This document shows positions 1-64,000 of a DNA stretch of 64,000 bases, one piece after another. Within the stretch, counting starts at the first letter, position 1. Every line of letters begins with the position of its first letter. Under the pieces are notes generated by a model. It was not told the origin of the DNA. It did no database searches and was given only the letters and a program-made list of their open reading frames with translations. A program made the position numbers and the translations under genes. This stretch comes from Aestuariimicrobium kwangyangense DSM 21549. Lineage in GTDB: Bacteria > Actinomycetota > Actinomycetes > Propionibacteriales > Propionibacteriaceae. The stretch is from contig NZ_ATXE01000001.1 of assembly GCF_000421525.1 (NCBI RefSeq), positions 1-64,000 on the forward strand. Direction: 5' to 3'.

Positions 1-372
1 CACCAGTTCCTCGAGGGTTCCCGGCACGACTCCGTCGAACCCGTCGACCAGTGCTCGTCCGATGCCGATCAGGGCCTGGGATTTGGCCCGGAAGAAACCC
101 GTCGGGCGAATGATCCGCTCCAGCTCGTCGGGATCGGCCTCCGCGTAGGCGCGGGCGTCGGGGTGGCGGGCGAACAGCACGGGCGTGATCGAGGGGACCC
201 GCCGATCGGTCGACTGGGCCGACAGCACGGTGGCCACCAGCAGTTCCAGGGGGGTGGCGAAGTCGAGTTCACAGCGAGCCTGCGGGTAGCACTCGGCGAG
301 CAGTCGGTGCATGTGGTGGGCCCGCTCGACGAGCTCGGGAGCGGGGGCTTCGGCCGGGGTTCTGGTCACCAC
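1..372 (-). CDS. nth: Endonuclease III, N-terminal part (cut by window edge)
   Basis: DNA glycosylase/AP lyase of base-excision repair. About 124 N-terminal residues are present; the helix-hairpin-helix, catalytic Lys/Asp and Fe-S cluster would lie beyond base 1. The reading [20 protein letters not shown]...LSAQSTD and [16 protein letters not shown] is typical of actinobacterial Nth. The start is chosen as GTG at 372 because TACGCT (379-384) lies 6 nt upstream, giving a leaderless mRNA. GTG at 369 and ATG at 405 are alternatives. It is divergent from crp, as in mycobacteria. The identity is from family recognition; the start is inferred. Confidence 0.85.
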
Positions 373-378
373 GCGCCC

Positions 379-384
379 AGCGTA
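379..384 (-). promoter_or_regulatory. -10 hexamer of nth (leaderless)
   Basis: TACGCT on the minus strand is followed by 6 nt and then GTG, so transcription should begin at or next to the start codon. No -35 match was identified. Confidence 0.45.
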
Positions 385-487
385 GTCGGCCCCGACGGGG
401 GCCATGGTCGGAGTTGGCACCCCCCCGATTGCGGCGAAATGGCCGTCGATAGACTGATTTCTCACAGTTCAGCCCCAGGAGCATCCC

Positions 488-1237
488 TTGAACATTGACG
501 TGACATCGGTCCCCTTTCTGGCCGAATTGCCGCCGGAGGGACGTCAGGCCGTGCTCGCGCACGCCACCGTGATCGAGCTGGCCAAGGGAATGACATTGTT
601 CGTCGCCGGTGACCCCGCCGACGAGGTCTACATCATGCTCGAGGGCAAGGTGAAGCTCACTCGCGCTGCCCGCCACCAGCCCACCCCGCTGCCCCCGCTG
701 CGCGGCAAGGTCACGGTCAAGGAACTGCGTCGGCGTGCCCAGGCGGTGCAGGTGCGGGAGTCATTGCTGTGGCTGATGGGCCCCGGCGAGATGTTCGGGG
801 AACTGTCGGTCTTCGACGCGGGGCAACGCTCCACCACCGCGACCGCGCAGACCGCGTGCCGGGTGCTGCGCATCTCGGGGCACGCCATGCGAGACCTGGT
901 CGACGAACGCCACGACGTTGCCCGGGCGCTGTTGCGGCAGATGGCCACGCGGCTGCGACGCAGCGACAACCAGAGCTCCCGGTTCATCCTTTCCGATGTG
1001 CCCGGACGACTGGCCTCGCTGCTGGTCTCGTTGTGCGATCGGTTCGGCACGCAGACCCCGATGGGCTGGGACGTCGCCCATGACCTCACCCAGGCCGAAC
1101 TCGCCCAGGTGGTCGGCGCCAGCCGCGAGAGCGTCAACAAGGCCCTCACCGACTTCGAGCAGCGCGGCATCCTGACCGTCAACAGCCGCTCGGTCGTGAT
1201 CCACGACCGCGCCCGTCTGGTGGCTCGCTCGAACTGA
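488..1237 (+). CDS. crp: Crp/Fnr-family cAMP-responsive regulator (GlxR-like)
   Basis: Global transcription regulator of 249 aa. It has an N-terminal cyclic-nucleotide-binding domain (about 10-155, with GEMFGELSVFDAGQRSTTATA as the phosphate-binding cassette) and a C-terminal winged helix (about 175-245, recognition region QVVGASRESVNKALTDF). The TTG start at 488 is supported by AGGAG at 477-481. It sits divergent from nth, the mycobacterial Rv3674c-Rv3676 order. Compared with the usual family member, about 24 extra charged residues lie between the KVKL strand and LLWLMGPG, roughly residues 60-85. Whether that loop affects cAMP binding cannot be told from sequence. Confidence 0.9.
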   Translation: MNIDVTSVPFLAELPPEGRQAVLAHATVIELAKGMTLFVAGDPADEVYIMLEGKVKLTRAARHQPTPLPPLRGKVTVKELRRRAQAVQVRESLLWLMGPGEMFGELSVFDAGQRSTTATAQTACRVLRISGHAMRDLVDERHDVARALLRQMATRLRRSDNQSSRFILSDVPGRLASLLVSLCDRFGTQTPMGWDVAHDLTQAELAQVVGASRESVNKALTDFEQRGILTVNSRSVVIHDRARLVARSN

Positions 1238-1263
1238 CCGGTCGTCGGCTGCGCCGGACCGAT

Positions 1264-1779
1264 TCAGCTGGTCTCGACGACCAGCTCGAGTTCGACCGCA
1301 GCGTCAAGGGGCAGCACCGACACCCCGACGGCGCTGCGCACGTGCACCCCGGCCTCACCGAAGATCTCTCCCATCAGCTGGGAGGCGCCATTGGCGACGG
1401 CGGGTTGGCCGGTGAACCCGGGATCGGAGGCGACGAGGACCACCAGCTTGACGATGCGGGTGATGGCGTCGACGCCGCCCGCCACCTCGGCTGCGGCGGC
1501 AAGGGCGTTCAGGGCGCAGATCCGGGCTGCGCGAGTGGCCTCGTCCGCGGAGACCTCGGCACCCACCTTCCCGACGGCGACCAGCTCACCGTTGACCGAA
1601 CACAGCTGGCCCGAGGTCCACACCTGGGAGCCGACCCGGGTGGCCGGGGTGTAGGCGGCCAACGGCTTCGCGACCGGCGGCAGCGTGATGCCCAGTTCGT
1701 CGAGCCGTGCACTGACCGACGCCGCACCCGTCGAACGGGTGGGCATCGTGCCAGCGGAAGCCCCCTCGTCCGGGCTCAC
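1264..1779 (-). CDS. RidA/YjgF-family enamine deaminase
   Basis: Reactive intermediate deaminase-like protein of 171 aa, expected to hydrolyse 2-aminoacrylate-type enamines in the cytosol. The RidA core begins at about residue 20 (LDELGITLPP) and includes VWTSGQL and a C-terminal VELELVVET. The GTG start at 1779 overlaps the stop of the DUF4177 gene (GTGA), and GGAGAAGAAG lies just upstream, so the two genes are translationally coupled. ATG at 1746 would give a more standard length. The pair occurs in the same place near crp in mycobacteria. The exact substrate is not deducible. Confidence 0.85.
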   Translation of the reverse strand: MSPDEGASAGTMPTRSTGAASVSARLDELGITLPPVAKPLAAYTPATRVGSQVWTSGQLCSVNGELVAVGKVGAEVSADEATRAARICALNALAAAAEVAGGVDAITRIVKLVVLVASDPGFTGQPAVANGASQLMGEIFGEAGVHVRSAVGVSVLPLDAAVELELVVETS

Positions 1780-1940
1780 TTCTTCTCCGGCACCGGACGC
1801 TTGAAGTAGCCGACCAGGCTCTCGGGGTTCGGGCCCGGCACGATCTGCACGAGTTCCCAGCCGTCGGCGCCGAAGTTGTTGAGGATCTGCGTCGACACGT
1901 GGGTCAGGATCGGGGCGGTGAAGTACTCCCATTTCGTCAT
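1776..1940 (-). CDS. Small DUF4177-like protein
   Basis: A 54-aa protein, MTKWEYFTAPILTHV...GWELVQIVPGPN...GYFKRPVPEKK. The WEY and GWELV patterns are those of the DUF4177 family, whose function is unknown. It is first in a two-gene operon with the RidA gene, overlapping it by 4 nt. The same small gene accompanies the RidA gene near crp in mycobacteria. No membrane segment is visible. Confidence 0.75.
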   Translation of the reverse strand: MTKWEYFTAPILTHVSTQILNNFGADGWELVQIVPGPNPESLVGYFKRPVPEKK

Positions 1941-1955
1941 GGGCCCAGACTAGTG

Positions 1956-2029
1956 GTCCAGAATTGGTCGCGGATGGCCGTCCGGTCCCGCTTCGAGGGG
2001 TCCTCACGCCGATTGGGCCATTTCTGGAC
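1956..2029. repeat. Inverted-end intergenic element 1 (74 bp)
   Basis: The left end is GTCCAGAATTGG and the right end, read on the other strand, is GTCCAGAAATGG. The 50-bp interior is unlike other copies. It lies between the DUF4177 gene start and ponA2 (divergent). Confidence 0.9.
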
Positions 2030-2075
2030 CGCCGCTGCCCGGCCCAGCGGTTCCGGGATTGCCAGAACGGTCACG

Positions 2076-2081
2076 TACTCT
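2076..2081 (+). promoter_or_regulatory. -10 hexamer of ponA2 (leaderless)
   Basis: TACTCT is followed by GGGGCC and then ATG at 2088. The 6-nt spacing predicts a leaderless transcript. The same GGGGCC-ATG arrangement occurs at the YbjQ-like gene. Confidence 0.5.
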
Positions 2082-2087
2082 GGGGCC

Positions 2088-4526
2088 ATGAGTGCAACCA
2101 AGGCGAGCAAGGCATATGCCCTGGCGATGTTCGCGGCCGTCAGCGTGCTGTGTGGTCTGCTGACCGCCGGGCTGGCCGTGCCGTACGTCGCGATGGCCGG
2201 AGGGGTGGCCAAGGCCGGGGCGAACAGCCTCGAAGACCTGCCCGCCGCACTCGACATCCCGCCGCAGTCCGAGGTCTCGCGGGTGCTGATGGCCAATGGT
2301 GAGGTGCTCGCCACCTTCTACGACCAGAACCGCGAGTACGTCGCGATGTCGAAGATCCACCCCTACATGCAGGAGGCGCAGGTCGCCATCGAGGACCACC
2401 GGTTCTTCGAGCACGGCGCCATCGACCTGCAGGGGACGCTGCGCGCGTTCGTCCGCAACTCCACCGGCGGGGCGACTCAGGGCGGTTCAACCCTGACCCA
2501 GCAATACGTCAAGCAGGTGCTGGTGCAGGACGCTCAGAACAACAACGACGAGGAGGCCATGCGCGAGGCGCAGGCCCAGACCGTCAGCCGCAAGGTGCGA
2601 GAGCTGCGTTACGCCATCGCCCTCGAGAAGAGCCTCGGCCCGAACGCGAAGAAGATCATCCTCGAGCGGTACCTCAACATCGCCTACTACGGCGACGGCG
2701 CCTACGGCGTCCAGGCCGCCTCGAAAAGGTTCTTCAACACCACCGCCGACAAGCTGACGTTGGCCCAGGCCGCCATGCTGGCCGGGCTCGTCCAGAACCC
2801 CAACGCCACCAACCCCCGTCTCTACCCGCAGGCGGCGATGAACCGCCGCAACGTCGTGCTGCAGCGCATGGCCGACCTCGGAGTGGTCACCCAGGCGGAG
2901 GCAGATGCCGCGAAGAAGTCCGTCTTCGAGCCCGCCAAGGTGCAGCCGGCACCCAACGGCTGCATCAGCTCACCCTTCCCGCACGTCTGTGACTACGTGC
3001 GTCGCGTGCTGCTGTCGGACGCGATGCCCTCCTTGGGCAAGACCGCCGACGAGCGCGACCGCAACCTCAAGCGCGGCGGGCTCACCATCCAGACCCTGAT
3101 CGACCCGAAGACCCAACGCGCCGCCCAGAGCGCCATCAGCGACCTCGTCTCCCCCACCGATCCGGTCATCTCCACCTCGGTGCTCGTGCAGCCCCGCTCC
3201 GGCCTGATCGTGGCCATGGCGCAGTCGCGGCCCAAGATGGGAACCGGACGAGGGGAGACCTTCCTCAACTACAACGTCGAGAAGTCGATGGGCGACGCCT
3301 CCGGCTTCCAGGGCGGATCGACGTTCAAGGCCTTCGGCATCGCGGCTGCGCTCGAGAAGGGCATGACCCCGAACACCAAGATGCTCGCCAAGAGCACCGT
3401 CGACATGACGGGCGTCTCCTTCATGAGCTGCCAGGGCATGATCCGCCAGATCCAGCCCTACAAAGTGAGCAACTCGGTCTCCGGCTACGGAAACCGCCAG
3501 CTCACACTCGTCCAGGCGGCGCAGGGCTCGGTCAACACCTTCTTCGTTCCGCTGGCCGCCCAGGTCGGCAACTGTGCCGTCACCCAGATGGCCGATCGGG
3601 CCGGCGCCAAACTGGCCAATGGTGAGCCCATGACCACCCAGTCGGCGAACCTGTCGTTCATCCTCGGTTCGGCCGAGGTCACTCCGATGTCGATGGCCCA
3701 AGCGTATGCCACCTTCGCCAACCGCGGGGTGCGATGCAACCCCCTCATCCTGAAGTCCGTCACCACCAAGGCGGGCAAGTCGTTGGGCGTTCCCGCTGCG
3801 AAGTGCCAGAAGGTGATGGAGGCCTCGATCGCCGACGGCACCAACTACGTGCTCTCGAAGGTGATGGAGTACCCGGGGACCGGCTACCGGGCGCGGATCC
3901 CTGGCGATTACCCCCAGGCGGGCAAGACGGGTACGACCGAGTCGAACGAGGCGGTGTGGTTCGCCGGCTACACCCCTGAGATGGCTGGTATCGCCATGAT
4001 CTCGGTCGACAAGGGGACGAGTTACTGGGCCAACCGGAAACGCTCGTTGAAGGGCATCCGACTGCCGAGCGGTACCTACCTCGAGGGGTCCGGTTCGGGC
4101 GACGCAGGCCGCATCTACAAGGTGGCCATGGCCGAGGCGCTGAAGGGCAAACCCAAGACGAAGTTCGTGGCACCCACCGACGAGGTGCTCAACGGCAAGG
4201 AGGTGCAGATCCCCGACCTGACCGGTCTCACCCTGCAGGAGGCCGAGGACGCCGTCCGCAAGGTGGGCCTGAACCCGGTCGAGCGCTACCAGTACGACTA
4301 CCGCTCGGTGGGCACGTGGATCGACACCTACCCGACCGGCAAGACTCGGGTGGGCCAGCCGGTCTACTTCGTGCTCTCGAGTGGCCCCCGGCCCCAGCCG
4401 AAACCCCAGCCCAAGCCGACTGCCACGGCCACGTCGTCCAGTAGCGCGTCGAAGCCTCCGTCGAGCAGCAAGCCGACTGCCACGGCCACGGCGACGGCCA
4501 GCAAGCCGGGCAAGAAGAAGCCCTGA
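2088..4526 (+). CDS. ponA2: Bifunctional class A penicillin-binding protein with PASTA domain
   Basis: Membrane-anchored peptidoglycan polymerase/transpeptidase of 812 aa. It has one N-terminal transmembrane segment (about 10-38) and a GT51 glycosyltransferase domain (EDHRFFEHG with E102, and GGSTLTQQ). The transpeptidase has STFK (S411), SVN and KTGT (K613), followed by one PASTA domain (about 705-770) and a Pro/Lys/Thr/Ser/Ala-rich tail. The start at 2088 follows a -10 box by 6 nt; upstream frame extension runs through an intergenic repeat and is rejected. The downstream phosphoesterase overlaps its stop, the same ponA2-phosphoesterase order as mycobacteria. Confidence 0.93.
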   Translation: MSATKASKAYALAMFAAVSVLCGLLTAGLAVPYVAMAGGVAKAGANSLEDLPAALDIPPQSEVSRVLMANGEVLATFYDQNREYVAMSKIHPYMQEAQVAIEDHRFFEHGAIDLQGTLRAFVRNSTGGATQGGSTLTQQYVKQVLVQDAQNNNDEEAMREAQAQTVSRKVRELRYAIALEKSLGPNAKKIILERYLNIAYYGDGAYGVQAASKRFFNTTADKLTLAQAAMLAGLVQNPNATNPRLYPQAAMNRRNVVLQRMADLGVVTQAEADAAKKSVFEPAKVQPAPNGCISSPFPHVCDYVRRVLLSDAMPSLGKTADERDRNLKRGGLTIQTLIDPKTQRAAQSAISDLVSPTDPVISTSVLVQPRSGLIVAMAQSRPKMGTGRGETFLNYNVEKSMGDASGFQGGSTFKAFGIAAALEKGMTPNTKMLAKSTVDMTGVSFMSCQGMIRQIQPYKVSNSVSGYGNRQLTLVQAAQGSVNTFFVPLAAQVGNCAVTQMADRAGAKLANGEPMTTQSANLSFILGSAEVTPMSMAQAYATFANRGVRCNPLILKSVTTKAGKSLGVPAAKCQKVMEASIADGTNYVLSKVMEYPGTGYRARIPGDYPQAGKTGTTESNEAVWFAGYTPEMAGIAMISVDKGTSYWANRKRSLKGIRLPSGTYLEGSGSGDAGRIYKVAMAEALKGKPKTKFVAPTDEVLNGKEVQIPDLTGLTLQEAEDAVRKVGLNPVERYQYDYRSVGTWIDTYPTGKTRVGQPVYFVLSSGPRPQPKPQPKPTATATSSSSASKPPSSSKPTATATATASKPGKKKP

Positions 4527-5434
4527 TGCGGTTGGCGACGACCGCTGCCGTGGCGGCGGCGTCCGGGTTGGCGACCGGGGCCGGAGTGCTCGCCTGGGCC
4601 AACGCCGAGACCCGGCGCTTCACCCTGCGTGAGTTCAGCGCACCGGTGCTGCCCCCCGGCGCGGCCTCCGTACGGGTGCTTCATCTGTCCGACATCCACC
4701 TGGTGCCGAGCCAACGGGCGAAGCTGGACTGGCTGTCGGGCCTGGCCTCGTTGGAGCCCGACCTGGTCGTCAACACCGGCGACAACATCGCGTCGCCGTC
4801 CGCGATCGCGCCGCTGCTGCGCGCTTGGGGTGGCCTGCTCGACGTGCCGGGCGTGTTCGTCTTCGGCTCCAACGACTACCAGGCTCCGAGTTTCAAGAAC
4901 CCGCTGCGCTACCTCGGGCTGCCAGCGCTGCGCCCCGCCCCGGATCCGGTCGAACTTCCGTGGCGTGACCTGCGCGCCGCGATGACCGAACGAGGGTGGG
5001 TCGACCTCAGCAACCGGGCGGCCACCCTCGAGGTGGCCGGACGCCCCATCAGGTTCCGCGGCACCGACGACGCCCACCTCGAACGCGACAAGTACGCAGA
5101 GGTGGCTGGAGCGGTGTCGGACGGGACCCTCACGATGGGCGTGACCCACGCCCCGTACCGGAGGGTGCTCGACGCCATGGTGGCCGACGGTGTGCAACTG
5201 GTTCTGGCCGGGCACACCCACGGGGGCCAGGTCTGCCTGCCGACTGGTGCGCTGGTCACCAACTGCGATCTCGACACCGACCGGGTCAAGGGCCTCAGCC
5301 GGTACAGCGCGGGGCGCCACAGCGCCTGGTTGCACGTCTCGGCCGGGCTGGGAACCTCGCCGTTCGCGCCCTACCGCACCTTCTGCCGACCCGAGGCGAC
5401 GCTGCTGACCCTGACCGCGCGCCAGCCCGCCTGA
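4526..5434 (+). CDS. Calcineurin-like metallophosphoesterase
   Basis: A 302-aa protein with a hydrophobic N-terminal stretch (about 3-25) that may anchor it. Metal-site motifs are DIH (in LSDIHLVPS), GDN, GSND in place of the usual GNHD, and GHTHGGQ, characteristic of binuclear metallophosphoesterases. Its ATG overlaps the ponA2 stop by one base, so it is cotranscribed and probably translationally coupled. The context suggests a link to the cell envelope, but the substrate is unknown. Confidence 0.85.
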   Translation: MRLATTAAVAAASGLATGAGVLAWANAETRRFTLREFSAPVLPPGAASVRVLHLSDIHLVPSQRAKLDWLSGLASLEPDLVVNTGDNIASPSAIAPLLRAWGGLLDVPGVFVFGSNDYQAPSFKNPLRYLGLPALRPAPDPVELPWRDLRAAMTERGWVDLSNRAATLEVAGRPIRFRGTDDAHLERDKYAEVAGAVSDGTLTMGVTHAPYRRVLDAMVADGVQLVLAGHTHGGQVCLPTGALVTNCDLDTDRVKGLSRYSAGRHSAWLHVSAGLGTSPFAPYRTFCRPEATLLTLTARQPA

Positions 5435-5461
5435 GACCGGGCGTTCAGGACGACGATCCAG

Positions 5462-5492
5462 TTGGTGCCACGGGCACCGGGTGGGCTACAGT
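5462..5492 (+). promoter_or_regulatory. Possible promoter of tRNA-Pro
   Basis: TTGGTG (5462-5467) and TACAGT (5487-5492) are separated by 19 bp, longer than ideal, and lie 30 bp before the mature tRNA. A GCGGAC/GTCCGC inverted pair follows in the leader. Confidence 0.4.
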
Positions 5493-5522
5493 GGCGGACG
5501 GTCCTCGTCCGCGAGGTCCAGT

Positions 5523-5599
<77 letters not shown>

Positions 5600-5616
5600 T
5601 CCAGTGGTACCCGTGC

Positions 5617-5657
5617 AGAGCCGTTCCGGTGGGGCATCGTCCTCCCGGGGCGGCTCT
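5617..5657 (+). terminator. Hairpin downstream of tRNA-Pro
   Basis: AGAGCCG (5617-5623) pairs with CGGCTCT (5651-5657), with partial pairing inside. No T-run follows, so termination is only a guess. Confidence 0.35.
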
Positions 5658-5727
5658 CGCCATTCCCGGTTCGAGGGGGTCCGGGCAGTGCCTGTTTCCG
5701 CAGGATCTGCGGTGCTGTGATGGTGCC

Positions 5728-6474
5728 ATGGACGCCGCCCCACGCCACGCTGACCGAGCCATACACGAAGAGGACTTCCTGGAGACCGATCCCGAGTTCG
5801 CCGAATACTCCACCAGGTTCGCCTTCGACGAGGTGCCGGCCCATGGGAGCCTCGACCCGCACCTGACCTGGCTCGTCAGACTTGCGGCGCTGGTCGCCTG
5901 CCAAACCCACCGGCAGTACTCCCTCACCCTGACCGCAGCCCTCGACGACGGGGTGAGCCCGGTCGAGGCCAAGGAACTGCTCTATCAGGCGGTTGCCTAC
6001 CTGGGCATGGCCAAGGTGGTCGAGTTCCTGCAACTCACCAACGCCGAACTGCTCCGACGGGGCGTCCAGCTGCCGCTGCCACCCCAGTCGACGACCACCC
6101 TCCAAACCCGGTTCGAGAAGGGCTGGGACGCGCAGTTCGCGATCATCGGGGAGCGCCTTCGCTCGCTGCATGACGACGCCCCAGCAGACGAGGTCCACCT
6201 GCAGCGGTGGCTGACCGAGAACTGCTTCGGCGACCACTACACCCGCGGCGGCATCGACCTGCAGACCCGGGAATTGCTCACCTTCGTGTTGTTGGTCGCC
6301 CAGGGCGGGTGTGACCCGCAGGTGGCCAGTCATGTGGCCGGCAACGTGAGGCTGGGCAACGGGCGCGCGGTGTTGATCGACACCCTGAGCCAGTTGGTCC
6401 CGTGGATCGGCTATCCCCGCATGCTGAACGGCCTGCGCGCCGTCGACGAGATCGCACCGGCCCAGGCCCCCTGA
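5728..6474 (+). CDS. Two-domain carboxymuconolactone decarboxylase-family protein
   Basis: A 248-aa protein with two CMD-like halves: about 30-115 (LVRLAALVACQTHRQY, KELLYQAVAYLGM) and about 150-240 (RELLTFVLLVAQGG, ISQ-type LIDTLSQLVPWIGYPR). CMD proteins include decarboxylases and AhpD-like peroxidase reductants. The single Cys in CQT and lack of a CxxC argue against a classical AhpD. ATG at 5728 is the first start giving the complete first domain. It stands alone after the tRNA. The substrate is unknown. Confidence 0.8.
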   Translation: MDAAPRHADRAIHEEDFLETDPEFAEYSTRFAFDEVPAHGSLDPHLTWLVRLAALVACQTHRQYSLTLTAALDDGVSPVEAKELLYQAVAYLGMAKVVEFLQLTNAELLRRGVQLPLPPQSTTTLQTRFEKGWDAQFAIIGERLRSLHDDAPADEVHLQRWLTENCFGDHYTRGGIDLQTRELLTFVLLVAQGGCDPQVASHVAGNVRLGNGRAVLIDTLSQLVPWIGYPRMLNGLRAVDEIAPAQAP

Positions 6475-6487
6475 CCGGCCCCACGGA

Positions 6488-7156
6488 TCAGTCGGGCTCT
6501 CGTCCGCCTCGCCACCTGCGAACGGCCGGCAGCCCACTCATCCGCAGCTCGGTCGGGAGCTTCCACCCGAACCGGCGGGCCAGCAACGAGACGCCGGCAC
6601 CGACCCCCAACGAGCCGGCCACCCCCCATTGTGGCTCACCCAGCTTGGCCCCGATCACGGTGACCAGCGCCGCGAAGAAGGCGCTGGTCGCGTAGAGGGT
6701 GTTGCCCCCCAGCACCACGGGCCGTTTCACCAGCAGCAGGTCGCGGACGATGCCGCCACCGATCACGGTGACCACACCCAACATCACCGCGGCCAGCCAG
6801 GACAGTCCCGTGGCCAGACCCTTGGTCGCGCCGACGGCTGCCCAACAGCCCACCGCCAAGGCGTCGAGCAGCACCAGCGTGCGGCGGGGCAGCTTCGCCT
6901 GGAAGTTCACCAGGAAGGCGAGCGCCGAACCCACCAGGGCCATGCCCAGATAGGCGGGATTGGTGAGCGCGACCACGGTTCCCTGGCCGAGCAACACGTC
7001 GCGGATCATGCCCCCGCCCAGACCAGACATGACCGCCACGATGGCGAACCCGACCGGGTCGAGGCGAGCAGCACGGGCGGCCATGCCGCCGAGGATGGCG
7101 TTGGCCAGCACTCCCAACAGGTCGATCACCTGCATCGACACGTCGAACCAGTGCAC
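6488..7156 (-). CDS. TRIC/UPF0126-family membrane channel
   Basis: A 222-aa protein with about seven transmembrane helices and two repeats of the family signature: GLGGGMIRDVLLG near residue 46 and VTVIGGGIVRDLLLV near 131. These proteins are bacterial relatives of trimeric intracellular cation channels (YadS/UPF0126). The GTG start at 7156 has AGAGGGGG just upstream; ATG at 7135 is an alternative. It is divergent from glbO across a 75-bp-class element. Confidence 0.85.
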   Translation of the reverse strand: MHWFDVSMQVIDLLGVLANAILGGMAARAARLDPVGFAIVAVMSGLGGGMIRDVLLGQGTVVALTNPAYLGMALVGSALAFLVNFQAKLPRRTLVLLDALAVGCWAAVGATKGLATGLSWLAAVMLGVVTVIGGGIVRDLLLVKRPVVLGGNTLYATSAFFAALVTVIGAKLGEPQWGVAGSLGVGAGVSLLARRFGWKLPTELRMSGLPAVRRWRGGREPD

Positions 7157-7227
7157 GCCGCCCCCTCTCGCCTCGTCCCTGGGAGGTCGCCCGGGTGGGA
7201 CGACGCCTCTGGGCTGTGAGCGTACTC

Positions 7228-7301
7228 GTCCAGAATTGACACCAGCCTCGGGCCGGGCAGCCGATTCGGCGCCGAACGCCGTTCCGGGGCCAATTCTGGA
7301 C
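7228..7301. repeat. Inverted-end intergenic element 2 (74 bp)
   Basis: The left end is GTCCAGAATTGA and the right end, read inverted, is GTCCAGAATTGG. The interior of 50 bp is unique. It lies between divergent TRIC and glbO genes. Confidence 0.9.
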
Positions 7302-7345
7302 ATCGGCCCGGGGTGAACGGGTTTGGCCGTGCGCGGGTCGGCCGC

Positions 7346-7351
7346 GACAAT
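7346..7351 (+). promoter_or_regulatory. -10 hexamer of glbO (leaderless)
   Basis: GACAAT is followed by CGAGGC and ATG. The 15-bp string ACAATCGAGGCATGA (7347-7361) is shared exactly with the pirin start at 24491-24505 (minus strand). Confidence 0.45.
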
Positions 7352-7357
7352 CGAGGC

Positions 7358-7798
7358 ATGACGGCTGCACAGAACGAGACTTCCGGCGGCGCCCCCACCC
7401 CCTACGAGGCGATGGGTGGACGTGAGACCTTCCAGCGGCTGGTGCACCTCTTCTACCAGGGCGTTGCCGGCGACGAGTTGCTCCGGCCGATGTACCCCGA
7501 GGAGGACCTCGGACCCGCCGAGGACAGGCTGCGGATGTTCCTGGAGCAGTACTGGGGTGGCCCGTCCGACTACCACGAGCAGCGCGGCCATCCCCGGTTG
7601 CGCATCCGGCACGCCCAGTTCCGGGTGACCCAGGCTGCCGCCGAGCGATGGTTGGTGCACATGCTGGGCGCTGTCGACCAGCTCGACCTCGCACCGGAGT
7701 ACGACGCGGCGATGCGCGAGTACCTGACCCGGGCCGCACAATTCCTGGTCAACACCACCGACGACCAGCCAATTCGGCGCGAACTGCCTCTGGCCTGA
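7358..7798 (+). CDS. glbO: Group II truncated haemoglobin
   Basis: Haem protein of 146 aa that binds O2 or NO in the cytosol. Typical trHbO features are FQRLVHLFYQGVAGDELLRPMYP, then LRMFLEQYWGGPSDY with the conserved YWGG stretch, the GHPRLRIRHAQF region containing the proximal His, and the C-terminal helix around AAERWLVHM. ATG at 7358 lies 6 nt after a GACAAT -10 element. It is divergent from the TRIC gene. Upstream GTG/ATG codons would add unrelated residues. Confidence 0.92.
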   Translation: MTAAQNETSGGAPTPYEAMGGRETFQRLVHLFYQGVAGDELLRPMYPEEDLGPAEDRLRMFLEQYWGGPSDYHEQRGHPRLRIRHAQFRVTQAAAERWLVHMLGAVDQLDLAPEYDAAMREYLTRAAQFLVNTTDDQPIRRELPLA

Positions 7799-7927
7799 GT
7801 CGGGTTCCGGGCCACCGCAGGGCCGGGGTCAGGGCCCGGACAGCCGAGTCGCAACCCCACCGTGGCGCCGGTGCTGCGTAAGATCGAGGAGTTGGGCCAC
7901 ACTGGGACCTCACTGAAGGGAGCACGC

Positions 7928-8647
7928 ATGGGTCTGCTGGACAAGATCGAACAGAAGATCGAAGGCGCCGTGAACGGCGTCTTTGCGCGTGCCTTCAAGG
8001 GTGACGTCGAACCCGTCGAGATCGCCGCTCGTCTGCAGCGGGAGTTGGATGCCCGCGCCACGGTGCTCAGTCGGGAGAAGCGGCTGGTGCCCAACCACTT
8101 CGTGGTCGGCCTCTCGTCGCGGGACCACGACCGGCTCGCCCCCTACTCCAAGACGCTGAACGCCGAGATCATCCCCGAACTGCGCGAGCACGCGGGTGAG
8201 CGTCGTTATGTCTTCAACGGGCCCATCGTGATCGAGTACGAACTCGACGAGACCCTTCCGACGGGGCGGTTCACCGTCGAGAGCCAGGCCTCGGCCGGCG
8301 TGGAACGCGGCCAGGCTGCCCTTGATGCCGACGACGACCACACCCATGTCTTCGGGGCCACCCCCAGATTGGTGCTCGAGGTGAACGGGGTGCGCCACCC
8401 CCTGATGGCCCCGGGTCTGCTGATCGGGAGAGGGTCGGAGGCCGACCTGCGGATCAACGACCCCGGCATCAGCCGCAAGCACGCCATGATCCACGTCTCG
8501 GGCCCCGACATCTCGATCGAGGACCTCGGCTCCACCAACGGCATCACGGTCAACGGCCAGAAGTGCCGACAGGCACAGATCACCGACGGCACCCGCCTCG
8601 AGATCGGCACCACTCGCATGCTGGTGCACGCGCCCGTCGGGTCCTGA
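7928..8647 (+). CDS. fhaA: FhaA: DUF3662 plus FHA-domain protein
   Basis: A 239-aa phosphothreonine-binding adaptor. The N-terminal DUF3662 domain (about 1-125, MGLLDKIEQKIEGAVNG...FKGDVEPVEIA) is joined through a short linker to a C-terminal FHA domain (about 145-235, LLIGRGSEADLRINDPGISRKHA and STNGITVNG). The family binds phosphorylated PknB partners and slows peptidoglycan synthesis. AAGGGAG precedes the ATG. The linker is shorter than in mycobacterial FhaA (about 527 aa). It is first in fhaA-fhaB-pstP-rodA-pbpA-pknB. Confidence 0.93.
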   Translation: MGLLDKIEQKIEGAVNGVFARAFKGDVEPVEIAARLQRELDARATVLSREKRLVPNHFVVGLSSRDHDRLAPYSKTLNAEIIPELREHAGERRYVFNGPIVIEYELDETLPTGRFTVESQASAGVERGQAALDADDDHTHVFGATPRLVLEVNGVRHPLMAPGLLIGRGSEADLRINDPGISRKHAMIHVSGPDISIEDLGSTNGITVNGQKCRQAQITDGTRLEIGTTRMLVHAPVGS

Positions 8648-8660
8648 CCGGGGAGCGTCC

Positions 8661-9134
8661 TTGAGCGAACTCGCCGTCGCCGCCCTCAAGGTGGCCTTCC
8701 TGGTGGTCATGTGGGGCTTCATCGTGTTCGCCGCGCACGTGATCAGGGCCGACATGTTCGGACGCAGGGTGGTGACGTCGACCTCGTCCGACATCATGGT
8801 GGCCCCCGCCGCCGGCCGCCGCAAGCGCCGCCGCGGGGCCAAAGTGCCGTCGCGATTGACCGTGATCGAGGGGCGCCAGGAAGGGCTCAGCATCCCCCTG
8901 TTCGGTGTGGTCGGGCTCGGACGAGCCGCCGACTCCGCCCTGAACCTCGATGACGACTACGCCTCGACCCGGCACGCCCAGTTGCTGCAGGACGACCACG
9001 GCACCTGGTGGCTCGAGGACCTGTCCTCGACCAACGGCACAGCCCTCAACACCCAGCTCATCACCCAACCCCGCGCCGTCGCCATCGGTGACATCATCCG
9101 CATCGGCCGCACCCAGATGAGGGTGGAGGGCTGA
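8661..9134 (+). CDS. fhaB: FhaB: membrane-anchored FHA-domain protein
   Basis: A 157-aa protein with an N-terminal transmembrane helix (about 6-27) and a C-terminal FHA domain (about 70-155, VGLGRAADSALNLDDDYASTRHAQL and STNGT). The TTG start at 8661 follows GGGGAG. Its stop overlaps the pstP start. In relatives FhaB recruits phosphorylated division and shape proteins. Confidence 0.92.
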   Translation: MSELAVAALKVAFLVVMWGFIVFAAHVIRADMFGRRVVTSTSSDIMVAPAAGRRKRRRGAKVPSRLTVIEGRQEGLSIPLFGVVGLGRAADSALNLDDDYASTRHAQLLQDDHGTWWLEDLSSTNGTALNTQLITQPRAVAIGDIIRIGRTQMRVEG

Positions 9135-10648
9135 TGTACTCCCTCGACTTCCGCGCCCACTCCGAGGTGGGACTGGTGCGCAAGAACAACCAGGACTCGG
9201 GCTACGCCTCCCCCACCGCGCTCGTGATCGCCGACGGCATGGGAGGTGCCGCGGCCGGTGACCTGGCCTCGGCGGTCGCCATCCACCAGGTCGTGCTGGC
9301 CGACGGAGCGCACACCGATGACGAACTGGTGCCCCGCCTGCGCGGTGCGATGCGCCGGGCCAACGAGCTGATCACCGAACTGGTGGCCTCCGACCACACC
9401 CTCGACGGCATGGGGACCACCTTCTGCGGCGCCTTCTTCTCCGGCACCCAGCTCGGCGTGGTGCACATCGGGGACTCCCGCGGCTACCTCTTCCGCGACG
9501 GCACCCTGAGCCGCCTCACCCATGACCACTCGTGGGTGCAGTCGCTGGTCGACGAGGGCAAGATCACCGAGGACGAGGCCCTCGTGCACCCCCACCGCTC
9601 GCTGGTGCTGAAGGTGCTCAACGGCCACCCCAACCACGAACCCGACACCTTCACCTTCGAGGTGCACGAGGGCGACGTGGTGCTGTTCTGCTCCGACGGC
9701 CTGTGTGGGTTCACCACCGACGCCGTGATCGCGCACGCGTTGGCCATGGACGACCTCGACGCCGCCATGGAGGTGCTGGTCAGGGCCGCCCATGACGGCG
9801 GTGGGGCGGACAACATCACCATCTCGATGGCCCGAGTCGTGCCCCAGGACGACCTCATCGACGTCCGGCCGCCCCTGGTGCTGGGGGCCGCGGACGAACT
9901 GGGGGCGTCCCTCGTCCCCGGTGCGGCGACGGGGTCGCCGGTGGCAGCGCCCGCGGACGGCGCAGGGGCGGAAGCCTCCCCTGACGACGGCTCGTCCCTC
10001 ACCCCACTCGCACCGTCCCCGCCCTCGTCGTCGGGGGGTGCCTCGGCCGCCGGTGTTGTACTGGACGAGACCGAGGTCGCGCGTTACTCACCCACCCTCG
10101 ACCGGCCACGGCCGTGGCGGGGCATCGCGATCACGCTGCTGGGCCTGGTCGTGCTGGCGGGGCTCGGATTCGGCGGTTACCGCTGGAGCCAGGCCCAGTA
10201 CTACATCGCCGACAACTCCGGAACCGTCGCGGTCTACCAAGGGGTGCGGGTTCCGGTGCTGACGCTCAGCCACCTCAGCGAGTCAACCGACATCGTCACC
10301 GCCGAGCTGCCCCGCTACCACCGGGAGCGCGTGCGGGCCAGCTTCAGCCTGCACAGTGCGGCCGAGGCCGAGAACGCCCTCGCCGAACTGCGTCGGGTGG
10401 CGGGCACATGTGCCCCCGCAGACCCCTCGGCCAGCGCGACACCCAGTTCCACACCGACCGCGACACCCAGTTCCACGCCGACCGCGACACCCAGCTCCAC
10501 CGCCAGCGCGACCACGTCGTCCGACCCCTCCCCCTCGGCGACCCCGTCAGGGTCGCCCTCAGCGTCGGCCCCCGGCCCGGTTCCGGGCTCGTCCACCCCC
10601 GCGGCAACGGCCGCTTCGTCGGGGAGCATCACGAACGGGGAGTGCTGA
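9134..10648 (+). CDS. pstP: Membrane-bound PP2C Ser/Thr phosphatase
   Basis: PPM-family metal-dependent phosphatase of 504 aa that dephosphorylates PknB and its substrates. The catalytic domain (about 1-235) shows RKNNQDS, ADGMGG, GMGTT, HIGDSRGYL, SDGL and GGADNIT. An acidic/Pro-rich linker leads to one transmembrane helix (about 328-348). The extracytoplasmic tail ends in a Thr/Pro/Ser repeat encoded by three 24-bp units. Its ATG overlaps the fhaB stop and its stop overlaps rodA, indicating coupled translation. Confidence 0.94.
   Translation: MYSLDFRAHSEVGLVRKNNQDSGYASPTALVIADGMGGAAAGDLASAVAIHQVVLADGAHTDDELVPRLRGAMRRANELITELVASDHTLDGMGTTFCGAFFSGTQLGVVHIGDSRGYLFRDGTLSRLTHDHSWVQSLVDEGKITEDEALVHPHRSLVLKVLNGHPNHEPDTFTFEVHEGDVVLFCSDGLCGFTTDAVIAHALAMDDLDAAMEVLVRAAHDGGGADNITISMARVVPQDDLIDVRPPLVLGAADELGASLVPGAATGSPVAAPADGAGAEASPDDGSSLTPLAPSPPSSSGGASAAGVVLDETEVARYSPTLDRPRPWRGIAITLLGLVVLAGLGFGGYRWSQAQYYIADNSGTVAVYQGVRVPVLTLSHLSESTDIVTAELPRYHRERVRASFSLHSAAEAENALAELRRVAGTCAPADPSASATPSSTPTATPSSTPTATPSSTASATTSSDPSPSATPSGSPSASAPGPVPGSSTPAATAASSGSITNGEC
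10439..10510 (+). repeat. 24-bp tandem repeat x3 inside pstP
   Basis: Three units starting ACACCCAGTTCCAC encode a TPSSTPTA-like low-complexity segment in the extracellular tail. The first two differ at one base and the third is more diverged. Confidence 0.85.
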
Positions 10649-12078
10649 TGAGCGCGGCCTCCCTCCCAGCCGTCGGGCAGACGGTCGTCTACCGCAAGCG
10701 CCGCAACGTCGAACTGGCGATGGTGCTGCTCGCCTGCACCCTCGGTCTCGGCGGCTGGCTGCTGACCGAGATCAACCTGCACGGTCACGCCCCCACGAGC
10801 TGGATGCGGGTGAGCGCCCTGTGGATCGGCATGGCGGTGGCCTGCCACCTGGTCGTCCGCTGGCGCCTGCCGTACGCCGACCCCCTGATCCTGCCGTGCG
10901 TCATCGCCCTCAACGGTCTGGGACTGGCGATGATCCACCGGATCGACCTGATCCCCTCGCCACCCCGCGACGACGCCGTCATGCAATTCGTGTGGACGGG
11001 GCTCGGCATGCTGCTGTTCGCGGCGGTGGCGCTCTTCGTGCGCGACCCACGCCGGTTGCAGCGCTTCCCCTACCTGCTCTTCATCGCCGGAGTCGGCCTG
11101 CTGTTGCTGCCGTTGGTGCCCGGGCTGGGGGTCAGCACACTGGGGGCGAACATCTGGATCCGGATCGGCCCGATGAGTTTCCAGCCCTCCGAGGTCGCGA
11201 AGATCCTGCTCGCCTTCGCCTTCGCCGCCTACCTGGTCGACAAGCGCGAAGTGCTCGCGCTCAGCGGCTTCCGGCTCGGACCGATCCAGTTCCCACGCCT
11301 GCGTGACCTGGGGCCGATCGCCCTGATGTGGGTCGCCTGCATGCTGGTGCTGGTCTTCCAGAACGACCTGGGCACGGCGCTGCTGTTCTTCGGGCTGTTC
11401 GTGATCATGCTCTACGTGGCCACGGAGCGCCCGGGCTGGCCCATCGTCGGCGCAGCGTTGATGGCGGTCGGCGGCTGGGGTGCCTACCTGTTCACCCGCC
11501 ACGTACGGGTGCGGGTCAGTTCCTGGTTGCACCCCTTCGAGAACTACGACCAGAACCTGCAGGTCATCTCCGGACAGTTCGGCATGGCCTGGGGAGGTCT
11601 GACCGGACGAGGCTGGGGTCTGGGTCGACCCGGGCTCACCCCGCTCGCCAAGTCCGATTTCATCTCCGCGGCGATCGGCGAGGAGGTGGGGCTGTTCGGT
11701 CTGGTTGCCGTCGTGATGCTGTACGCCTACATCGTCGCCCGCGGTTTGCGGATGGCGCTGGCCAGCCACGACCCGTACCTGAAGCTGCTCGCCTGCGGAC
11801 TGTCGTTCACGTTTGCCCTGCAGGTCTTCGCCATCATCGGTGGGGTGACCCGGCTGCTGCCGCTCACCGGTCTCACCACACCCTTCATGAGCCAGGGCGG
11901 CTCGTCCATGATCGCCAACTGGACGATCATCGGGGTGATGCTGGTGATCAGCCATCACGCGCGCAGGCCCATGGTCGCCACGGCCAGGCTGGACGAACCC
12001 ACCGCGACCGATCTCAGGCTGGACGAGACCCACGTCATCACCGCCAAGCCCGTGCCCGCCGGTGGGGTGACGGCATGA
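10648..12078 (+). CDS. rodA: SEDS-family peptidoglycan polymerase (RodA/FtsW)
   Basis: Lipid II-polymerising glycosyltransferase of 476 aa with about ten transmembrane helices. SEDS features include GANIWIRIGPMSFQPSEVAKI, FQNDLGTALLFFGLF with the catalytic-type Asp, and TTPFMSQGGSSMIANW near the C-terminus. The ATG shares a base with the pstP stop. It is followed by its partner transpeptidase pbpA with an ATGA overlap, so the pair forms a SEDS-bPBP unit. RodA is preferred over FtsW from the gene order. Confidence 0.93.
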   Translation: MSAASLPAVGQTVVYRKRRNVELAMVLLACTLGLGGWLLTEINLHGHAPTSWMRVSALWIGMAVACHLVVRWRLPYADPLILPCVIALNGLGLAMIHRIDLIPSPPRDDAVMQFVWTGLGMLLFAAVALFVRDPRRLQRFPYLLFIAGVGLLLLPLVPGLGVSTLGANIWIRIGPMSFQPSEVAKILLAFAFAAYLVDKREVLALSGFRLGPIQFPRLRDLGPIALMWVACMLVLVFQNDLGTALLFFGLFVIMLYVATERPGWPIVGAALMAVGGWGAYLFTRHVRVRVSSWLHPFENYDQNLQVISGQFGMAWGGLTGRGWGLGRPGLTPLAKSDFISAAIGEEVGLFGLVAVVMLYAYIVARGLRMALASHDPYLKLLACGLSFTFALQVFAIIGGVTRLLPLTGLTTPFMSQGGSSMIANWTIIGVMLVISHHARRPMVATARLDEPTATDLRLDETHVITAKPVPAGGVTA

Positions 12079-13505
12079 ACGGTCCCATCCGCAAGGTGGC
12101 GGTGCTCGCCGCCGTGATGATCTTCGCCCTGCTGGCCAATCTGACCTATGCGGCCGTGGTGCGCTACCCCGACCTCAACGGTGACGTGCGCAACCGTCGC
12201 GTCCGCGATGCCGAGTTCGCCCGTGACCGTGGCGCCATCCTGATCGGCAACACTCCCCTGGCGCAGTCGAAGGCCACCAACGGTCGATTCAGGTACCAGC
12301 GCAGCTACACGCAGCCGGAGCTCTACGCCTCGGTGACGGGCTGGTACTCCTACGACTTCGGTTCCTCGGGGCTGGAGCTGAACTACACCAGGCAACTCGC
12401 CGGAACGGACGACTCCCAGGCCATCGACCGGTTGATCGCAACCCTGTCTGGTCGCCAGCCCAAGGGTGCTTCGATCACCAGCACGATCGACCCCAGGGCC
12501 CAGCAGGCCGCGTTCGACGGGCTGGCCGGGCGCAAGGGGGCAGTGGTCGCCCTCGACTACGAGACCGGGGCCGTGCTGGCCAACGTGTCGCTGCCCAGCT
12601 ACGACCCGAACCTGTTGGCCACCAACGACCTGAGCCGCGCCAAGACGAGCTGGGACTCCCTGGTGAAGGATCCCGACGGGCCCCTCAAGAACCGCGCCAG
12701 CAAGGAGATCTACCCGCCCGGGTCGGTCTTCAAGCTGGTCACGGCCAGCGCCGCGATCGAACGGCTCAACCTCACCCCGAGCTCGAAGATCGCGTCCAGG
12801 CGGGCCCTCGCGCTGCCGCAGTCGTCGACGGTGCTGACCAATGAGATCGACTGCGGCAACGCGACCGTCTCGCTCGAGCAGGCCTTGATGAACTCGTGCA
12901 ACACCGCCTTCGCCCAGCTGGGGCTCGACACCGGCGACCAGGCGCTGCGCGACCAAGCCGAGAAGTTCGGCTTCAACACCGAGGTCACCACCGACGTGCC
13001 GTGGGCCACCTCGCGGTTCCCCGACAAGACCGACCGGGCGCAACTGGCGTTGTCGGCCATCGGGCAGTACGACGTCGCGGCCAGCCCGCTGCAGATGGCG
13101 ATGGTCGCCTCGGCCATCGCCAACGACGGCAAGCTGATGGAGCCCTACCTCGTCTCGGACGTGCGCGCACCCAACCTGCAACTGGTCAGCTCCCACCATC
13201 CCACCGCCATCGGACAGGTGATGAAGCCCGAGACCGCCCAGATGATGCAGCAGATGATGGTGCGCGTCGTCGAGGGCGGCACGGGTACCCGGGCCCAGGT
13301 CTCCGGTCTGGTGATCGGGGGCAAGACCGGCACTGCCCAGTCCGATCCCGCTCGGCCCCCCTACGCCTGGTTCGTGGCATTCTCCGAAGACCCGAAGGTG
13401 GCCGTCGCCGTCTTCATCGAGGAGGCTGGTATCGAACGCTCCGACATCGCCGGTGGACGACTCGCCGGCCCGATCGCCGCCCAGGTCATCCAGGCGCTCA
13501 GATGA
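12075..13505 (+). CDS. pbpA: Class B penicillin-binding protein PbpA
   Basis: Monofunctional DD-transpeptidase of 476 aa. It has an N-terminal transmembrane helix (about 7-28) and an elongation-type dimerisation region. The transpeptidase domain carries SVFK (S217), SCN (S274) and KTGTA (K417). Its ATG overlaps the rodA stop. It works with RodA in cell-wall growth under PknB control. The length is normal for actinobacterial PbpA. Confidence 0.94.
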   Translation: MNGPIRKVAVLAAVMIFALLANLTYAAVVRYPDLNGDVRNRRVRDAEFARDRGAILIGNTPLAQSKATNGRFRYQRSYTQPELYASVTGWYSYDFGSSGLELNYTRQLAGTDDSQAIDRLIATLSGRQPKGASITSTIDPRAQQAAFDGLAGRKGAVVALDYETGAVLANVSLPSYDPNLLATNDLSRAKTSWDSLVKDPDGPLKNRASKEIYPPGSVFKLVTASAAIERLNLTPSSKIASRRALALPQSSTVLTNEIDCGNATVSLEQALMNSCNTAFAQLGLDTGDQALRDQAEKFGFNTEVTTDVPWATSRFPDKTDRAQLALSAIGQYDVAASPLQMAMVASAIANDGKLMEPYLVSDVRAPNLQLVSSHHPTAIGQVMKPETAQMMQQMMVRVVEGGTGTRAQVSGLVIGGKTGTAQSDPARPPYAWFVAFSEDPKVAVAVFIEEAGIERSDIAGGRLAGPIAAQVIQALR

Positions 13506-13596
13506 GGAACCACATCGTGCCCACCCGAAACCCCCCCACCCCCCGGACCCATGAGGCGATGTCGACCCGATCGGCGCCCTCGGAAGGAGGACACCG

Positions 13597-15747
13597 ATGA
13601 CCGATTCTGGAATCCTGCTCGGTGGCCGCTACCAACTCGAATCAGTCATCGGCCGCGGCGGCATGGCCGAGGTCTGGCGGGCCCACGACTCCCGGCTCGG
13701 ACGAGAGGTGGCGGTCAAGCGGCTGAGGGCAGACCTGTCGTCCGACCCCACCTTCCAGGCGCGGTTCCGGCGCGAGGCCCAGGCCGCAGCCGGACTCAAC
13801 CACCACAACATCGTCGCCGTCTACGACACGGGCGAGGAGAACGACGCAGCCACCGGGGTGCACGTGCCCTACATCGTGATGGAGCTCGTCCAGGGGCACA
13901 CCCTCCGCGACGTGTTGCGCGACGGACGAAAGATCCTGCCGGAGCGGGCCCTGGAGTTCGTCCAAGGAGTGCTCGACGCACTCGCGTACTCGCACCGTTC
14001 GGGCATCGTGCACCGAGACATCAAGCCGGCCAACGTCATGCTGACCCCACAAGGTCAGGTCAAGGTGATGGACTTCGGCATCGCTCGCGCCGTCGCGGAC
14101 ACCTCGGCGACGATGACCCAGACAGCGGCCGTCATCGGCACCGCGCAGTACCTCTCGCCCGAACAGGCCCGGGGCGAGACGGTCGACCAACGCTCCGACA
14201 TCTACTCCGCCGGTTGCCTGTTGTACGAGTTGTTGGTCGGACGCCCCCCCTTCACGGGTGACTCGCCGGTCTCGGTGGCCTACCAGCACGTGCGCGAGCA
14301 GCCCGTCCCCCCCAGTCACGTCGACCATGAGATCACCCCCGCCATGGACGCGATCACCTTGAAGGCGCTCGCCAAGGATCCTGCCGACCGCTACCAGGAC
14401 GCGCGCGAGATGCGCGACGACATCACTCGTCTGCTGGCCGGCGAGCCGGTGTTGGCGGCATCGTCGGCCTCGATGGCGCCGACGCAGGTGCTGGGTGCCG
14501 CCGGAGTGGGCGCCCCCGGGATGGGCGCCGCCGGTGCAGGTGCTGCCGGTGCGGCCGTGGGACTCGGAGCCGCTGCCATGGCGGCCCAGGCGGCGGCCGC
14601 CAATGCCGGCGGTGCCGTCGGCATGAGTGGCCTCGCCGCAGCCGGGGGTACACCGACCGGCACCCACCAGGCGGTGAGCGACACCGGCTCATTCCTGCCC
14701 GCGCACGCAGACACGGGTCCGATGACCGCGGTGCAGGATCGTCCAGCCCGCCGACGCACCGTGACCATCGTCGTCGCCCTGCTGCTGGCCCTGGCCGCCG
14801 TGGTCGGCTACGGGTTGTGGCAGGTGCTGAAGGACAGCGGACCGCAGGCACCGGCTCAGTCGAGGGTGCCCTCGGTGATCGGGGCCAACCGCGCCAGCGC
14901 CGAGTCGCAGATCATCAACGCCGGTCTCAAGGTCGGCAAGGTGACGGAGGTCAACGGCCCCGATGAGACCAAGAACACGGTCATCGACCAGAACCCGAAG
15001 CCGCTGCAGATGGTGGACGAGGGGACGTCGGTCGACATCACCCTCAACCTGGGGGTGAAGACGGGGACGATCCCCGACGGTCTGGTCGGCAAGACCCTGA
15101 AGGAGGCCCAGGACGCCCTGAAGGCGGCCGGGTTCACGAGCAAGTCCCAGGACGCGCCCGAGAACGCCGAGTCGTTGGCGCAGGCACCCGGCACGGTGGT
15201 GAGCACCGATCCCGCCGCCGGTGCGACCGTCGCCGAGGGCTACGAGGTGATGATCAACCTCTCGCCGAAGCAGGCCACCGTGCCGAACCTGACCGGGAAG
15301 AGCCAGGACGACGCCAACACGGAGGCCCTCGCCGCCGGGTTCGCCGGGACGACCCCGCGCAACCAGGTCACCACCGACGAGACCCAGGTCGGCAAGGTGA
15401 TCAAGCAGGACCAACAGGACGGCACGAAGCTGGACCGCACCCAGAAGATCACCGTCTACATCGGGGTGAAGAAGGACACCGTCGCGGTTCCACAGGTGGT
15501 CGGGCTGCCGTTGGCGGGGGCCCAGGTGCGACTCAACGACAACGGCTTCACCGACATCAAGGTGAAGGAGGTCGAGACCACCGATGCCGCCCCCGGAACC
15601 GTGCTGACGGTGACCCCCAAGGAGGGCACGGAGGTCAAGCCCGGGGCAAAGATCACCTTGGAGGTGGCCAAGGCGCCGGCCTCCCAGCCGCCCTCGTCCC
15701 CGGATCCCAGCAGTTCGCCGAGCCCGTCGCAATCGAGCGGCGGCTGA
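13597..15747 (+). CDS. pknB: Ser/Thr protein kinase PknB with four PASTA domains
   Basis: Receptor kinase of 716 aa. The kinase domain (about 9-275) has GRGGMAEVW, K41 in VAVKR, HRDIKPANV (D141) and DFG (D159). An activation loop with TMTQT precedes GTAQYLSPEQ. A Gly/Ala-rich juxtamembrane region leads to one transmembrane helix (about 389-411) and four extracellular PASTA repeats that sense muropeptides, then a Pro/Ser tail. GGAAGGAGG lies before the ATG. Relatives usually carry pknA between pbpA and pknB. Here there is only a 90-bp gap, so pknA is absent or elsewhere. Confidence 0.95.
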   Translation: MTDSGILLGGRYQLESVIGRGGMAEVWRAHDSRLGREVAVKRLRADLSSDPTFQARFRREAQAAAGLNHHNIVAVYDTGEENDAATGVHVPYIVMELVQGHTLRDVLRDGRKILPERALEFVQGVLDALAYSHRSGIVHRDIKPANVMLTPQGQVKVMDFGIARAVADTSATMTQTAAVIGTAQYLSPEQARGETVDQRSDIYSAGCLLYELLVGRPPFTGDSPVSVAYQHVREQPVPPSHVDHEITPAMDAITLKALAKDPADRYQDAREMRDDITRLLAGEPVLAASSASMAPTQVLGAAGVGAPGMGAAGAGAAGAAVGLGAAAMAAQAAAANAGGAVGMSGLAAAGGTPTGTHQAVSDTGSFLPAHADTGPMTAVQDRPARRRTVTIVVALLLALAAVVGYGLWQVLKDSGPQAPAQSRVPSVIGANRASAESQIINAGLKVGKVTEVNGPDETKNTVIDQNPKPLQMVDEGTSVDITLNLGVKTGTIPDGLVGKTLKEAQDALKAAGFTSKSQDAPENAESLAQAPGTVVSTDPAAGATVAEGYEVMINLSPKQATVPNLTGKSQDDANTEALAAGFAGTTPRNQVTTDETQVGKVIKQDQQDGTKLDRTQKITVYIGVKKDTVAVPQVVGLPLAGAQVRLNDNGFTDIKVKEVETTDAAPGTVLTVTPKEGTEVKPGAKITLEVAKAPASQPPSSPDPSSSPSPSQSSGG

Positions 15748-15783
15748 CCTGCGGTCGTCGCCTCGGGTCGGCTGAGGGGTTGG

Positions 15784-15853
15784 GGCCCAGCTCGTCAGCC
15801 GGCCCAGCTCGTCCGCCGGCCCCAGCTCCTCAGCCGGCCCCAGCTCCTCAGCC
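15784..15853. repeat. 17-18 bp tandem array x4 ending on the trpG stop codon
   Basis: Units are 15784-15800 and 15801-15817 (17 bp), then 15818-15835 and 15836-15853 (18 bp), with the pattern GGCC(C)CAGCTCsTCAGCC. The last unit contains the minus-strand stop of trpG (15848-15850). It fills the convergent gap between pknB and trpG. Confidence 0.9.
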
Positions 15854-16480
15854 GGCCGAGGTCATGAGGGGGCGCAGCTTCGCCCCTCGGGCCGGCGCCT
15901 CGGCGTCCCCGCAGTCGGCGAGCCAGTTGGCCAGCAATTGGTGCCCGTGTTCGGTGAGCACGCTCTCGGGGTGGAACTGCACCGACTCCACCAGGGCGGT
16001 GCGGTGCCTCACGCCCATGATGACCCCCGAGTCGGTACGGGCGGTCACCTCGAGGCAGTCGGGAAGGCTCTCGGGCACGATTGCCAAGGAGTGGTACCGC
16101 GTCGCGGTGAACGGGCTCGGCAGTCCACGGAAGCAACCCTTGCCGTCGTGGTGCACCAGCGAGGTCTTGCCGTGCAGCAGTTCAGGTGCTCGTCCGACCG
16201 TGCCGCCGTAGGCCACCGCCATCGACTGCAGCCCCAGGCACACCCCGAAGATGGGCACCACACCTGTGTGGCTGCGCACGATGTCGATGCAGGCACCGGC
16301 CTCCTCGGGGGTACCGGGGCCGGGTGAGAGCAGGATGCCGTCGAACCCCTCGTGGAACGTGGGGGATGTCAGCCGGGTGTCGTCATTGCGCCAGACCTCG
16401 ACCTCGGCGCCCAACTGGTAGAGGTACTGCACCAGGTTGTAGACGAACGAGTCGTAGTTGTCGATGACGAGGATCCGCAT
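15848..16480 (-). CDS. trpG: Anthranilate/aminodeoxychorismate synthase glutamine amidotransferase
   Basis: Class I glutamine amidotransferase of 210 aa that supplies ammonia to TrpE or PabB. The start reads MRILVIDNYDSFVYNLVQYL. The oxyanion motif is LLSPGPGTPEEAG, the nucleophile is in FGVCLGLQ, and the His/Glu pair is in SVQFHPESVLTEHG. ATG at 16480 is preferred over 16489 because the family starts there and CACAAT lies 7 nt upstream. It is next to pknB, as in mycobacteria. TrpG and PabA roles cannot be separated from sequence, and one protein may serve both. Confidence 0.9.
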   Translation of the reverse strand: MRILVIDNYDSFVYNLVQYLYQLGAEVEVWRNDDTRLTSPTFHEGFDGILLSPGPGTPEEAGACIDIVRSHTGVVPIFGVCLGLQSMAVAYGGTVGRAPELLHGKTSLVHHDGKGCFRGLPSPFTATRYHSLAIVPESLPDCLEVTARTDSGVIMGVRHRTALVESVQFHPESVLTEHGHQLLANWLADCGDAEAPARGAKLRPLMTSAG

Positions 16481-16487
16481 GCTGCTC

Positions 16488-16493
16488 ATTGTG
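16488..16493 (-). promoter_or_regulatory. -10 hexamer of trpG (leaderless)
   Basis: CACAAT on the minus strand lies 7 nt before ATG at 16480. The same hexamer precedes the pirin start. Confidence 0.4.
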
Positions 16494-16499
16494 GCGCAT

Positions 16500-16574
16500 G
16501 TCCAGAAATGGCCACCAGATCGACCAGGGCGGCTGTTTCGGGGCACTTGGGTGATCCTGGGTCCAATTCTGGAC
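16500..16574. repeat. Inverted-end intergenic element 3 (75 bp)
   Basis: The ends are GTCCAGAAATGG and, inverted, GTCCAGAATTGG, with CAT/ATG flanks extending the symmetry by 3 bp. It lies upstream of trpG and downstream of the DUF881 gene (both minus). Confidence 0.9.
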
Positions 16575-16633
16575 ATGCGGGACGGGTGCCTCGAGTCAGG
16601 GGTGGAGCCCCCGCATGCCGCTGACACGCCTGG

Positions 16634-17464
16634 TCAGGGGATGGGTTTCGCGTGGCTGAGGGTCGTGGAGCCGGTGTAGGCGGGCATGGTCACCCGGCCG
16701 ACGTCCGCCTGCTTCCATCCCAACTGGTAGCGATCGGCGTACTGCTTGTAGATGCGCACCCCGTCGGAGGTGTCGAGCGCGGTGATCAACTGCCCCGGGT
16801 CGCCGATGGCGACGATCTCGTAGGGCGGCGCGTAGGGGATGCCGTGCAGCACCACCGAGTTGCCCACGCACTTCACCCCGGTGGTCGAGATGACTCGTTG
16901 TCCTTGGATCGTCATCGCCTCGGCACCGGCCGCCCAGAACAGGTTCACCACCAGCTGGATGTCCTGCTGGTGCACCACCAGCAGGTCCTCGTCCACCCCG
17001 ACCGGCTGCACCGACAGTGGTGCATCCGTGAGGGTGACCTTCACGGCCGGGCCGCTGACCGCCGTGGCCCCGGCGTCGAGTGAGGCCTGCTCCACCTGGG
17101 CCGCCAGTTGGGGATTGCCGGCGTCGGCCCTCGACAGTGCGTCCACGTCCTTGCGCAGGGCCCCGAGTTGGGTCTGGAGGTTCTTGTTGGTGTCGGCCTG
17201 CGCCCTCACCAGGTCGACCAGATCGGTGTTGCGTCCCGCCCTCAGGTCGCTGCCGTGGGAGGTGATGGCGCCGATGGTGGCCATCAGCGTCGCGATGGCG
17301 ATCACCCCGACGGTCGCCACTCGACCCAGGCGTGTGCTGCGTCGTCGTCGTTCCCGTACCCGCGCCCACCGGACCGCGCGGACGATCCGTCGACCGACCG
17401 AGCGGGCTGCCGGACGCACCACGGAGTGGTGGTGCCCGGTGACCAGTTCGTCCGGCTCGCTCAT
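16634..17464 (-). CDS. DUF881-family membrane protein
   Basis: A 276-aa protein: basic cytoplasmic N-terminus (about 1-48), one transmembrane helix (about 49-70), a coiled-coil-like stretch (about 80-115) and a DUF881 domain with GVKCVGNSVVLHGIPYAPPYEIVAIGDP. The ATG at 17464 follows GAGGGAG. It is the counterpart of the gene between crgA and trpG in mycobacteria (Rv0012). Location and topology suggest a role in division or the envelope; the biochemical function is unknown. Confidence 0.85.
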   Translation of the reverse strand: MSEPDELVTGHHHSVVRPAARSVGRRIVRAVRWARVRERRRRSTRLGRVATVGVIAIATLMATIGAITSHGSDLRAGRNTDLVDLVRAQADTNKNLQTQLGALRKDVDALSRADAGNPQLAAQVEQASLDAGATAVSGPAVKVTLTDAPLSVQPVGVDEDLLVVHQQDIQLVVNLFWAAGAEAMTIQGQRVISTTGVKCVGNSVVLHGIPYAPPYEIVAIGDPGQLITALDTSDGVRIYKQYADRYQLGWKQADVGRVTMPAYTGSTTLSHAKPIP

Positions 17465-17594
17465 CAAGCTCCCTCGGCGGTGGCGGGTGGCGCGAATGGG
17501 CGCCGCGCGTTGTCTCGACTAGGCTACCTGCAGCGTTGGCGCGGTCACCGGGAGTGGTGGTGCCGGCCGCGACACCAGACCAGGGAGGGACCCG

Positions 17595-17876
17595 GTGCCA
17601 GAGTCCAAGAGCCGAACGGCGGCCGACAAGAAGCGCAAGGCCAGCGACCAGGCCAAGCTCGCCGAGAAGAAGGCCACCCGCAGGAGTGGTCCCAGCGATC
17701 GCTCGTGGGTGCCGTGGGCCTTCATCCCCACCGGACTGCTGGGGGTGCTCTGGCTGGTGGTCTACTACATCACCGGTTACCGGATCCCCGTCATGCGTGA
17801 CCTGGGCGACTGGAACATCGTGATCGGCATCGGGCTGATGGCGATCGCGTTCTCCCTCACGACCCTGTGGAAGTAG
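17595..17876 (+). CDS. crgA: Cell division protein CrgA
   Basis: A 93-aa protein with a basic N-terminus and two transmembrane helices (about 41-60 and 70-90) joined by YRIPVMRDLGDWN, the typical CrgA layout. CrgA is an actinobacterial septum component that interacts with FtsZ, FtsQ, FtsI and CwsA. The GTG start at 17595 follows AGGGAGGGA. It is divergent from DUF881 and its end overlaps the convergent DinB-family gene by 20 bp. Confidence 0.92.
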   Translation: MPESKSRTAADKKRKASDQAKLAEKKATRRSGPSDRSWVPWAFIPTGLLGVLWLVVYYITGYRIPVMRDLGDWNIVIGIGLMAIAFSLTTLWK

Positions 17877-18462
17877 GCCCCGGCCTCCCCGGCGCCTGAT
17901 CGGCGAGCCGCTCGAGCTTCGTCCGATAGGCCTGCCAGTCGATCTCCGGCATGTTGTCGCCCTCCTTGCGGAGCCCGACCCGTCCGTCGATCAATTCGCG
18001 GACGATGTCCATGTGCCCGGCGTGGCGCGCCAGATCGGTGAGTGTGTGCACGGCGACCTGGTGCAGCGTCACCCGCTCCCGTCCCGTCCACCACGGCACC
18101 CGGCCGACGGCGTCAAGGGGCAGCGCCTCGAGGGTGGCGCGGGTGGTCTGCTGGGCGGCCCGCGCCAGCGCCCGGATGTCGTCGACCGTCTCGTCCGGCG
18201 TGCACCAGAAGTCGGCATTCAGCTCGGCACCCTCGTCGAACCAGGGCAGCGGCACCCCGCTGGGACGGTCGAAACAGTCGCCCAGGTAGCCGAGCTCGAT
18301 CGAGGCCGCGTGCTTGAGGATCCCGAGCAGGTTGGCACCGGTCGCGGTGTGCGGCCAGCGCAGCGCGTGCTCGTCCAGCCCGTCGAGCTTCGACAGCATG
18401 CCGTCGCGCGCCTCGTCCAGGTACTTGCGCAGGGTTTCAGCCGGGGTGGGGATCAGGTTCAT
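17857..18462 (-). CDS. DinB/DUF664-family protein
   Basis: A 201-aa four-helix-bundle protein of the DinB superfamily. LLGILKHAASIELGYLGDCF, LHQVAVHTLTDLARHAGHMDIVRELIDG supplies the expected metal-ligand histidines. Relatives include mycothiol- and bacillithiol-dependent enzymes. Its 3' end overlaps crgA by 20 bp tail to tail. The substrate is unknown. Confidence 0.85.
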   Translation of the reverse strand: MNLIPTPAETLRKYLDEARDGMLSKLDGLDEHALRWPHTATGANLLGILKHAASIELGYLGDCFDRPSGVPLPWFDEGAELNADFWCTPDETVDDIRALARAAQQTTRATLEALPLDAVGRVPWWTGRERVTLHQVAVHTLTDLARHAGHMDIVRELIDGRVGLRKEGDNMPEIDWQAYRTKLERLADQAPGRPGPTSTGS

Positions 18463-18478
18463 CCCACCAGCCTGCCAG

Positions 18479-20011
18479 TCAGCGGGGCTTGAGCAGCGGG
18501 AACAGGATCGTCTCGCGGATGCCGGCCCCCGACAACAGCATCATCAGCCGGTCGAGGCCCATGCCCAGACCGCCCATGGGTGGGGCGCCGAGTTCGAGGG
18601 CGGTCAGGAAGTCCTCGTCCAGTTGCATCGCCTCGACGTCACCGGCGGCCGCGGCAACCGACTGTGCGGTCAGCACGTCGCGTTGGATGACGGGGTCGAT
18701 CAGTTCCGAGAAGCCGGTGCCGCACTCGAACCCACCGATGATCAGGTCCCAGGCCTCGACCAGCCGGGGATCGTCCCGGTGGGGTCGAGCCAGGGGCTGG
18801 GCGATGGCCGGGAAGTCGCAGACGAAGGTGGGCTGCACCAGGGTCGGCTCGACGAGGTCGCCGAACAACTCGAGCACGATCTTGCCCTCGGACAGGCCCG
18901 GCTTGAGCTCGACACCATGCTCGGCGGCGATGGCCTCGAGCTCCTCCCGGGGGGTGTCGAGGGTGACCTCGCGCCCGAGCCGCTCCGAGAGCCCGGGGTA
19001 GACGCCCACCCAACGCCACTCGGCACCCAGGTCGATCACCTCCCCCTCGGGAGTGGTCACCTCCAGGCTGCCCACCGCCTCCGCCGCGCGCCGGATCACG
19101 GTCTGCAGCACCTCGGCGATGGTGAACTGGTTGCCCCACGACTGGTAGGCCTCCAGCATCGTGAACTCGGGGCTGTGGCTGGAGTCGATGCCCTCGTTGC
19201 GGAAGATTCGTCCCAGTTCGAAGACCCGGTCTGCACCGCCCACCATGGCCCGCTTGAGGTACAACTCGAGCGCGATCCGCAGGGTCATCGGCAGGTCGAA
19301 GGCATTGAGGTGGGTGCGGAAGGGACGCGCCGTCGCGCCTCCGTGGATGAGCTGCAGGGTGGGGGTCTCGACCTCCATGAATCCCAGCTCCTCCAAGGTG
19401 GAGCGGATGGATCGGGTGACCGCGGCGCGGCGGCGCACCATCTCGCGGGCCTCAGGGCGCACCACCAGGTCGGCATGGCGCTGGCGCACCCGCGACTCCT
19501 CGCTCAGTTCCTTGTGCAGCGTGGGCAGCGGACGAAGGGCCTTCGACGCCATCCGCCACTCGGCTGCCATCACCGACAGTTCACCCCGCTTGGACGAGAT
19601 CACCCGCCCCCGCACCCAGACGTGGTCGCCGAGGTCGACATCGGCCTTCCAGTCGGCCAGGGCCTGCTCACCCACCTCGGCCAACGAGAGCATCACCTGC
19701 AGACGTTCACCGTTGTCGGTCGGGGTGAAGCCGTCCTGCAGGGTGGCGAAGGCAAGCTTGCCGGTGTTGCGGATGAACACCACCCGTCCGCCGACGGAGA
19801 CCTCGTCGTCGGTCTCCTCACCGGCCTGCAGGTGGCCCCACGTCTCGCGGACCTGGGACAGCGTGTGGCTGCGCACCAGGTCGACCGGGTAGGCCTGACC
19901 ACCGGCGGCGAGGATGCGATCGCGCTTGTCGCGTCGCACCTGCATCTGCTCGTTGACCTCGGCAGCGGTGGGCTCCGGGGCGTCGGTGTGGGCCGTGGTC
20001 TGATCAGTCAC
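18479..20011 (-). CDS. lysS: Lysyl-tRNA synthetase, class II
   Basis: Charges tRNA-Lys; 510 aa. An N-terminal OB-fold anticodon domain (GRVVFIRNTGKLAFATLQDG) precedes the class II core: motif 1 MEVETPTLQ, motif 2 FRNEGIDSSHSPEFTMLEAY and motif 3 GLGMGLDRLMMLLSG. GTG at 20011 is 7 nt after TAGGCT (20019-20024), a leaderless arrangement. Upstream in-frame extension overlaps the promoter of the YbjQ-like gene and is rejected. Confidence 0.94.
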   Translation of the reverse strand: MTDQTTAHTDAPEPTAAEVNEQMQVRRDKRDRILAAGGQAYPVDLVRSHTLSQVRETWGHLQAGEETDDEVSVGGRVVFIRNTGKLAFATLQDGFTPTDNGERLQVMLSLAEVGEQALADWKADVDLGDHVWVRGRVISSKRGELSVMAAEWRMASKALRPLPTLHKELSEESRVRQRHADLVVRPEAREMVRRRAAVTRSIRSTLEELGFMEVETPTLQLIHGGATARPFRTHLNAFDLPMTLRIALELYLKRAMVGGADRVFELGRIFRNEGIDSSHSPEFTMLEAYQSWGNQFTIAEVLQTVIRRAAEAVGSLEVTTPEGEVIDLGAEWRWVGVYPGLSERLGREVTLDTPREELEAIAAEHGVELKPGLSEGKIVLELFGDLVEPTLVQPTFVCDFPAIAQPLARPHRDDPRLVEAWDLIIGGFECGTGFSELIDPVIQRDVLTAQSVAAAAGDVEAMQLDEDFLTALELGAPPMGGLGMGLDRLMMLLSGAGIRETILFPLLKPR

Positions 20012-20018
20012 GGAGGTC

Positions 20019-20024
20019 AGCCTA
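20019..20024 (-). promoter_or_regulatory. -10 hexamer of lysS (leaderless)
   Basis: TAGGCT on the minus strand lies 7 nt before GTG at 20011. The same hexamer precedes the HAD gene. Confidence 0.5.
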
Positions 20025-20088
20025 CCGAGGGGCAGGCTGGACCCTGTACGGCCTCGACACGGGGGCGGTGGTTGGCTCGTGGTCGCCC

Positions 20089-20094
20089 TATCGT
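20089..20094 (+). promoter_or_regulatory. -10 hexamer of the YbjQ-like gene (leaderless)
   Basis: TATCGT is followed by GGGGCC and ATG at 20101. Confidence 0.45.
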
Positions 20095-20100
20095 GGGGCC

Positions 20101-20886
20101 ATGTCATACGGACACAGCTCCTCGGGTCAGCATCCCCACGCCCAGCAGCCGGGTGGCCAGAATCCCTACGGCCAGCAGCCGGGTGGCCAGAATCCCTACG
20201 GCCAGCAGCCGGGTGGCCAGAATCCCTACGGCCAGCAGCCGTGGGGACCGCCCGGTCAGCCATGGAACCAGCCCCCGCAGGGGCAACCGCAGCCGGGACA
20301 TCAGGTGCCGCCTCAACCGGGCGCCCAGGGGCAGCCCCACCCCGCACCGGGGCAGCCGTGGCAGCAGCCCGGCCCGCACTGGGGCGCCCCCGGGCAAGGG
20401 CCAGGACCCCAAGGCCCGGGACCCCAAGCGGCGGGTCAGTGGGGCGCCGCGCCCGACCAACCGGTCCCCGCCACCCCGGTGCCCGAACCCGAACCTCGTC
20501 GGGCTGTCTTCCGGCACCGCGACCTCCCCGTCACCACGACGGACACGCTGCCCGGCCGCACCATCGACGAGGTGGTGGGCGAGGTGATCGGGGTGGTCAC
20601 CCGCGCCCGCGACATGAGGGCCTCCGCCGATCTCTCGGCCGTGTTGACCACGACCCGCCAGGAAGCTGTCGACGCGTTGGTGGCGATGGCGATCGAGGCC
20701 CGCGCGGACGCCGTGGTGGGCCTGCGCTTCGACGGCGGCAAGGTCAACGACGGCACCTCCGAGGTGGCGGCCTACGGGACGGCGGTGCGATTGCAGCCGC
20801 TGCCCGACGAGCCGAACCCGTTCACCACGGCGGCGAACCCTCTTGAGGGGTCCGACCCGCTGCCCTCCGACGGCGTCGACCTCTAG
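20101..20886 (+). CDS. Pro/Gln/Gly-rich protein with C-terminal YbjQ-like domain
   Basis: A 261-aa protein. The N-terminal half (about 1-135) is low complexity with [10 protein letters not shown] repeats. The C-terminal part (about 137-245) resembles the YbjQ/DUF74 heavy-metal-binding family: [27 protein letters not shown] and [17 protein letters not shown]. No membrane segment is visible. The N-terminal repeat is encoded by perfect 30-bp DNA repeats. It stands alone between lysS and the formaldehyde dehydrogenase. Function is unknown. Confidence 0.75.
20143..20240 (+). repeat. Perfect 30-bp tandem repeat x3.3 in the YbjQ-like gene
   Basis: The units 20143-20172, 20173-20202 and 20203-20232 are identical, followed by an 8-bp partial copy. 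Each encodes [10 protein letters not shown]. Identity including synonymous sites indicates recent expansion. Confidence 0.95.
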
Positions 20887-20918
20887 TGCACCGGTCCAGA
20901 CCCTGCAGTCGCCGCTCG

Positions 20919-20993
20919 GTCCAGAAATGGACCCAACCCGAGGCGCCGACGCCGATCTTGGTCGATCCGGCGATCGTGTGACCATTTCTGGAC
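20919..20993. repeat. Inverted-end intergenic element 4 (75 bp)
   Basis: Both ends are GTCCAGAAATGG when read inward. It lies between two co-oriented genes (YbjQ-like and the dehydrogenase). Confidence 0.92.
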
Positions 20994-21115
20994 AGCCGGG
21001 CTCCTCGCCCGGCCGCACCCAGCAGTTGAACCCGAAATCCGCAGTTGACCCCGAACTCCTCACTGCCCGACCCGATCCGAAAGACTGGACCGGTCGGCCG
21101 ACTGAAAGGACCCGC

Positions 21116-22201
21116 ATGTCACAGACCGTCAAGGGCGTGATCGCCCGATCCAAGGGAGCACCCGTCGAACTGGTCGACATCGTCGTGCCCGACCCCGGGC
21201 CCGGTGAGGTGGTCGTGGCCATCAAGGCGTGCGGCGTCTGCCACACCGACCTGCACTACCGCGACGGCGGGATCAATGACGAGTTCCCCTTCCTGCTCGG
21301 CCATGAGGCCTCGGGCGTCGTCGAGTCGGTCGGCGACGGGGTGACCAGGGTGGCACCCGGTGACACCGTCGTGCTGAACTGGCGGGCCGTCTGCGGCCAG
21401 TGCCGCGCCTGTCGCCGCGGCAAGCCCTGGTACTGCTTCGCCACCCACAACGCCAGCCAGCGGATGACGCTGACCGATGGCAGCGAACTCACCCCAGCCC
21501 TGGGCATCGGAGCCTTCATCGAGAAGACGCTGGTCGCCGCCGGCCAGTGCACCAAGGTCGATCCCGAGGCCGACCCGGCCGCCGTCGGACTGCTCGGCTG
21601 CGGGGTGATGGCGGGCTTCGGCGCCGCGGTCAACACCGGTGGGGTGTCCCGCGGCGACTCGGTGGCCGTGATCGGCTGCGGCGGTGTCGGCAATGCCGCC
21701 ATCCAGGGCTCCCGGATCGCCGGAGCGACCATGATCATCGCCATCGACGTGGACGACCGCAAGCTCGAAGGGGCCCGACGGTTCGGTGCCACCCACACCG
21801 TCAACAGCCGTGACCACGACCCGGTCGAGGCTGTCCGTGCCCTGACCGAGGGCAACGGCGTCGACGTGGTGGTCGAGGCGGTCGGTCGTCCGGAGACGTA
21901 TCGACAGGCCTTCTACCTGCGCGACCTCGCCGGCACGGTCGTGCTGGTGGGTGTGCCCACCCCCGAGCAGATGGTGGAACTGCCCATGATCGACATCTTC
22001 GGACGAGGGGGTGCGCTCAAGTCGTCCTGGTACGGCGACTGCCTGCCCGAGCGCGACTTCCCCATGCTGGTCGACCTGTACCGGCAGGGACGCTTCGACC
22101 TGGACGGTTTCGTCTCGGAACGGATCCAGATCACCGAGATCGACGAGGCGTTCGAGAAGATGCACCGCGGCGAGGTCCTGCGATCGGTGGTGGAACTGTG
22201 A
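21116..22201 (+). CDS. mscR: Zinc alcohol dehydrogenase, probable S-(hydroxymethyl)mycothiol dehydrogenase
   Basis: Class III-type medium-chain dehydrogenase of 361 aa. The catalytic zinc site is [14 protein letters not shown] and [15 protein letters not shown]. Structural zinc cysteines lie in [15 protein letters not shown]. The NAD(P)-binding motif is [14 protein letters not shown]. The sequence and the overlapping MBL gene match the actinobacterial mycothiol-dependent formaldehyde/nitrosomycothiol reductase locus (Rv2259-Rv2260). It detoxifies formaldehyde and NO adducts of mycothiol. ATG at 21116 follows GAAAGGA. Confidence 0.9.
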
Positions 22202-22827
22202 GCGCGCGCATCGACCACACCGTCACCTCCGGAACGTTCTCCCTCGACGGTGAGACCTTCGACGTCGACAACAACGTCTGGGTGCTCGGCGACGACCACG
22301 AGTGCGTCGTGATCGACGCCCCCCATGACGACGCGGCGATCGCCGAACTCGTCGCCGGACGCAAGGTGCTCGCCGTGCTGCTCACCCACGGTCACGACGA
22401 CCACATCAGGGCCACCCGCGAACTCACCGAACGGGTGGGTGCCCCCGCGTGGCTGCACCCGGACGACAGGATGCTGTGGGACCTGGTCTTCCCCGACCTC
22501 GGCCCCGACGCCGAACTCGCCGACGGGCAGGTGATCCCGGTGGCCGGGGTGGAGGTGCAGGTGCTGCACACACCTGGCCACTCACCGGGGGCCTGCTGCT
22601 TCCACGTCCCGGCCCTCGGCGTCGTGTTCAGCGGTGACACCCTGTTCAGGGGTGGCCCGGGAGCGACCGGACGAAGCTGGTCGTCCTTCGAGACCATCGT
22701 CGGCTCGATCCAGCGTCGGTTGCTGGGCCTGCCGGCGTCCACGGTCGTCCACACGGGTCACGGCGAGTCGACCACCATCGCGGACGAGGCACCCCACGTG
22801 CAGGAGTGGATCGCCCGCGGGCACTGA
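22198..22827 (+). CDS. Metallo-beta-lactamase-fold hydrolase
   Basis: A 209-aa glyoxalase II-like hydrolase with [26 protein letters not shown] and a late HTGHGEST. It overlaps mscR by 4 nt (GTGA), so it is coupled and probably acts after it, perhaps on an S-acyl-mycothiol such as formylmycothiol. That role is inferred from context. Its stop codon lies inside a 19-bp direct repeat. Confidence 0.87.
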
Positions 22828-22861
22828 TCGGTTCGTCCTCCTCTGACCGGTTCGTCGGCCT
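22824..22861 (+). repeat. 19-bp direct repeat x2 starting at the MBL stop codon
   Basis: Units 22824-22842 and 22843-22861 both begin CTGAyCGGTTCGTC; 16 of 19 positions agree. The first TGA is the stop of the MBL gene. Confidence 0.75.
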
Positions 22862-22869
22862 TCTGGGCG

Positions 22870-22889
22870 GCCGGCCGCGTCAGGCCGGC
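22870..22889. terminator. GC hairpin at the end of the HAD gene
   Basis: GCCGGCC (22870-22876) pairs with GGCCGGC (22883-22889) around a 6-nt loop that contains the HAD stop. There is no T-run, so it may act as a bidirectional block between convergent genes. Confidence 0.45.
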
Positions 22890-23542
22890 TGCAGCCGGAT
22901 GCCCTCCTGAGTCTGCACCAGACGGATGTCGGCAAGGCTGCCGATGATCGCGTCGGCCTCCGCCAGGCCTTCCGGGCCGGAGGTGGTCGTCAACCCGATC
23001 ACGGGGCAACCGGCGGCTCGGGCCGCGGCCACCCCGCCCGGCGCGTCCTCGAAGACGAGGCACTCACGAGGGTCGAAGCCGAGGAGTTCGGCCCCACGCA
23101 GGAACGGGTCGGGGTGTGGCTTGCCGTGCTCGATGTCGTCCGCGGTGACGATGATGCCCGGACGGGGGAAGCCCGCCGCCGCGATCCGTGCCTCGAACAG
23201 GGGACGGGTGCACGAGGTCGCAATCGCTCGCCGGTCATCGGTGAGCGCGTCCAGCGCCTCCTGGGCACCGGGCAGGAGGGTGACTCCGTCCAGGTCGTCC
23301 AGCTCGATCTCGTTGATCCGCGCCACCGCCTCGTCGACGCGGTCGGCCCGTACCAGTCGCCGAGCGGTGGTCTCGGCGGGGATCCCGTGGGCGGAGGCGA
23401 GGTCATCGACGTCGAGGCCGAACTCAGCGGCCCAGATCCGCCACGACCGTTCCACCGCGGGGGTGGAGTCGATCAGGGTTCCGTCCATGTCGAAGATGAC
23501 GGCCGAGAAGGTGCGGTCGGCGAGGGCGCCCAGTTCAGTCAC
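22880..23542 (-). CDS. HAD-family phosphatase (beta-phosphoglucomutase-like)
   Basis: A 220-aa haloacid-dehalogenase hydrolase. Motif I is IFDMDGTLIDST, motif II AIATSCTRP, motif III is in HGKPHPDPF and motif IV is FEDAPGGVAAA. It has a helical cap after motif I, like sugar-phosphate phosphatases of the GPP/DOG type. GTG at 23542 lies 6 nt after TAGGCT, so the mRNA should be leaderless. The substrate is unknown. Confidence 0.88.
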   Translation of the reverse strand: MTELGALADRTFSAVIFDMDGTLIDSTPAVERSWRIWAAEFGLDVDDLASAHGIPAETTARRLVRADRVDEAVARINEIELDDLDGVTLLPGAQEALDALTDDRRAIATSCTRPLFEARIAAAGFPRPGIIVTADDIEHGKPHPDPFLRGAELLGFDPRECLVFEDAPGGVAAARAAGCPVIGLTTTSGPEGLAEADAIIGSLADIRLVQTQEGIRLQPA

Positions 23543-23548
23543 CGTCCC

Positions 23549-23554
23549 AGCCTA
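23549..23554 (-). promoter_or_regulatory. -10 hexamer of the HAD gene (leaderless)
   Basis: TAGGCT on the minus strand is followed by GGGACG and GTG at 23542. Confidence 0.5.
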
Positions 23555-23564
23555 GGGGCGCGGG

Positions 23565-24494
23565 TCACTCGACGCTCGAGCGTCGTCCGCGGCGAACGGT
23601 CGGCAGCAGTCGTCCCGGTGGCATGGCCGGCGCGGGGATCCGTGCGGTGCCGCCGGGATGGGGTCGGTACCCCTCCACGGCGCCGAACCGCTCGGACCCC
23701 TCGTTCCACTCGCGCGCGAACTGCTCGATCTCGTCGTGACTACGACCGAGGAAGTTCCACCACATGATCACCTCTTCCTCGAACGGCACGCCACCGAGCA
23801 GCATCACCCGCGCCGGCTGATCGCCGGTGCGGAGCGAGACGGTGGACGGGCCCGCGTCGCGGTGCAGCAGTTGGCCGTGGCCGACCGGTTCATGGTCGAC
23901 CTCGACGGTGCCGCCGTCGACCAGGAACCCGTGCTCGAACTCGGGTTCGAGGTCCAGTCGGATGGCACAGTGCGAGGGCAGGTCGAGTTCGGCTCCCAGC
24001 AAGGGGGACCAGGTCGTGACCGGCGACGAGCCCACCCCGGGCAACGTGCCCGTCAGCACCCGCGCCGCAGCTCCGGAGTCGAGGTCGACCCGCTCGCAGG
24101 CGTGGTTCTGGAAGGCGCGGGGGCGGTGCCTCGCCGACTCGGGCAGGGCCACCCACAGTTGCACCCCGTGCAGCAGGGCGTCCGGGTCGGTGCTCACCTC
24201 GGAATGACAGATGCCCGAGCCCGCCGTCATCAGGTTCACCTCGCCCGGGCGTACCTTGGCCACCGTTCCGAGGGCGTCGCGGTGCTCGATCTCACCCGAG
24301 AACAGCCAGCTCACCGTCTGCAGGCCGGTGTGTGGGTGGGGAGCCACGTCCATGGCGGTCCGCTCGGGCCCGTAGTGGTCAGCGAAACACCAGGCGCCGA
24401 TGAAGGCGCGGCCCTTCGAGGGGAGGGTCCGACGCACGGTCATGGACCGGTAGCCGCCCAGCGGCACCGAACGGGGGGCGATCAGCTGGCTCAT
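23565..24494 (-). CDS. Pirin-family cupin protein
   Basis: A 309-aa bicupin. The N-terminal pirin signature includes GAWCFADHYGP, HPHTGLQTVSWLFSGEIEHRD and GSGICHSE. The C-terminal cupin ends in EEVIMWWNFLGRSHDEI. Relatives include quercetinases and redox-related nuclear pirins; the substrate here is unknown. ATG at 24494 lies 6 nt after CACAAT. It is divergent from tetR, with element 5 in the gap. Confidence 0.9.
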   Translation of the reverse strand: MSQLIAPRSVPLGGYRSMTVRRTLPSKGRAFIGAWCFADHYGPERTAMDVAPHPHTGLQTVSWLFSGEIEHRDALGTVAKVRPGEVNLMTAGSGICHSEVSTDPDALLHGVQLWVALPESARHRPRAFQNHACERVDLDSGAAARVLTGTLPGVGSSPVTTWSPLLGAELDLPSHCAIRLDLEPEFEHGFLVDGGTVEVDHEPVGHGQLLHRDAGPSTVSLRTGDQPARVMLLGGVPFEEEVIMWWNFLGRSHDEIEQFAREWNEGSERFGAVEGYRPHPGGTARIPAPAMPPGRLLPTVRRGRRSSVE

Positions 24495-24500
24495 GCCTCG

Positions 24501-24506
24501 ATTGTG
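24501..24506 (-). promoter_or_regulatory. -10 hexamer of the pirin gene (leaderless)
   Basis: CACAAT is followed by CGAGGC and ATG. The region shares 15 identical bases with the glbO start. Confidence 0.45.
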
Positions 24507-24541
24507 CCGGAGTGCGGTGACCCCGGGGCCGACGCGTCGCT

Positions 24542-24616
24542 GTCCAGAATTGGCCCCGGGATGCGCCCAGGGCGCGTGGGTGGCGCTCCGGCGGGACCTT
24601 GGGTCCATTTCTGGAC
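24542..24616. repeat. Inverted-end intergenic element 5 (75 bp)
   Basis: The ends are GTCCAGAATTGG and, inverted, GTCCAGAAATGG. It lies between divergent pirin and tetR genes. Confidence 0.92.
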
Positions 24617-24698
24617 CGCGCGTCCTCGGCACCCTCGGCTGGCCGCCCGTCGGGTTCGTCCGCCGACAAGGTCCAGACCAAAGTAGGGGTTTCCACCC

Positions 24699-24728
24699 TT
24701 GAATGAGTGAGCACTCACTCACTAATGT
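24699..24728 (+). promoter_or_regulatory. tetR promoter with embedded palindromic operator
   Basis: TTGAAT (24699-24704), an 18-bp spacer and TAATGT (24723-24728) form a promoter. The spacer region is filled by TGAGTGAGCACTCACTCA (24704-24721): perfect 8-bp arms around CA. A repressor bound there would block its own promoter. The start GTG lies 7 nt after the -10. Confidence 0.85.
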
Positions 24729-24735
24729 TCTGCGG

Positions 24736-25374
24736 GTGACACCGCGCGCCAAGCCCCTTCCCGCCGAGGAACGTCGGACAGCCATCGTCGAGGTGGCCCG
24801 TCCCCTGTTCATGGAGCAGGGGGCACAACTCACCACGAGGCAGGTCGCCGAGGCTGCGGGCATCGCCGAGGGCACGCTGTTCCGGGTCTTCCCGACCAAG
24901 CATGAGTTGATGTGCGCGGTCATCGACGACGTCGTCGATCCCACGCGGGTGATCAGCGCCATCGGTGCCCTCCACCCCTCGAGCCTGGCCGAGGCCGTGC
25001 ACGACGTCCTGGGGGTGCTGAACGAGAACGTCCGCACCACCAGCGCCTTCTTCGCGGCCCTCCACTCCAGCGCCGGTGAGACGCCTGCCCCGCCCCGACA
25101 CCTCCCTCCCCCGCAGAACGCCCACTGGGCGCGCATCAGCCGGGTCACGGGGGCCATCGCCTCCCTGCTCAGCCCCTTCGCGGACGACCTGACGGTCTCC
25201 ACCTCGAAGGCAGCAGGTCTCGTCCACACCATGGCCCTCGCGACCATGCATCCCTTCCTCTCGGTCTCACGCTTCGAAGACATCGACGAGGTCACCGAAC
25301 TGATGCTGCACGGGTTCGCCCGACCCGACACAGGCCGACCCGAGGCAGCCCGGCCCGATCGACAGGAGATCTGA
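24736..25374 (+). CDS. TetR-family repressor of the adjacent ABC exporter
   Basis: A 212-aa regulator. The N-terminal helix-turn-helix (about 13-60) reads RQVAEAAGIAEGTLFRVFPTKHELM, and the rest is a ligand-binding helical domain. GTG at 24736 is chosen rather than ATG at 24703 because the region between them contains the operator and -10, giving a leaderless mRNA. It overlaps the first ABC gene (TGATG). Autoregulation and control of both exporter genes are inferred; the inducing ligand is unknown. Confidence 0.88.
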   Translation: MTPRAKPLPAEERRTAIVEVARPLFMEQGAQLTTRQVAEAAGIAEGTLFRVFPTKHELMCAVIDDVVDPTRVISAIGALHPSSLAEAVHDVLGVLNENVRTTSAFFAALHSSAGETPAPPRHLPPPQNAHWARISRVTGAIASLLSPFADDLTVSTSKAAGLVHTMALATMHPFLSVSRFEDIDEVTELMLHGFARPDTGRPEAARPDRQEI

Positions 25375-27110
25375 TGTTGGTCCATCTCGTGAACCGCTAC
25401 GTCAAGCCCTACTGGGGCTTGATCGGGGCGGTTGCCGTGCTGCAACTGGTGGCGGTCGCCGCCTCGCTGTGGCTGCCCACCCTGAACGCCGAGATCATCG
25501 ACGTCGGGGTGCTCAAGCAGGACATTCCCTACATCTGGCGCCACGGAGGCTTCATGCTCGGCGTCAGCGCGCTGCAGGTGCTCGCCCAGGTGGCGGCGGT
25601 CTACCTGGGCGCGACCGTCGCCATGAACGTGGGACGAGACCTGCGCGACGACATCTTCCACCAGGTGGTCGGCTACAGCGCACGCGAGGTGAACCACTTC
25701 GGGGCGGCCTCGCTGATCACCCGCAACACCAACGACGTGCAGCAGGTGCAGCAACTGGTGCTGATGACCCTGATCATGATGATCGGCGCCCCCTTCACGA
25801 TGGTCTTCGGAGTGTTCATGGCCCTGCGCGAGGACACCCAGCTCAGCTGGGTGATCCTGGGCGCGGTCCTGGTGCTCGGCATCGGTCTCGGGGTGCTGCT
25901 GTGGCGGGCCTTCCCCCTGTTCGGCAAAGTCCAGACCCGGATCGACACCATGAACCGGGTGCTGCGTGAGCAGATCACCGGCATCCGGGTGGTGCGGGCC
26001 TTCGTCCGCGAACCCCACGAGGCCAAGCGGTTCGACGACGCCAACGAGAGCCTGGTCGACGTGCAGATGAAGGTCGGCCAGTTGATGGTCGCGTTGTTCC
26101 CGCTGGTGATGTTCGTGATGAACGCCAGCAACATCGCGGTGATGTGGTTCGGGGCCCAGCGCATCGACTCCGGTGACCATCAGGTCGGCCAGCTCACCGC
26201 CTTCATCACCTACCTGATGCAGATCCTGATGAGCGTGATGATGGCGACGATGATGATCTTCATGGCCCCCCGCGCAGCGGTCTCGGCCACCCGCATCACC
26301 GAGGTGCTCGACACGGAATCGTCCGTCGTTCCCCCGACCAACGGCGTCCACGTACCCGCGGGCCCGGTCACCATCGACTTCGACCATGTGGAGTTCACCT
26401 ACCCGGGTGCCGAGGCGCCCGTGCTTCGCGACCTCACCTTCCAGATCCGCCCTCGCGAGACGACTGCGGTGATCGGCTCGACGGGTTCGGGCAAGACGAC
26501 GCTGACCAACCTGATCCCGCGGCTGTTCGACGCCACGGGCGGGGCGGTGCGCGTCAACGGGGTCGACGTGCGCGAGCTCGAGCCGGACGCCCTGTGGGCC
26601 GAGCTGGGCCTGGTGCCCCAGCGTCCCTACCTGTTCTCCGGGACAGTGCGCACGAACCTGCAGCACGGCTCACCCGACGCCACAGAGGACCAGATGTGGG
26701 CAGCCCTCGAGACGGCGCAGGCAGCCGACTTCGTCCGCGCCATGGACGGTGGCCTGGACGCGCACATCTCCCAGGGAGGCACCAACGTCTCCGGCGGTCA
26801 GCGGCAGCGCCTCTCGATCGCCCGCGCCCTGGTGAAACGTCCGGCGATCTACATCTTCGACGACTCGTTCTCGGCGCTCGACGTGGCCACCGACTCCCGG
26901 CTGCGGGCGGCGTTGGCGCGGGAGGTCACGGATGCGGGCCTGCTGATCGTGGCCCAGCGGGTCTCCACGATCCGGCACGCCGACCAGATCGTCGTGCTGG
27001 ACGAGGGTCGCATCGTCGGCATCGGCCGCCACGACGACCTCGTCCAGACCTGTGGGACCTATGCAGAGATCGTCGATTCGCAGCTGAGCGCCGAGGAGGC
27101 CGCCGCATGA
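25374..27110 (+). CDS. ABC exporter half-transporter with degenerate ATP site
   Basis: A 578-aa type IV ABC exporter subunit with six transmembrane helices (about 15-310) and a C-terminal ATPase: Walker A GSTGSGKTT, signature VSGGQRQR, Walker B IYIFDDSFSALD. The catalytic Glu after Walker B is Asp and the H-loop His is Gln (IVAQRVST). This is the noncanonical half of heterodimeric exporters such as TM287/288 and LmrCD. It overlaps tetR upstream and its partner gene downstream by 4 nt. Confidence 0.92.
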   Translation: MLVHLVNRYVKPYWGLIGAVAVLQLVAVAASLWLPTLNAEIIDVGVLKQDIPYIWRHGGFMLGVSALQVLAQVAAVYLGATVAMNVGRDLRDDIFHQVVGYSAREVNHFGAASLITRNTNDVQQVQQLVLMTLIMMIGAPFTMVFGVFMALREDTQLSWVILGAVLVLGIGLGVLLWRAFPLFGKVQTRIDTMNRVLREQITGIRVVRAFVREPHEAKRFDDANESLVDVQMKVGQLMVALFPLVMFVMNASNIAVMWFGAQRIDSGDHQVGQLTAFITYLMQILMSVMMATMMIFMAPRAAVSATRITEVLDTESSVVPPTNGVHVPAGPVTIDFDHVEFTYPGAEAPVLRDLTFQIRPRETTAVIGSTGSGKTTLTNLIPRLFDATGGAVRVNGVDVRELEPDALWAELGLVPQRPYLFSGTVRTNLQHGSPDATEDQMWAALETAQAADFVRAMDGGLDAHISQGGTNVSGGQRQRLSIARALVKRPAIYIFDDSFSALDVATDSRLRAALAREVTDAGLLIVAQRVSTIRHADQIVVLDEGRIVGIGRHDDLVQTCGTYAEIVDSQLSAEEAAA

Positions 27111-29125
27111 GCGATTCCCAGAAGACACCCGCCGCCAACCAGCGCTCGGAGATCGCCGAGACCGCCCGCAAGGCCGGCGCCCAGGGCCACGGCCCCGGCA
27201 TCGGACGGGTCAACGAGAAGGCGGTGGCCTTCGGGCCGTCGCTGAAGCGCCTGCTGGGGCGCTTCGGTGAGCACAAGCCGGCCGCCGCACTGGTGGTGGT
27301 GATGGCCATGCTCGGCGTGGCGTTCAACGTCGTCGGACCGAAGATCCTCGGACGCGCCACCGACTACATCGTCGCTGGTGTGGTGGGCAAGCAGTTCCCG
27401 GCCGGCATCTCCAAGGAGGCCCTGCTCGAGCAGTTGCGGGTCGCCGGGCAGGCAGATCTCGCCGACCTGATCAGCAAGCTGCCGTTGGTTCCCGGGCTCG
27501 GCATCAACACCGACAAGCTGTTGCAGATCCTGGGCATCGCGCTCGGGCTGTACGTGGTCTCGGCGCTGCTGATGGTCGGCCAAGGATGGATCCTCAACCA
27601 CATCGTGAACCGGGGCATCTACCAGCTGCGTCGCGACGTCTCGGAGAAGCTCGACAGCCTGCCACTGTCGTACTTCGACTCGCAGCCGCGCGGCGAGCTG
27701 CTGAGCCGGGTCACCAATGACATCGACAACGTGGCCACCACCCTGCAACAGACCGTCCAGCAGCTGCTCAACTCCGTGTTGATGGTGATCGGCGTGCTGG
27801 TGATGATGCTGTGGGTCGACCCGTGGCTGACCCTGATCACGGTGCTGATCATCCCGGTGTCCGGCGTGATCGCCGGTGTGATCGGCAAGCGCTCGCAGGT
27901 GCAGTTCGCCGGCATGTGGAAGGCGACCGGTGAACTGAACCAGCACATCGAGGAGTCGTTCTCGGGGCACTCGCTGGTGAAGGTCTTCGGACGCCAGCGT
28001 GAGATCGAGCAGGAGTTCTCCCGGCGCAACACCGAACTGCGCCGGGCCTCATTCGGTGGTCAGTTCCTGAGCGGGATCATGATGCCCGTCATGTTCTTCG
28101 TGGGGAACCTCAACTACGTGGCGATCGCTGTCGTCGGGGGTCTGATGGTGGCCTCAGGACGACTGCCCCTGGGCGACGTGCAGGCCTTCATCCAGTACTC
28201 GCGGATGTTCACCCAGCCGATCACCCAGTTGGCCTCGATGGCCAACCTGCTGCAGTCGGGGGTCGCCTCGGCCGAGCGCGTCTTCGAGGTGCTGGACGCC
28301 GACGAGATCACCCCGGAGTCGCATGGGACGTTGCCGGTCACCCAGGGTGAGGTGGAGTTCGAGCACGTGCGCTTCTCGTACACCCCCGATCGTCCGCTGA
28401 TCAGCGACCTGACCCTCTCGGTCGAGCCGGGGCAGACGGTCGCGATCGTCGGGCCCACCGGCGCGGGCAAGACCACGCTGGTCAACCTGCTGATGCGGTT
28501 CTACGAACTCGACGGCGGTCGGATCCTGCTCGACGGGGTCGACGTCGCCTCGGTGCCACGGTCGGCGCTGCGCTCGAAGCTGGGCATGGTGTTGCAGGAC
28601 ACGTGGCTGTTCGGCGGCACGATTCGCGAGAACATCCGCTACGGACGACCCGATGCCACCGATGCCGAGGTCGAGGCCGCGGCGCGCGCGACCTATGTCG
28701 AGCGGTTCGTCCACTCGCTGCCCGATGGCTACGAGACGGTCATCGACGACGAGGGGTCCAACATCTCGGCCGGTGAGAAGCAGTTGATCACCATCGCCCG
28801 CGCCTTCCTGGCCGACCCGGCGCTGTTGATCCTCGACGAGGCCACCTCGTCGGTCGACACCCGCACCGAGGTGCTGGTGCAGCAGGCGATGAATGCCCTG
28901 CGCACCGGTCGCACCTCGTTCGTGATCGCTCACCGCCTGTCGACCATTCGCGATGCCGACCTGATCCTGGTGATGGAGCACGGAGCCATCGTCGAGCAGG
29001 GATCGCACGAGGAACTGCTGACCTCGCGGGGTCACTACTACGAGCTCTACCAGAGCCAGTTCGCGGCGGCCGGTGTGGTCGAGGGCGAGGAGGTCGGTTC
29101 CTCCCCCGCTGTGGGACGCAGCTGA
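27107..29125 (+). CDS. ABC exporter half-transporter with canonical ATP site
   Basis: A 672-aa partner of the preceding subunit. It has an N-terminal extension (about 1-40), six transmembrane helices with an unusually long first periplasmic loop (about 80-135), and an ATPase with GPTGAGKTT, a signature reading ISAGEKQ, Walker B LLILDEATSSVD with the catalytic Glu, and H-loop IAHRLST. The complete set of catalytic residues fits the active half of a heterodimer. The likely role is multidrug or lipid export under TetR control; the substrate is unknown. Confidence 0.92.
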   Translation: MSDSQKTPAANQRSEIAETARKAGAQGHGPGIGRVNEKAVAFGPSLKRLLGRFGEHKPAAALVVVMAMLGVAFNVVGPKILGRATDYIVAGVVGKQFPAGISKEALLEQLRVAGQADLADLISKLPLVPGLGINTDKLLQILGIALGLYVVSALLMVGQGWILNHIVNRGIYQLRRDVSEKLDSLPLSYFDSQPRGELLSRVTNDIDNVATTLQQTVQQLLNSVLMVIGVLVMMLWVDPWLTLITVLIIPVSGVIAGVIGKRSQVQFAGMWKATGELNQHIEESFSGHSLVKVFGRQREIEQEFSRRNTELRRASFGGQFLSGIMMPVMFFVGNLNYVAIAVVGGLMVASGRLPLGDVQAFIQYSRMFTQPITQLASMANLLQSGVASAERVFEVLDADEITPESHGTLPVTQGEVEFEHVRFSYTPDRPLISDLTLSVEPGQTVAIVGPTGAGKTTLVNLLMRFYELDGGRILLDGVDVASVPRSALRSKLGMVLQDTWLFGGTIRENIRYGRPDATDAEVEAAARATYVERFVHSLPDGYETVIDDEGSNISAGEKQLITIARAFLADPALLILDEATSSVDTRTEVLVQQAMNALRTGRTSFVIAHRLSTIRDADLILVMEHGAIVEQGSHEELLTSRGHYYELYQSQFAAAGVVEGEEVGSSPAVGRS

Positions 29126-29163
29126 TCGGCTGTGGCCGCCGAGGGGAACTTGACCGGCCCCTG

Positions 29164-29238
29164 GTCCAGAAATGGCCCCGATTCGCGCTCGTGTCCCCGA
29201 ATCCGGGGATGCGGCGCGAGTCGGGGCCATTTCTGGAC
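29164..29238. repeat. Inverted-end intergenic element 6 (75 bp, long stem)
   Basis: Both ends are GTCCAGAAATGG. Here symmetry extends inward to about 25 bp (GGCCCCGAyTCGCGC), making it the strongest potential hairpin of the family. It lies between the convergent ABC and Gfo/Idh genes. Confidence 0.93.
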
Positions 29239-29246
29239 CGCAGGGG

Positions 29247-30335
29247 TCAGGAGTCGAACGGCATCGATCCGAGCGGGACCGCGGCCGGGCGCTCACAGCT
29301 GCTCTGGATGGTGACCACCCGGTCGGCATGGGCGCTCGCGAGGATGGAGTCCATCACCTCGAAGACATGTCGCCCCAGATCCGCACCCTGCCGCGGCTCA
29401 CGGCCGTGCTCGATGGCGCTGACCAGGTCGGACGCCCCGTAGCCCCGGCCGGCGTCGACGAATCCGGCCCGGTCGGCCACCTCGACCCATCCCGTTGAGG
29501 GGTGCGTGAACAGCCGGGGCGATCCTCCGAACCCATTGGGATCGGGCACCTGCAAGGAACCCTCCTCACCGTGCACCTCCAGATGCGGAAGGGTGCTGGC
29601 TGTCATGTCGAAGCTGGTGATCACCGTGGTCAGGGCCCCGTTCGCGTGCCTCAGCAGCGCCTGCACGTGAGTGTCGACCTCGACCTGGATCGTCTCGCCC
29701 TCACGGGGGGCGTTGTCGGGGACCAAGCGCTCTCCCCTCGTCCGCGAGGCCATGCCGACCACCGCCTCGACAGGGCCGAGCATGGTGACCAGGGCGGTCA
29801 GGTAGTAGACGCCCATGTCGAGCATCGGACCACCACCCGCCGCATAGTAGAAGGCCGGGTTGGGATGCCAGGCCTCGTGACCGGGGCATCCGAAGGCGGC
29901 GATGGCGCTGACGGGGCGTCCGATCTCACCGGCGTCGATGATGGCTCGCGCCGTCTGCACCCCGGTACCCAGCACGGTGTCGGGGGCGACCCCCAGCCGG
30001 GTTCCGGCCTCCCGAGCAGCGCTCAGCATGGCCGTGGCCTCGTCCGGGGTGAGGGCGAACGGCTTCTCCTGGTAGACGTGCTTGCCAGCCCGCAGCAGTT
30101 CGATGGTGGTCGGCGCGTGAGCGGCGGGGGTGGTCAGGTTGAGCACGACCTCCACCTGGGGATCGGCCACCAGTTGCTCGGGGGTGAGCGCCCGCACGCC
30201 CTGTCGGTCGGCGACGGCCTGGGCCACGTCGGGCCGCAGATCGGCCACGGCGACCAGTTCGAGGTTGCGCAGCGCGGGCAGTTGGGCGAGGTACTGACCC
30301 GAGATGTTCCCGAGGCCGAGGATCGCGAGCCTCAT
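29247..30335 (-). CDS. Gfo/Idh/MocA-family oxidoreductase
   Basis: NAD(P)-dependent sugar or inositol dehydrogenase-like enzyme of 362 aa. The Rossmann motif is LGLGNISGQYL, the catalytic-type Lys lies in YQEKPFAL, and a C-terminal sheet domain carries MLDMGVYYLTALVTMLG. ATG at 30335 overlaps the ThuA-like stop (ATGA), so the two are coupled. ThuA-type proteins commonly accompany this family in sugar catabolism. The substrate is unknown. Confidence 0.88.
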   Translation of the reverse strand: MRLAILGLGNISGQYLAQLPALRNLELVAVADLRPDVAQAVADRQGVRALTPEQLVADPQVEVVLNLTTPAAHAPTTIELLRAGKHVYQEKPFALTPDEATAMLSAAREAGTRLGVAPDTVLGTGVQTARAIIDAGEIGRPVSAIAAFGCPGHEAWHPNPAFYYAAGGGPMLDMGVYYLTALVTMLGPVEAVVGMASRTRGERLVPDNAPREGETIQVEVDTHVQALLRHANGALTTVITSFDMTASTLPHLEVHGEEGSLQVPDPNGFGGSPRLFTHPSTGWVEVADRAGFVDAGRGYGASDLVSAIEHGREPRQGADLGRHVFEVMDSILASAHADRVVTIQSSCERPAAVPLGSMPFDS

Positions 30336-31018
30336 CGGGCAGCCCACAGCATTCCGCGCCTGACCAGCAGGTTCACGTGCTCGTTGGCCAATACCTCCGG
30401 GTCATGACCTGGAGTCGCCACGAAGATGCGGCCCTGGCCCCACTGGCGCGTCCACACCGCCGGCGAGGTGACCGGACGATGCCAGGGGTCGTCGTCCGTC
30501 GACGCCTGGGTCGTGGTGGCCAGCACGTCGAGGTAGGTGTCGGTGAGCATCCAGTACTGCTCGGTGTCGAGTTCGAAACTGGGCACGCCCCGGGTGATCG
30601 GGTGGTCGAGAGGCAGCACGTCGATGGTGTGGGGGTTGGACGAGGCCGGGTGACTCGCGAACTGGGCACCGATCAGGTGGAGGTACTCCGAGGCGTTGCG
30701 GAACGAGTCACAGATGCCGCCATGCCAGCCCGCCAGGCCTGTTCCGGCCTTTACCGCGCGCCGAAGTCCCATCACCTCGTCGTGCTCGATGGTGCCCATG
30801 GTGACGCACTGCACGACCAGGTCGACCGACGCCATCAGGTCGGCGTCGGCGTAGGCGGACGTGGAGTCGTGCACCAGCACCTCGAAGTTGTGCTGCTCGA
30901 GATGGGGAACGAACAGGTCGGTGGCGGCGACGGGATGGTGCCCGTCCCACCCTCCTCGCACGATGAGGGCGCGGCGTCTGGTGGTCGGGTCGAATTCGGG
31001 AAGGACGTCAGTGTTCAC
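30332..31018 (-). CDS. ThuA-like domain protein
   Basis: A 228-aa protein of the ThuA/trehalose-utilisation superfamily (class I amidotransferase-like fold): RALIVRGGWDGHHP, GTGLAGWHGGICDSFR and ITRGVPSFELDTEQYW. It is the first gene of a two-gene unit with the Gfo/Idh enzyme. GTG at 31018 directly follows GAGGG. A second ThuA-like gene lies at 48184-48960. The reaction is not established for this subgroup. Confidence 0.85.
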   Translation of the reverse strand: MNTDVLPEFDPTTRRRALIVRGGWDGHHPVAATDLFVPHLEQHNFEVLVHDSTSAYADADLMASVDLVVQCVTMGTIEHDEVMGLRRAVKAGTGLAGWHGGICDSFRNASEYLHLIGAQFASHPASSNPHTIDVLPLDHPITRGVPSFELDTEQYWMLTDTYLDVLATTTQASTDDDPWHRPVTSPAVWTRQWGQGRIFVATPGHDPEVLANEHVNLLVRRGMLWAAR

Positions 31019-31071
31019 CCCTCGACCCCATCACGGACCGGGGGCACCCGAGGCCGAGTCCACGAATGGAC

Positions 31072-32247
31072 TCAGGCGATCGCTCGCGAACTGGCGCCGA
31101 CGACACGGCGGCGGGTGTGTCGGACGGCCACCAGCAGGATGACCAGGCCCAGCACCGCCAGCAGCCCGCAGCCCAGGAAGACCGTTCGGTAGCCCCTGAG
31201 CCCGCCGGCGGCGACGGCGATCAGGCCTCCACTGACGATGGTCCCGATCCTGCGGGTGTTGGTCATCAGGCCAGCGGCGAGGCCGGGCGAAGGGATCATC
31301 TGCTGGAACAAGGTGATGCCGACCCCACTCATGGTGGCGACTCCCCAGGCATTGAGCACCTGCGAGCCGAGCAGCACCACGGGACCTTGGGCGAGCGCCA
31401 TCAGGGGGTAGTAGGCGATGCTGGCGATCGCTCCGCTGACCAGCAGGCCGAGGCTTGACCAGCGCGCGGTGAGTCGTCCGAGCCACAGCAGGGCGGGCAC
31501 CTCGAGTGCCGCCGCCAGCCCCAGGGCAAGTCCGGCCCACCACAGGGACAGGCCGAGCGAGTCGACCACGTGCAGGTTCATCACCGAGATGCCCGCGGCG
31601 TTGGCCGCCTGCATCAGCACGAAGGCGACCATGATCAGCGCGACGATCAGGCGGGGCAGGTCGAGGTGGTCGTCGGGGGCCTTCGCGGGACTGGCCGACC
31701 GGGCGTGCTCGCGCATCAGCAGCACGGTGGTCGCGAGGTTGCCGACCGCGACCAGGGCAAGGGCCCACAGGATGGCGTCATTCCCGAATCCGCTGATCAG
31801 GAACGTGGCCACGGGAGGCCCGATGATCCAGGCCAACGACACCATCGTGCGGGTGTGGACGATGCTCCGCGCCGGTGTGCCGGCCGCCCGCAGGTGCCCG
31901 TAGAGCATCGACATCCCCGTGCCTGCCGGCCCTCCGAGCACCACCAGCGCTGCGACGACGACCGGCAGGCTGGTCGTCGAGGCCAGGACCGCCACCAGCG
32001 CCAGCGTGCACAGCACCGCAGCGATCAGGAACCGCGGGTACTGGCGCGTCCGATCGGCCCAGGCCGGCAGCACGATGGCAGCGACGAAGCCGCCCGCGTT
32101 GGAGATCGCCAGGACCGTCCCCATCTGGGTGGGGGTCATGTCGAGCAGCGCCACCAGGATGAAGGCCAGCGCGGGCGTCAGGAAGGCGAAGTGGAGCCCC
32201 CACAGTCCGGCAGCGGCGGAGGACAGGGCTCGACTGGGTTGGCTCAC
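31072..32247 (-). CDS. MFS permease (possible sugar efflux transporter)
   Basis: A 391-aa membrane protein with about 12 helices. Loop motifs such as PAWADRTRQYPRF between helices 2 and 3 identify the major facilitator superfamily, and the overall pattern resembles SetA-type sugar efflux pumps. GTG at 32247 lies 7 nt after TAGCGT, a leaderless arrangement; extension further upstream crosses element 7. Its position beside ThuA/Gfo genes suggests sugar movement, but this is weak. Confidence 0.82.
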   Translation of the reverse strand: MSQPSRALSSAAAGLWGLHFAFLTPALAFILVALLDMTPTQMGTVLAISNAGGFVAAIVLPAWADRTRQYPRFLIAAVLCTLALVAVLASTTSLPVVVAALVVLGGPAGTGMSMLYGHLRAAGTPARSIVHTRTMVSLAWIIGPPVATFLISGFGNDAILWALALVAVGNLATTVLLMREHARSASPAKAPDDHLDLPRLIVALIMVAFVLMQAANAAGISVMNLHVVDSLGLSLWWAGLALGLAAALEVPALLWLGRLTARWSSLGLLVSGAIASIAYYPLMALAQGPVVLLGSQVLNAWGVATMSGVGITLFQQMIPSPGLAAGLMTNTRRIGTIVSGGLIAVAAGGLRGYRTVFLGCGLLAVLGLVILLVAVRHTRRRVVGASSRAIA

Positions 32248-32254
32248 TGGGGCA

Positions 32255-32260
32255 ACGCTA
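32255..32260 (-). promoter_or_regulatory. -10 hexamer of the MFS gene (leaderless)
   Basis: TAGCGT on the minus strand lies 7 nt before GTG at 32247. Confidence 0.5.
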
Positions 32261-32323
32261 GGGGCAGCCGCACCGCTGGGGGAGGGCGCACCAGTACCCC
32301 CTTCGCCGTGACCGGGTTGGCTC

Positions 32324-32398
32324 GTCCAGAAATGGCCCCGAACGGGGCTTCGGCCGCAGTTGTGGCGGGGACGCTGCCGGTGGGGTCCACTTCTGGAC
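32324..32398. repeat. Inverted-end intergenic element 7 (75 bp)
   Basis: The ends are GTCCAGAAATGG and, inverted, GTCCAGAAGTGG. It lies between divergent MFS and aldo/keto reductase genes. Confidence 0.92.
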
Positions 32399-32502
32399 CG
32401 TGGCCCCCAAGCATCGGAAGGGCATCGGGGTCCCACCAGTGCCTCCCTGCTCGAGGACGCCAGCCCTCACCATGGAAGAGACATCACAGGAAAGGTCACA
32501 CC

Positions 32503-33471
32503 ATGGATCAGGTCAGACTCGGCAACTCAGGCCTTCGCGTCTCGCGGATCGCGCTGGGCTGCATGAGCTTCGGTGAGAAGCGCGGGTTCAACGAGTGGTC
32601 GCTCGACGAGGACGAGGCTGCACCCTTCTTCAGGCAAGCCGTCGACCTCGGCATCACCTTCTGGGACACGGCCAACGTGTACCAGTTGGGCAGTTCGGAG
32701 GAATTGGTCGGTCGGGCCATCAAGAAGTACACCCGCCGCGAGGACGTGGTGCTGGCCACCAAGGTCTTCTTCCCCATGCACGAGGGGCCGGGGGGCCGTG
32801 GGTTGAGCCGTCGGGCCATCATGGAGCAGATCGACGCCTCGCTGACAAGGCTGGGGACCGACTACGTCGACCTCTACCAGATCCACCGCTTCGACCCGGA
32901 GACGCCGGTCGAGGAGACCATGGAGGCGCTGCACGACCTCGTCCGCATGGGCAAGGTCCGCTACCTCGGCGCCTCCTCGATGTGGGCCTGGCAGTTCGCG
33001 ACGATGCAGCACGCCGCCGACCTCAACGGCTGGACCAGGTTCATCTCGATGCAGAACCTGTACAACCTGATCCAGCGCGAGGAGGAGCGGGAGATGTTCG
33101 GACTGCTCGCCCACCAAGGAGTGGGTTCGATCCCTTGGAGCCCGCTGGCCAAGGGCCGGTTGGCTCGTCCGTATGGGGAACACGGGACGACCCGCGGTGA
33201 GGTCGACCCGGTGGCCAAGCGGTTCTTCGGCGACGGCAACGAGGCGATCATCCACGAGGTCGAGCGGATCGCTGCCGACCGTGGCGTGCCGATGGCGCAG
33301 GTGGCACTGGCGTGGGTGCTGAGGAACCCCGTCGTCACGGCGCCGATCGTGGGGGCCACCAAGCTGCACCACCTGGCGGACGCCGTCGCCGCCCTCGACC
33401 TGCAGCTCAGTGACGAGGAGGTGGCCGCCCTCGAGCAGCCCTACATCCCGCAACTGCCCCAAGGATTCTGA
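32503..33471 (+). CDS. Aldo/keto reductase
   Basis: NADPH-dependent carbonyl reductase of 322 aa. The catalytic tetrad residues are in WDTANVYQLGSSE (Asp, Tyr), TKVFF (Lys) and LYQIHRFD (His), with the cofactor region PIVGATKLHHL near the C-terminus. It resembles YajO/YghZ-type (AKR12-like) enzymes. GGAAAGG precedes the ATG at 32503. It stands alone downstream of element 7. Confidence 0.92.
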   Translation: MDQVRLGNSGLRVSRIALGCMSFGEKRGFNEWSLDEDEAAPFFRQAVDLGITFWDTANVYQLGSSEELVGRAIKKYTRREDVVLATKVFFPMHEGPGGRGLSRRAIMEQIDASLTRLGTDYVDLYQIHRFDPETPVEETMEALHDLVRMGKVRYLGASSMWAWQFATMQHAADLNGWTRFISMQNLYNLIQREEEREMFGLLAHQGVGSIPWSPLAKGRLARPYGEHGTTRGEVDPVAKRFFGDGNEAIIHEVERIAADRGVPMAQVALAWVLRNPVVTAPIVGATKLHHLADAVAALDLQLSDEEVAALEQPYIPQLPQGF

Positions 33472-33482
33472 TCGGGCCGGCG

Positions 33483-33507
33483 GACGCTGGTCGAGGGGCC
33501 GAGCGTC
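33483..33507 (+). terminator. Hairpin after the aldo/keto reductase
   Basis: GACGCT (33483-33488) pairs with AGCGTC (33502-33507) with a 13-nt loop. There is no T-run. It sits just before the next gene's TAGCCT -10 and ribosome site. Confidence 0.4.
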
Positions 33508-33527
33508 ACCGGTAGCCTGAAGGAGCC

Positions 33528-34124
33528 ATGACGATCCACAGCTCCCATCCCTTCCTCGGCCAGCAACGCGACGCGGGCCGCCAGTTGCGGGGACGACTGG
33601 GCGCACGGGTGTCCATCTGGACCGCCGGGCTGCTGCCGGGCACCAGTCATTCCCTGTCCGAGCAGGTTTCGGCCCCTGCCGACCAGTCCCTCGGTGTTCC
33701 CATGGACCAACGTGCTGCGGGGCTGACCGTCAGTTCCATGATGGTCGCGGCTGGGGACCCCTGGCGGGTCGTGGCGCTGCTCGACCCCGACGCCGCCTTC
33801 ACCGACCGTCTGCAGAGCACCGGCAGCGCCGTGGTGAACCTGGTCGACTGGCCCGACCGTCACCTCGCCGACATCTTCGCGGGCCTCGCCCCCGCGCCCG
33901 GCGGCCCCTTCGCTGCGGCGGAGTTCGAGTCGACGCCCTGGGGGCCACACCTGCAGAGCTCGGCGACGTGGGCCGGACTGGAGCTCGAGTCGTCCGTCGA
34001 GGTGGGCTGGTCGCTGCAGGTGACCTGCATCGCCGCCCAGATCTCGCTGGGGGACGACGCCGAGCCCCTCCATCACGTGCGCGGCCACTACGTCAACGGG
34101 TTCGGACGCGGCGCCTCGCACTGA
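33528..34124 (+). CDS. Flavin reductase-like FMN-binding protein
   Basis: A 198-aa protein whose middle resembles the flavin-reductase-like split-barrel domain: GLTVSSMMVAAGDPWRVVALLDPDAAF and STGSAVVNLVDW. Such proteins bind FMN and reduce it or act with a monooxygenase. GAAGGAG lies before the ATG and TAGCCT just upstream. Its 3' end overlaps the convergent AbiEi/DUF559 gene by 32 bp. No partner oxygenase is nearby. Confidence 0.82.
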   Translation: MTIHSSHPFLGQQRDAGRQLRGRLGARVSIWTAGLLPGTSHSLSEQVSAPADQSLGVPMDQRAAGLTVSSMMVAAGDPWRVVALLDPDAAFTDRLQSTGSAVVNLVDWPDRHLADIFAGLAPAPGGPFAAAEFESTPWGPHLQSSATWAGLELESSVEVGWSLQVTCIAAQISLGDDAEPLHHVRGHYVNGFGRGASH

Positions 34125-34992
34125 CCTTTGCCCGGCTGATGGCCCGACGGACCATGCGGATCATGGCCGCAGGATCGGCCAGCATCGCCCAGGTGATGTT
34201 GAGGACCGTCCACCCGGCCTCGACATAGAGGGCGTTCCGGCGCTCCCGGTCGCGCTCGAACGCCTCACGATTGCCATGCACCGCGTAGCCGTCGAACTCG
34301 AAGCCGAGACGCAGCCCGGGGAAGGCGACATCCAGGGCGACCCGGCCTGCGGAGAGGGCAACCCAGTGGTTCGCCACCCACCCCTTCACACCGCCCACCC
34401 TCAATTCGCGGTGAAGTCCCCGCTCACCCTGCGACCACGGGTTCGTCCTCGACGCCAGAACGACCGGACGACGGGCCGCATTGGCGTGTCGTCCGCAGTG
34501 GGCCCGCCATGCGTCGAAGAGGTCATCCAACTTGATGGCCCGTTCCCTCAGTGCCGTGTCGATGGCCTCACCGGAGTCATGAGCAGCGCGTTGGACGGCC
34601 GTCCACGCCGAGCGCGTGACCCGCAGGCCCTCACGAGTCACCACCTGCTCGTCCGGCACCACACTCCGCGAGAGCCGGAGCCACGCTGGACCATGGCGCT
34701 TGCGGCGGCTGTGCACCTGCACCCGGCCGACCTTCGCCATGGGCCAGAACGTCAACTGCGCTGCGGCCAGACCCGAGACGACCGCATCCGGGTCCCAGAG
34801 CCGGATGGCGGCGCACCTGACGCGCAGGTCGCAGGCCACCGCAGCAGGGGCGTAGATCCCCGGCAGCACTCTGGCGATGGCCCCTTCCTCCAGCAGCCGA
34901 GACAGCATCCGCCGTTGCCGCGGCAGACAGTCTCGCGAGGCGACGACGCCTTCGGTGGCGAACAGATGGTCGAGTTCGGTGCGGGAGTTCAC
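34093..34992 (-). CDS. AbiEi-like N-domain plus DUF559 (Vsr-like nuclease fold)
   Basis: A 299-aa protein of a group common in actinobacteria. The N-terminal winged-helix region (about 8-80, ASRDCLPRQRRMLSRLLEEGAIARVLPGIYAP) resembles AbiEi antitoxins. The C-terminal DUF559 part (about 205-290) has LDVAFPGLRLGFEFDGYAVHGNREAFERDRERRNAL, like a very-short-patch-repair nuclease fold. No AbiEii toxin is adjacent, so a toxin-antitoxin role is unlikely to be complete here. Function is unknown. Confidence 0.8.
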   Translation of the reverse strand: MNSRTELDHLFATEGVVASRDCLPRQRRMLSRLLEEGAIARVLPGIYAPAAVACDLRVRCAAIRLWDPDAVVSGLAAAQLTFWPMAKVGRVQVHSRRKRHGPAWLRLSRSVVPDEQVVTREGLRVTRSAWTAVQRAAHDSGEAIDTALRERAIKLDDLFDAWRAHCGRHANAARRPVVLASRTNPWSQGERGLHRELRVGGVKGWVANHWVALSAGRVALDVAFPGLRLGFEFDGYAVHGNREAFERDRERRNALYVEAGWTVLNITWAMLADPAAMIRMVRRAISRAKVSARRRVRTR

Positions 34993-35043
34993 CTGAGGGT
35001 TGTGCTCGAAAGCTGCCGCTCAGTCCCAGCGGCTGGGCGAGCT

Positions 35044-35052
35044 TGTGGACAA
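35044..35052 (-). promoter_or_regulatory. Isolated DnaA box
   Basis: TGTGGACAA (minus-strand TTGTCCACA) is a perfect actinobacterial DnaA box ending 2 bp before element 8. A one-mismatch copy (TGTGGACAG) lies inside that element. Confidence 0.5.
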
Positions 35053-35054
35053 CT

Positions 35055-35129
35055 GTCCAGAAGTGGTCCCGGCTGTGGACAGTTCGCCTGCTCCACGGCC
35101 CAGCGGGGCATTCGGGGCCACTTCTGGAC
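35055..35129. repeat. Inverted-end intergenic element 8 (75 bp)
   Basis: Both ends are GTCCAGAAGTGG, so the A-to-G change at position 9 occurs in both arms. It lies between the start of the AbiEi/DUF559 gene and the end of the M81 gene (both minus). Confidence 0.92.
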
Positions 35130-35213
35130 AGGCCGAGTGCCTGAGGGGCGAAGCCGGACGAGCGCGCTCACTCCTCCCTGTCACCCAGAGAGCGGCGAGG
35201 AGACCGCGAGCCC

Positions 35214-36764
35214 TCACCGACCGCGGAGCACCTCCGCCTGAAGCGCGGGCCGACCCATGTCGGGGTCGAACGGGAACATCGGACGCTCGATGCGGTGGTG
35301 ACCCAGCCGGATGAGGTCCTGGTCGACCCCCCCGGGGGTGAGCGCCATCATCCAGTCGGCCGCCATCGTGTACAACTCCGGCTCGAGATAGCCGATCTTG
35401 ACCAGCACGATGTCCGCGTGGCGCGGGTCGAGCCCCAGCTCGGTGAAGTCACTCTCGTGGTGGTAGGGCTTGCGTCGTTCGGTGACGACGAAGTGCAGGG
35501 AGTCGACCTTGATCACCGCGATGGTGCCCGCCACCGGGTCTCCCTCGGTGATCGAGAACACCTCACCCGCCAGCGGGACGGGACCAGCGGTGGTGTCGTC
35601 CACGCCGGCGCCCACGTCGAGCGACACGTGTCCGCCGACGCCGGCCGCGACACAGGCTGCCACCGCGGCGGGGTCGAACATGGAGGCGTGGATCACCGTC
35701 AGCCCGGAGGTCCGCACGGGGTGGGCCAGCAACTGATGGGCCGTCCAGGTGACGTCACCCGAGCCGCCGGCGGTGGGGTTGTCGCCGGAGTCGGAGATGA
35801 AGTACGGACGAGCCGCACCCTCCGCCAACGCATGCTGAAGGCACATCTCGAGCGAGTCAGCGGGTGCGACGAACTGGAACTCCTCGTGCCGGTCCCAGAT
35901 CATGGCGGCCACACGCTCTGCCTCGCGACGACACAGCTCAGCGTCGTCCCCATAGACCACGACAGCGGCCTGACAACGGGGTTCGTCAGCCCAGGCGTAC
36001 CCGATCCAGTAGGACGCGTCGATCACCGCGTCCATCGCCTCGATCTTGGGCACTTCGTTGTAGATACTCGTGGCCGGCTCGAGCCGGGTCGAGGTCTTCT
36101 CGCCGGGCAGCAACACCGGGATCTGGACCCAGGCCTTGTAGGGGCGGCGGGCCTCGACATCCGACCCGAAGCGACCGTGGAGGCGATTGAGGAGCGACCG
36201 GACGAGGCGCTTGCGGGTGTTGGGTGCGTCCTCGTGGGGAGCCATCCGGTAGCAGGTGAGCATGTCGACCTGGGTGGCCAGCTGGCGCGAGACGTTCCCG
36301 TGCAGGTCCATGGAGGCGGCGATCAGGACCTCGTCGCCGACCACCTCGCGGATGCGGCCGATCAGGTCACCTTCGGCGTCCTCGAGACCCTCGACACTCA
36401 TGGCCCCGTGGATGTCGTACCAGAGGGCATCGAGCTGCCCGGCGGCGCGAAGTCCCTCCACGATCTCGTCCGCCATGCGCTCGTAGGTCGCACGCACCAC
36501 CGTTCCGCCCGGCAGTGACCGGCCACGCGCCACCGGGATCCACTCCGCCGCATCGCGGTAGGGGTGGCCAGGGGCCAGGAACGGATTGAGCCCGCTGAGC
36601 AGGTCCTCTCCGCGCCACATGGTGAACGCCTCATCACCCGAGCGATGGGCCGAGAAGGTGGAGGACTCGATGGAAATGCCTGCGATGGCGATGCGGGGCC
36701 TCTCGATCCCGCCCTGCTCACGCTCGATGGTGTCGGGAACCCAGATCTCACTCGCCAGTGCCAT
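35214..36764 (-). CDS. M81 (MlrC-like) metallopeptidase-family protein
   Basis: A 516-aa protein of the DUF1485/MlrC family, named after microcystinase C. The N-terminal domain starts at about residue 23 (PRIAIAGISIESSTFSAHRSG). YDIHGAMSVEG and SMDLHGNVS carry probable metal-binding His/Asp residues, and SDSGDNPTAGGSGDVTW marks the C-terminal domain. These enzymes are probably zinc amidohydrolases or peptidases on small peptides. ATG at 36764 is the only in-frame start near the domain. The substrate is unknown. Confidence 0.88.
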   Translation of the reverse strand: MALASEIWVPDTIEREQGGIERPRIAIAGISIESSTFSAHRSGDEAFTMWRGEDLLSGLNPFLAPGHPYRDAAEWIPVARGRSLPGGTVVRATYERMADEIVEGLRAAGQLDALWYDIHGAMSVEGLEDAEGDLIGRIREVVGDEVLIAASMDLHGNVSRQLATQVDMLTCYRMAPHEDAPNTRKRLVRSLLNRLHGRFGSDVEARRPYKAWVQIPVLLPGEKTSTRLEPATSIYNEVPKIEAMDAVIDASYWIGYAWADEPRCQAAVVVYGDDAELCRREAERVAAMIWDRHEEFQFVAPADSLEMCLQHALAEGAARPYFISDSGDNPTAGGSGDVTWTAHQLLAHPVRTSGLTVIHASMFDPAAVAACVAAGVGGHVSLDVGAGVDDTTAGPVPLAGEVFSITEGDPVAGTIAVIKVDSLHFVVTERRKPYHHESDFTELGLDPRHADIVLVKIGYLEPELYTMAADWMMALTPGGVDQDLIRLGHHRIERPMFPFDPDMGRPALQAEVLRGR

Positions 36765-36795
36765 GCAGCGACTCTGTCAGTCGGCCATTCCAGGT

Positions 36796-36870
36796 GTCCA
36801 GAAATGGACCCGATCGCGCTCAGGGCCGACGATCAGTCGACCTCGCGGCCGTTGGGGGCCAATTCTGGAC
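36796..36870. repeat. Inverted-end intergenic element 9 (75 bp)
   Basis: The ends are GTCCAGAAATGG and, inverted, GTCCAGAATTGG. It lies 31 bp upstream of the M81 start. Confidence 0.92.
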
Positions 36871-36899
36871 CGCCGGGCGACCACACCCTCACTGAACCA

Positions 36900-36999
36900 A
36901 GGTTCGCCGGAGGCGGCAATGCGCAGGATCACGGAAGGCGGCAATACGCAGGTTCGCCGAAGGCGGTGGTATGCAGGGTCACAGAAGCGGCAATCACAC
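36900..36999. repeat. 25-bp degenerate tandem repeat x4
   Basis: Units are 36900-36924, 36925-36949, 36950-36974 and 36975-36999, sharing AGGnTC(G/A)C...GAAGGCGGCAAT. Units 1 and 3 begin AGGTTCGCCG; units 2 and 4 begin AGGATCACGG and AGGGTCACAG, so there is also a 50-bp period. The array is noncoding, between blaI and the M81 promoter region. Confidence 0.85.
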
Positions 37000-37028
37000 T
37001 TTCAGGCACGAGCGCCGAGGACGTCGGC

Positions 37029-37454
37029 TCACCTCAGCGGACGCGAGCGCACCCCGGCCGCACTCCCACCCGGGCTTCGCCGCACGGGAGCCACCTCCGC
37101 CGGACGCACCCCGAGACACAAACGGGCATGCTCCACCAGCTCGGGTGGCAGCCGGGCCACGAACTCCCCGATCACACGCATGCCCTGGTCGCCCGACTCC
37201 TCCAGCAACGAGACGATCTCGTCGGCAACCATGGCCGCCTGGGTCTGCGCGGGAACGTACAGCCACGCGCGACCCTGTTGCTCGCGCGTCAGCACTCCCT
37301 TCTTGGCCAGCCGGTCCATCACGGTCATGACCGTGGTGTAGGCGAGCTCACGGTGCGTCACCAGGGCTTCGTACACGGTGCGCACGCTGACCGGCTCATG
37401 GGCGTCCCACACGACCCGCATCACCTGGTGCTCAAGCTCTCCCAGCACAGCCAC
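37029..37454 (-). CDS. blaI: BlaI/MecI/CopY-family repressor
   Basis: A 141-aa winged-helix regulator. LGELEHQVMRVVWDAHEPVSVRTVYEAL, then AYTTVMTVMDRLAKKGVLTREQQGRAWLYVP is the family DNA-binding domain (about 1-75), followed by a dimerisation part. GTG at 37454 follows GGGAGGG. Relatives are usually paired with a BlaR-like M56 peptidase; none is beside it here. It is divergent from cydA, with a dyad in the gap, so it may regulate itself and cydABDC. That link is inferred. Confidence 0.87.
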   Translation of the reverse strand: MAVLGELEHQVMRVVWDAHEPVSVRTVYEALVTHRELAYTTVMTVMDRLAKKGVLTREQQGRAWLYVPAQTQAAMVADEIVSLLEESGDQGMRVIGEFVARLPPELVEHARLCLGVRPAEVAPVRRSPGGSAAGVRSRPLR

Positions 37455-37484
37455 GCGACACCCTCCCTTCACCGATTCTCAAGT

Positions 37485-37498
37485 TACGACGCCTCGTA
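37485..37498. promoter_or_regulatory. Dyad between blaI and cydA (candidate BlaI operator)
   Basis: TACGA-N4-TCGTA (TACGACGCCTCGTA) is centred in the divergent gap and abuts the cydA -10. BlaI/MecI operators are known to be TACA/TGTA-type dyads, so this is similar but not identical. Confidence 0.5.
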
Positions 37499-37499
37499 G

Positions 37500-37505
37500 T
37501 AGATT
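37500..37505 (+). promoter_or_regulatory. -10 hexamer of cydA (leaderless)
   Basis: TAGATT is followed by 7 nt and ATG at 37513. Confidence 0.55.
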
Positions 37506-37512
37506 CGCGCCC

Positions 37513-39003
37513 ATGGACGCACAGGTGCTTGCCCGCTGGCAGTTCGGGATCACAACGGTCTACCACTTCCTCTTCGTGCCGATCACGATCGCGCTGTCGA
37601 TGCTGGTCGCCGTCCTGCAGACGATCTGGTACCGGACAGGGAACGAACGCTACCTGCGACTGACCAAGTTCTACGGCAAGTTGTTCCTGATCAATTTCGC
37701 GATCGGCGTGGTCACGGGCATCGTGCAGGAGTTCCAGTTCGGCATGAACTGGTCGGAGTACTCCCGTTTCGTGGGTGACGTCTTCGGCGCTCCGCTGGCG
37801 CTCGAGGCCTTGCTCGCCTTCTTCCTCGAGTCGACCTTCCTCGGGCTGTGGATCTTCGGCTGGGACCGCCTCCCCAAGAAGTTGCACCTCATGTCGATCT
37901 ACGCGGCCGCCTTCGGCACCATGCTGTCGGCCGTGTTCATCCTTGCCGCCAACTCCTGGATGCAGAACCCCGTCGGCGCGACCTTCCGCAACGGGCGCGC
38001 CGAACTCACCGATTTCGGCGCCGTTCTGACCAACCCCGTCTTCCTGGCGACCTTCCCGCACCAGATCGCGGCCTCCTACATGGTGGCCGGGGCCCTCGTG
38101 GCCGGCATCGCCGGCTGGCACCTCGCCCGCCTGCACGGTGCCGCGGACGACCAGACCTCGGCCCACGGCGACGCCGCCACCTGGCGCTGGGCCGCGCGGT
38201 TCGGGGCCGTCGTCCTGCTCGCCGCCTCGATCGCCGTGATGGCCTCCGGGGACTTCCAGGGCAAGGTGATGACCCGGGTCCAGCCCATGAAGATGGCCGC
38301 GGCCGAGGCGCACTACAACACCGCCGACGGCTCCAACTTCTCGATCCTGAGCATCGGCAACCTCGAGGGCACCGAGGCCAGACACCTCATCCAGGTGCCC
38401 GGCCTGCTCGGCTACCTGGCCAACGGAACCTGGGCTTCCCAGGTCAGAGGCATCAACGACATCAATGCCGAATTCGCACAGTCGGGCTACCTGCAGGACG
38501 ACGGCACCCAGACCGCGCTGCAGAAGGCCTACTCGGCCGAGTTGGCCAAGCAGGCCATCACCGACATCGGCCCCAACGTGCCCGTCGCCTACTGGACCTT
38601 CCGCATCATGATGGGCCTGGGCTTCGCCGGCATCGCCCTCGGCCTGTGGATCCTGTGGGCCACCCGCCGCGGGCGAACCCCTCGTCCGTCGAAACCGTGG
38701 ATGCTGGCGATGGCCGTGCTGCCGTTCCTGCCGCTGTTCGCGAACTCGTTCGGCTGGATCTTCACCGAGATGGGACGCCAGCCCTGGCTCGTGGCCGGCG
38801 TCATGCCGACCGTGACCGGGGTCTCGCCCGGCGTGAGCGCCGGTGAGGTGCTGTTCTCGATGATCACCTACACGGTCGTCTACGGTGCCCTGGCCGTGCT
38901 CGAGGTGGGCCTGTTCATGAAGTACCTGAAGCTGGGCCTGCCGGACGTGGCCCCCGTCGAGGTCATCGAGGACGAGGACGCGCCCTTGTCCTTCGCCTAC
39001 TGA
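37513..39003 (+). CDS. cydA: Cytochrome bd oxidase subunit I
   Basis: Quinol oxidase subunit of 496 aa carrying haems b558, b595 and d. It is a multi-helix membrane protein with ARWQFGITTVYHFLFVPITI (axial His), LLAFFLESTFLGLWIFGWDRL, and ITEMGRQPW-type sequence (GRQPW, residues 421-425). It is the short-Q-loop type. ATG at 37513 is leaderless after TAGATT; the upstream in-frame ATG lies inside blaI. It is first in cydA-cydB-cydD-cydC, a high-affinity oxidase for low oxygen. Confidence 0.95.
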   Translation: MDAQVLARWQFGITTVYHFLFVPITIALSMLVAVLQTIWYRTGNERYLRLTKFYGKLFLINFAIGVVTGIVQEFQFGMNWSEYSRFVGDVFGAPLALEALLAFFLESTFLGLWIFGWDRLPKKLHLMSIYAAAFGTMLSAVFILAANSWMQNPVGATFRNGRAELTDFGAVLTNPVFLATFPHQIAASYMVAGALVAGIAGWHLARLHGAADDQTSAHGDAATWRWAARFGAVVLLAASIAVMASGDFQGKVMTRVQPMKMAAAEAHYNTADGSNFSILSIGNLEGTEARHLIQVPGLLGYLANGTWASQVRGINDINAEFAQSGYLQDDGTQTALQKAYSAELAKQAITDIGPNVPVAYWTFRIMMGLGFAGIALGLWILWATRRGRTPRPSKPWMLAMAVLPFLPLFANSFGWIFTEMGRQPWLVAGVMPTVTGVSPGVSAGEVLFSMITYTVVYGALAVLEVGLFMKYLKLGLPDVAPVEVIEDEDAPLSFAY

Positions 39004-39019
39004 TCGGCCAGGAGAACTG

Positions 39020-40099
39020 ATGTTCACTCTGCTTGAAACCGCCACCCATTCCGCGCTCACACCGGTCTGGTTCGTGCTCGTTGCCGTGTTGTGGGTCGGC
39101 TTCTTCTTCCTCGAGGGGTTCGACTTCGGTGTTGCCATGCTGCTGCCGATCCTGGGACGCACCGACAAGCGCAAGCGCGTCATGGTCAACACCATCGGCC
39201 CCACCTGGGACGGCAACGAGGTCTGGTTGCTGACCGCCGGCGGCGCGACCTTCGCCGCCTTCCCGGGCTGGTACGCCACCTTGTTCTCGGGCATCTACCT
39301 ACCGCTGCTGCTGGTCCTGGTGGGACTGATCCTGCGCGGTGTCGCGTTCGAGTACCGCTCGAAGCGTCCCGAGATGAGCCACCGCAACCTGATGGACTGG
39401 ATGGCCACCATCGGATCGTTCCTGCCCTCACTGGTGCTCGGGGTCGGCTTCGCGAACTTCGTCAAGGGCCTCGAGGTCGGTGGGAACCCGCCGCTGGTGA
39501 CGACCGGCTTCTGGCAACTCTTCACCCCGTTCTCGTTGCTCGGCGGGGTGCTGTTCGTGGTGCTCTTCTGTGCCCACGGCGCCGTGTTCGTGGCCCTCAA
39601 GACCAAGGGTGAGGTGCACGACGACGCCCGCAAGCTCGCCATCGGACTCGCCTTCGCCGCCGCGGGGCTGTCGATGGTCTGGGCCGTCTGGATGAACGTC
39701 GTCCACGCGCCCACCCATCCTGCCGCCCACGCGATCACCTGGGTCCTCGGCCTGGTGGCGGCCCTCGCGGTTGCGGGGGCAGCGCTGCTGACCGCCCGTG
39801 GACGCGACGGATCGGCGTTCATCGCCACCTCGATCGGGGTCGTCGGCCTGATCGCCCCGATGTTCCTCAAGATGTACGGCAACCTCGGCTTCATCAGCAG
39901 CGGCGACCCGGGGCTCGACATGTGGTCGGCCTCGTCCTCTCCCTACACGCTGAAGATCATGACCATCGCGGCCGCGATCTTCGTGCCGATCGTGCTCGCC
40001 TACCAGGCCTGGTCGTACTGGGTCTTCCGCAAGCGGATCAGCGTGCAGAACCTGCCGGTGGAGGCTGCCGAGCCGGTCCCGGCAGCGACCGGGGCCTAG
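39020..40099 (+). CDS. cydB: Cytochrome bd oxidase subunit II
   Basis: A 359-aa membrane subunit with about nine helices. Conserved regions are FFLEGFDFGVAMLLP, IGPTWDGNEVWLLTAGG and FAAFPGWYATLFSG. AGGAGA precedes the ATG, 16 bp after cydA. It stabilises the oxidase with CydA. Confidence 0.95.
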   Translation: MFTLLETATHSALTPVWFVLVAVLWVGFFFLEGFDFGVAMLLPILGRTDKRKRVMVNTIGPTWDGNEVWLLTAGGATFAAFPGWYATLFSGIYLPLLLVLVGLILRGVAFEYRSKRPEMSHRNLMDWMATIGSFLPSLVLGVGFANFVKGLEVGGNPPLVTTGFWQLFTPFSLLGGVLFVVLFCAHGAVFVALKTKGEVHDDARKLAIGLAFAAAGLSMVWAVWMNVVHAPTHPAAHAITWVLGLVAALAVAGAALLTARGRDGSAFIATSIGVVGLIAPMFLKMYGNLGFISSGDPGLDMWSASSSPYTLKIMTIAAAIFVPIVLAYQAWSYWVFRKRISVQNLPVEAAEPVPAATGA

Positions 40100-40108
40100 T
40101 CTGAGGCC

Positions 40109-41770
40109 GTGCCCGGACCCATCCACCCACGCCTGCTGCGACACGCCCGTGCGACCAGGAACTACCTGATCGCCGGCGTCGCGGTGGGCGTGGTCACGTC
40201 GGGGCTGATGATCGCCCAGGCCTGGTTGCTCGCCCACGCGGTGGTCGGCATCTTCACCACCCGTCAGGTGGCCCCCTACCTGGCCACGTTCGGAATGCTC
40301 GCGGGTGTCTTCCTCGGGCGAGCCCTGCTCGCCTGGCTCAACCAGGTGCTGGCGCATCGGGCGGCGGCCGAGGTGAAGTCGACGTTGCGCCGCGAGGTGC
40401 TGCGCGCACGACTGGCCAGACCCACGGCGGACCAGGCCTCGTCCGCCACCTTGGTGCACGTCGTCACCGACGGTCTCGATGCCCTCGACGGGTACTTCTC
40501 GAAGTACCTGCCGCAGCTGGCGCTGGCGGCGGTCGTCCCTGCCGTGGTCGGAGCCGCCATCCTGTGGGCCGACTGGGAGTCGGCCCTGATCATCGCGGTG
40601 ACGCTCCCGCTGATTCCGGTGTTCATGTCGCTGATCGGCTGGACGACCCAGCAGGCGGTGGCGCGCAGGTTCCGGGTGGCCGACCGGCTCGCCAACCACT
40701 TCGCCGATCTGATCGAGGGGCTGCCGACTCTGCAGGCGTTCGGGCGTGCCCGCGCCCAGGCCAGGGGTGTCGAGCTCGGCGAGGAGGCGAATCGGCGCGA
40801 GACGATGCGCACCCTGTCGGTGTCGTTCCTGTCGGCCTTCGCGCTGGAATTGCTGGCGAACCTGTCGGTGGCCGTCGTGGCCGTGACCGTGGGGTTCCGG
40901 CTGGTCGGAGGGCATGTCGGTTTCGAGACAGCCCTGTTCGTGCTGGTGCTGGCCCCGGAGGCCTTCCTGCCCGTCCGACAGGTGGGGGTGCACTTCCACG
41001 ACTCCGCTGATGGGGTTGCCGCAGCGGACGAAGCCTTCGCCATCATCGATGCAGGAGCGGTGGCGCCCACCCGGCCCCGCTTGCCTGCCCCCGATCTCGC
41101 CTCGTCGACTCTTCGGGTGCGCGAGGCCGGATACACCTACCCCGGGAGCGCCGAGCCGGCGTTGGACCCGGTCTCGTTCGAGGTCACGCCGGGATCGATC
41201 ATCGCGTTGCGGGCCCGATCGGGTGGCGGCAAGACCACGCTGCTGCGACTGCTGCTGGGATTCGAGGCGCCCACCACCGGTGAGGTCTCGGTTGACGGGG
41301 TGGCGGTCACCGACCTGGACCGCGGCGACTGGTTGAGGCAGATCGCCTTCGTACCCCAGAACCCCGGGATGGTGGTCGGCAGCATTGCCGACAACGTGCG
41401 CCTGGGAGCGCCCGATGCCTCCGGCGACCAGGTCGTCGAGGCGCTGACCGCCGTGGCCGCTGACTTCGACCCCTACAGGTCCGTGGGTGACGACGGCGAG
41501 GGTCTCTCCGCCGGCGAGCGGCGCCGGGTGGCCCTGGCCAGGGCGCTGGTGCGGGTGCGGCACGGGCATGCCCGCCTGCTCGTGCTGGACGAGCCCACGG
41601 CCGGTCTCGACGCCGACACCGAGGCCACCGTCATCTCCGCGGTCGCGGCCTCGGGTGCCGCCGTCGTGCTGGTGTCGCACCGCGAGGCCGTGATCGCGCT
41701 CGCCGACCGGGTGGTCGAACTGGCTCCCGCTGTGGTCCCCGGGCTGGCGGCAACGGAGGGGGTCCGATGA
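40109..41770 (+). CDS. cydD: Heterodimeric ABC transporter subunit CydD
   Basis: A 553-aa ABC half-transporter needed for cytochrome bd assembly; CydDC exports thiols or haem-related compounds. It has six transmembrane helices, then an ATPase with signature LSAGERRRVALARALV, Walker B LLVLDEPTAGLD and H-loop VSHRE. The P-loop reads ARSGGGKTT: its first Gly is replaced by Ala, unusual for this family. The GTG start at 40109 is 9 bp after cydB. Confidence 0.92.
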   Translation: MPGPIHPRLLRHARATRNYLIAGVAVGVVTSGLMIAQAWLLAHAVVGIFTTRQVAPYLATFGMLAGVFLGRALLAWLNQVLAHRAAAEVKSTLRREVLRARLARPTADQASSATLVHVVTDGLDALDGYFSKYLPQLALAAVVPAVVGAAILWADWESALIIAVTLPLIPVFMSLIGWTTQQAVARRFRVADRLANHFADLIEGLPTLQAFGRARAQARGVELGEEANRRETMRTLSVSFLSAFALELLANLSVAVVAVTVGFRLVGGHVGFETALFVLVLAPEAFLPVRQVGVHFHDSADGVAAADEAFAIIDAGAVAPTRPRLPAPDLASSTLRVREAGYTYPGSAEPALDPVSFEVTPGSIIALRARSGGGKTTLLRLLLGFEAPTTGEVSVDGVAVTDLDRGDWLRQIAFVPQNPGMVVGSIADNVRLGAPDASGDQVVEALTAVAADFDPYRSVGDDGEGLSAGERRRVALARALVRVRHGHARLLVLDEPTAGLDADTEATVISAVAASGAAVVLVSHREAVIALADRVVELAPAVVPGLAATEGVR

Positions 41771-41777
41771 CCCGGCG

Positions 41778-41852
41778 GTCCAGAATTGACCCCCAGCGCT
41801 CGCCGGGCACCCGGTTGGCGCACCAGTTCGCCAGTCGCGTCCACTTCTGGAC
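41778..41852. repeat. Inverted-end intergenic element 10 (75 bp), inside the cyd operon
   Basis: The ends are GTCCAGAATTGA and, inverted, GTCCAGAAGTGG. It starts 7 bp after the cydD stop and ends 24 bp before cydC, in an otherwise tight operon. Confidence 0.9.
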
Positions 41853-41876
41853 ACACCCCAGCGTTGAGGGGCGCCG

Positions 41877-43535
41877 ATGACCCTGCAGACCCGCACCGGT
41901 GAGGCCGTCACCGCCCCGACGCGGACCACCTCAGGGGGCATGGCTCGCGCCCGGTCGACCCGTGGGACCAGCACGGTGGCCCTCTGGCGAGAGGTGATGG
42001 CCGCGGTCCGACACGGACACTGGCGGCTGCTGGCAGCCATCCTGTTGGCCGGAGCGGCATCCGGGGCGTCGGTGTCGCTGATGGGGGTCAGCGGTTGGCT
42101 GATCTCGCGAGCCGCCGAGGCACCACCCGTGCTCTACCTGCAGGCGGCAGCGGTCGGGGTGCGCTTCTTCGGCATCAGCCGGGGCTTCTTCCGCTACCTC
42201 GAACGGTTGGTCGGCCACGACCTGGCGTTGCGCATGCAGGCCGCCCTCAGGCTCGATGCCTACAACCATCTGGCCCGCACCACCCTGATCGGACGCCGCC
42301 GGGGCGACCTGCTCAGTCGCGTCATCTCCGACGTGTCGGCCATCCAGGACCTCGTGGTGCGTGTCGTCGTCCCCTTCTGCTCCGCCTCCCTGGTCGTCGT
42401 GGGCACGACCGTGATGCTGGCCCGGTTCTCCCTCGGCTCCGCCCTGGTGCTGTTGGCCAGCTGTCTGGTCGCCGGGGTGCTGCTGCCCTGGCTGACCCAG
42501 CGTGCCGGGCTGCGCCATGACAGCGCAGCGGTGCCCACCCGCGGGGCCCTGGCATCCGAGGTGCACGAACTCGCCCGGGCCGGGCAGGACCTGGTCGCGA
42601 ACGGGGCGGCGGACGACCGGATCTCCCGGGCCCTCGCCCTCGACTCCGAACTGCGACGGATCGAGTCGCGGGCTGCTTGGCTGCGGGGGATCGCCACCGG
42701 CGGCCAGATCATCGCCTCAGGGATCGCAGTCGTCGCCGCCCTGTGGATCGGCGGTACCGCAGTCGCTGAGGGCACCATGGGCCCGCGACTGCTCGCGGTG
42801 GTGGCGCTCACCCCGCTGGCCATGCACGAGGTGCTCGCCACCTTCACCCAGGCGGCCCAGACCTTCACCCGCAGCCAGACGGCGCTCAGCCGCCTGTCGC
42901 AGACCTTGGACGAACCCCCGGTGGGCTCCGGCGACGCCAGCCAGCAGGCGTCCGGCAGCCCCGGCCTGCGCGTGGTCGGACTCGACGCCGGCTGGCCCGG
43001 TCACCGTCCGGTCGTCCGCGGGCTCGACCTCACGGTGGGCGCCGGCGAGAGGGTGGCGCTGGTGGGCCGGTCCGGCATCGGCAAGACCACCGTCGCCGCC
43101 ACGGTGATGGGCATGATCCCCGCGCAGGCGGGCCGGATCGAGACCGCCGGTCGCGTCGGCTACCTGGCACAGAACGCGCACATCTTCCGCACCAGCGTCG
43201 CCGAGAATGTGCGCATCGGCAGGCGGGACGCGACCGATGCCGAGATCATCGAAGCCCTCTCCCAGGCCGGTCTCGACCTGCCACCCGACCGGCTGATCGG
43301 CGAGGCAGGCACGACCCTGTCGGGCGGGGAGGCCAGACGGCTCGCCCTGGCCAGGGTGTTGGTCGGGGAGCGCGACCTGTGGATCCTCGACGAGCCGACC
43401 GAGCACCTCGACCACGAGACTGCACAAGCCCTGATGGACGACTTGTGGGCCGCAGCGGACGACAGCCCTGTGCTCGTGATCACCCACGACGCGGACGTGG
43501 TGGCCCGGTGCAGTCGGGTCGTCCGATTGGGGTGA
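41877..43535 (+). CDS. cydC: Heterodimeric ABC transporter subunit CydC
   Basis: A 552-aa partner of CydD with an N-terminal extension, six transmembrane helices (SGWLISRAAE, VRFFGISRGFFRYLERL) and an ATPase: Walker A GRSGIGKTT, signature LSGGEARRLALAR, Walker B LWILDEPTEHLD, H-loop ITHDAD. The ATG follows TTGAGGGGC. It is separated from cydD by a 75-bp element that would be transcribed with the operon. Confidence 0.92.
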   Translation: MTLQTRTGEAVTAPTRTTSGGMARARSTRGTSTVALWREVMAAVRHGHWRLLAAILLAGAASGASVSLMGVSGWLISRAAEAPPVLYLQAAAVGVRFFGISRGFFRYLERLVGHDLALRMQAALRLDAYNHLARTTLIGRRRGDLLSRVISDVSAIQDLVVRVVVPFCSASLVVVGTTVMLARFSLGSALVLLASCLVAGVLLPWLTQRAGLRHDSAAVPTRGALASEVHELARAGQDLVANGAADDRISRALALDSELRRIESRAAWLRGIATGGQIIASGIAVVAALWIGGTAVAEGTMGPRLLAVVALTPLAMHEVLATFTQAAQTFTRSQTALSRLSQTLDEPPVGSGDASQQASGSPGLRVVGLDAGWPGHRPVVRGLDLTVGAGERVALVGRSGIGKTTVAATVMGMIPAQAGRIETAGRVGYLAQNAHIFRTSVAENVRIGRRDATDAEIIEALSQAGLDLPPDRLIGEAGTTLSGGEARRLALARVLVGERDLWILDEPTEHLDHETAQALMDDLWAAADDSPVLVITHDADVVARCSRVVRLG

Positions 43536-43540
43536 GCAGC

Positions 43541-44551
43541 TCAGGCCTGACGCTCGTACCCCTCGGCATCGACGGCGTGGAGGAGGGGTTGACCCGTGAC
43601 GGCGCGCACCGCCTCGTCGATGGCTCCGCGCCCCAGCAGTCCGAACTCCGTCCCCTGGGAACCGGCGATGTGGGGGGTCATGAACACGTTCGGGAGCTCC
43701 CACAGGGCTGAGTCAGCTGCCGGGGGTTCGGGCCACGTGACGTCGAGCACCGCGTCCAGGCGGCCGGTGCGCAATTCGGCCACCAACGCCTCTTCGTCGA
43801 CCAGGGCACCGCGGGCGGTGTTGATGAAGTGGCTGCCGTCGGGCAGGGCGGCGAGCACCTCCGCCGAGATCATGCCCTCGGTCTGCGGCAGCCATGGCGC
43901 GTGCACGCTGAACACCTCGCTCCATTCCGCCAGTTCGACCAGGCTGTCGAACAGCCGCACCCCCAACCCGGCCGCCTCGTCGGCGCGCAAATAGGGATCG
44001 AAGAGCCCGATCTCGACCTCCAGGGGGCGCAGCTTATCGATCACCCCTCGTCCGATCCTGGAGGCGCCCACCAGACCCACGCGGCGGAACGGGACGCCGT
44101 CGGCTCCCCAGCTGCGGGCGTCGCCCGTGGACGAGCGCTCCTGCCGGAACCGCTCCCGCAGTTGGAAGGCGTTCTTCAGGCTGAGCACGACCATCGCTGC
44201 GGTGAAGTCGACGACGGGCAGGGCGTTGGTGTCCGACTGGCAGGAGGCGATGAAGCCCTCCCGCCGGTAGCACTCGGGGTCGAGGACCGCCCGAAGGCTG
44301 CCGGCCGAGTGCACCAGGGTGGTCAGCCCCGGCGCGGCCGAGGCCAGTTCTGGGGTGAGCCGGGCCGTGCCCCAGCCGGTGACCAGCACGCTGGCACCGG
44401 TCAGGTCGTCCGCGGTGAGCTCGCCCGCGTCGACCACCCGACGTACGTGGGCGACGGCCTCGAGTCGCTGCAGTTCACCTCGTCCGAAGAAGGGCTCGAC
44501 GAGGGAGTCCTGGACGGCCAACACGACGACGGGTGCACTCATGGGTACCAT
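43541..44551 (-). CDS. D-isomer-specific 2-hydroxyacid dehydrogenase
   Basis: NAD-dependent enzyme of 336 aa. The Rossmann part has VGLVGASRIGRGVIDKL (GxSxxG in place of GxGxxG) and the catalytic residues fall in FINTARGALVDEEAL (Arg), WPEPP (Glu) and TPHIAGSQG (His). ATG at 44551 or 44542 could start it. A LacI-type operator and a TAGATC -10 lie upstream, implying carbon-source control. The substrate is unknown. Confidence 0.87.
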   Translation of the reverse strand: MVPMSAPVVVLAVQDSLVEPFFGRGELQRLEAVAHVRRVVDAGELTADDLTGASVLVTGWGTARLTPELASAAPGLTTLVHSAGSLRAVLDPECYRREGFIASCQSDTNALPVVDFTAAMVVLSLKNAFQLRERFRQERSSTGDARSWGADGVPFRRVGLVGASRIGRGVIDKLRPLEVEIGLFDPYLRADEAAGLGVRLFDSLVELAEWSEVFSVHAPWLPQTEGMISAEVLAALPDGSHFINTARGALVDEEALVAELRTGRLDAVLDVTWPEPPAADSALWELPNVFMTPHIAGSQGTEFGLLGRGAIDEAVRAVTGQPLLHAVDAEGYERQA

Positions 44552-44573
44552 TCTGGCCCATCGATCTACGTTG

Positions 44574-44587
44574 TGAAAGCGCTTTCC
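44574..44587. promoter_or_regulatory. LacI-family operator upstream of the hydroxyacid dehydrogenase
   Basis: TGAAAGCGCTTTCC contains the perfect palindrome GAAAGCGCTTTC (44575-44586), the form bound by LacI/GalR-family regulators. It lies just upstream of a minus-strand TAGATC -10 (44563-44568), where a repressor would block the promoter. No lacI gene is in the window. Confidence 0.8.
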
Positions 44588-44621
44588 GCGAGCTGGCTCC
44601 CCTTCGCCACCACTGCCCCCA

Positions 44622-44651
44622 TGCTCAGACGACGAGTGCTCAGACGACGAG
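44622..44651. repeat. Perfect 15-bp direct repeat x2 over the lutC stop
   Basis: TGCTCAGACGACGAG occurs at 44622-44636 and 44637-44651. The second copy contains the lutC stop (44640-44642, minus strand). The other copy lies just downstream of the gene. Confidence 0.9.
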
Positions 44652-45284
44652 CACCACGTGCAACTGTCGGGGACCGTGCACTCCCTCGACCCGGCTGAGT
44701 TCGATGTCACTGGTCGCCGAACCACCAGAGATCCAGGTGACCGGCCTCCCCTGCCTCACGGAGGCTTCGAGCACCGCCACCGCCTCCGGGATGTCGGAGA
44801 CCACCGACCGCGCCGTCACCACGCAGACGTGACGGTCGGGAACCAGCGAGATGGCGCGGCGCCCCTGACCGGCCCCGTGGTCGAGGCAGATCGTCCCGGT
44901 CTCGGCGCCCGAGACCAGTGACCCGGTGACGACGGCGTCGATGGCATCAAGGTCGCGGGCCGACAGGTCTCCCGAGTCGACGACCACAGGCAGGTCGTCC
45001 CAGCCCTGCAACCAGCCGGCTGGCAGGTCGGCGGGGATGACCACCGACCCGGCGCCCATGCCGCGCAGTGCCGCCGCCACCGCGCGACCCACGTCGTCGG
45101 GCGACACCCGGGACAGGCTCGCGCCGTAGTCGAGGATGTTCTCCTCGAAGGTGTCCAGCACAGAATGCAGTGGCGTCGGCTGGGCGTAGGTCCAGTCGAC
45201 CACGACCTCGTCACCGGCGGGAACGTCGCCCAGTGACCGCCGGACCCGGGCCAGGATCTCGTCGCGAGCACGTGACCCACTCAT
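44640..45284 (-). CDS. lutC: Lactate utilisation protein LutC
   Basis: A 214-aa LUD-domain protein and part of the LutABC lactate-oxidising complex. LARVRRSLGDVP begins it, and the LUD core shows VVTGSLVSGAETGTICLDHG and a C-terminal SGGSATSDIELSRVEGVHGPRQLHVVLV, the family hallmark. ATG at 45284 overlaps the lutB stop (ATGA). It is the last gene of lutA-lutB-lutC. Confidence 0.92.
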   Translation of the reverse strand: MSGSRARDEILARVRRSLGDVPAGDEVVVDWTYAQPTPLHSVLDTFEENILDYGASLSRVSPDDVGRAVAAALRGMGAGSVVIPADLPAGWLQGWDDLPVVVDSGDLSARDLDAIDAVVTGSLVSGAETGTICLDHGAGQGRRAISLVPDRHVCVVTARSVVSDIPEAVAVLEASVRQGRPVTWISGGSATSDIELSRVEGVHGPRQLHVVLVV

Positions 45285-46762
45285 GGCCGCTCCCCCCGTT
45301 CGCGTTGCCGCCACCAGTCGCGGAAGGTCTGCTTCGCCGGTGCCGCCAGATCGCGGTCGCGCAGCCACAGCGAGGCAGGCCAGGGCAGCCTCGGGAGCCG
45401 ACGGCGGCCCACCAGGCCCAGAGCTCGTCCGACGAGTTCGGACCCCCGTTGCACCAGACCCAACCGCCGGGACGAGGCCATCGTCGATGCCACCGCGGCG
45501 AAGGCGATCGACTCCGGGGTGGGGTGAGTGGCGGTCTTGTGCTCGACCACCTTGCCGCGCAGGTGGACGAGGATGTCAGAGATCGGGATGCGGACGGGGC
45601 AGACGTCGTTGCAGGCCCCGCACAGGGACGAGGCGAACGGCAGCGCGCGGTCGACCGGGGAGTCGAGACCACGCAGCTGGGGGGTCAGGATCGCCCCGAT
45701 CGGCCCCGGATAGACAGAGCCGTAGGCGTGGCCCCCCACCCGCTCGTAGACCGGGCAGACGTTGAGGCAGGCAGAACACCGGATGCAGCGCAGGGCGGCC
45801 CGTCCGACCTCGTCGGCGAGCACGTTGGTGCGGCCGTTGTCGAGCAGCACCACATGTCTCTCCTGGGGCCCGTCCCCGCTGGTCACCCCCGTGATGAAAG
45901 AGGTGTAGGGGTTCATCCGCTCCCCGGTCGACGACCTCGGCAGCAGCCTCAGCATCACCTCGAGGTCGGCGAAGGTCGGCACGATCTTCTCAATGCCGAC
46001 CACGGAGATGAGGGTCTCGGGCAGGGTCAGGCACATGCGTCCGTTGCCCTCGGACTCCACGATCACCAGCGTGCCGGTCTCGGCGACGATGAAGTTGCCG
46101 CCCGAGATGGCCACCTTCGCGCGCAGGAACTTCTCGCGCAGGTGCAGCCGGGCGGCTTCGGCGAGCACCGCCGGGTCGTCGGTGAGGTCGTCGGGTGCGG
46201 GACGGCCCCACTGCCCCATCTCGGCGCGGAAGATGTCACGGACCTCGGTGCGGTTGCGGTGGATGGCCGGCACCAGGATGTGGCTGGGCCGGTCATGACC
46301 CAACTGCACGATGAGCTCGGCCAGGTCGGTCTCCCAGGCTGCGACACCGGCGGCCTCGAGGGCCTCGTTGAGGTCGATCTCCTGGGTCACCATCGACTTG
46401 ATCTTGATCACCTCGTCGGCCTGCTTGGCGCGCACCAGGTCGACCACGATCCGGTTGGCCTCGTCGGCATCGCGCGCCCAGTGAACCGTCACCCCGGCCT
46501 CGGTCATGGCCTGTTCGGCCTGCACCAGGTACTGGTCGAGGTTGCGCAGGGCCCGGTTCCTGATCTGCATGCCGGCGGTCCGCAGGTCGTCCCAGTTCGA
46601 CACCTCGGACGCCCGGACCGCCCGCTTGGTTCGGATCGTTCGGGTGGCGTGGGTGAGGTTGGCGCGTTGGGTGGCGTTGGCGAGCCCGGCCGGGGCGGCC
46701 TCGGGGAAGGGCGGCATCCCCAGGAAGGCGGGCAGGTCGGGAGCGGGCGTGAGCCGGGTCAT
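45281..46762 (-). CDS. lutB: Lactate utilisation iron-sulfur protein LutB
   Basis: A 493-aa protein with a LUD domain (about 65-295, SGGNFIVAETGTLVIVESEGN) and two 4Fe-4S motifs, CIRCSACLNVCP and CGACNDVCP. It moves electrons from L-lactate oxidation to the quinone pool with LutA and LutC. It overlaps lutA and lutC by 4 nt each, so the operon is translationally coupled. Confidence 0.94.
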   Translation of the reverse strand: MTRLTPAPDLPAFLGMPPFPEAAPAGLANATQRANLTHATRTIRTKRAVRASEVSNWDDLRTAGMQIRNRALRNLDQYLVQAEQAMTEAGVTVHWARDADEANRIVVDLVRAKQADEVIKIKSMVTQEIDLNEALEAAGVAAWETDLAELIVQLGHDRPSHILVPAIHRNRTEVRDIFRAEMGQWGRPAPDDLTDDPAVLAEAARLHLREKFLRAKVAISGGNFIVAETGTLVIVESEGNGRMCLTLPETLISVVGIEKIVPTFADLEVMLRLLPRSSTGERMNPYTSFITGVTSGDGPQERHVVLLDNGRTNVLADEVGRAALRCIRCSACLNVCPVYERVGGHAYGSVYPGPIGAILTPQLRGLDSPVDRALPFASSLCGACNDVCPVRIPISDILVHLRGKVVEHKTATHPTPESIAFAAVASTMASSRRLGLVQRGSELVGRALGLVGRRRLPRLPWPASLWLRDRDLAAPAKQTFRDWWRQRERGERP

Positions 46763-47511
46763 CGGGGGTCCTCGCGGGTCGAGGCGAGGATCTCGGCCAG
46801 ATGGATGGGGGTGACCGGCGACTTCGACCGCGACAGAAGGCCTCCGATGTGCATCAGGCAGGAGTTGTCACCCGCCACCAGGTACTCCGCACCGGTCGAG
46901 ACGGCGGAGCGGGCCTTGTCGGAGCCCATCGACACGGAGACGTCGGGGTTCTTCACCGAGAAGGTGCCCCCGAATCCACAGCACTGGTCGGCGTCGGGCA
47001 GGTCGACGAGGTCGATGCCGCCGACCTCCCTGAGCAGACGCTGGGGTCGGTCACCGACGCCGGCGACGCGGATCGAGTGGCAGGTGGGGTGGAAGGTGAC
47101 CCGGTGCGGGAACCAGGCGCCGACGTCGGTGACCCCCAGCACGTCGACCAGGAACTCCGACAGCTCGAACACCCGCTGGTTGAGGGTTTCGGAGGCCCGC
47201 CGCAGACCCTCGTCCCCCACCTTCGAGGCGATCATCGGGTGCTGGTGGCGGGCGGACCCGACGCACGATCCCGACGGCCCGACCACGTAGTCGGCGCCCT
47301 CGAAGGCGCGGACGAAGGTGCGCACCACAGGTTCCGCCTGGGCGATGTAACCGGTGTTGGTGAGCATCTGCCCGCAGCAGGTCTGCGCCTCGGGAAAGGT
47401 GACGGTGCAGCCCAGTCGCTCGAGCAGGCGGACGGTCGCGATGGCCGTTCCCGGGAACATCGTGTCGTTGATGCAGGTCGCGAAGAGCGCCACCGACGGT
47501 CGACTCGTCAT
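46759..47511 (-). CDS. lutA: Lactate utilisation protein LutA
   Basis: A 250-aa protein with two cysteine-rich CCG domains: CCGQML in the first half and CCGFGG in the second, which bind a noncubane iron-sulfur cluster in relatives. It is first in the lut operon. AGGAGGTT precedes ATG at 47511. Together with lutB and lutC it allows growth on L-lactate, a typical substrate for propionibacteria. Confidence 0.94.
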   Translation of the reverse strand: MTSRPSVALFATCINDTMFPGTAIATVRLLERLGCTVTFPEAQTCCGQMLTNTGYIAQAEPVVRTFVRAFEGADYVVGPSGSCVGSARHQHPMIASKVGDEGLRRASETLNQRVFELSEFLVDVLGVTDVGAWFPHRVTFHPTCHSIRVAGVGDRPQRLLREVGGIDLVDLPDADQCCGFGGTFSVKNPDVSVSMGSDKARSAVSTGAEYLVAGDNSCLMHIGGLLSRSKSPVTPIHLAEILASTREDPR

Positions 47512-47627
47512 GGGAACCTCCTGTGGCCACCCTGCCAGATGTGCCCGGTTTGCTCCCAATGGAGGAAGGGCAGACCCCGGAGGGGGTTCACACTGCGCGT
47601 GGGACGACACCGCACCGGCGCCTCACC

Positions 47628-48179
47628 CTACGCACGCGGGCGTCGAGGACGCCACATGCGAAACATGCGTTGGTCGAACCACGTCGGCCCACAACTGACC
47701 TCGACACCGTCGTGGACGAACCCCTGCCGCAGGTAGAAGGCCTCCGCCCGTGGGTTCTTCCACATGCACCACAGGTAGGCCTCCTGCTCGGGAGGCAGGG
47801 CGGTCCGCAGCAGGTCCTGGGCCAGACCCGAGCCCTGTGCGTCGGGCGTCAGGTAGAGCTGGGCCAGCTCACGCTGGACGGGAGGTTCGGGCAGTCCGAG
47901 ATCACGCTCCCACTGCGCCGGAGCGGCCGCGATCGTGCAGATCCCCAGTACGCGGCCGGCCTCGTCGGTCGCCATCCAATGGGCGTGGGAGTCGACGTCG
48001 GCGATGTCGCGGGCGTAGTCAGCGACCAGCTCGTCGAACCTCTCCAGCCGGCGGTCGAAGAACTCCTGTGGCATGAAGTGGGCGTAGGCCGCCGCCATCG
48101 ACTGTTCACGACAGCGCGCATACGATTCGGCGTCGCCGGGGGTGGCCCGGCGGATGCGGACCGTCCTGTCGGGGGGCAC
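47628..48179 (-). CDS. GNAT-family N-acetyltransferase
   Basis: A 183-aa protein: VRIRRATPGDAESYARC start, LAQLYLTPDAQGSGLAQDLL as the acetyl-CoA-binding motif A, and NPRAEAFYLRQGF as motif B. The GTG start at 48179 is 4 bp after the ThuA-like stop, so the two are probably cotranscribed. The acceptor substrate is unknown. Confidence 0.87.
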   Translation of the reverse strand: MPPDRTVRIRRATPGDAESYARCREQSMAAAYAHFMPQEFFDRRLERFDELVADYARDIADVDSHAHWMATDEAGRVLGICTIAAAPAQWERDLGLPEPPVQRELAQLYLTPDAQGSGLAQDLLRTALPPEQEAYLWCMWKNPRAEAFYLRQGFVHDGVEVSCGPTWFDQRMFRMWRPRRPRA

Positions 48180-48183
48180 TGGC

Positions 48184-48960
48184 TCAGACCTGCAACCGCG
48201 GGTCGGCCGCCTCGAGCCGCTCGCCGGTCTCGAACCAGCCCGCCGGCCGGCGATTCACGACCGGTGCCTGCCGACCGTTGGCGGGGGCCACCCACTGCAC
48301 GGCATTGGCGATCACCCGCCGCACGTCGGGATGGAAATAGGTGGGGTACTCCTGGTCACCGGGACGGAAGTAGAACACGCGGCCGCGGCCTCGGGTCCAC
48401 GTGGCGCCCGAGCGAATCACCTCACCGCCACTGAAGGACGACACGAAGATCAGCTGGTCGGGGGCGGGAATGTCGAAGGGTTCCCCGTACATCTCCTCGG
48501 AGTCGATCACGATCGGGTGCGGGACGCCCTGGGCGATGGGGTGGGAGGGGTCGACGGTCCAGACCAGCTCACGGTCGTCCGACCCGCGCCAGTCGAGGTT
48601 GCACGAGGTTCCCATCAGCTGGATGAACGGCTTGGAGTGGTGGCCCGAGTGCAGCACGATCAGGCCGAGGCCCGACTGGACGGCCCGCTGGACGCGGGTG
48701 GCGGTCTCGTCCGAGACCTCGTCGTGGCGGGCGTGACCCCACCACAGCAGCACGTCGGCGCTCGCCAGCAATTCATCGGTGATGCCCTGGGAGTCGTCCT
48801 GGAGCACCCGGGTCTCGACCTCCGCGCCCTCGCCGAGGTGGGTGCGGATGCCTTCGGCGATGGCGGTGTGCATGCCGTCGGGGTAGATCTCGCGGACTGG
48901 CTCGTCGTGGTTCTCGTGGAAGTTCTCTCCCCACACGACGACGCGGATCGGCTGGCTCAT
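48184..48960 (-). CDS. ThuA-like protein (trehalose-utilisation family)
   Basis: A 258-aa protein closer to classical ThuA than the copy at 30.3 kb: VVVWGENFHENHDEPVREIYPDGMH, DVLLWWGHARHDEV, LHSGHHSKPFIQLMGT and RVFYFRPGDQEYPTYFHPDV. ThuA participates in keto-sugar routes of trehalose breakdown. AGGAG precedes the ATG at 48960. It is followed by a GNAT gene. Confidence 0.88.
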   Translation of the reverse strand: MSQPIRVVVWGENFHENHDEPVREIYPDGMHTAIAEGIRTHLGEGAEVETRVLQDDSQGITDELLASADVLLWWGHARHDEVSDETATRVQRAVQSGLGLIVLHSGHHSKPFIQLMGTSCNLDWRGSDDRELVWTVDPSHPIAQGVPHPIVIDSEEMYGEPFDIPAPDQLIFVSSFSGGEVIRSGATWTRGRGRVFYFRPGDQEYPTYFHPDVRRVIANAVQWVAPANGRQAPVVNRRPAGWFETGERLEAADPRLQV

Positions 48961-49093
48961 GTGACTCCTGCTCGGGTGATGCTCGGTCTGGTCTGCGTCG
49001 CAAGCCTAGGGGTGCTGGCGGTGGCGACGACCCGGGGTTGCCCGGTGGACGCCTGACTGGGTCGATGGCCCGCACCGCGCGATCGGGGAAGAG

Positions 49094-49168
49094 GTCCAGA
49101 AATGGCCGCCAGTGGTGGAGCCGGCCCGATTCGCGTGGCCATGGCCGCAGCCCAGGCCATTTCTGGAC
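49094..49168. repeat. Inverted-end intergenic element 11 (75 bp)
   Basis: Both ends are GTCCAGAAATGG; the arms also share GGCC. It lies between divergent ThuA-like and thiamine-binding genes. Confidence 0.92.
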
Positions 49169-49228
49169 CACCGGGGCCTGCACGAACCAACCCCTGACGG
49201 TTCGGCCCGGGCCTGATTGACTGGAAGC

Positions 49229-49582
49229 ATGCTTGTCGCCTTCTCCGTCGCCCCCTCGGGCCGCCCCTCAGACGCCACCCTTCGCGAAGGCCAGCCCCGC
49301 GACGACCAGACCCGCGACGATGCCTCCGTCCATGACGCCGTGGCGGCGGCGGTCAGCGTCGTGCGCGCCTCGGGACTGCCTCACCGCACCGACTCGATGT
49401 TCACCACGATCGAGGGCGAGTGGGACGAGTGCATGGCCGTGGTGAAGCAGTGCGTCGACGCCGTACAGCCCTTCGGGTCACGGGTGGCCCTGGTGCTCAA
49501 GGCCGACATCCGCCCCGGCTACACCGGCGAGCTGACGGGCAAGCTCGAGCGTCTGGAGCAGGCCATCGCCGATCGGGGATGA
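49229..49582 (+). CDS. Thiamine-binding (MTH1187/YkoF-like) protein
   Basis: A 117-aa ferredoxin-fold protein: MLVAFSVAPSG, HDAVAAAVSVVRASGLPHRTDSMFTTIEGEWDECMAVV and VALVLKADIRPGYTGELTGKLERLE match the DUF77/thiamine-binding family. It may buffer or sense thiamine or HMP. ATG at 49229 is used; no strong ribosome site is seen. A strong terminator follows. Confidence 0.85.
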   Translation: MLVAFSVAPSGRPSDATLREGQPRDDQTRDDASVHDAVAAAVSVVRASGLPHRTDSMFTTIEGEWDECMAVVKQCVDAVQPFGSRVALVLKADIRPGYTGELTGKLERLEQAIADRG

Positions 49583-49609
49583 CGGCCACCACCCCAGCGG
49601 ACGACGAAC

Positions 49610-49637
49610 GGGGCGCCCACCTGCTGGTGGGCGCCCC
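49610..49637. terminator. Strong bidirectional hairpin between thiamine-binding gene and rpf
   Basis: GGGGCGCCCACC (49610-49621) pairs perfectly with GGTGGGCGCCCC (49626-49637) around TGCT. GTTACTGTC follows on the plus side. It separates convergent genes. Confidence 0.8.
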
Positions 49638-49661
49638 GTTACTGTCGACGGGTCGGTCGGC

Positions 49662-53383
<3,722 letters not shown>

Positions 53384-53427
53384 GGGTGTCCTTCATGGGT
53401 TTCTGGCCGGCCTGGGGCACGGCGGGG

Positions 53428-53502
53428 CCCACCCGTGCGACAGGAGGCCGCAGCGAACGGGAGGGGGAAGGGTGGGCCGCCGGGGGGACGGACGACCCAC
53501 CC
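53428..53502 (-). promoter_or_regulatory. Competing hairpin segments between copZ and copA
   Basis: On the minus strand GGGTGGG (53502-53496), CCCACCC (53476-53470) and GGGTGGG (53434-53428) lie in order. The middle segment can pair with either neighbour: AGGGTGGG/CCCACCCT, or a 12-bp stem with a 2-nt bulge downstream. This is the layout of an attenuator, with no proof of function. Confidence 0.45.
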
Positions 53503-53541
53503 TGCAGGACGGCGAGGTCGAAGGGATCGACCAGCGGTCGG

Positions 53542-53751
53542 TCAGGCGGCCGAGACGGCGTAATTGCCGGCCTCGGAGACGGCCGCCTTGACGGCCTCGA
53601 AATCGAGGGGCTGGTCGGACTCGACGATCATCGATCCGCCGTCGAGCTCGACGTTGACCGAGGTGACTCCCTCGACCTCGGAGACCTCCTCGGTGACGTG
53701 CTTGACGCAGTTCCCGCAAGTCATGCCGGTGACGGTGTAGGTGGTGATCAT
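53542..53751 (-). CDS. copZ: Copper chaperone CopZ-like HMA protein
   Basis: A 69-aa single heavy-metal-associated domain, MITTYTVTGMTCGNCVKHV, with the Cu(I)-binding CxxC. It delivers copper to CopA and/or CsoR. AGGAG precedes ATG at 53751. It lies 22 bp after csoR. Confidence 0.94.
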   Translation of the reverse strand: MITTYTVTGMTCGNCVKHVTEEVSEVEGVTSVNVELDGGSMIVESDQPLDFEAVKAAVSEAGNYAVSAA

Positions 53752-53773
53752 GTGAACTCCTGGTGGTGGACGG

Positions 53774-54079
53774 TCAGCTCTTGACGAGCCTGGTGATGGC
53801 ATTCATGGCCTCGGCGATCTTGGCGTCGGCCTCCCCGCCTCCGTGGCGTACCGCCTCGGAGACGCAGTGGCTGATGTGCTCGTCAAGCAACGCGAGGGCA
53901 AGTGACTCCAGGGCGCTGGTCATCGCCGACACCTGGGTGAGGATGTCGATGCAGTACTTGTCGTCCTCGACCATCCGCTGAAGACCGCGGGCCTGACCCT
54001 CGATCCGCTTGAGACGGCGCAGGTGCGCGTCCTTGTTGTCGTGGTAGCCGTGGTGATGGGTGACTACGTCTTCGCTCAT
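53774..54079 (-). CDS. csoR: Copper-sensing repressor CsoR
   Basis: A 101-aa CsoR/RcnR-family regulator. The Cu(I) ligands C43, H68 and C72 have the spacing (25 and 4) of CsoR. The His-rich N-terminus HHHGYH may add metal binding. AAGGAGG precedes ATG at 54079. It represses its own operon with copZ and copA through the palindrome just upstream and releases it when Cu(I) binds. Confidence 0.95.
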   Translation of the reverse strand: MSEDVVTHHHGYHDNKDAHLRRLKRIEGQARGLQRMVEDDKYCIDILTQVSAMTSALESLALALLDEHISHCVSEAVRHGGGEADAKIAEAMNAITRLVKS

Positions 54080-54102
54080 GGCTCCTCCTTGCTCACCCCA
54101 CC

Positions 54103-54119
54103 ATACCCCTCTGGGGTAT
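54103..54119. promoter_or_regulatory. CsoR operator
   Basis: ATACCCCTCTGGGGTAT is a perfect 7+3+7 palindrome of the CsoR G-tract type, 24 bp upstream of csoR. A degenerate second copy at 54128-54144 matches only one half (GGGGTAT). Confidence 0.9.
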
Positions 54120-54302
54120 CGCAGCAAATAGGGGGGCGGGGTATTCCTGGTCCATGTGCCCGCGCCAGCGCGGGGCGGGACCTGCGAGGCCCGAAGCAAC
54201 CCGGTTCACCGACCCTGGACCATGATCGACATTCCAACGCGCCAAGGGCGTCTCGCCTAGACCGCCCGTGACCAACCATGATCATCTTCCGGTGGATGGA
54301 GC

Positions 54303-54580
54303 TGTGGACAACCACAGGCCCCCGCGCCCCGGAATGGAGGGCCGTCCCATCCCTGCCGCCACTTCGGGTGACCGGCCCGACCCTCGAAACGCGTAGAACT
54401 GCGACGGGAGAGTTTTCTCACGATTCCGAAGAAATGTTGATCGTGCCTTGTCAGCCCGCTGTTGGCCGACCAAGGTGAACGGGTTGTCAACAGCCGGGGC
54501 CTCGACACGCCGGGCTTGTGCACAGTTGTCCACACGCTGCCCACAGGGTGCACGGATTGTCCACATCCCCCTGTGGACAA
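54303..54580. other. DnaA-box cluster upstream of dnaB
   Basis: The gap between csoR and dnaB (about 660 bp) has no convincing gene. It holds four perfect TTGTCCACA boxes: 54303-54311 (minus), 54526-54534, 54557-54565 and 54572-54580 (minus). One-mismatch copies lie at 54484-54492 (TTGTCAACA) and 54516-54524 (TTGTGCACA). A locally A+T-richer stretch (about 54400-54445) lies between the first and second boxes. It may be a DnaA titration or regulatory locus, or part of an origin; dnaA and dnaN are not in the window. Confidence 0.8.
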
Positions 54581-54740
54581 CTTCTCCCCCGACCGGTTGC
54601 GCTCTCACCCCCCCGTGCGTAGCGTGTGCGCAGTCCGTACGCGGGCCGCCCATGGCCTGTGAGCCAGAAGTGTCAGACCCCAGTTGGACCATGGGGCCAT
54701 CCGATCCGCAGGAGTGCGGCGGCAGAGCAGGAGGTGCCCC

Positions 54741-56081
54741 GTGAGCCAGGACGATTTCGGTGAGGGTGGCATCGACCGCACACCACCCCAGGACCTGGCG
54801 GCCGAGCAGAGCGTGCTCGGGGCCATGCTGATGAGCAAGGACGCCATCGCCGAGGTCACCGAGATCCTGCAACCACGTGACTTCTACCGTCCGAACCATG
54901 AGGCGATCTTCGACGCGATCGTCGAGCTCTTCGCCCGCGGTGAGCCCGCCGACCCCATCACCGTCGCCGATCTGATGAACAAGAAGGGCACTCTGGGCCG
55001 AGCCGGCGGACACGTCTACCTCGTCGACCTGCTGCAGAGCGTGTCGGTCGCCGCCAACGCGGTCTACTACGCCGAGATCGTGCGGGACAAGGCAACCCTG
55101 CGGCGTCTGGTCGAGGCGTCGATCAAGATCGCCCAGATGAGTTACGCCGGTCAGGGCGACGTGAACGACATCGTGGACTCCGCCCAGCAGGAGGTCTACA
55201 ACGTCTCGACGGGCAAGGTCGCCGACGACTACCAACCGTTGTCGATGTTGATCGAGCCGACCATCGACGAGATGGAGGCCATCGAGTCCCGCGATGGCGT
55301 GATGAGCGGGGTGCCCACCGGGTTCCAGGAGATGGACGAGTTGACCAACGGCCTCCACCCCGGGCAGATGATCATCGTCGCGGCACGTCCGGCGGTGGGG
55401 AAGTCGACGTTCGCCCTCGACCTCGCCCGTGCCTGCTCGATCAAACATCGTCTGACCAGCGTCTTCTTCTCCTTGGAGATGGGACGCACCGAGATCGTGA
55501 TGCGGCTGCTCTCCGCCGAGGCGCAGGTGGCCCTGCACGCCATCCGTTCGGGCAAGCTGAACGACCAGGACTGGGACCGGGTGGTCGCCAAGACCCAGCA
55601 GATCTCGGAGGCGCCGCTGTTCATCGACGACTCCCCCAACCTGACGATGATGGAGATCCGCGCCAAGGCGCGCCGCCTCAAGCAGCGCCACGACCTCAAG
55701 CTGGTGATCATCGACTACATGCAGTTGATGAGCTCGGGCAAGAAGGTCGAGAGCCGCCAACTCGAGGTCTCGGAGTTCTCCCGCCAGATCAAGCTGTTGG
55801 CCAAGGAACTCGAGATCCCCGTGATCGCGCTCTCCCAGCTCAACCGAGGTCCCGAGCAGCGCACCGACAAGCGTCCACAGATGAGCGACCTGCGTGAATC
55901 GGGCTCCTTGGAGCAGGACGCCGACATGGTCATCCTGCTGCACCGCGAAGACATCTACGACAAGGAGTCACGCGTCGGTGAGGCCGACCTGATCGTGGCC
56001 AAGCACCGCAACGGGCCCACCGCAACGGTGCCGGTCGCCTTCCAGGGCCACTACTCACGCTTCGTCGACATGCAGCGCTGA
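54741..56081 (+). CDS. dnaB: Replicative DNA helicase DnaB
   Basis: Hexameric fork helicase of 446 aa. The N-terminal DnaB domain (about 12-115, PPQDLAAEQSVLGAML) and RecA-like ATPase show Walker A ARPAVGKST (K221), Walker B LVIIDYMQLM and SQLNRGPEQR with the arginine finger region. It has no intein. GTG at 54741 has AGGAGG 8 nt upstream; the upstream in-frame start overlaps the DnaA-box gap and is rejected. DnaA boxes before it suggest DnaA-linked expression. Confidence 0.95.
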   Translation: MSQDDFGEGGIDRTPPQDLAAEQSVLGAMLMSKDAIAEVTEILQPRDFYRPNHEAIFDAIVELFARGEPADPITVADLMNKKGTLGRAGGHVYLVDLLQSVSVAANAVYYAEIVRDKATLRRLVEASIKIAQMSYAGQGDVNDIVDSAQQEVYNVSTGKVADDYQPLSMLIEPTIDEMEAIESRDGVMSGVPTGFQEMDELTNGLHPGQMIIVAARPAVGKSTFALDLARACSIKHRLTSVFFSLEMGRTEIVMRLLSAEAQVALHAIRSGKLNDQDWDRVVAKTQQISEAPLFIDDSPNLTMMEIRAKARRLKQRHDLKLVIIDYMQLMSSGKKVESRQLEVSEFSRQIKLLAKELEIPVIALSQLNRGPEQRTDKRPQMSDLRESGSLEQDADMVILLHREDIYDKESRVGEADLIVAKHRNGPTATVPVAFQGHYSRFVDMQR

Positions 56082-56104
56082 CCGGCGTCGTAATGTGTGG
56101 ATCG

Positions 56105-56125
56105 TCGCCACCCCGAGGGTGGCGA
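56105..56125 (+). terminator. Hairpin between dnaB and the DUF302 gene
   Basis: TCGCCACCC (56105-56113) pairs perfectly with GGGTGGCGA (56117-56125) around CGA. TAATGT (56091-56096) lies just upstream, so the hairpin could instead sit in the 5' leader of the DUF302 gene, close before AGGAGGAAG. Confidence 0.55.
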
Positions 56126-56142
56126 GACCGCAGGAGGAAGAC

Positions 56143-56535
56143 ATGGGTTACGCACTCAGCACCACCGTCAACAAGCCGTTCGACCAGACCCTGGCCGCGA
56201 CACGCGAGGCCCTGGCCGCCCAAGGGTTCGGCGTCTTGACCGAGATCGACCTGGCGGCCACGCTGCGCAAGAAGCTCGAGGTGGAGATTCCTCCTCAGGT
56301 CATCCTGGGCGCCTGCAATCCCCCCAGCGCCTACGCCGCGCTGCAGGCCGAGGAGTCCATCGGGGTGCTGCTGCCGTGCAACGTGGTCGTCCGTTCGGTG
56401 GACGAGGCCTCCACCGTGGTGGAGGCGATCGATCCGCAGACCATGCACGAGCTCACGGGCAACCAGGCCATGGCACCCGTCGCCGAGCGGATCGGTGGCA
56501 TGCTGCAGGGCGCACTCGACAGCCTGACCAGCTGA
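56143..56535 (+). CDS. DUF302-family protein
   Basis: A 130-aa protein, MGYALSTTVNKPFDQTLAATREALAAQGFGVLTEIDLAATL, then GACNPPSAYAALQAEESIGVLLPCNVVV, the DUF302 signature. Members often occur near copper or thiol genes; one lies near such genes here. AGGAGGAAG precedes the ATG. Function is unknown. Confidence 0.9.
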   Translation: MGYALSTTVNKPFDQTLAATREALAAQGFGVLTEIDLAATLRKKLEVEIPPQVILGACNPPSAYAALQAEESIGVLLPCNVVVRSVDEASTVVEAIDPQTMHELTGNQAMAPVAERIGGMLQGALDSLTS

Positions 56536-56541
56536 CGCTGC

Positions 56542-57192
56542 TCACAGGCGACTCTTCGCCTCCTTGAGCAACTGGGCGGGAGCGATCCACATGGAGGGGT
56601 AGTCCCCCTGCCACCGCTGCACCCCGCTCGCATCGATCAGCACGAACCCGTGCCCCGGCAGCCCTTCGTGCATGCCGGTTCCCAAGGTGCCGTAGGCCTT
56701 GGAGACGCTGCCGCCCTCGTCCAGCAGGTAGGTCGAACGGACGCCGAACTGGTCAAGGTCTGGCTGGATCTGCTCCTTGGTGTTCATCACGATCGGCAGC
56801 ACCCTGATGCCGGCCTTCGCGAAGCCGGGGTCCTTCTCGATCTCTGCCATCTGCTGGGTGCAGGACCCGCAGCCGGCACCCTCGTTGAAGTAGAGGAGCA
56901 CGGGCTTGCCGCGGTAGTCGGACAGCGAGACGGTGGTTCCCGCCGTGGTGCGCAGGCTGAACGCGGGCGCCTGGCGCGACACTGACGAATCGGTGGCGCG
57001 TGAGTTCAACAGCCCGACGGTGACCAGCCCGGCGATCACCACGAGGACGACCACGGTCGCCACGCGGCTGACCAGGCGCCACCTGGCCCGGTGGGCGTCC
57101 TCCATGGCGCGCTGGTTGCGCAACGTCTCGCGGGCGGTGAGCGCGGCACTCTCGCGGTTGGCGCGCCGGGTTCGGCGAGAACTGGTGGTCAT
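56542..57192 (-). CDS. Membrane-anchored thioredoxin-fold peroxiredoxin-like protein
   Basis: A 216-aa protein with a basic N-terminus, one transmembrane helix (about 42-64) and an extracytoplasmic AhpC/TSA-redoxin domain: APAFSLRTTAGTTVSLSDYRGKPVLLYFNEGAGCGSC. The CGSC pair is probably the active site. It overlaps ccdA by 4 nt and is the last gene of the group. CcdA would keep it reduced. The likely role is thiol redox or copper-linked disulfide handling outside the membrane. Confidence 0.85.
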   Translation of the reverse strand: MTTSSRRTRRANRESAALTARETLRNQRAMEDAHRARWRLVSRVATVVVLVVIAGLVTVGLLNSRATDSSVSRQAPAFSLRTTAGTTVSLSDYRGKPVLLYFNEGAGCGSCTQQMAEIEKDPGFAKAGIRVLPIVMNTKEQIQPDLDQFGVRSTYLLDEGGSVSKAYGTLGTGMHEGLPGHGFVLIDASGVQRWQGDYPSMWIAPAQLLKEAKSRL

Positions 57193-58136
57193 GATCGGCT
57201 CCTCGGGGCAGATGGTTCGGTGGGATCGCTGCTCGGCACCTCGTGGCAGCTCACCGCGGGCGGTGGCGCGGTCCGCCGGTCACGCAGGGTGAACCAGACG
57301 AACAAGCCGGCCAGGGCGAGCAGTCCCAGACCGAGGACGGCCTCGGGCACCGGTTCGAGCCAGCCGAGCAGGCTGCGGGCCGCCCGGGTGACGCCGGCGC
57401 CCGCAGCCCGTTGGAACCAGGTGGCATTCCCGGTCATGGTCGTCGAACTGGCAAGGGAGATCACGGCGACGCCCATGGTCATGAAGGCGAGTGCGACGAT
57501 GACGTTCACCGTGGTGGTGCGCAGGGTTCGGCCCGCCACACGAAGCGCGATAGGACGCGACCGACCCCATCGGCGTTGGTCGAGCCGGGCGACGTCCCAC
57601 AGCAGCGCCATGGCCAGGAGTGGCAGCACCATGCCGAAGACGAAGGCGAGGCCCAACACCATCCCACCGGCAGGATTGCCCGCCAGCGCCGAGAGGGTCA
57701 TCACCCCGGCCAGCACGGGGGCGCAGCAGCTCGAGGCGATGCCCGAGAAGACGCCGAGGCTGAAGAAGGTCGCCGAGTCGCCGCTGGTGGTGTCCGGGGC
57801 CCGCAACAGGGAGGGCATCGACCACATGCGGCCAGACAGTGCCAGCAGGCCCAGGCCGATCATCAACAGCCCACCCGCCCAGTAGAGGGGCTCGTGATAA
57901 CGGGCGATGGCTCCCGCGAGGATGCTGACGCCGAGGGTGATCGGTACCAGCACCAACGCGAGCCCGGCCGCGAACACGAGGGTCAACGGCAGCAGCCGCC
58001 ACCGATTGTTCTTGACCGCCGCTGCCAGGTAGGAGGGGGCGAGGAAGACGATGCAGCAGGGAGCGAACAGTGCCACCGTGCCGGCCAGGAATGCCGCGAG
58101 GACGCTGCCGGTTCCGAGGAGTTCGGCGCCCATCAT
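57189..58136 (-). CDS. CcdA/DsbD-family thiol transporter
   Basis: A 315-aa polytopic membrane protein with a CcdA-like pattern: APCCIVFLAPSYLAA in the first half and SSCCAPVLAGVMTLSALAG in the second, supplying the paired cysteines. It passes electrons from cytoplasmic thioredoxin to outer thioredoxin-like proteins. ATG at 58136 overlaps the glutaredoxin-like stop. It lies between two thiol proteins in one operon. Confidence 0.85.
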   Translation of the reverse strand: MMGAELLGTGSVLAAFLAGTVALFAPCCIVFLAPSYLAAAVKNNRWRLLPLTLVFAAGLALVLVPITLGVSILAGAIARYHEPLYWAGGLLMIGLGLLALSGRMWSMPSLLRAPDTTSGDSATFFSLGVFSGIASSCCAPVLAGVMTLSALAGNPAGGMVLGLAFVFGMVLPLLAMALLWDVARLDQRRWGRSRPIALRVAGRTLRTTTVNVIVALAFMTMGVAVISLASSTTMTGNATWFQRAAGAGVTRAARSLLGWLEPVPEAVLGLGLLALAGLFVWFTLRDRRTAPPPAVSCHEVPSSDPTEPSAPRSRS

Positions 58137-58450
58137 CGACCCCGGCCTGCTGGAGCCAGGCGTTCGAGGGCCCGGTCGAGCTTGCGGCGGGGCAGTCGTC
58201 CGGCCGAGAACCACTCACCCTCGACCAGCACCAGCGGGAACATCGCCGGGCGGTGCCTCATCAGCAGTTCTCGTCCTCGTGCAGAGTCCGCGTCAACGAG
58301 TTCGACCCCTGCCTCCCCGCGAGCGGCGCGCTGGGCCAGTTCGGCCCGGGCGTCCTCGCAGAAGTGGCAGCCGGGAGCGATGAGCAGGGTCACCTGTGGT
58401 GGCACGGGAGCGGTCTCGGCTCCATGCCCGGGGTGCGCAGCGATGTTCAC
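58133..58450 (-). CDS. Glutaredoxin/thioredoxin-like protein
   Basis: A 105-aa protein with a thioredoxin-fold CxxC in LLIAPGCHFCEDARAEL and a VELVDADSARGRELLMRHRPAMFPLVLVEGEWF segment like glutaredoxin. GTG at 58450 is used; TTG at 58489 is an alternative. It is first in the glutaredoxin-ccdA-redoxin operon, downstream of a multicopper oxidase and a direct-repeat site. Confidence 0.78.
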   Translation of the reverse strand: MNIAAHPGHGAETAPVPPQVTLLIAPGCHFCEDARAELAQRAARGEAGVELVDADSARGRELLMRHRPAMFPLVLVEGEWFSAGRLPRRKLDRALERLAPAGRGR

Positions 58451-58483
58451 CCCACCAGCGTCCCGGCCTCGCCCGGTGGGCCC

Positions 58484-58501
58484 GGTCAAGCCAAGGTCAA
58501 G
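58484..58501. promoter_or_regulatory. Direct repeat GGTCAAG upstream of the glutaredoxin operon
   Basis: GGTCAAG occurs at 58484-58490 and 58495-58501, 11 bp apart, the spacing of OmpR-type response-regulator sites. The second copy overlaps the end of the oxidase gene. Confidence 0.6.
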
Positions 58502-60020
58502 ATTCGGTGTAGCGCAGCTCAGTCATCATGCCTGCCTCGGCGTGGTAGATGTTGTGGCAGTGCACGGCCCATCGTCCGACGTTGTCGGCGTCCAGATCGA
58601 TCGCCAGTCGCTGCATGGGTGCCAACAGCACGGTGTCCTTGCGCAACCCCGAGGGCAGGGCGAAGGTGTGGCCGTGCAGGTGCAGAGGGTGGGTCATCAT
58701 CGTCTGGTTGGTCACGTCGATCCTCAGCCGCTGACCCTGCTGGACGGTGAGCGGGTCGTTCTTGCCGAACGGCGCCCCGTTCATGCCCCACACGTACGGC
58801 TTCATCGATCCGTCGAGGCTCAGCTGCAGCGTCGCGTCGGGCACCCGGTCGGGCAGCTTGGCCGACTCAGCGGGCAGCAACTGTGACCCGATGAACACCT
58901 CACCCGACAGTTCCGCCGGGCGCACGTCAGCTGCGGGCGGCGATCCGGCGCCCGTGCGGACCACGGCCATGGCCTGACCTCCCGACGTCTTCCCGAAGGG
59001 GGCAGCCACCAGCGGGAAGACCCCGTCAGCGAGGGTGACCACGGCGTCGTAGCGCTCGCCCATGCCGATGTGGAACGCACCCACCTCACGTGGCACCACC
59101 GGGTGACCGTCGGTGTGGGTGAGAGTCATGCGATGACCGCCGAGTGCGACGGTGAAGATGGTGTCGGAGGCCGCGTTGATGATCCGCAGCCGCACCTTCT
59201 GGCCCGGCTTGGCCGTGAACCTCTCGGGAGCTGCAGGCACCCTGCCGTTCACCAGGAAGTGCGGATAGGTGACATCGCCGGCATCTCCCCAAGGGGCCAT
59301 GGCGGTGCCCCCACCCCCCATGTCGTGGCCACCCATGTCGTGCCCACCACCCATGCCGCCCATGTCGTGCGAGCCGCCGCCGTCGTCGACCAACTTCTTC
59401 AGCACGTCGTCGGGGGTCCGGCCGGTGCCGTCAACCCAGTCATCGAGGACCACGACCCATTCGTCGTCGTGACCACCGGGTTCGTTCGGGTCCTCGATGA
59501 CCAGCGGCGCGTACAGGGCGCGGTCGAGTTGGACCCCCACATGGGGATGGAAGAAATAGGTGCCCGGGTCAGGCGCGGTGAACTCGTAGACGAAGCGGTC
59601 GCCCTGCTTGACCGCGTCCTGGGTCAGTCCCGGAACACCGTCGGCGGCATTGCGCAGGCGCAACCCGTGCCAGTGGATGCTGGTGTCAGCGGGGAGCTTG
59701 TTCTCGAGGCTGATGCGCAGGAAGTCACCGGCCTTGGCGCGGATCAGCGCACCCGGGACCGTGTCGCCGTAGGCCCAGGTGGCAACGGTGGGCCCACCCA
59801 GGTCGAGCGTCGTCTCGCGGGCCACCAGGCTCTTCTGCACGAGTCCCTGTCCGGCCGAGGGCGAGGCAGAGGGCACCGGTCCGATCGGGTGGGTCGACCC
59901 GTGCGTGGCGTCGGTGGTGGAGCACCCGGTCAGGGTGGCCGCCAGACCGGCGCTCCCCACCAGTCCGGCTCCTCCCAGAAGGATGGCGCGGCGTGACAGA
60001 CGATGCACGGTGACTCCCAT
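58497..60020 (-). CDS. Multicopper oxidase, probable lipoprotein
   Basis: A 507-aa CueO-like laccase. The N-terminus SRRAILLGGAG...ATLTGC combines a twin-arginine-like signal and a lipobox Cys (about residue 29-34). Copper-site motifs are IHWHG, FFHPHVG, HPLHLHGHTF and HCHNIYHAEAGMM. A Met/His-rich stretch (HDMGGMGGGHDMGGHDMGG, about 235-255) may bind Cu(I). It oxidises Cu(I) outside the membrane. ATG at 60020 is used. It is divergent from the response regulator. Confidence 0.93.
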   Translation of the reverse strand: MGVTVHRLSRRAILLGGAGLVGSAGLAATLTGCSTTDATHGSTHPIGPVPSASPSAGQGLVQKSLVARETTLDLGGPTVATWAYGDTVPGALIRAKAGDFLRISLENKLPADTSIHWHGLRLRNAADGVPGLTQDAVKQGDRFVYEFTAPDPGTYFFHPHVGVQLDRALYAPLVIEDPNEPGGHDDEWVVVLDDWVDGTGRTPDDVLKKLVDDGGGSHDMGGMGGGHDMGGHDMGGGGTAMAPWGDAGDVTYPHFLVNGRVPAAPERFTAKPGQKVRLRIINAASDTIFTVALGGHRMTLTHTDGHPVVPREVGAFHIGMGERYDAVVTLADGVFPLVAAPFGKTSGGQAMAVVRTGAGSPPAADVRPAELSGEVFIGSQLLPAESAKLPDRVPDATLQLSLDGSMKPYVWGMNGAPFGKNDPLTVQQGQRLRIDVTNQTMMTHPLHLHGHTFALPSGLRKDTVLLAPMQRLAIDLDADNVGRWAVHCHNIYHAEAGMMTELRYTES

Positions 60021-60090
60021 TCCGGTCCCGGGTGGGGGACCCTCCCCATCCACCGTGCCATCCCTGGCACGCGGATCGGGTCTGGGGAAT

Positions 60091-60107
60091 GTTCAGGTTC
60101 GGTCAAG
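60091..60107. promoter_or_regulatory. Candidate response-regulator site in the oxidase/regulator gap
   Basis: GTTCAGG (60091-60097) and GGTCAAG (60101-60107) are imperfect direct repeats 10 bp apart and resemble the GGTCAAG pair at 58484-58501. Confidence 0.45.
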
Positions 60108-60170
60108 ATTGGCCGGACGACCTCGGCCCCCGATGCCGGTCCCCCGTGCGAGCGGGGGCAGACTGGCCTG

Positions 60171-60896
60171 GTGAATCCCCCTGCCCCAGCCACGGTTCCG
60201 GCCCCGCCCACGGTTCTGGTCGTCGACGACGAGAAGCCCCTGGCGGGGATGATCGCGGCGTACCTGTCCCGTGAGGGTTTCGGAACGCTGCTGGCCCACA
60301 CGGGCCCGGATGCGCTCACCCTGGCCGAGCAGCGGGCCCCGGACGTGGTCGTCCTCGACCTGGGGCTGCCCGGCATGGACGGCCTGGAGGTGTGCCGCCG
60401 GATCCGCACCTTTAGCGACTGCTACATCATCATGATCACAGCCCGGCAGGACGAGGTCGACACCCTGATCGGCCTTTCGGTGGGCGCGGACGACTACGTG
60501 ACCAAACCCTTCAGCGTGCGTGAGCTGGTCGCCCGCGTCCAGGCGGTCCTGCGTCGTCCACGCACGTCGGGTGGCTCGCACCCGCAGGAAGCGCCTGTCC
60601 GGGTGTTCGGCGACCTGCACGTCGACGTTGCCGGGCGGGAGGTGAGCCTGGCCGGGGTGCCGGTGGAACTCACCCCGACCGAGTTCGACATCCTCGCCAC
60701 CCTCACCTCGAGGCCACGGCTGGCCTTCAGCCGCAGGCAGATCCTTGACCTGGTGTGGGGTGACACCTGGGTGGGTGACGACCATGTGGTCGACGTGCAC
60801 GTGGCCCACCTGCGGCAGAAGCTCGGGGACGACTCCGCGGACGCCCGCTACGTGCGCACCGTTCGTGGTGTGGGTTACCGGATGGGTCCGGCATGA
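60171..60896 (+). CDS. OmpR/PhoB-family response regulator
   Basis: A 241-aa regulator with an N-terminal receiver (acidic D19/D20, phosphoacceptor D63 in VVLDLGLPGMDG, K112 in TKPF) and a C-terminal winged helix (about 148-240, VELTPTEFDILATLTSRP...VDVHVAHLRQKLG, RTVRGVGYRMG). The GTG at 60171 lies 6 nt after CAGACT, so a leaderless mRNA is possible. It overlaps the kinase gene by 4 nt and is divergent from the multicopper oxidase. A copper or envelope signal is plausible from context. Confidence 0.92.
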   Translation: MNPPAPATVPAPPTVLVVDDEKPLAGMIAAYLSREGFGTLLAHTGPDALTLAEQRAPDVVVLDLGLPGMDGLEVCRRIRTFSDCYIIMITARQDEVDTLIGLSVGADDYVTKPFSVRELVARVQAVLRRPRTSGGSHPQEAPVRVFGDLHVDVAGREVSLAGVPVELTPTEFDILATLTSRPRLAFSRRQILDLVWGDTWVGDDHVVDVHVAHLRQKLGDDSADARYVRTVRGVGYRMGPA

Positions 60897-62059
60897 GTGC
60901 TCGGCGCCCCGCCAAACAGAGGTACCCTGCCAAACAGAGGTACCCTGCCAACCAGAAGTACCCCGCCAACCAGAGTCTTGCCGGACGACTCATGGTCGGT
61001 CAGACCATCGTGCTGCTGGCGAGCGTGCTGACGGCCGGGCTGGTGGCCTCACTCGTCGGGCCCCCGATCTTCCATGATCACCTGGTCGAGGCCGGTCACA
61101 CCGCCCGATCACCCGAACTGACCCACATCGAGGCCGCCTACCGGGAGGCGAGCGCCATTGCGTTGGGCGTCGCGCTGCTGCTCTCGCTGCTGTGTGCCCT
61201 GGTGGTGTCATGGTTGGTCAGCCGTCGACTGCGTCGCTCCCTGCACGACCTCACCGAGACGGCTCGAGAGGTGTCCCAAGGGCGATACGGACGGCGCGCT
61301 CCCGTGACCGGCGGCGGTTCGGAGCTGGACTCGTTCGCCGTAGCGTTCAACTCCATGGCCAGCCGGCTGCAGGACGTCGAGGCGACCCGGAGGCGTCTGC
61401 TGTCTGATCTCGCCCATGAGCTGCGCACCCCGATCGCCACGCTCAGCGCTTACCACGAGGGGCTGGCGGACGGCGTGATCGAGCTGGACGCCGACGCGCG
61501 GGCCGTGTTGGTCTCCCAGACGGCACGACTCTCGCGCCTGGCCGAGGACATCGACGACGTCTCCCGGGCCGAGGAGGGACGGCTCCGACTGGAGCTGTCA
61601 CGCCAGCCCTTGGAGGACCTGATCACCGCCGCCCTCGACGGGGCCCGACCGGCCTTCGCCGAGAAGGGGGTCGACCTGGTGCGCTCCCCGGGTGGGGGTG
61701 CGGTGGTCGTCTGCGTCGACCCCTCCCGGATCGGCCAGGTGCTCGGCAATCTGCTCACGAACGCCTTGCGCCACACCCCGGCCGGGGGACGGGTCATGCT
61801 CGGGGCATCGCGCTCGGGCGAGAACGAGGTCGCCATCCGCGTCAGTGACACGGGCGAGGGCATCACCGAGGAGCAGCTGTCCCACGTCTTCGAACGGTTC
61901 TTCCGCGGCGATTCCGCTCGCGACCGCGACCGCTCGGGGTCGGGAATCGGGCTGACGATCAGCCGAGCCATCGTCCTCGCGCATGGCGGGACGATCACCG
62001 CCAGCAGCGACGGACCCGGGCACGGCGCGAGCTTCGAGATCTTGCTGCCCCGCGCCTGA
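60893..62059 (+). CDS. Two-component sensor histidine kinase
   Basis: A 388-aa partner of the preceding regulator. A short basic N-terminus carries a YPAxQxYP-type repeat; two transmembrane helices (about 35-58 and 83-107) flank a small extracytoplasmic loop with HDHLVEAGH. HAMP, HisKA (H175 in DLAHELRTP) and HATPase (NLLTNALRHTP, DTGEGI, GSGIGLTI) domains follow. The His-rich loop could bind metal, but this is a guess. ATG overlaps the regulator stop. Confidence 0.92.
   Translation: MSARRPAKQRYPAKQRYPANQKYPANQSLAGRLMVGQTIVLLASVLTAGLVASLVGPPIFHDHLVEAGHTARSPELTHIEAAYREASAIALGVALLLSLLCALVVSWLVSRRLRRSLHDLTETAREVSQGRYGRRAPVTGGGSELDSFAVAFNSMASRLQDVEATRRRLLSDLAHELRTPIATLSAYHEGLADGVIELDADARAVLVSQTARLSRLAEDIDDVSRAEEGRLRLELSRQPLEDLITAALDGARPAFAEKGVDLVRSPGGGAVVVCVDPSRIGQVLGNLLTNALRHTPAGGRVMLGASRSGENEVAIRVSDTGEGITEEQLSHVFERFFRGDSARDRDRSGSGIGLTISRAIVLAHGGTITASSDGPGHGASFEILLPRA
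60911..60976 (+). repeat. 18-bp tandem repeat near the kinase start
   Basis: GCCAAACAGAGGTACCCT is present as two perfect copies (60911-60946), one diverged copy (60947-60964) and a 12-bp partial. It encodes AKQRYP/ANQKYP in the cytoplasmic N-terminus. Confidence 0.9.
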
Positions 62060-62156
62060 GGGAACATCCATGGGCGATGATGTCGAGAATCGTGAGGCAG
62101 CCTCGTCCCACCAGTGACGCCGCCCACCGGGGCCGCGCGAGACAAGGGAGATGACC

Positions 62157-62564
62157 ATGGCCAAGTACCTGTTGCTCAAGCACTACCGCGGCGCCCCCAA
62201 GGGGGTGAACGACCACCCGATGCACGAGTGGACCCCCGAAGAGGTGACCAACCACATCCAGTACATGCACGACTGGTCGGCCAGGCTGGAGCAGACCGGG
62301 GAGTTCGTCGACGGCCAGGCGCTGTCGCCGGACGGCACCTTCGTCCGCTCCGACGGCGAGGGACGACCCCCCATCACCGACGGGCCGTTCGCCGAGACCA
62401 AGGACCTCATCGCCGGCTGGATGGTGATCGACGTGGATTCGTGGGAGCGGGCCCTCGAGGTCGCGGGGGAACTGTCCGCGGCCCCGGGATACGGCGGCAA
62501 GCCGATCCACGAATGGCTCGAGATCCGTCCCTTCCTGACCGAGCCCCCCACCGTCACCGAATGA
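62157..62564 (+). CDS. YCII-family (DGPF) protein
   Basis: A 135-aa YCII-related protein: KYLLLKHYRGAP, ITDGPFAETKDLIAGWMVIDVDSWERALEVAGELS and IHEWLEIRPF. It contains DGPF, the hallmark of partners of ECF42 sigma factors. ATG at 62157 is preferred to 62151 because AAGGGAG has proper spacing. The sigma factor gene follows after about 20-35 bp, so they form one unit. Confidence 0.9.
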   Translation: MAKYLLLKHYRGAPKGVNDHPMHEWTPEEVTNHIQYMHDWSARLEQTGEFVDGQALSPDGTFVRSDGEGRPPITDGPFAETKDLIAGWMVIDVDSWERALEVAGELSAAPGYGGKPIHEWLEIRPFLTEPPTVTE

Positions 62565-62598
62565 CACTTCCCACCAGCACCCCTTGACCGGAACCGGC

Positions 62599-63756
62599 GT
62601 GACCAGCGTGGACGAAACCCTGCTGCGAGCCCTGGTGCCCACGGTGATCGGTGTCCTCGTCCGCCGCGGCGCCCCGTTCGCGGCGGCCGAGGACGCCGTG
62701 CAGGAGGCCTTGGTCAAGGCATTGACCAGCTGGCCGGACGACCCACCGGCGCATCCGCGTGCCTGGCTGGTGACGGTGGCATGGCGTTCCTTCATCGACG
62801 CCAGCCGTTCCGAGGGGGCCCGCCGAGACCGGGAGCTGCGGCTCGAACTCGAGCCGGAGCCGGGAGCGGTGAGCGATGCGGACGACACCCTGCAGCTGTA
62901 CTTCCTGTGCGCCCACCCGAAGCTGACCTCGTCCTCGGCAGTCGCTCTGACCCTGAGGGCCGTCGGTGGGTTGACCACACGGCAGATCGCCCGGGCCTAC
63001 CTGGTGCCCGAGGCGACCATGGCGCAGCGGATCAGCCGGGCCAAGCGGACCATCGCCGACACCCGCCTCACCGAGCCCGGTGACCCGGCGACGGTGTTGC
63101 GGGTGCTCTACCTCGTCTTCAACGAGGGCTACTCGGGCGACCTCGACCTCGCGGCCGAGGCGATCAGGCTCACCCGGCAGTTGGCCTCGGTCAGTGCGGA
63201 CGAGGAGGTGGCGGGCCTGCTGGCACTGATGCTGCTGCACCATGCCCGTCGCCCGGCCCGAAGGCTGCCGGACGGAACCCTGGTGCCGTTGGCGGAGCAG
63301 GACCGGTCACTGTGGGACACGGGCCTGATCGCCGAGGGGGTCGACCTGCTGCAGGGGGCGCTGGCTCGTGACCGGCTCGGGGAGTTCCAGGCGCAGGCGG
63401 CCATCGCCGCGTTGCACGCCGATGCGAGCCGGGTCGAGGAGACCGACTGGGTGCAGATCGTGGAGTGGTACGACGAACTCGTGCGGCTCACCGACAGCCC
63501 CATCGCCCGACTGAACCGGGCCGTGGCCGTGGGGGAGGCCGACGGTCCCCGCGCCGGGCTGGCGCAGTTGGACGAACTCGACCCGGCCCTCCCCCGCCAC
63601 ACGGCAGCCCTCGCGCACCTGCACGAGCGCGCGGGTGACCGGCGGGTGGCGGCTGCGCTGTATGCCCAAGCTGCCGGGCTGGCTTCGAACACGGCCGAGC
63701 GGGACCACCTGATGCGACAGGCAGCCAGGCTCGGACAATCCGCCGGGCTCGCCTGA
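62599..63756 (+). CDS. ECF42-type RNA polymerase sigma factor with TPR-like C-domain
   Basis: A 385-aa protein. Sigma-2 (about 10-80, AAEDAVQEALVKAL) and sigma-4 (about 110-165, LTTRQIARAYLVPEATMAQRISRAKRTI) domains precede a roughly 200-aa helical C-domain with repeats such as LLQGALARDRLGEFQAQAAIAALHADA. That layout and the DGPF neighbour fit the ECF42 family. No classical anti-sigma factor is present. The start is GTG at 62599 or TTG at 62584. In relatives ECF42 directs transcription of its DGPF neighbours. Confidence 0.9.
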   Translation: MTSVDETLLRALVPTVIGVLVRRGAPFAAAEDAVQEALVKALTSWPDDPPAHPRAWLVTVAWRSFIDASRSEGARRDRELRLELEPEPGAVSDADDTLQLYFLCAHPKLTSSSAVALTLRAVGGLTTRQIARAYLVPEATMAQRISRAKRTIADTRLTEPGDPATVLRVLYLVFNEGYSGDLDLAAEAIRLTRQLASVSADEEVAGLLALMLLHHARRPARRLPDGTLVPLAEQDRSLWDTGLIAEGVDLLQGALARDRLGEFQAQAAIAALHADASRVEETDWVQIVEWYDELVRLTDSPIARLNRAVAVGEADGPRAGLAQLDELDPALPRHTAALAHLHERAGDRRVAAALYAQAAGLASNTAERDHLMRQAARLGQSAGLA

Positions 63757-63757
63757 G

Positions 63758-63821
63758 GATCAGCCCAGCACCAGATCAGCCCAGCACCAGATCAGCCCAG
63801 CACCAGATCAGCCCAGCACCA
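63758..63821. repeat. Perfect 16-bp tandem array x4 ending on the VOC stop
   Basis: GATCAGCCCAGCACCA is repeated exactly at 63758-63773, 63774-63789, 63790-63805 and 63806-63821. The last unit contains the minus-strand stop (63808-63810) and final codons of the VOC gene. As 16 is not a multiple of 3, the copied TGA falls in all three minus-strand frames. Confidence 0.95.
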
Positions 63822-64000
63822 TCCAGCGATGGCCGAAGGGGTCGCGGAAGACGAGGATCCGACCCGTGGGTCCTCCGGGCTCGGGGCCCCGGGTGATCCG
63901 GGCTCCCCCGGCCGACACCGAGTTCGCCAAGGAGTCCAGGTCGTCCGCCGAGACGACGAGAGTCACCGCGGCACCGCGATCGGGAAGGGGAGCGGCGACG
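63808..64000 (-). CDS. VOC (glyoxalase/PhnB-like) protein, C-terminal part
   Basis: Only about 63 C-terminal residues are in the window. The reading VTLVVSADDLDSLANSV... then RDPFGHRWMVLG-stop is typical of vicinal-oxygen-chelate proteins of the PhnB or YCII-linked type. The beginning lies beyond base 64000. Such genes often accompany ECF42 sigma/DGPF pairs, so it may be a target gene, but it is convergent here. Confidence 0.75.
   Translation of the reverse strand, partial: VAAPLPDRGAAVTLVVSADDLDSLANSVSAGGARITRGPEPGGPTGRILVFRDPFGHRWMVLG

Follow-up and report, generated by a model that had tools for sequence, protein, structure and literature searches.

Why should the gene-free gap in front of dnaB, the gene of the replicative helicase, be crowded with DnaA boxes in a bacterium whose dnaA gene lies elsewhere? 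A preliminary description of this locus offered three roles for the cluster: a DnaA-controlled dnaB promoter, an accessory replication origin, or a DnaA titration site comparable to datA. The first is well supported by the analysis presented here, the second is not supported, and titration survives only as a possible secondary effect. The bacterium belongs to the Propionibacteriaceae and stands close to Tessaracoccus; its DnaB is 80% identical to that of Tessaracoccus sp. SD287. Below, the window is the whole 64,000-nucleotide stretch of DNA that was analysed, and C1 is the contig that carries it.

The DnaA-box cluster and its surroundings

The gap between csoR (start at 54079) and dnaB (GTG at 54741) measures 661 bp, close to the 660 bp first reported, and holds the entire cluster (Table 1). 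All four perfect copies of TTGTCCACA and both one-mismatch copies previously claimed within about 280 bp were located there, between 54303 and 54580. With up to one mismatch allowed, the window as a whole contains an ordinary number of boxes (12, against 9.4 ± 2.8 in shuffled sequence), half of which are packed into 278 bp. Six boxes in 300 bp have a Poisson chance of about 1e-12 given the background of 119 such boxes in the first 1.2 Mb of C1, a region in which no other cluster is as dense. Genome-wide, perfect boxes number 43, whereas the reversed pattern occurs 15 times.

The A+T-richer stretch noticed earlier is also real: positions 54386-54435 have a GC content of 48% in a window of 69% GC, which places them among the lowest 0.13% of 50-bp windows. 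Family-mean GC falls to 0.53-0.56 between -160 and -80 relative to the proximal box. An Rfam search of the csoR-dnaB gap for structured RNA returned no match. Mycobacteria have a DnaA site at Rv0010c-Rv0011c; in the corresponding region on the crgA side of the window, a search of 16500-18500 for boxes with up to one mismatch found none.

Table 1. Coordinates of the features discussed. Positions without a prefix refer to the window; C1 to C4 denote contigs.
Feature	Position	Strand	Remarks
csoR-like copper-sensing repressor gene	53774..54079	-	Pfam Trns_repr_metal 6.6e-30; divergent neighbour, outside the module
Palindrome ATACCCC-TCT-GGGGTAT, probable CsoR operator	54103..54119		From sequence; similar palindrome in aligned relatives
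Distal DnaA box, perfect, TTGTCCACA	54303-54311	-	Sequence scan
A+T-richer block	54386-54454		Separates distal from proximal boxes
Conserved CCTWGYCA element, here as CCTTGTCAG	54446..54454	+	Inside the A+T-richer block
DnaA box, 1 mismatch, TTGTCAACA	54484-54492	+	Sequence scan
DnaA box, 1 mismatch, TTGTGCACA	54516-54524	+	Sequence scan
DnaA box, perfect, TTGTCCACA	54526-54534	+	1 bp past box 54516-54524
Weak DnaA box, 2 mismatches, CTGCCCACA	54537-54545	+	In tandem run, 2 bp past box 54526-54534
DnaA box, perfect, TTGTCCACA	54557-54565	+	Left half of head-to-head proximal pair, 6-bp gap
Proximal DnaA box, perfect, TTGTCCACA	54572-54580	-	Closest box to promoter
Predicted dnaB -35, TTGCGC	54597..54602	+	16 bp past proximal box; phased family-wide
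Predicted dnaB -10, TAGCGT	54620..54625	+	17-bp spacer
dnaB, replicative helicase	54741..56081	+	Pfam DnaB_C 4e-107, DnaB 1.5e-34
dnaA	C1:237581-238921		Two perfect boxes upstream; 183 kb from dnaB cluster
oriC, in the 420-bp spacer downstream of dnaA	C1:239107-239330		Boxes at 239107, 239201, 239255
RecQ-like helicase gene	C1:239364-241893		Opposite strand; splits the usual dnaA-dnaN interval
dnaN	C1:241937
Direct TTGTCCACA pairs	35044-35082; C1:1358506; C2:84185; C2:530831; C3:172929; C3:343695; C4:339012		Also in relatives
Inverted-repeat copies	1956, 7228, 16500, 20919, 24542, 29164, 32324, 35055, 36796, 41778, 49094, 51059; C1:67053, 77068

Conservation of the boxes with dnaB

Absence of the cluster from the dnaB upstream regions of close relatives had been named as the result that would speak against its significance. 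That result was not obtained: among 90 such regions of 700 bp each, drawn from 90 genomes and 25 genera of the family, 89 contain at least one box (25 of 25 genera) and 81 contain two or more. Boxes total 275 in these 90 loci, against 13 for the reversed pattern, and only three were found in about 84 kb of dnaB coding and downstream DNA from the first 30 family loci. A minus-strand box some 215-270 bp upstream of the proximal one, as seen here, recurs across the family. Enrichment extends to members of the class outside this order (57 boxes against 8 reversed) and to a second family within the class (66 against 6), and fades outside the class (14 against 4), with 27 dnaB loci in each set. Named examples of dnaB genes with boxes include those of Streptomyces, Kitasatospora, Nocardioides, Arthrobacter and Nocardia.

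The gap is shared with the divergent csoR-copZ-copA copper genes, which the boxes might control instead of dnaB; about 220 bp separate csoR from the distal box at 54303. A csoR-like gene, however, was found beside dnaB at only 11 of 30 family loci, none being seen within 1.5 kb at the other 19, while boxes are present at 29 of the same 30. Furthermore, csoR has an operator-like palindrome of its own, and the phased promoter described below is directed toward dnaB. Because the boxes persist while the upstream neighbour varies among relatives, the cluster belongs to dnaB, and control of the copper genes was rejected as barely credible.

Helical phasing to the predicted dnaB promoter

At family loci, the box nearest to dnaB mostly occupies the minus strand, with the pattern TTG...N17...TANNNT a set distance downstream. 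The dnaB promoter was called from this TTG/TANNNT pattern and from comparison among relatives; a scan of the dnaB upstream region for an E. coli-type consensus promoter found none. A sigma70-like promoter in phase with the minus-strand box occurs at 53 of 83 loci, representing 21 genera, as against a mean of 2.2 and a maximum of 10 loci in 200 trials with shuffled downstream sequence. By the rules used, the remaining 30 of the 83 minus-strand-box loci lack a phased promoter, as do most loci of the second family. Gaps between box and -35 show a main peak at 5-7 bp and lesser peaks at 15-16 and 26 bp, that is, one and two helical turns further away. Counted once per genus, the phase gives R = 0.69 (n = 48), and p-values attached to it overstate significance even in this form, relatives not being independent. 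The repetition of one-turn steps across genera is the stronger argument. The same layout of a box, 4-8 bp and TTG-N17/18-TANNNT also occurs in Streptomyces, Kitasatospora and Arthrobacter, where the gap is 4-6 bp, and with a weaker box in Nocardia.

Spacing among the boxes themselves is similarly restricted. In the 39 head-to-head pairs found at the 90 family loci, the two boxes start 14 bp apart in 35 cases and 15 bp apart in 4. The remaining spacings between a plus-strand and a minus-strand box are 23-25, 35-37, 45-46 and 55-58 bp, in steps of about 10.5 bp; the phase is R = 0.89, or 0.81 when the 14/15 class is removed. For the distal-to-proximal spacing alone the phase is weaker, with R = 0.40 at 10.5 bp and a higher value near 11 bp, and no argument here depends on it.

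This geometry bears on the suggestion of a datA-like site, at which the cluster, shortly after replication of the origin region, would soak up DnaA or promote hydrolysis of ATP-DnaA and thereby limit re-initiation. Several features suit such a role: no other cluster in the 1.2 Mb is as dense, its boxes are at least as many as those of oriC, and on the contig it shares with dnaA the two are a modest 183 kb apart, a distance of about 130-640 kb in several closed relatives. Its tandem boxes, 1-2 bp apart, also resemble the close pairs preferred by E. coli DnaA (PMC11317965). A sink, however, needs neither attachment to dnaB nor helical phase with its promoter, both of which are seen, and the one to three boxes that many relatives keep would make a weak one. 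The datA locus of E. coli is likewise a compact cluster of DnaA boxes away from oriC, but it depends on IHF and is not known to be tied to a dnaB promoter, whereas the present cluster goes with dnaB and keeps phase with the promoter of that gene. Titration as the primary function is thus unlikely, although it is possible as a by-product of a control region for dnaB.

The CCTWGTCA element

The A+T-richer block contains a second conserved element, CCTWGTCA. In its broader form, CCTWGYCA, it occurs in 56 of the 90 family upstream regions and in 21 genera, the reversed pattern occurring 6 times. Mostly it lies 114-116 bp upstream of the proximal box, and otherwise mainly 94, 103-105, 126-127 or 137 bp; these values follow helical steps and keep the same phase. 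Two Arthrobacter loci have the element 105 bp from the proximal box. It was matched to no known factor. The extended form CCTWGTCAG is also found within the spacer downstream of dnaA, which corresponds to oriC, in three of 28 family genomes, and in two of these three a DnaA box lies about 12 bp away.

oriC lies elsewhere on the contig

The genes dnaA and dnaN, whose absence from the window was pointed out at the start, lie farther along C1. The spacer downstream of dnaA contains three boxes, the last of which (C1:239255) runs into TTCCACAGCAGAGAAGACGAAGACGACAACACATAC; a run resembling an unwinding module, TTCCACAGCAGAGAAGACGAAGACGAC, was noted there. A DnaA-box/trio unwinding module has been described in other bacteria, and the C1:239255 box with the run that follows presumably resembles it. 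The dnaB cluster is therefore not the missing oriC, since a dnaA-linked oriC-like region lies elsewhere.

Could the cluster nevertheless act as an accessory or relocated origin? Its boxes adjoin an A+T-richer block that is also apparent in the family-average GC, the canonical dnaA-dnaN interval is interrupted by the RecQ-like helicase gene, and both the 9-mer and, in the three relatives mentioned above, CCTWGTCAG are shared with oriC. However, the trio-like run after the C1:239255 box has no counterpart visible by eye beside the dnaB boxes, and the A+T-richer block still has about 50% GC. GC skew is weak throughout the first 1.2 Mb of C1. The skew switch that an origin at 54 kb would predict is absent, the cumulative minimum being near 335 kb, about 98 kb from dnaA. 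Phase with the dnaB promoter would also be unneeded for an origin. With oriC 183 kb away, an origin at dnaB appears highly improbable.

Other box sites and repeats in the genome

The same 9-mer also occurs as direct pairs of the form TTGTCCACA-N19..22-TTGTCCACA, of which 48 were found in 24 of 116 family genomes and none with the reversed control. They are often located upstream of genes for ComEA-like (SLBB+HHH) proteins, SSB, DUF4244 pilins and RecA, and also of ComF-like, M23 peptidase and DUF559 genes. These pairs are candidates for a competence regulon with a DnaA-box-like operator.

A box alone is no proof of DnaA, because some TTGTCCACA sites in this genome, namely the direct pairs before DNA-uptake genes, may serve another protein. 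The occurrence of direct pairs, about 30 bp apart, before family genes of the comEA, ssb, pilin and recA types suggests either a second reader or a wider role of DnaA, and such a protein might also read the boxes at dnaB. The layout at dnaB is different, however, with its head-to-head pair, tandem boxes and tolerance of TTATCCACA, and in mycobacteria it is DnaA itself that is bound upstream of dnaB (PMC7738170). A reader other than DnaA at dnaB is thus very unlikely.

Two further observations concern other parts of the genome. The second densest box cluster in the first 1.2 Mb of C1 consists of four boxes (up to one mismatch) in about 220 bp at C1:326144-326362, inside a DUF2332 gene. Separately, an inverted repeat, GTCCAGAAnTGGnCC...GGnCCAnTTCTGGAC, is present in 14 copies of constant length (74-75 bp) with an unconserved interior. 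All 14 lie within about 75 kb and are the sole copies in the 2.99 Mb genome. The repeat is missing from 55 of 57 relatives, and each of the other two yields one match, in which the core differs. A local DNA-organising protein may use these repeats as paired sites.

Probable control of dnaB by DnaA

The reading to be preferred, and a quite probable one, is that the cluster forms a DnaA-regulated control region of dnaB, the proximal pair of boxes being phased to the promoter and most likely activating it. Conservation that tracks dnaB, phased spacing and the binding of DnaA at dnaB in mycobacteria all support it. For this species we infer binding of DnaA at the cluster, use of the predicted promoter, activation and looping. 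In this mechanism, DnaA would occupy the boxes upstream of dnaB, and the head-to-head pair, which always presents the same helical face a short way before the -35 element, would allow it to regulate transcription, so that helicase supply would keep step with DnaA. One nucleoprotein complex is probably formed with the help of the distal box and the CCTWGTCA element, either by looping or through a second factor.

The stretch immediately before the -35 element is where activators in contact with RNA polymerase are usually placed. Activation is considered the most likely effect because the phased proximal boxes are positioned there, off the core promoter. Two other effects are possible, repression and a switch that depends on the bound nucleotide, as at E. 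coli nrdAB.

Precedents exist for DnaA acting on this gene. Binding upstream of dnaB was detected in Mycobacterium tuberculosis with purified DnaA (IDAP-seq) and in M. smegmatis with tagged DnaA (ChIP-seq), and the M. tuberculosis DnaA variant I282T, whose binding at dnaB is reduced, uniquely shows lowered dnaB expression (PMC7738170). This mycobacterial site (Rv0057 region) shares with the present one the gene, the class and the upstream position; there binding was measured and linked to dnaB expression (PMC7738170). The arrangement described here, a predicted DnaA-binding region, comprises four perfect boxes, of which the proximal two form a head-to-head pair in clean promoter phase, together with the additional distal box and CCTWGTCA element. 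In Caulobacter, dnaB belongs to the DnaA regulon (PMC8203912). The promoters of E. coli nrdAB and polA and of the Caulobacter regulon likewise have boxes upstream of replication genes with DnaA as activator (PMC8203912, PMC11317965), but they come from other phyla and have other box arrangements. The literature searched yielded no description of a class-wide phase of boxes to the -35 element or of the CCTWGTCA element at dnaB, and no DnaA-binding study of Streptomyces dnaB. The finding is largely of a known kind, DnaA action at dnaB being known already; the apparently new part is the helix-phased, class-wide layout with the CCTWGTCA element.

More tentatively, and with somewhat less than even confidence, Actinobacteria may share an ancient helix-phased DnaA module at dnaB, in which DnaA and a replication factor acting at CCTWGTCA, a site that would also mark some oriCs, would drive helicase synthesis by contacting RNA polymerase directly. 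The proposed order of this module would be a distal box, an A+T-rich block with CCTWGTCA, tandem and head-to-head boxes, and a -35 element at about 6, 16 or 26 bp. If true, it would constitute a feed-forward switch in which the initiator drives synthesis of the helicase.

How DnaA activates transcription is described as poorly understood (PMC11317965). In many genera the boxes keep to one helical face, with the -35 element about 6, 16 or 26 bp away, which makes a contact model directly testable. The CCTWGTCA element points to a second site, common to some oriCs, and the arrangement as a whole suggests that in this class the amount of replicative helicase available is linked to DnaA.
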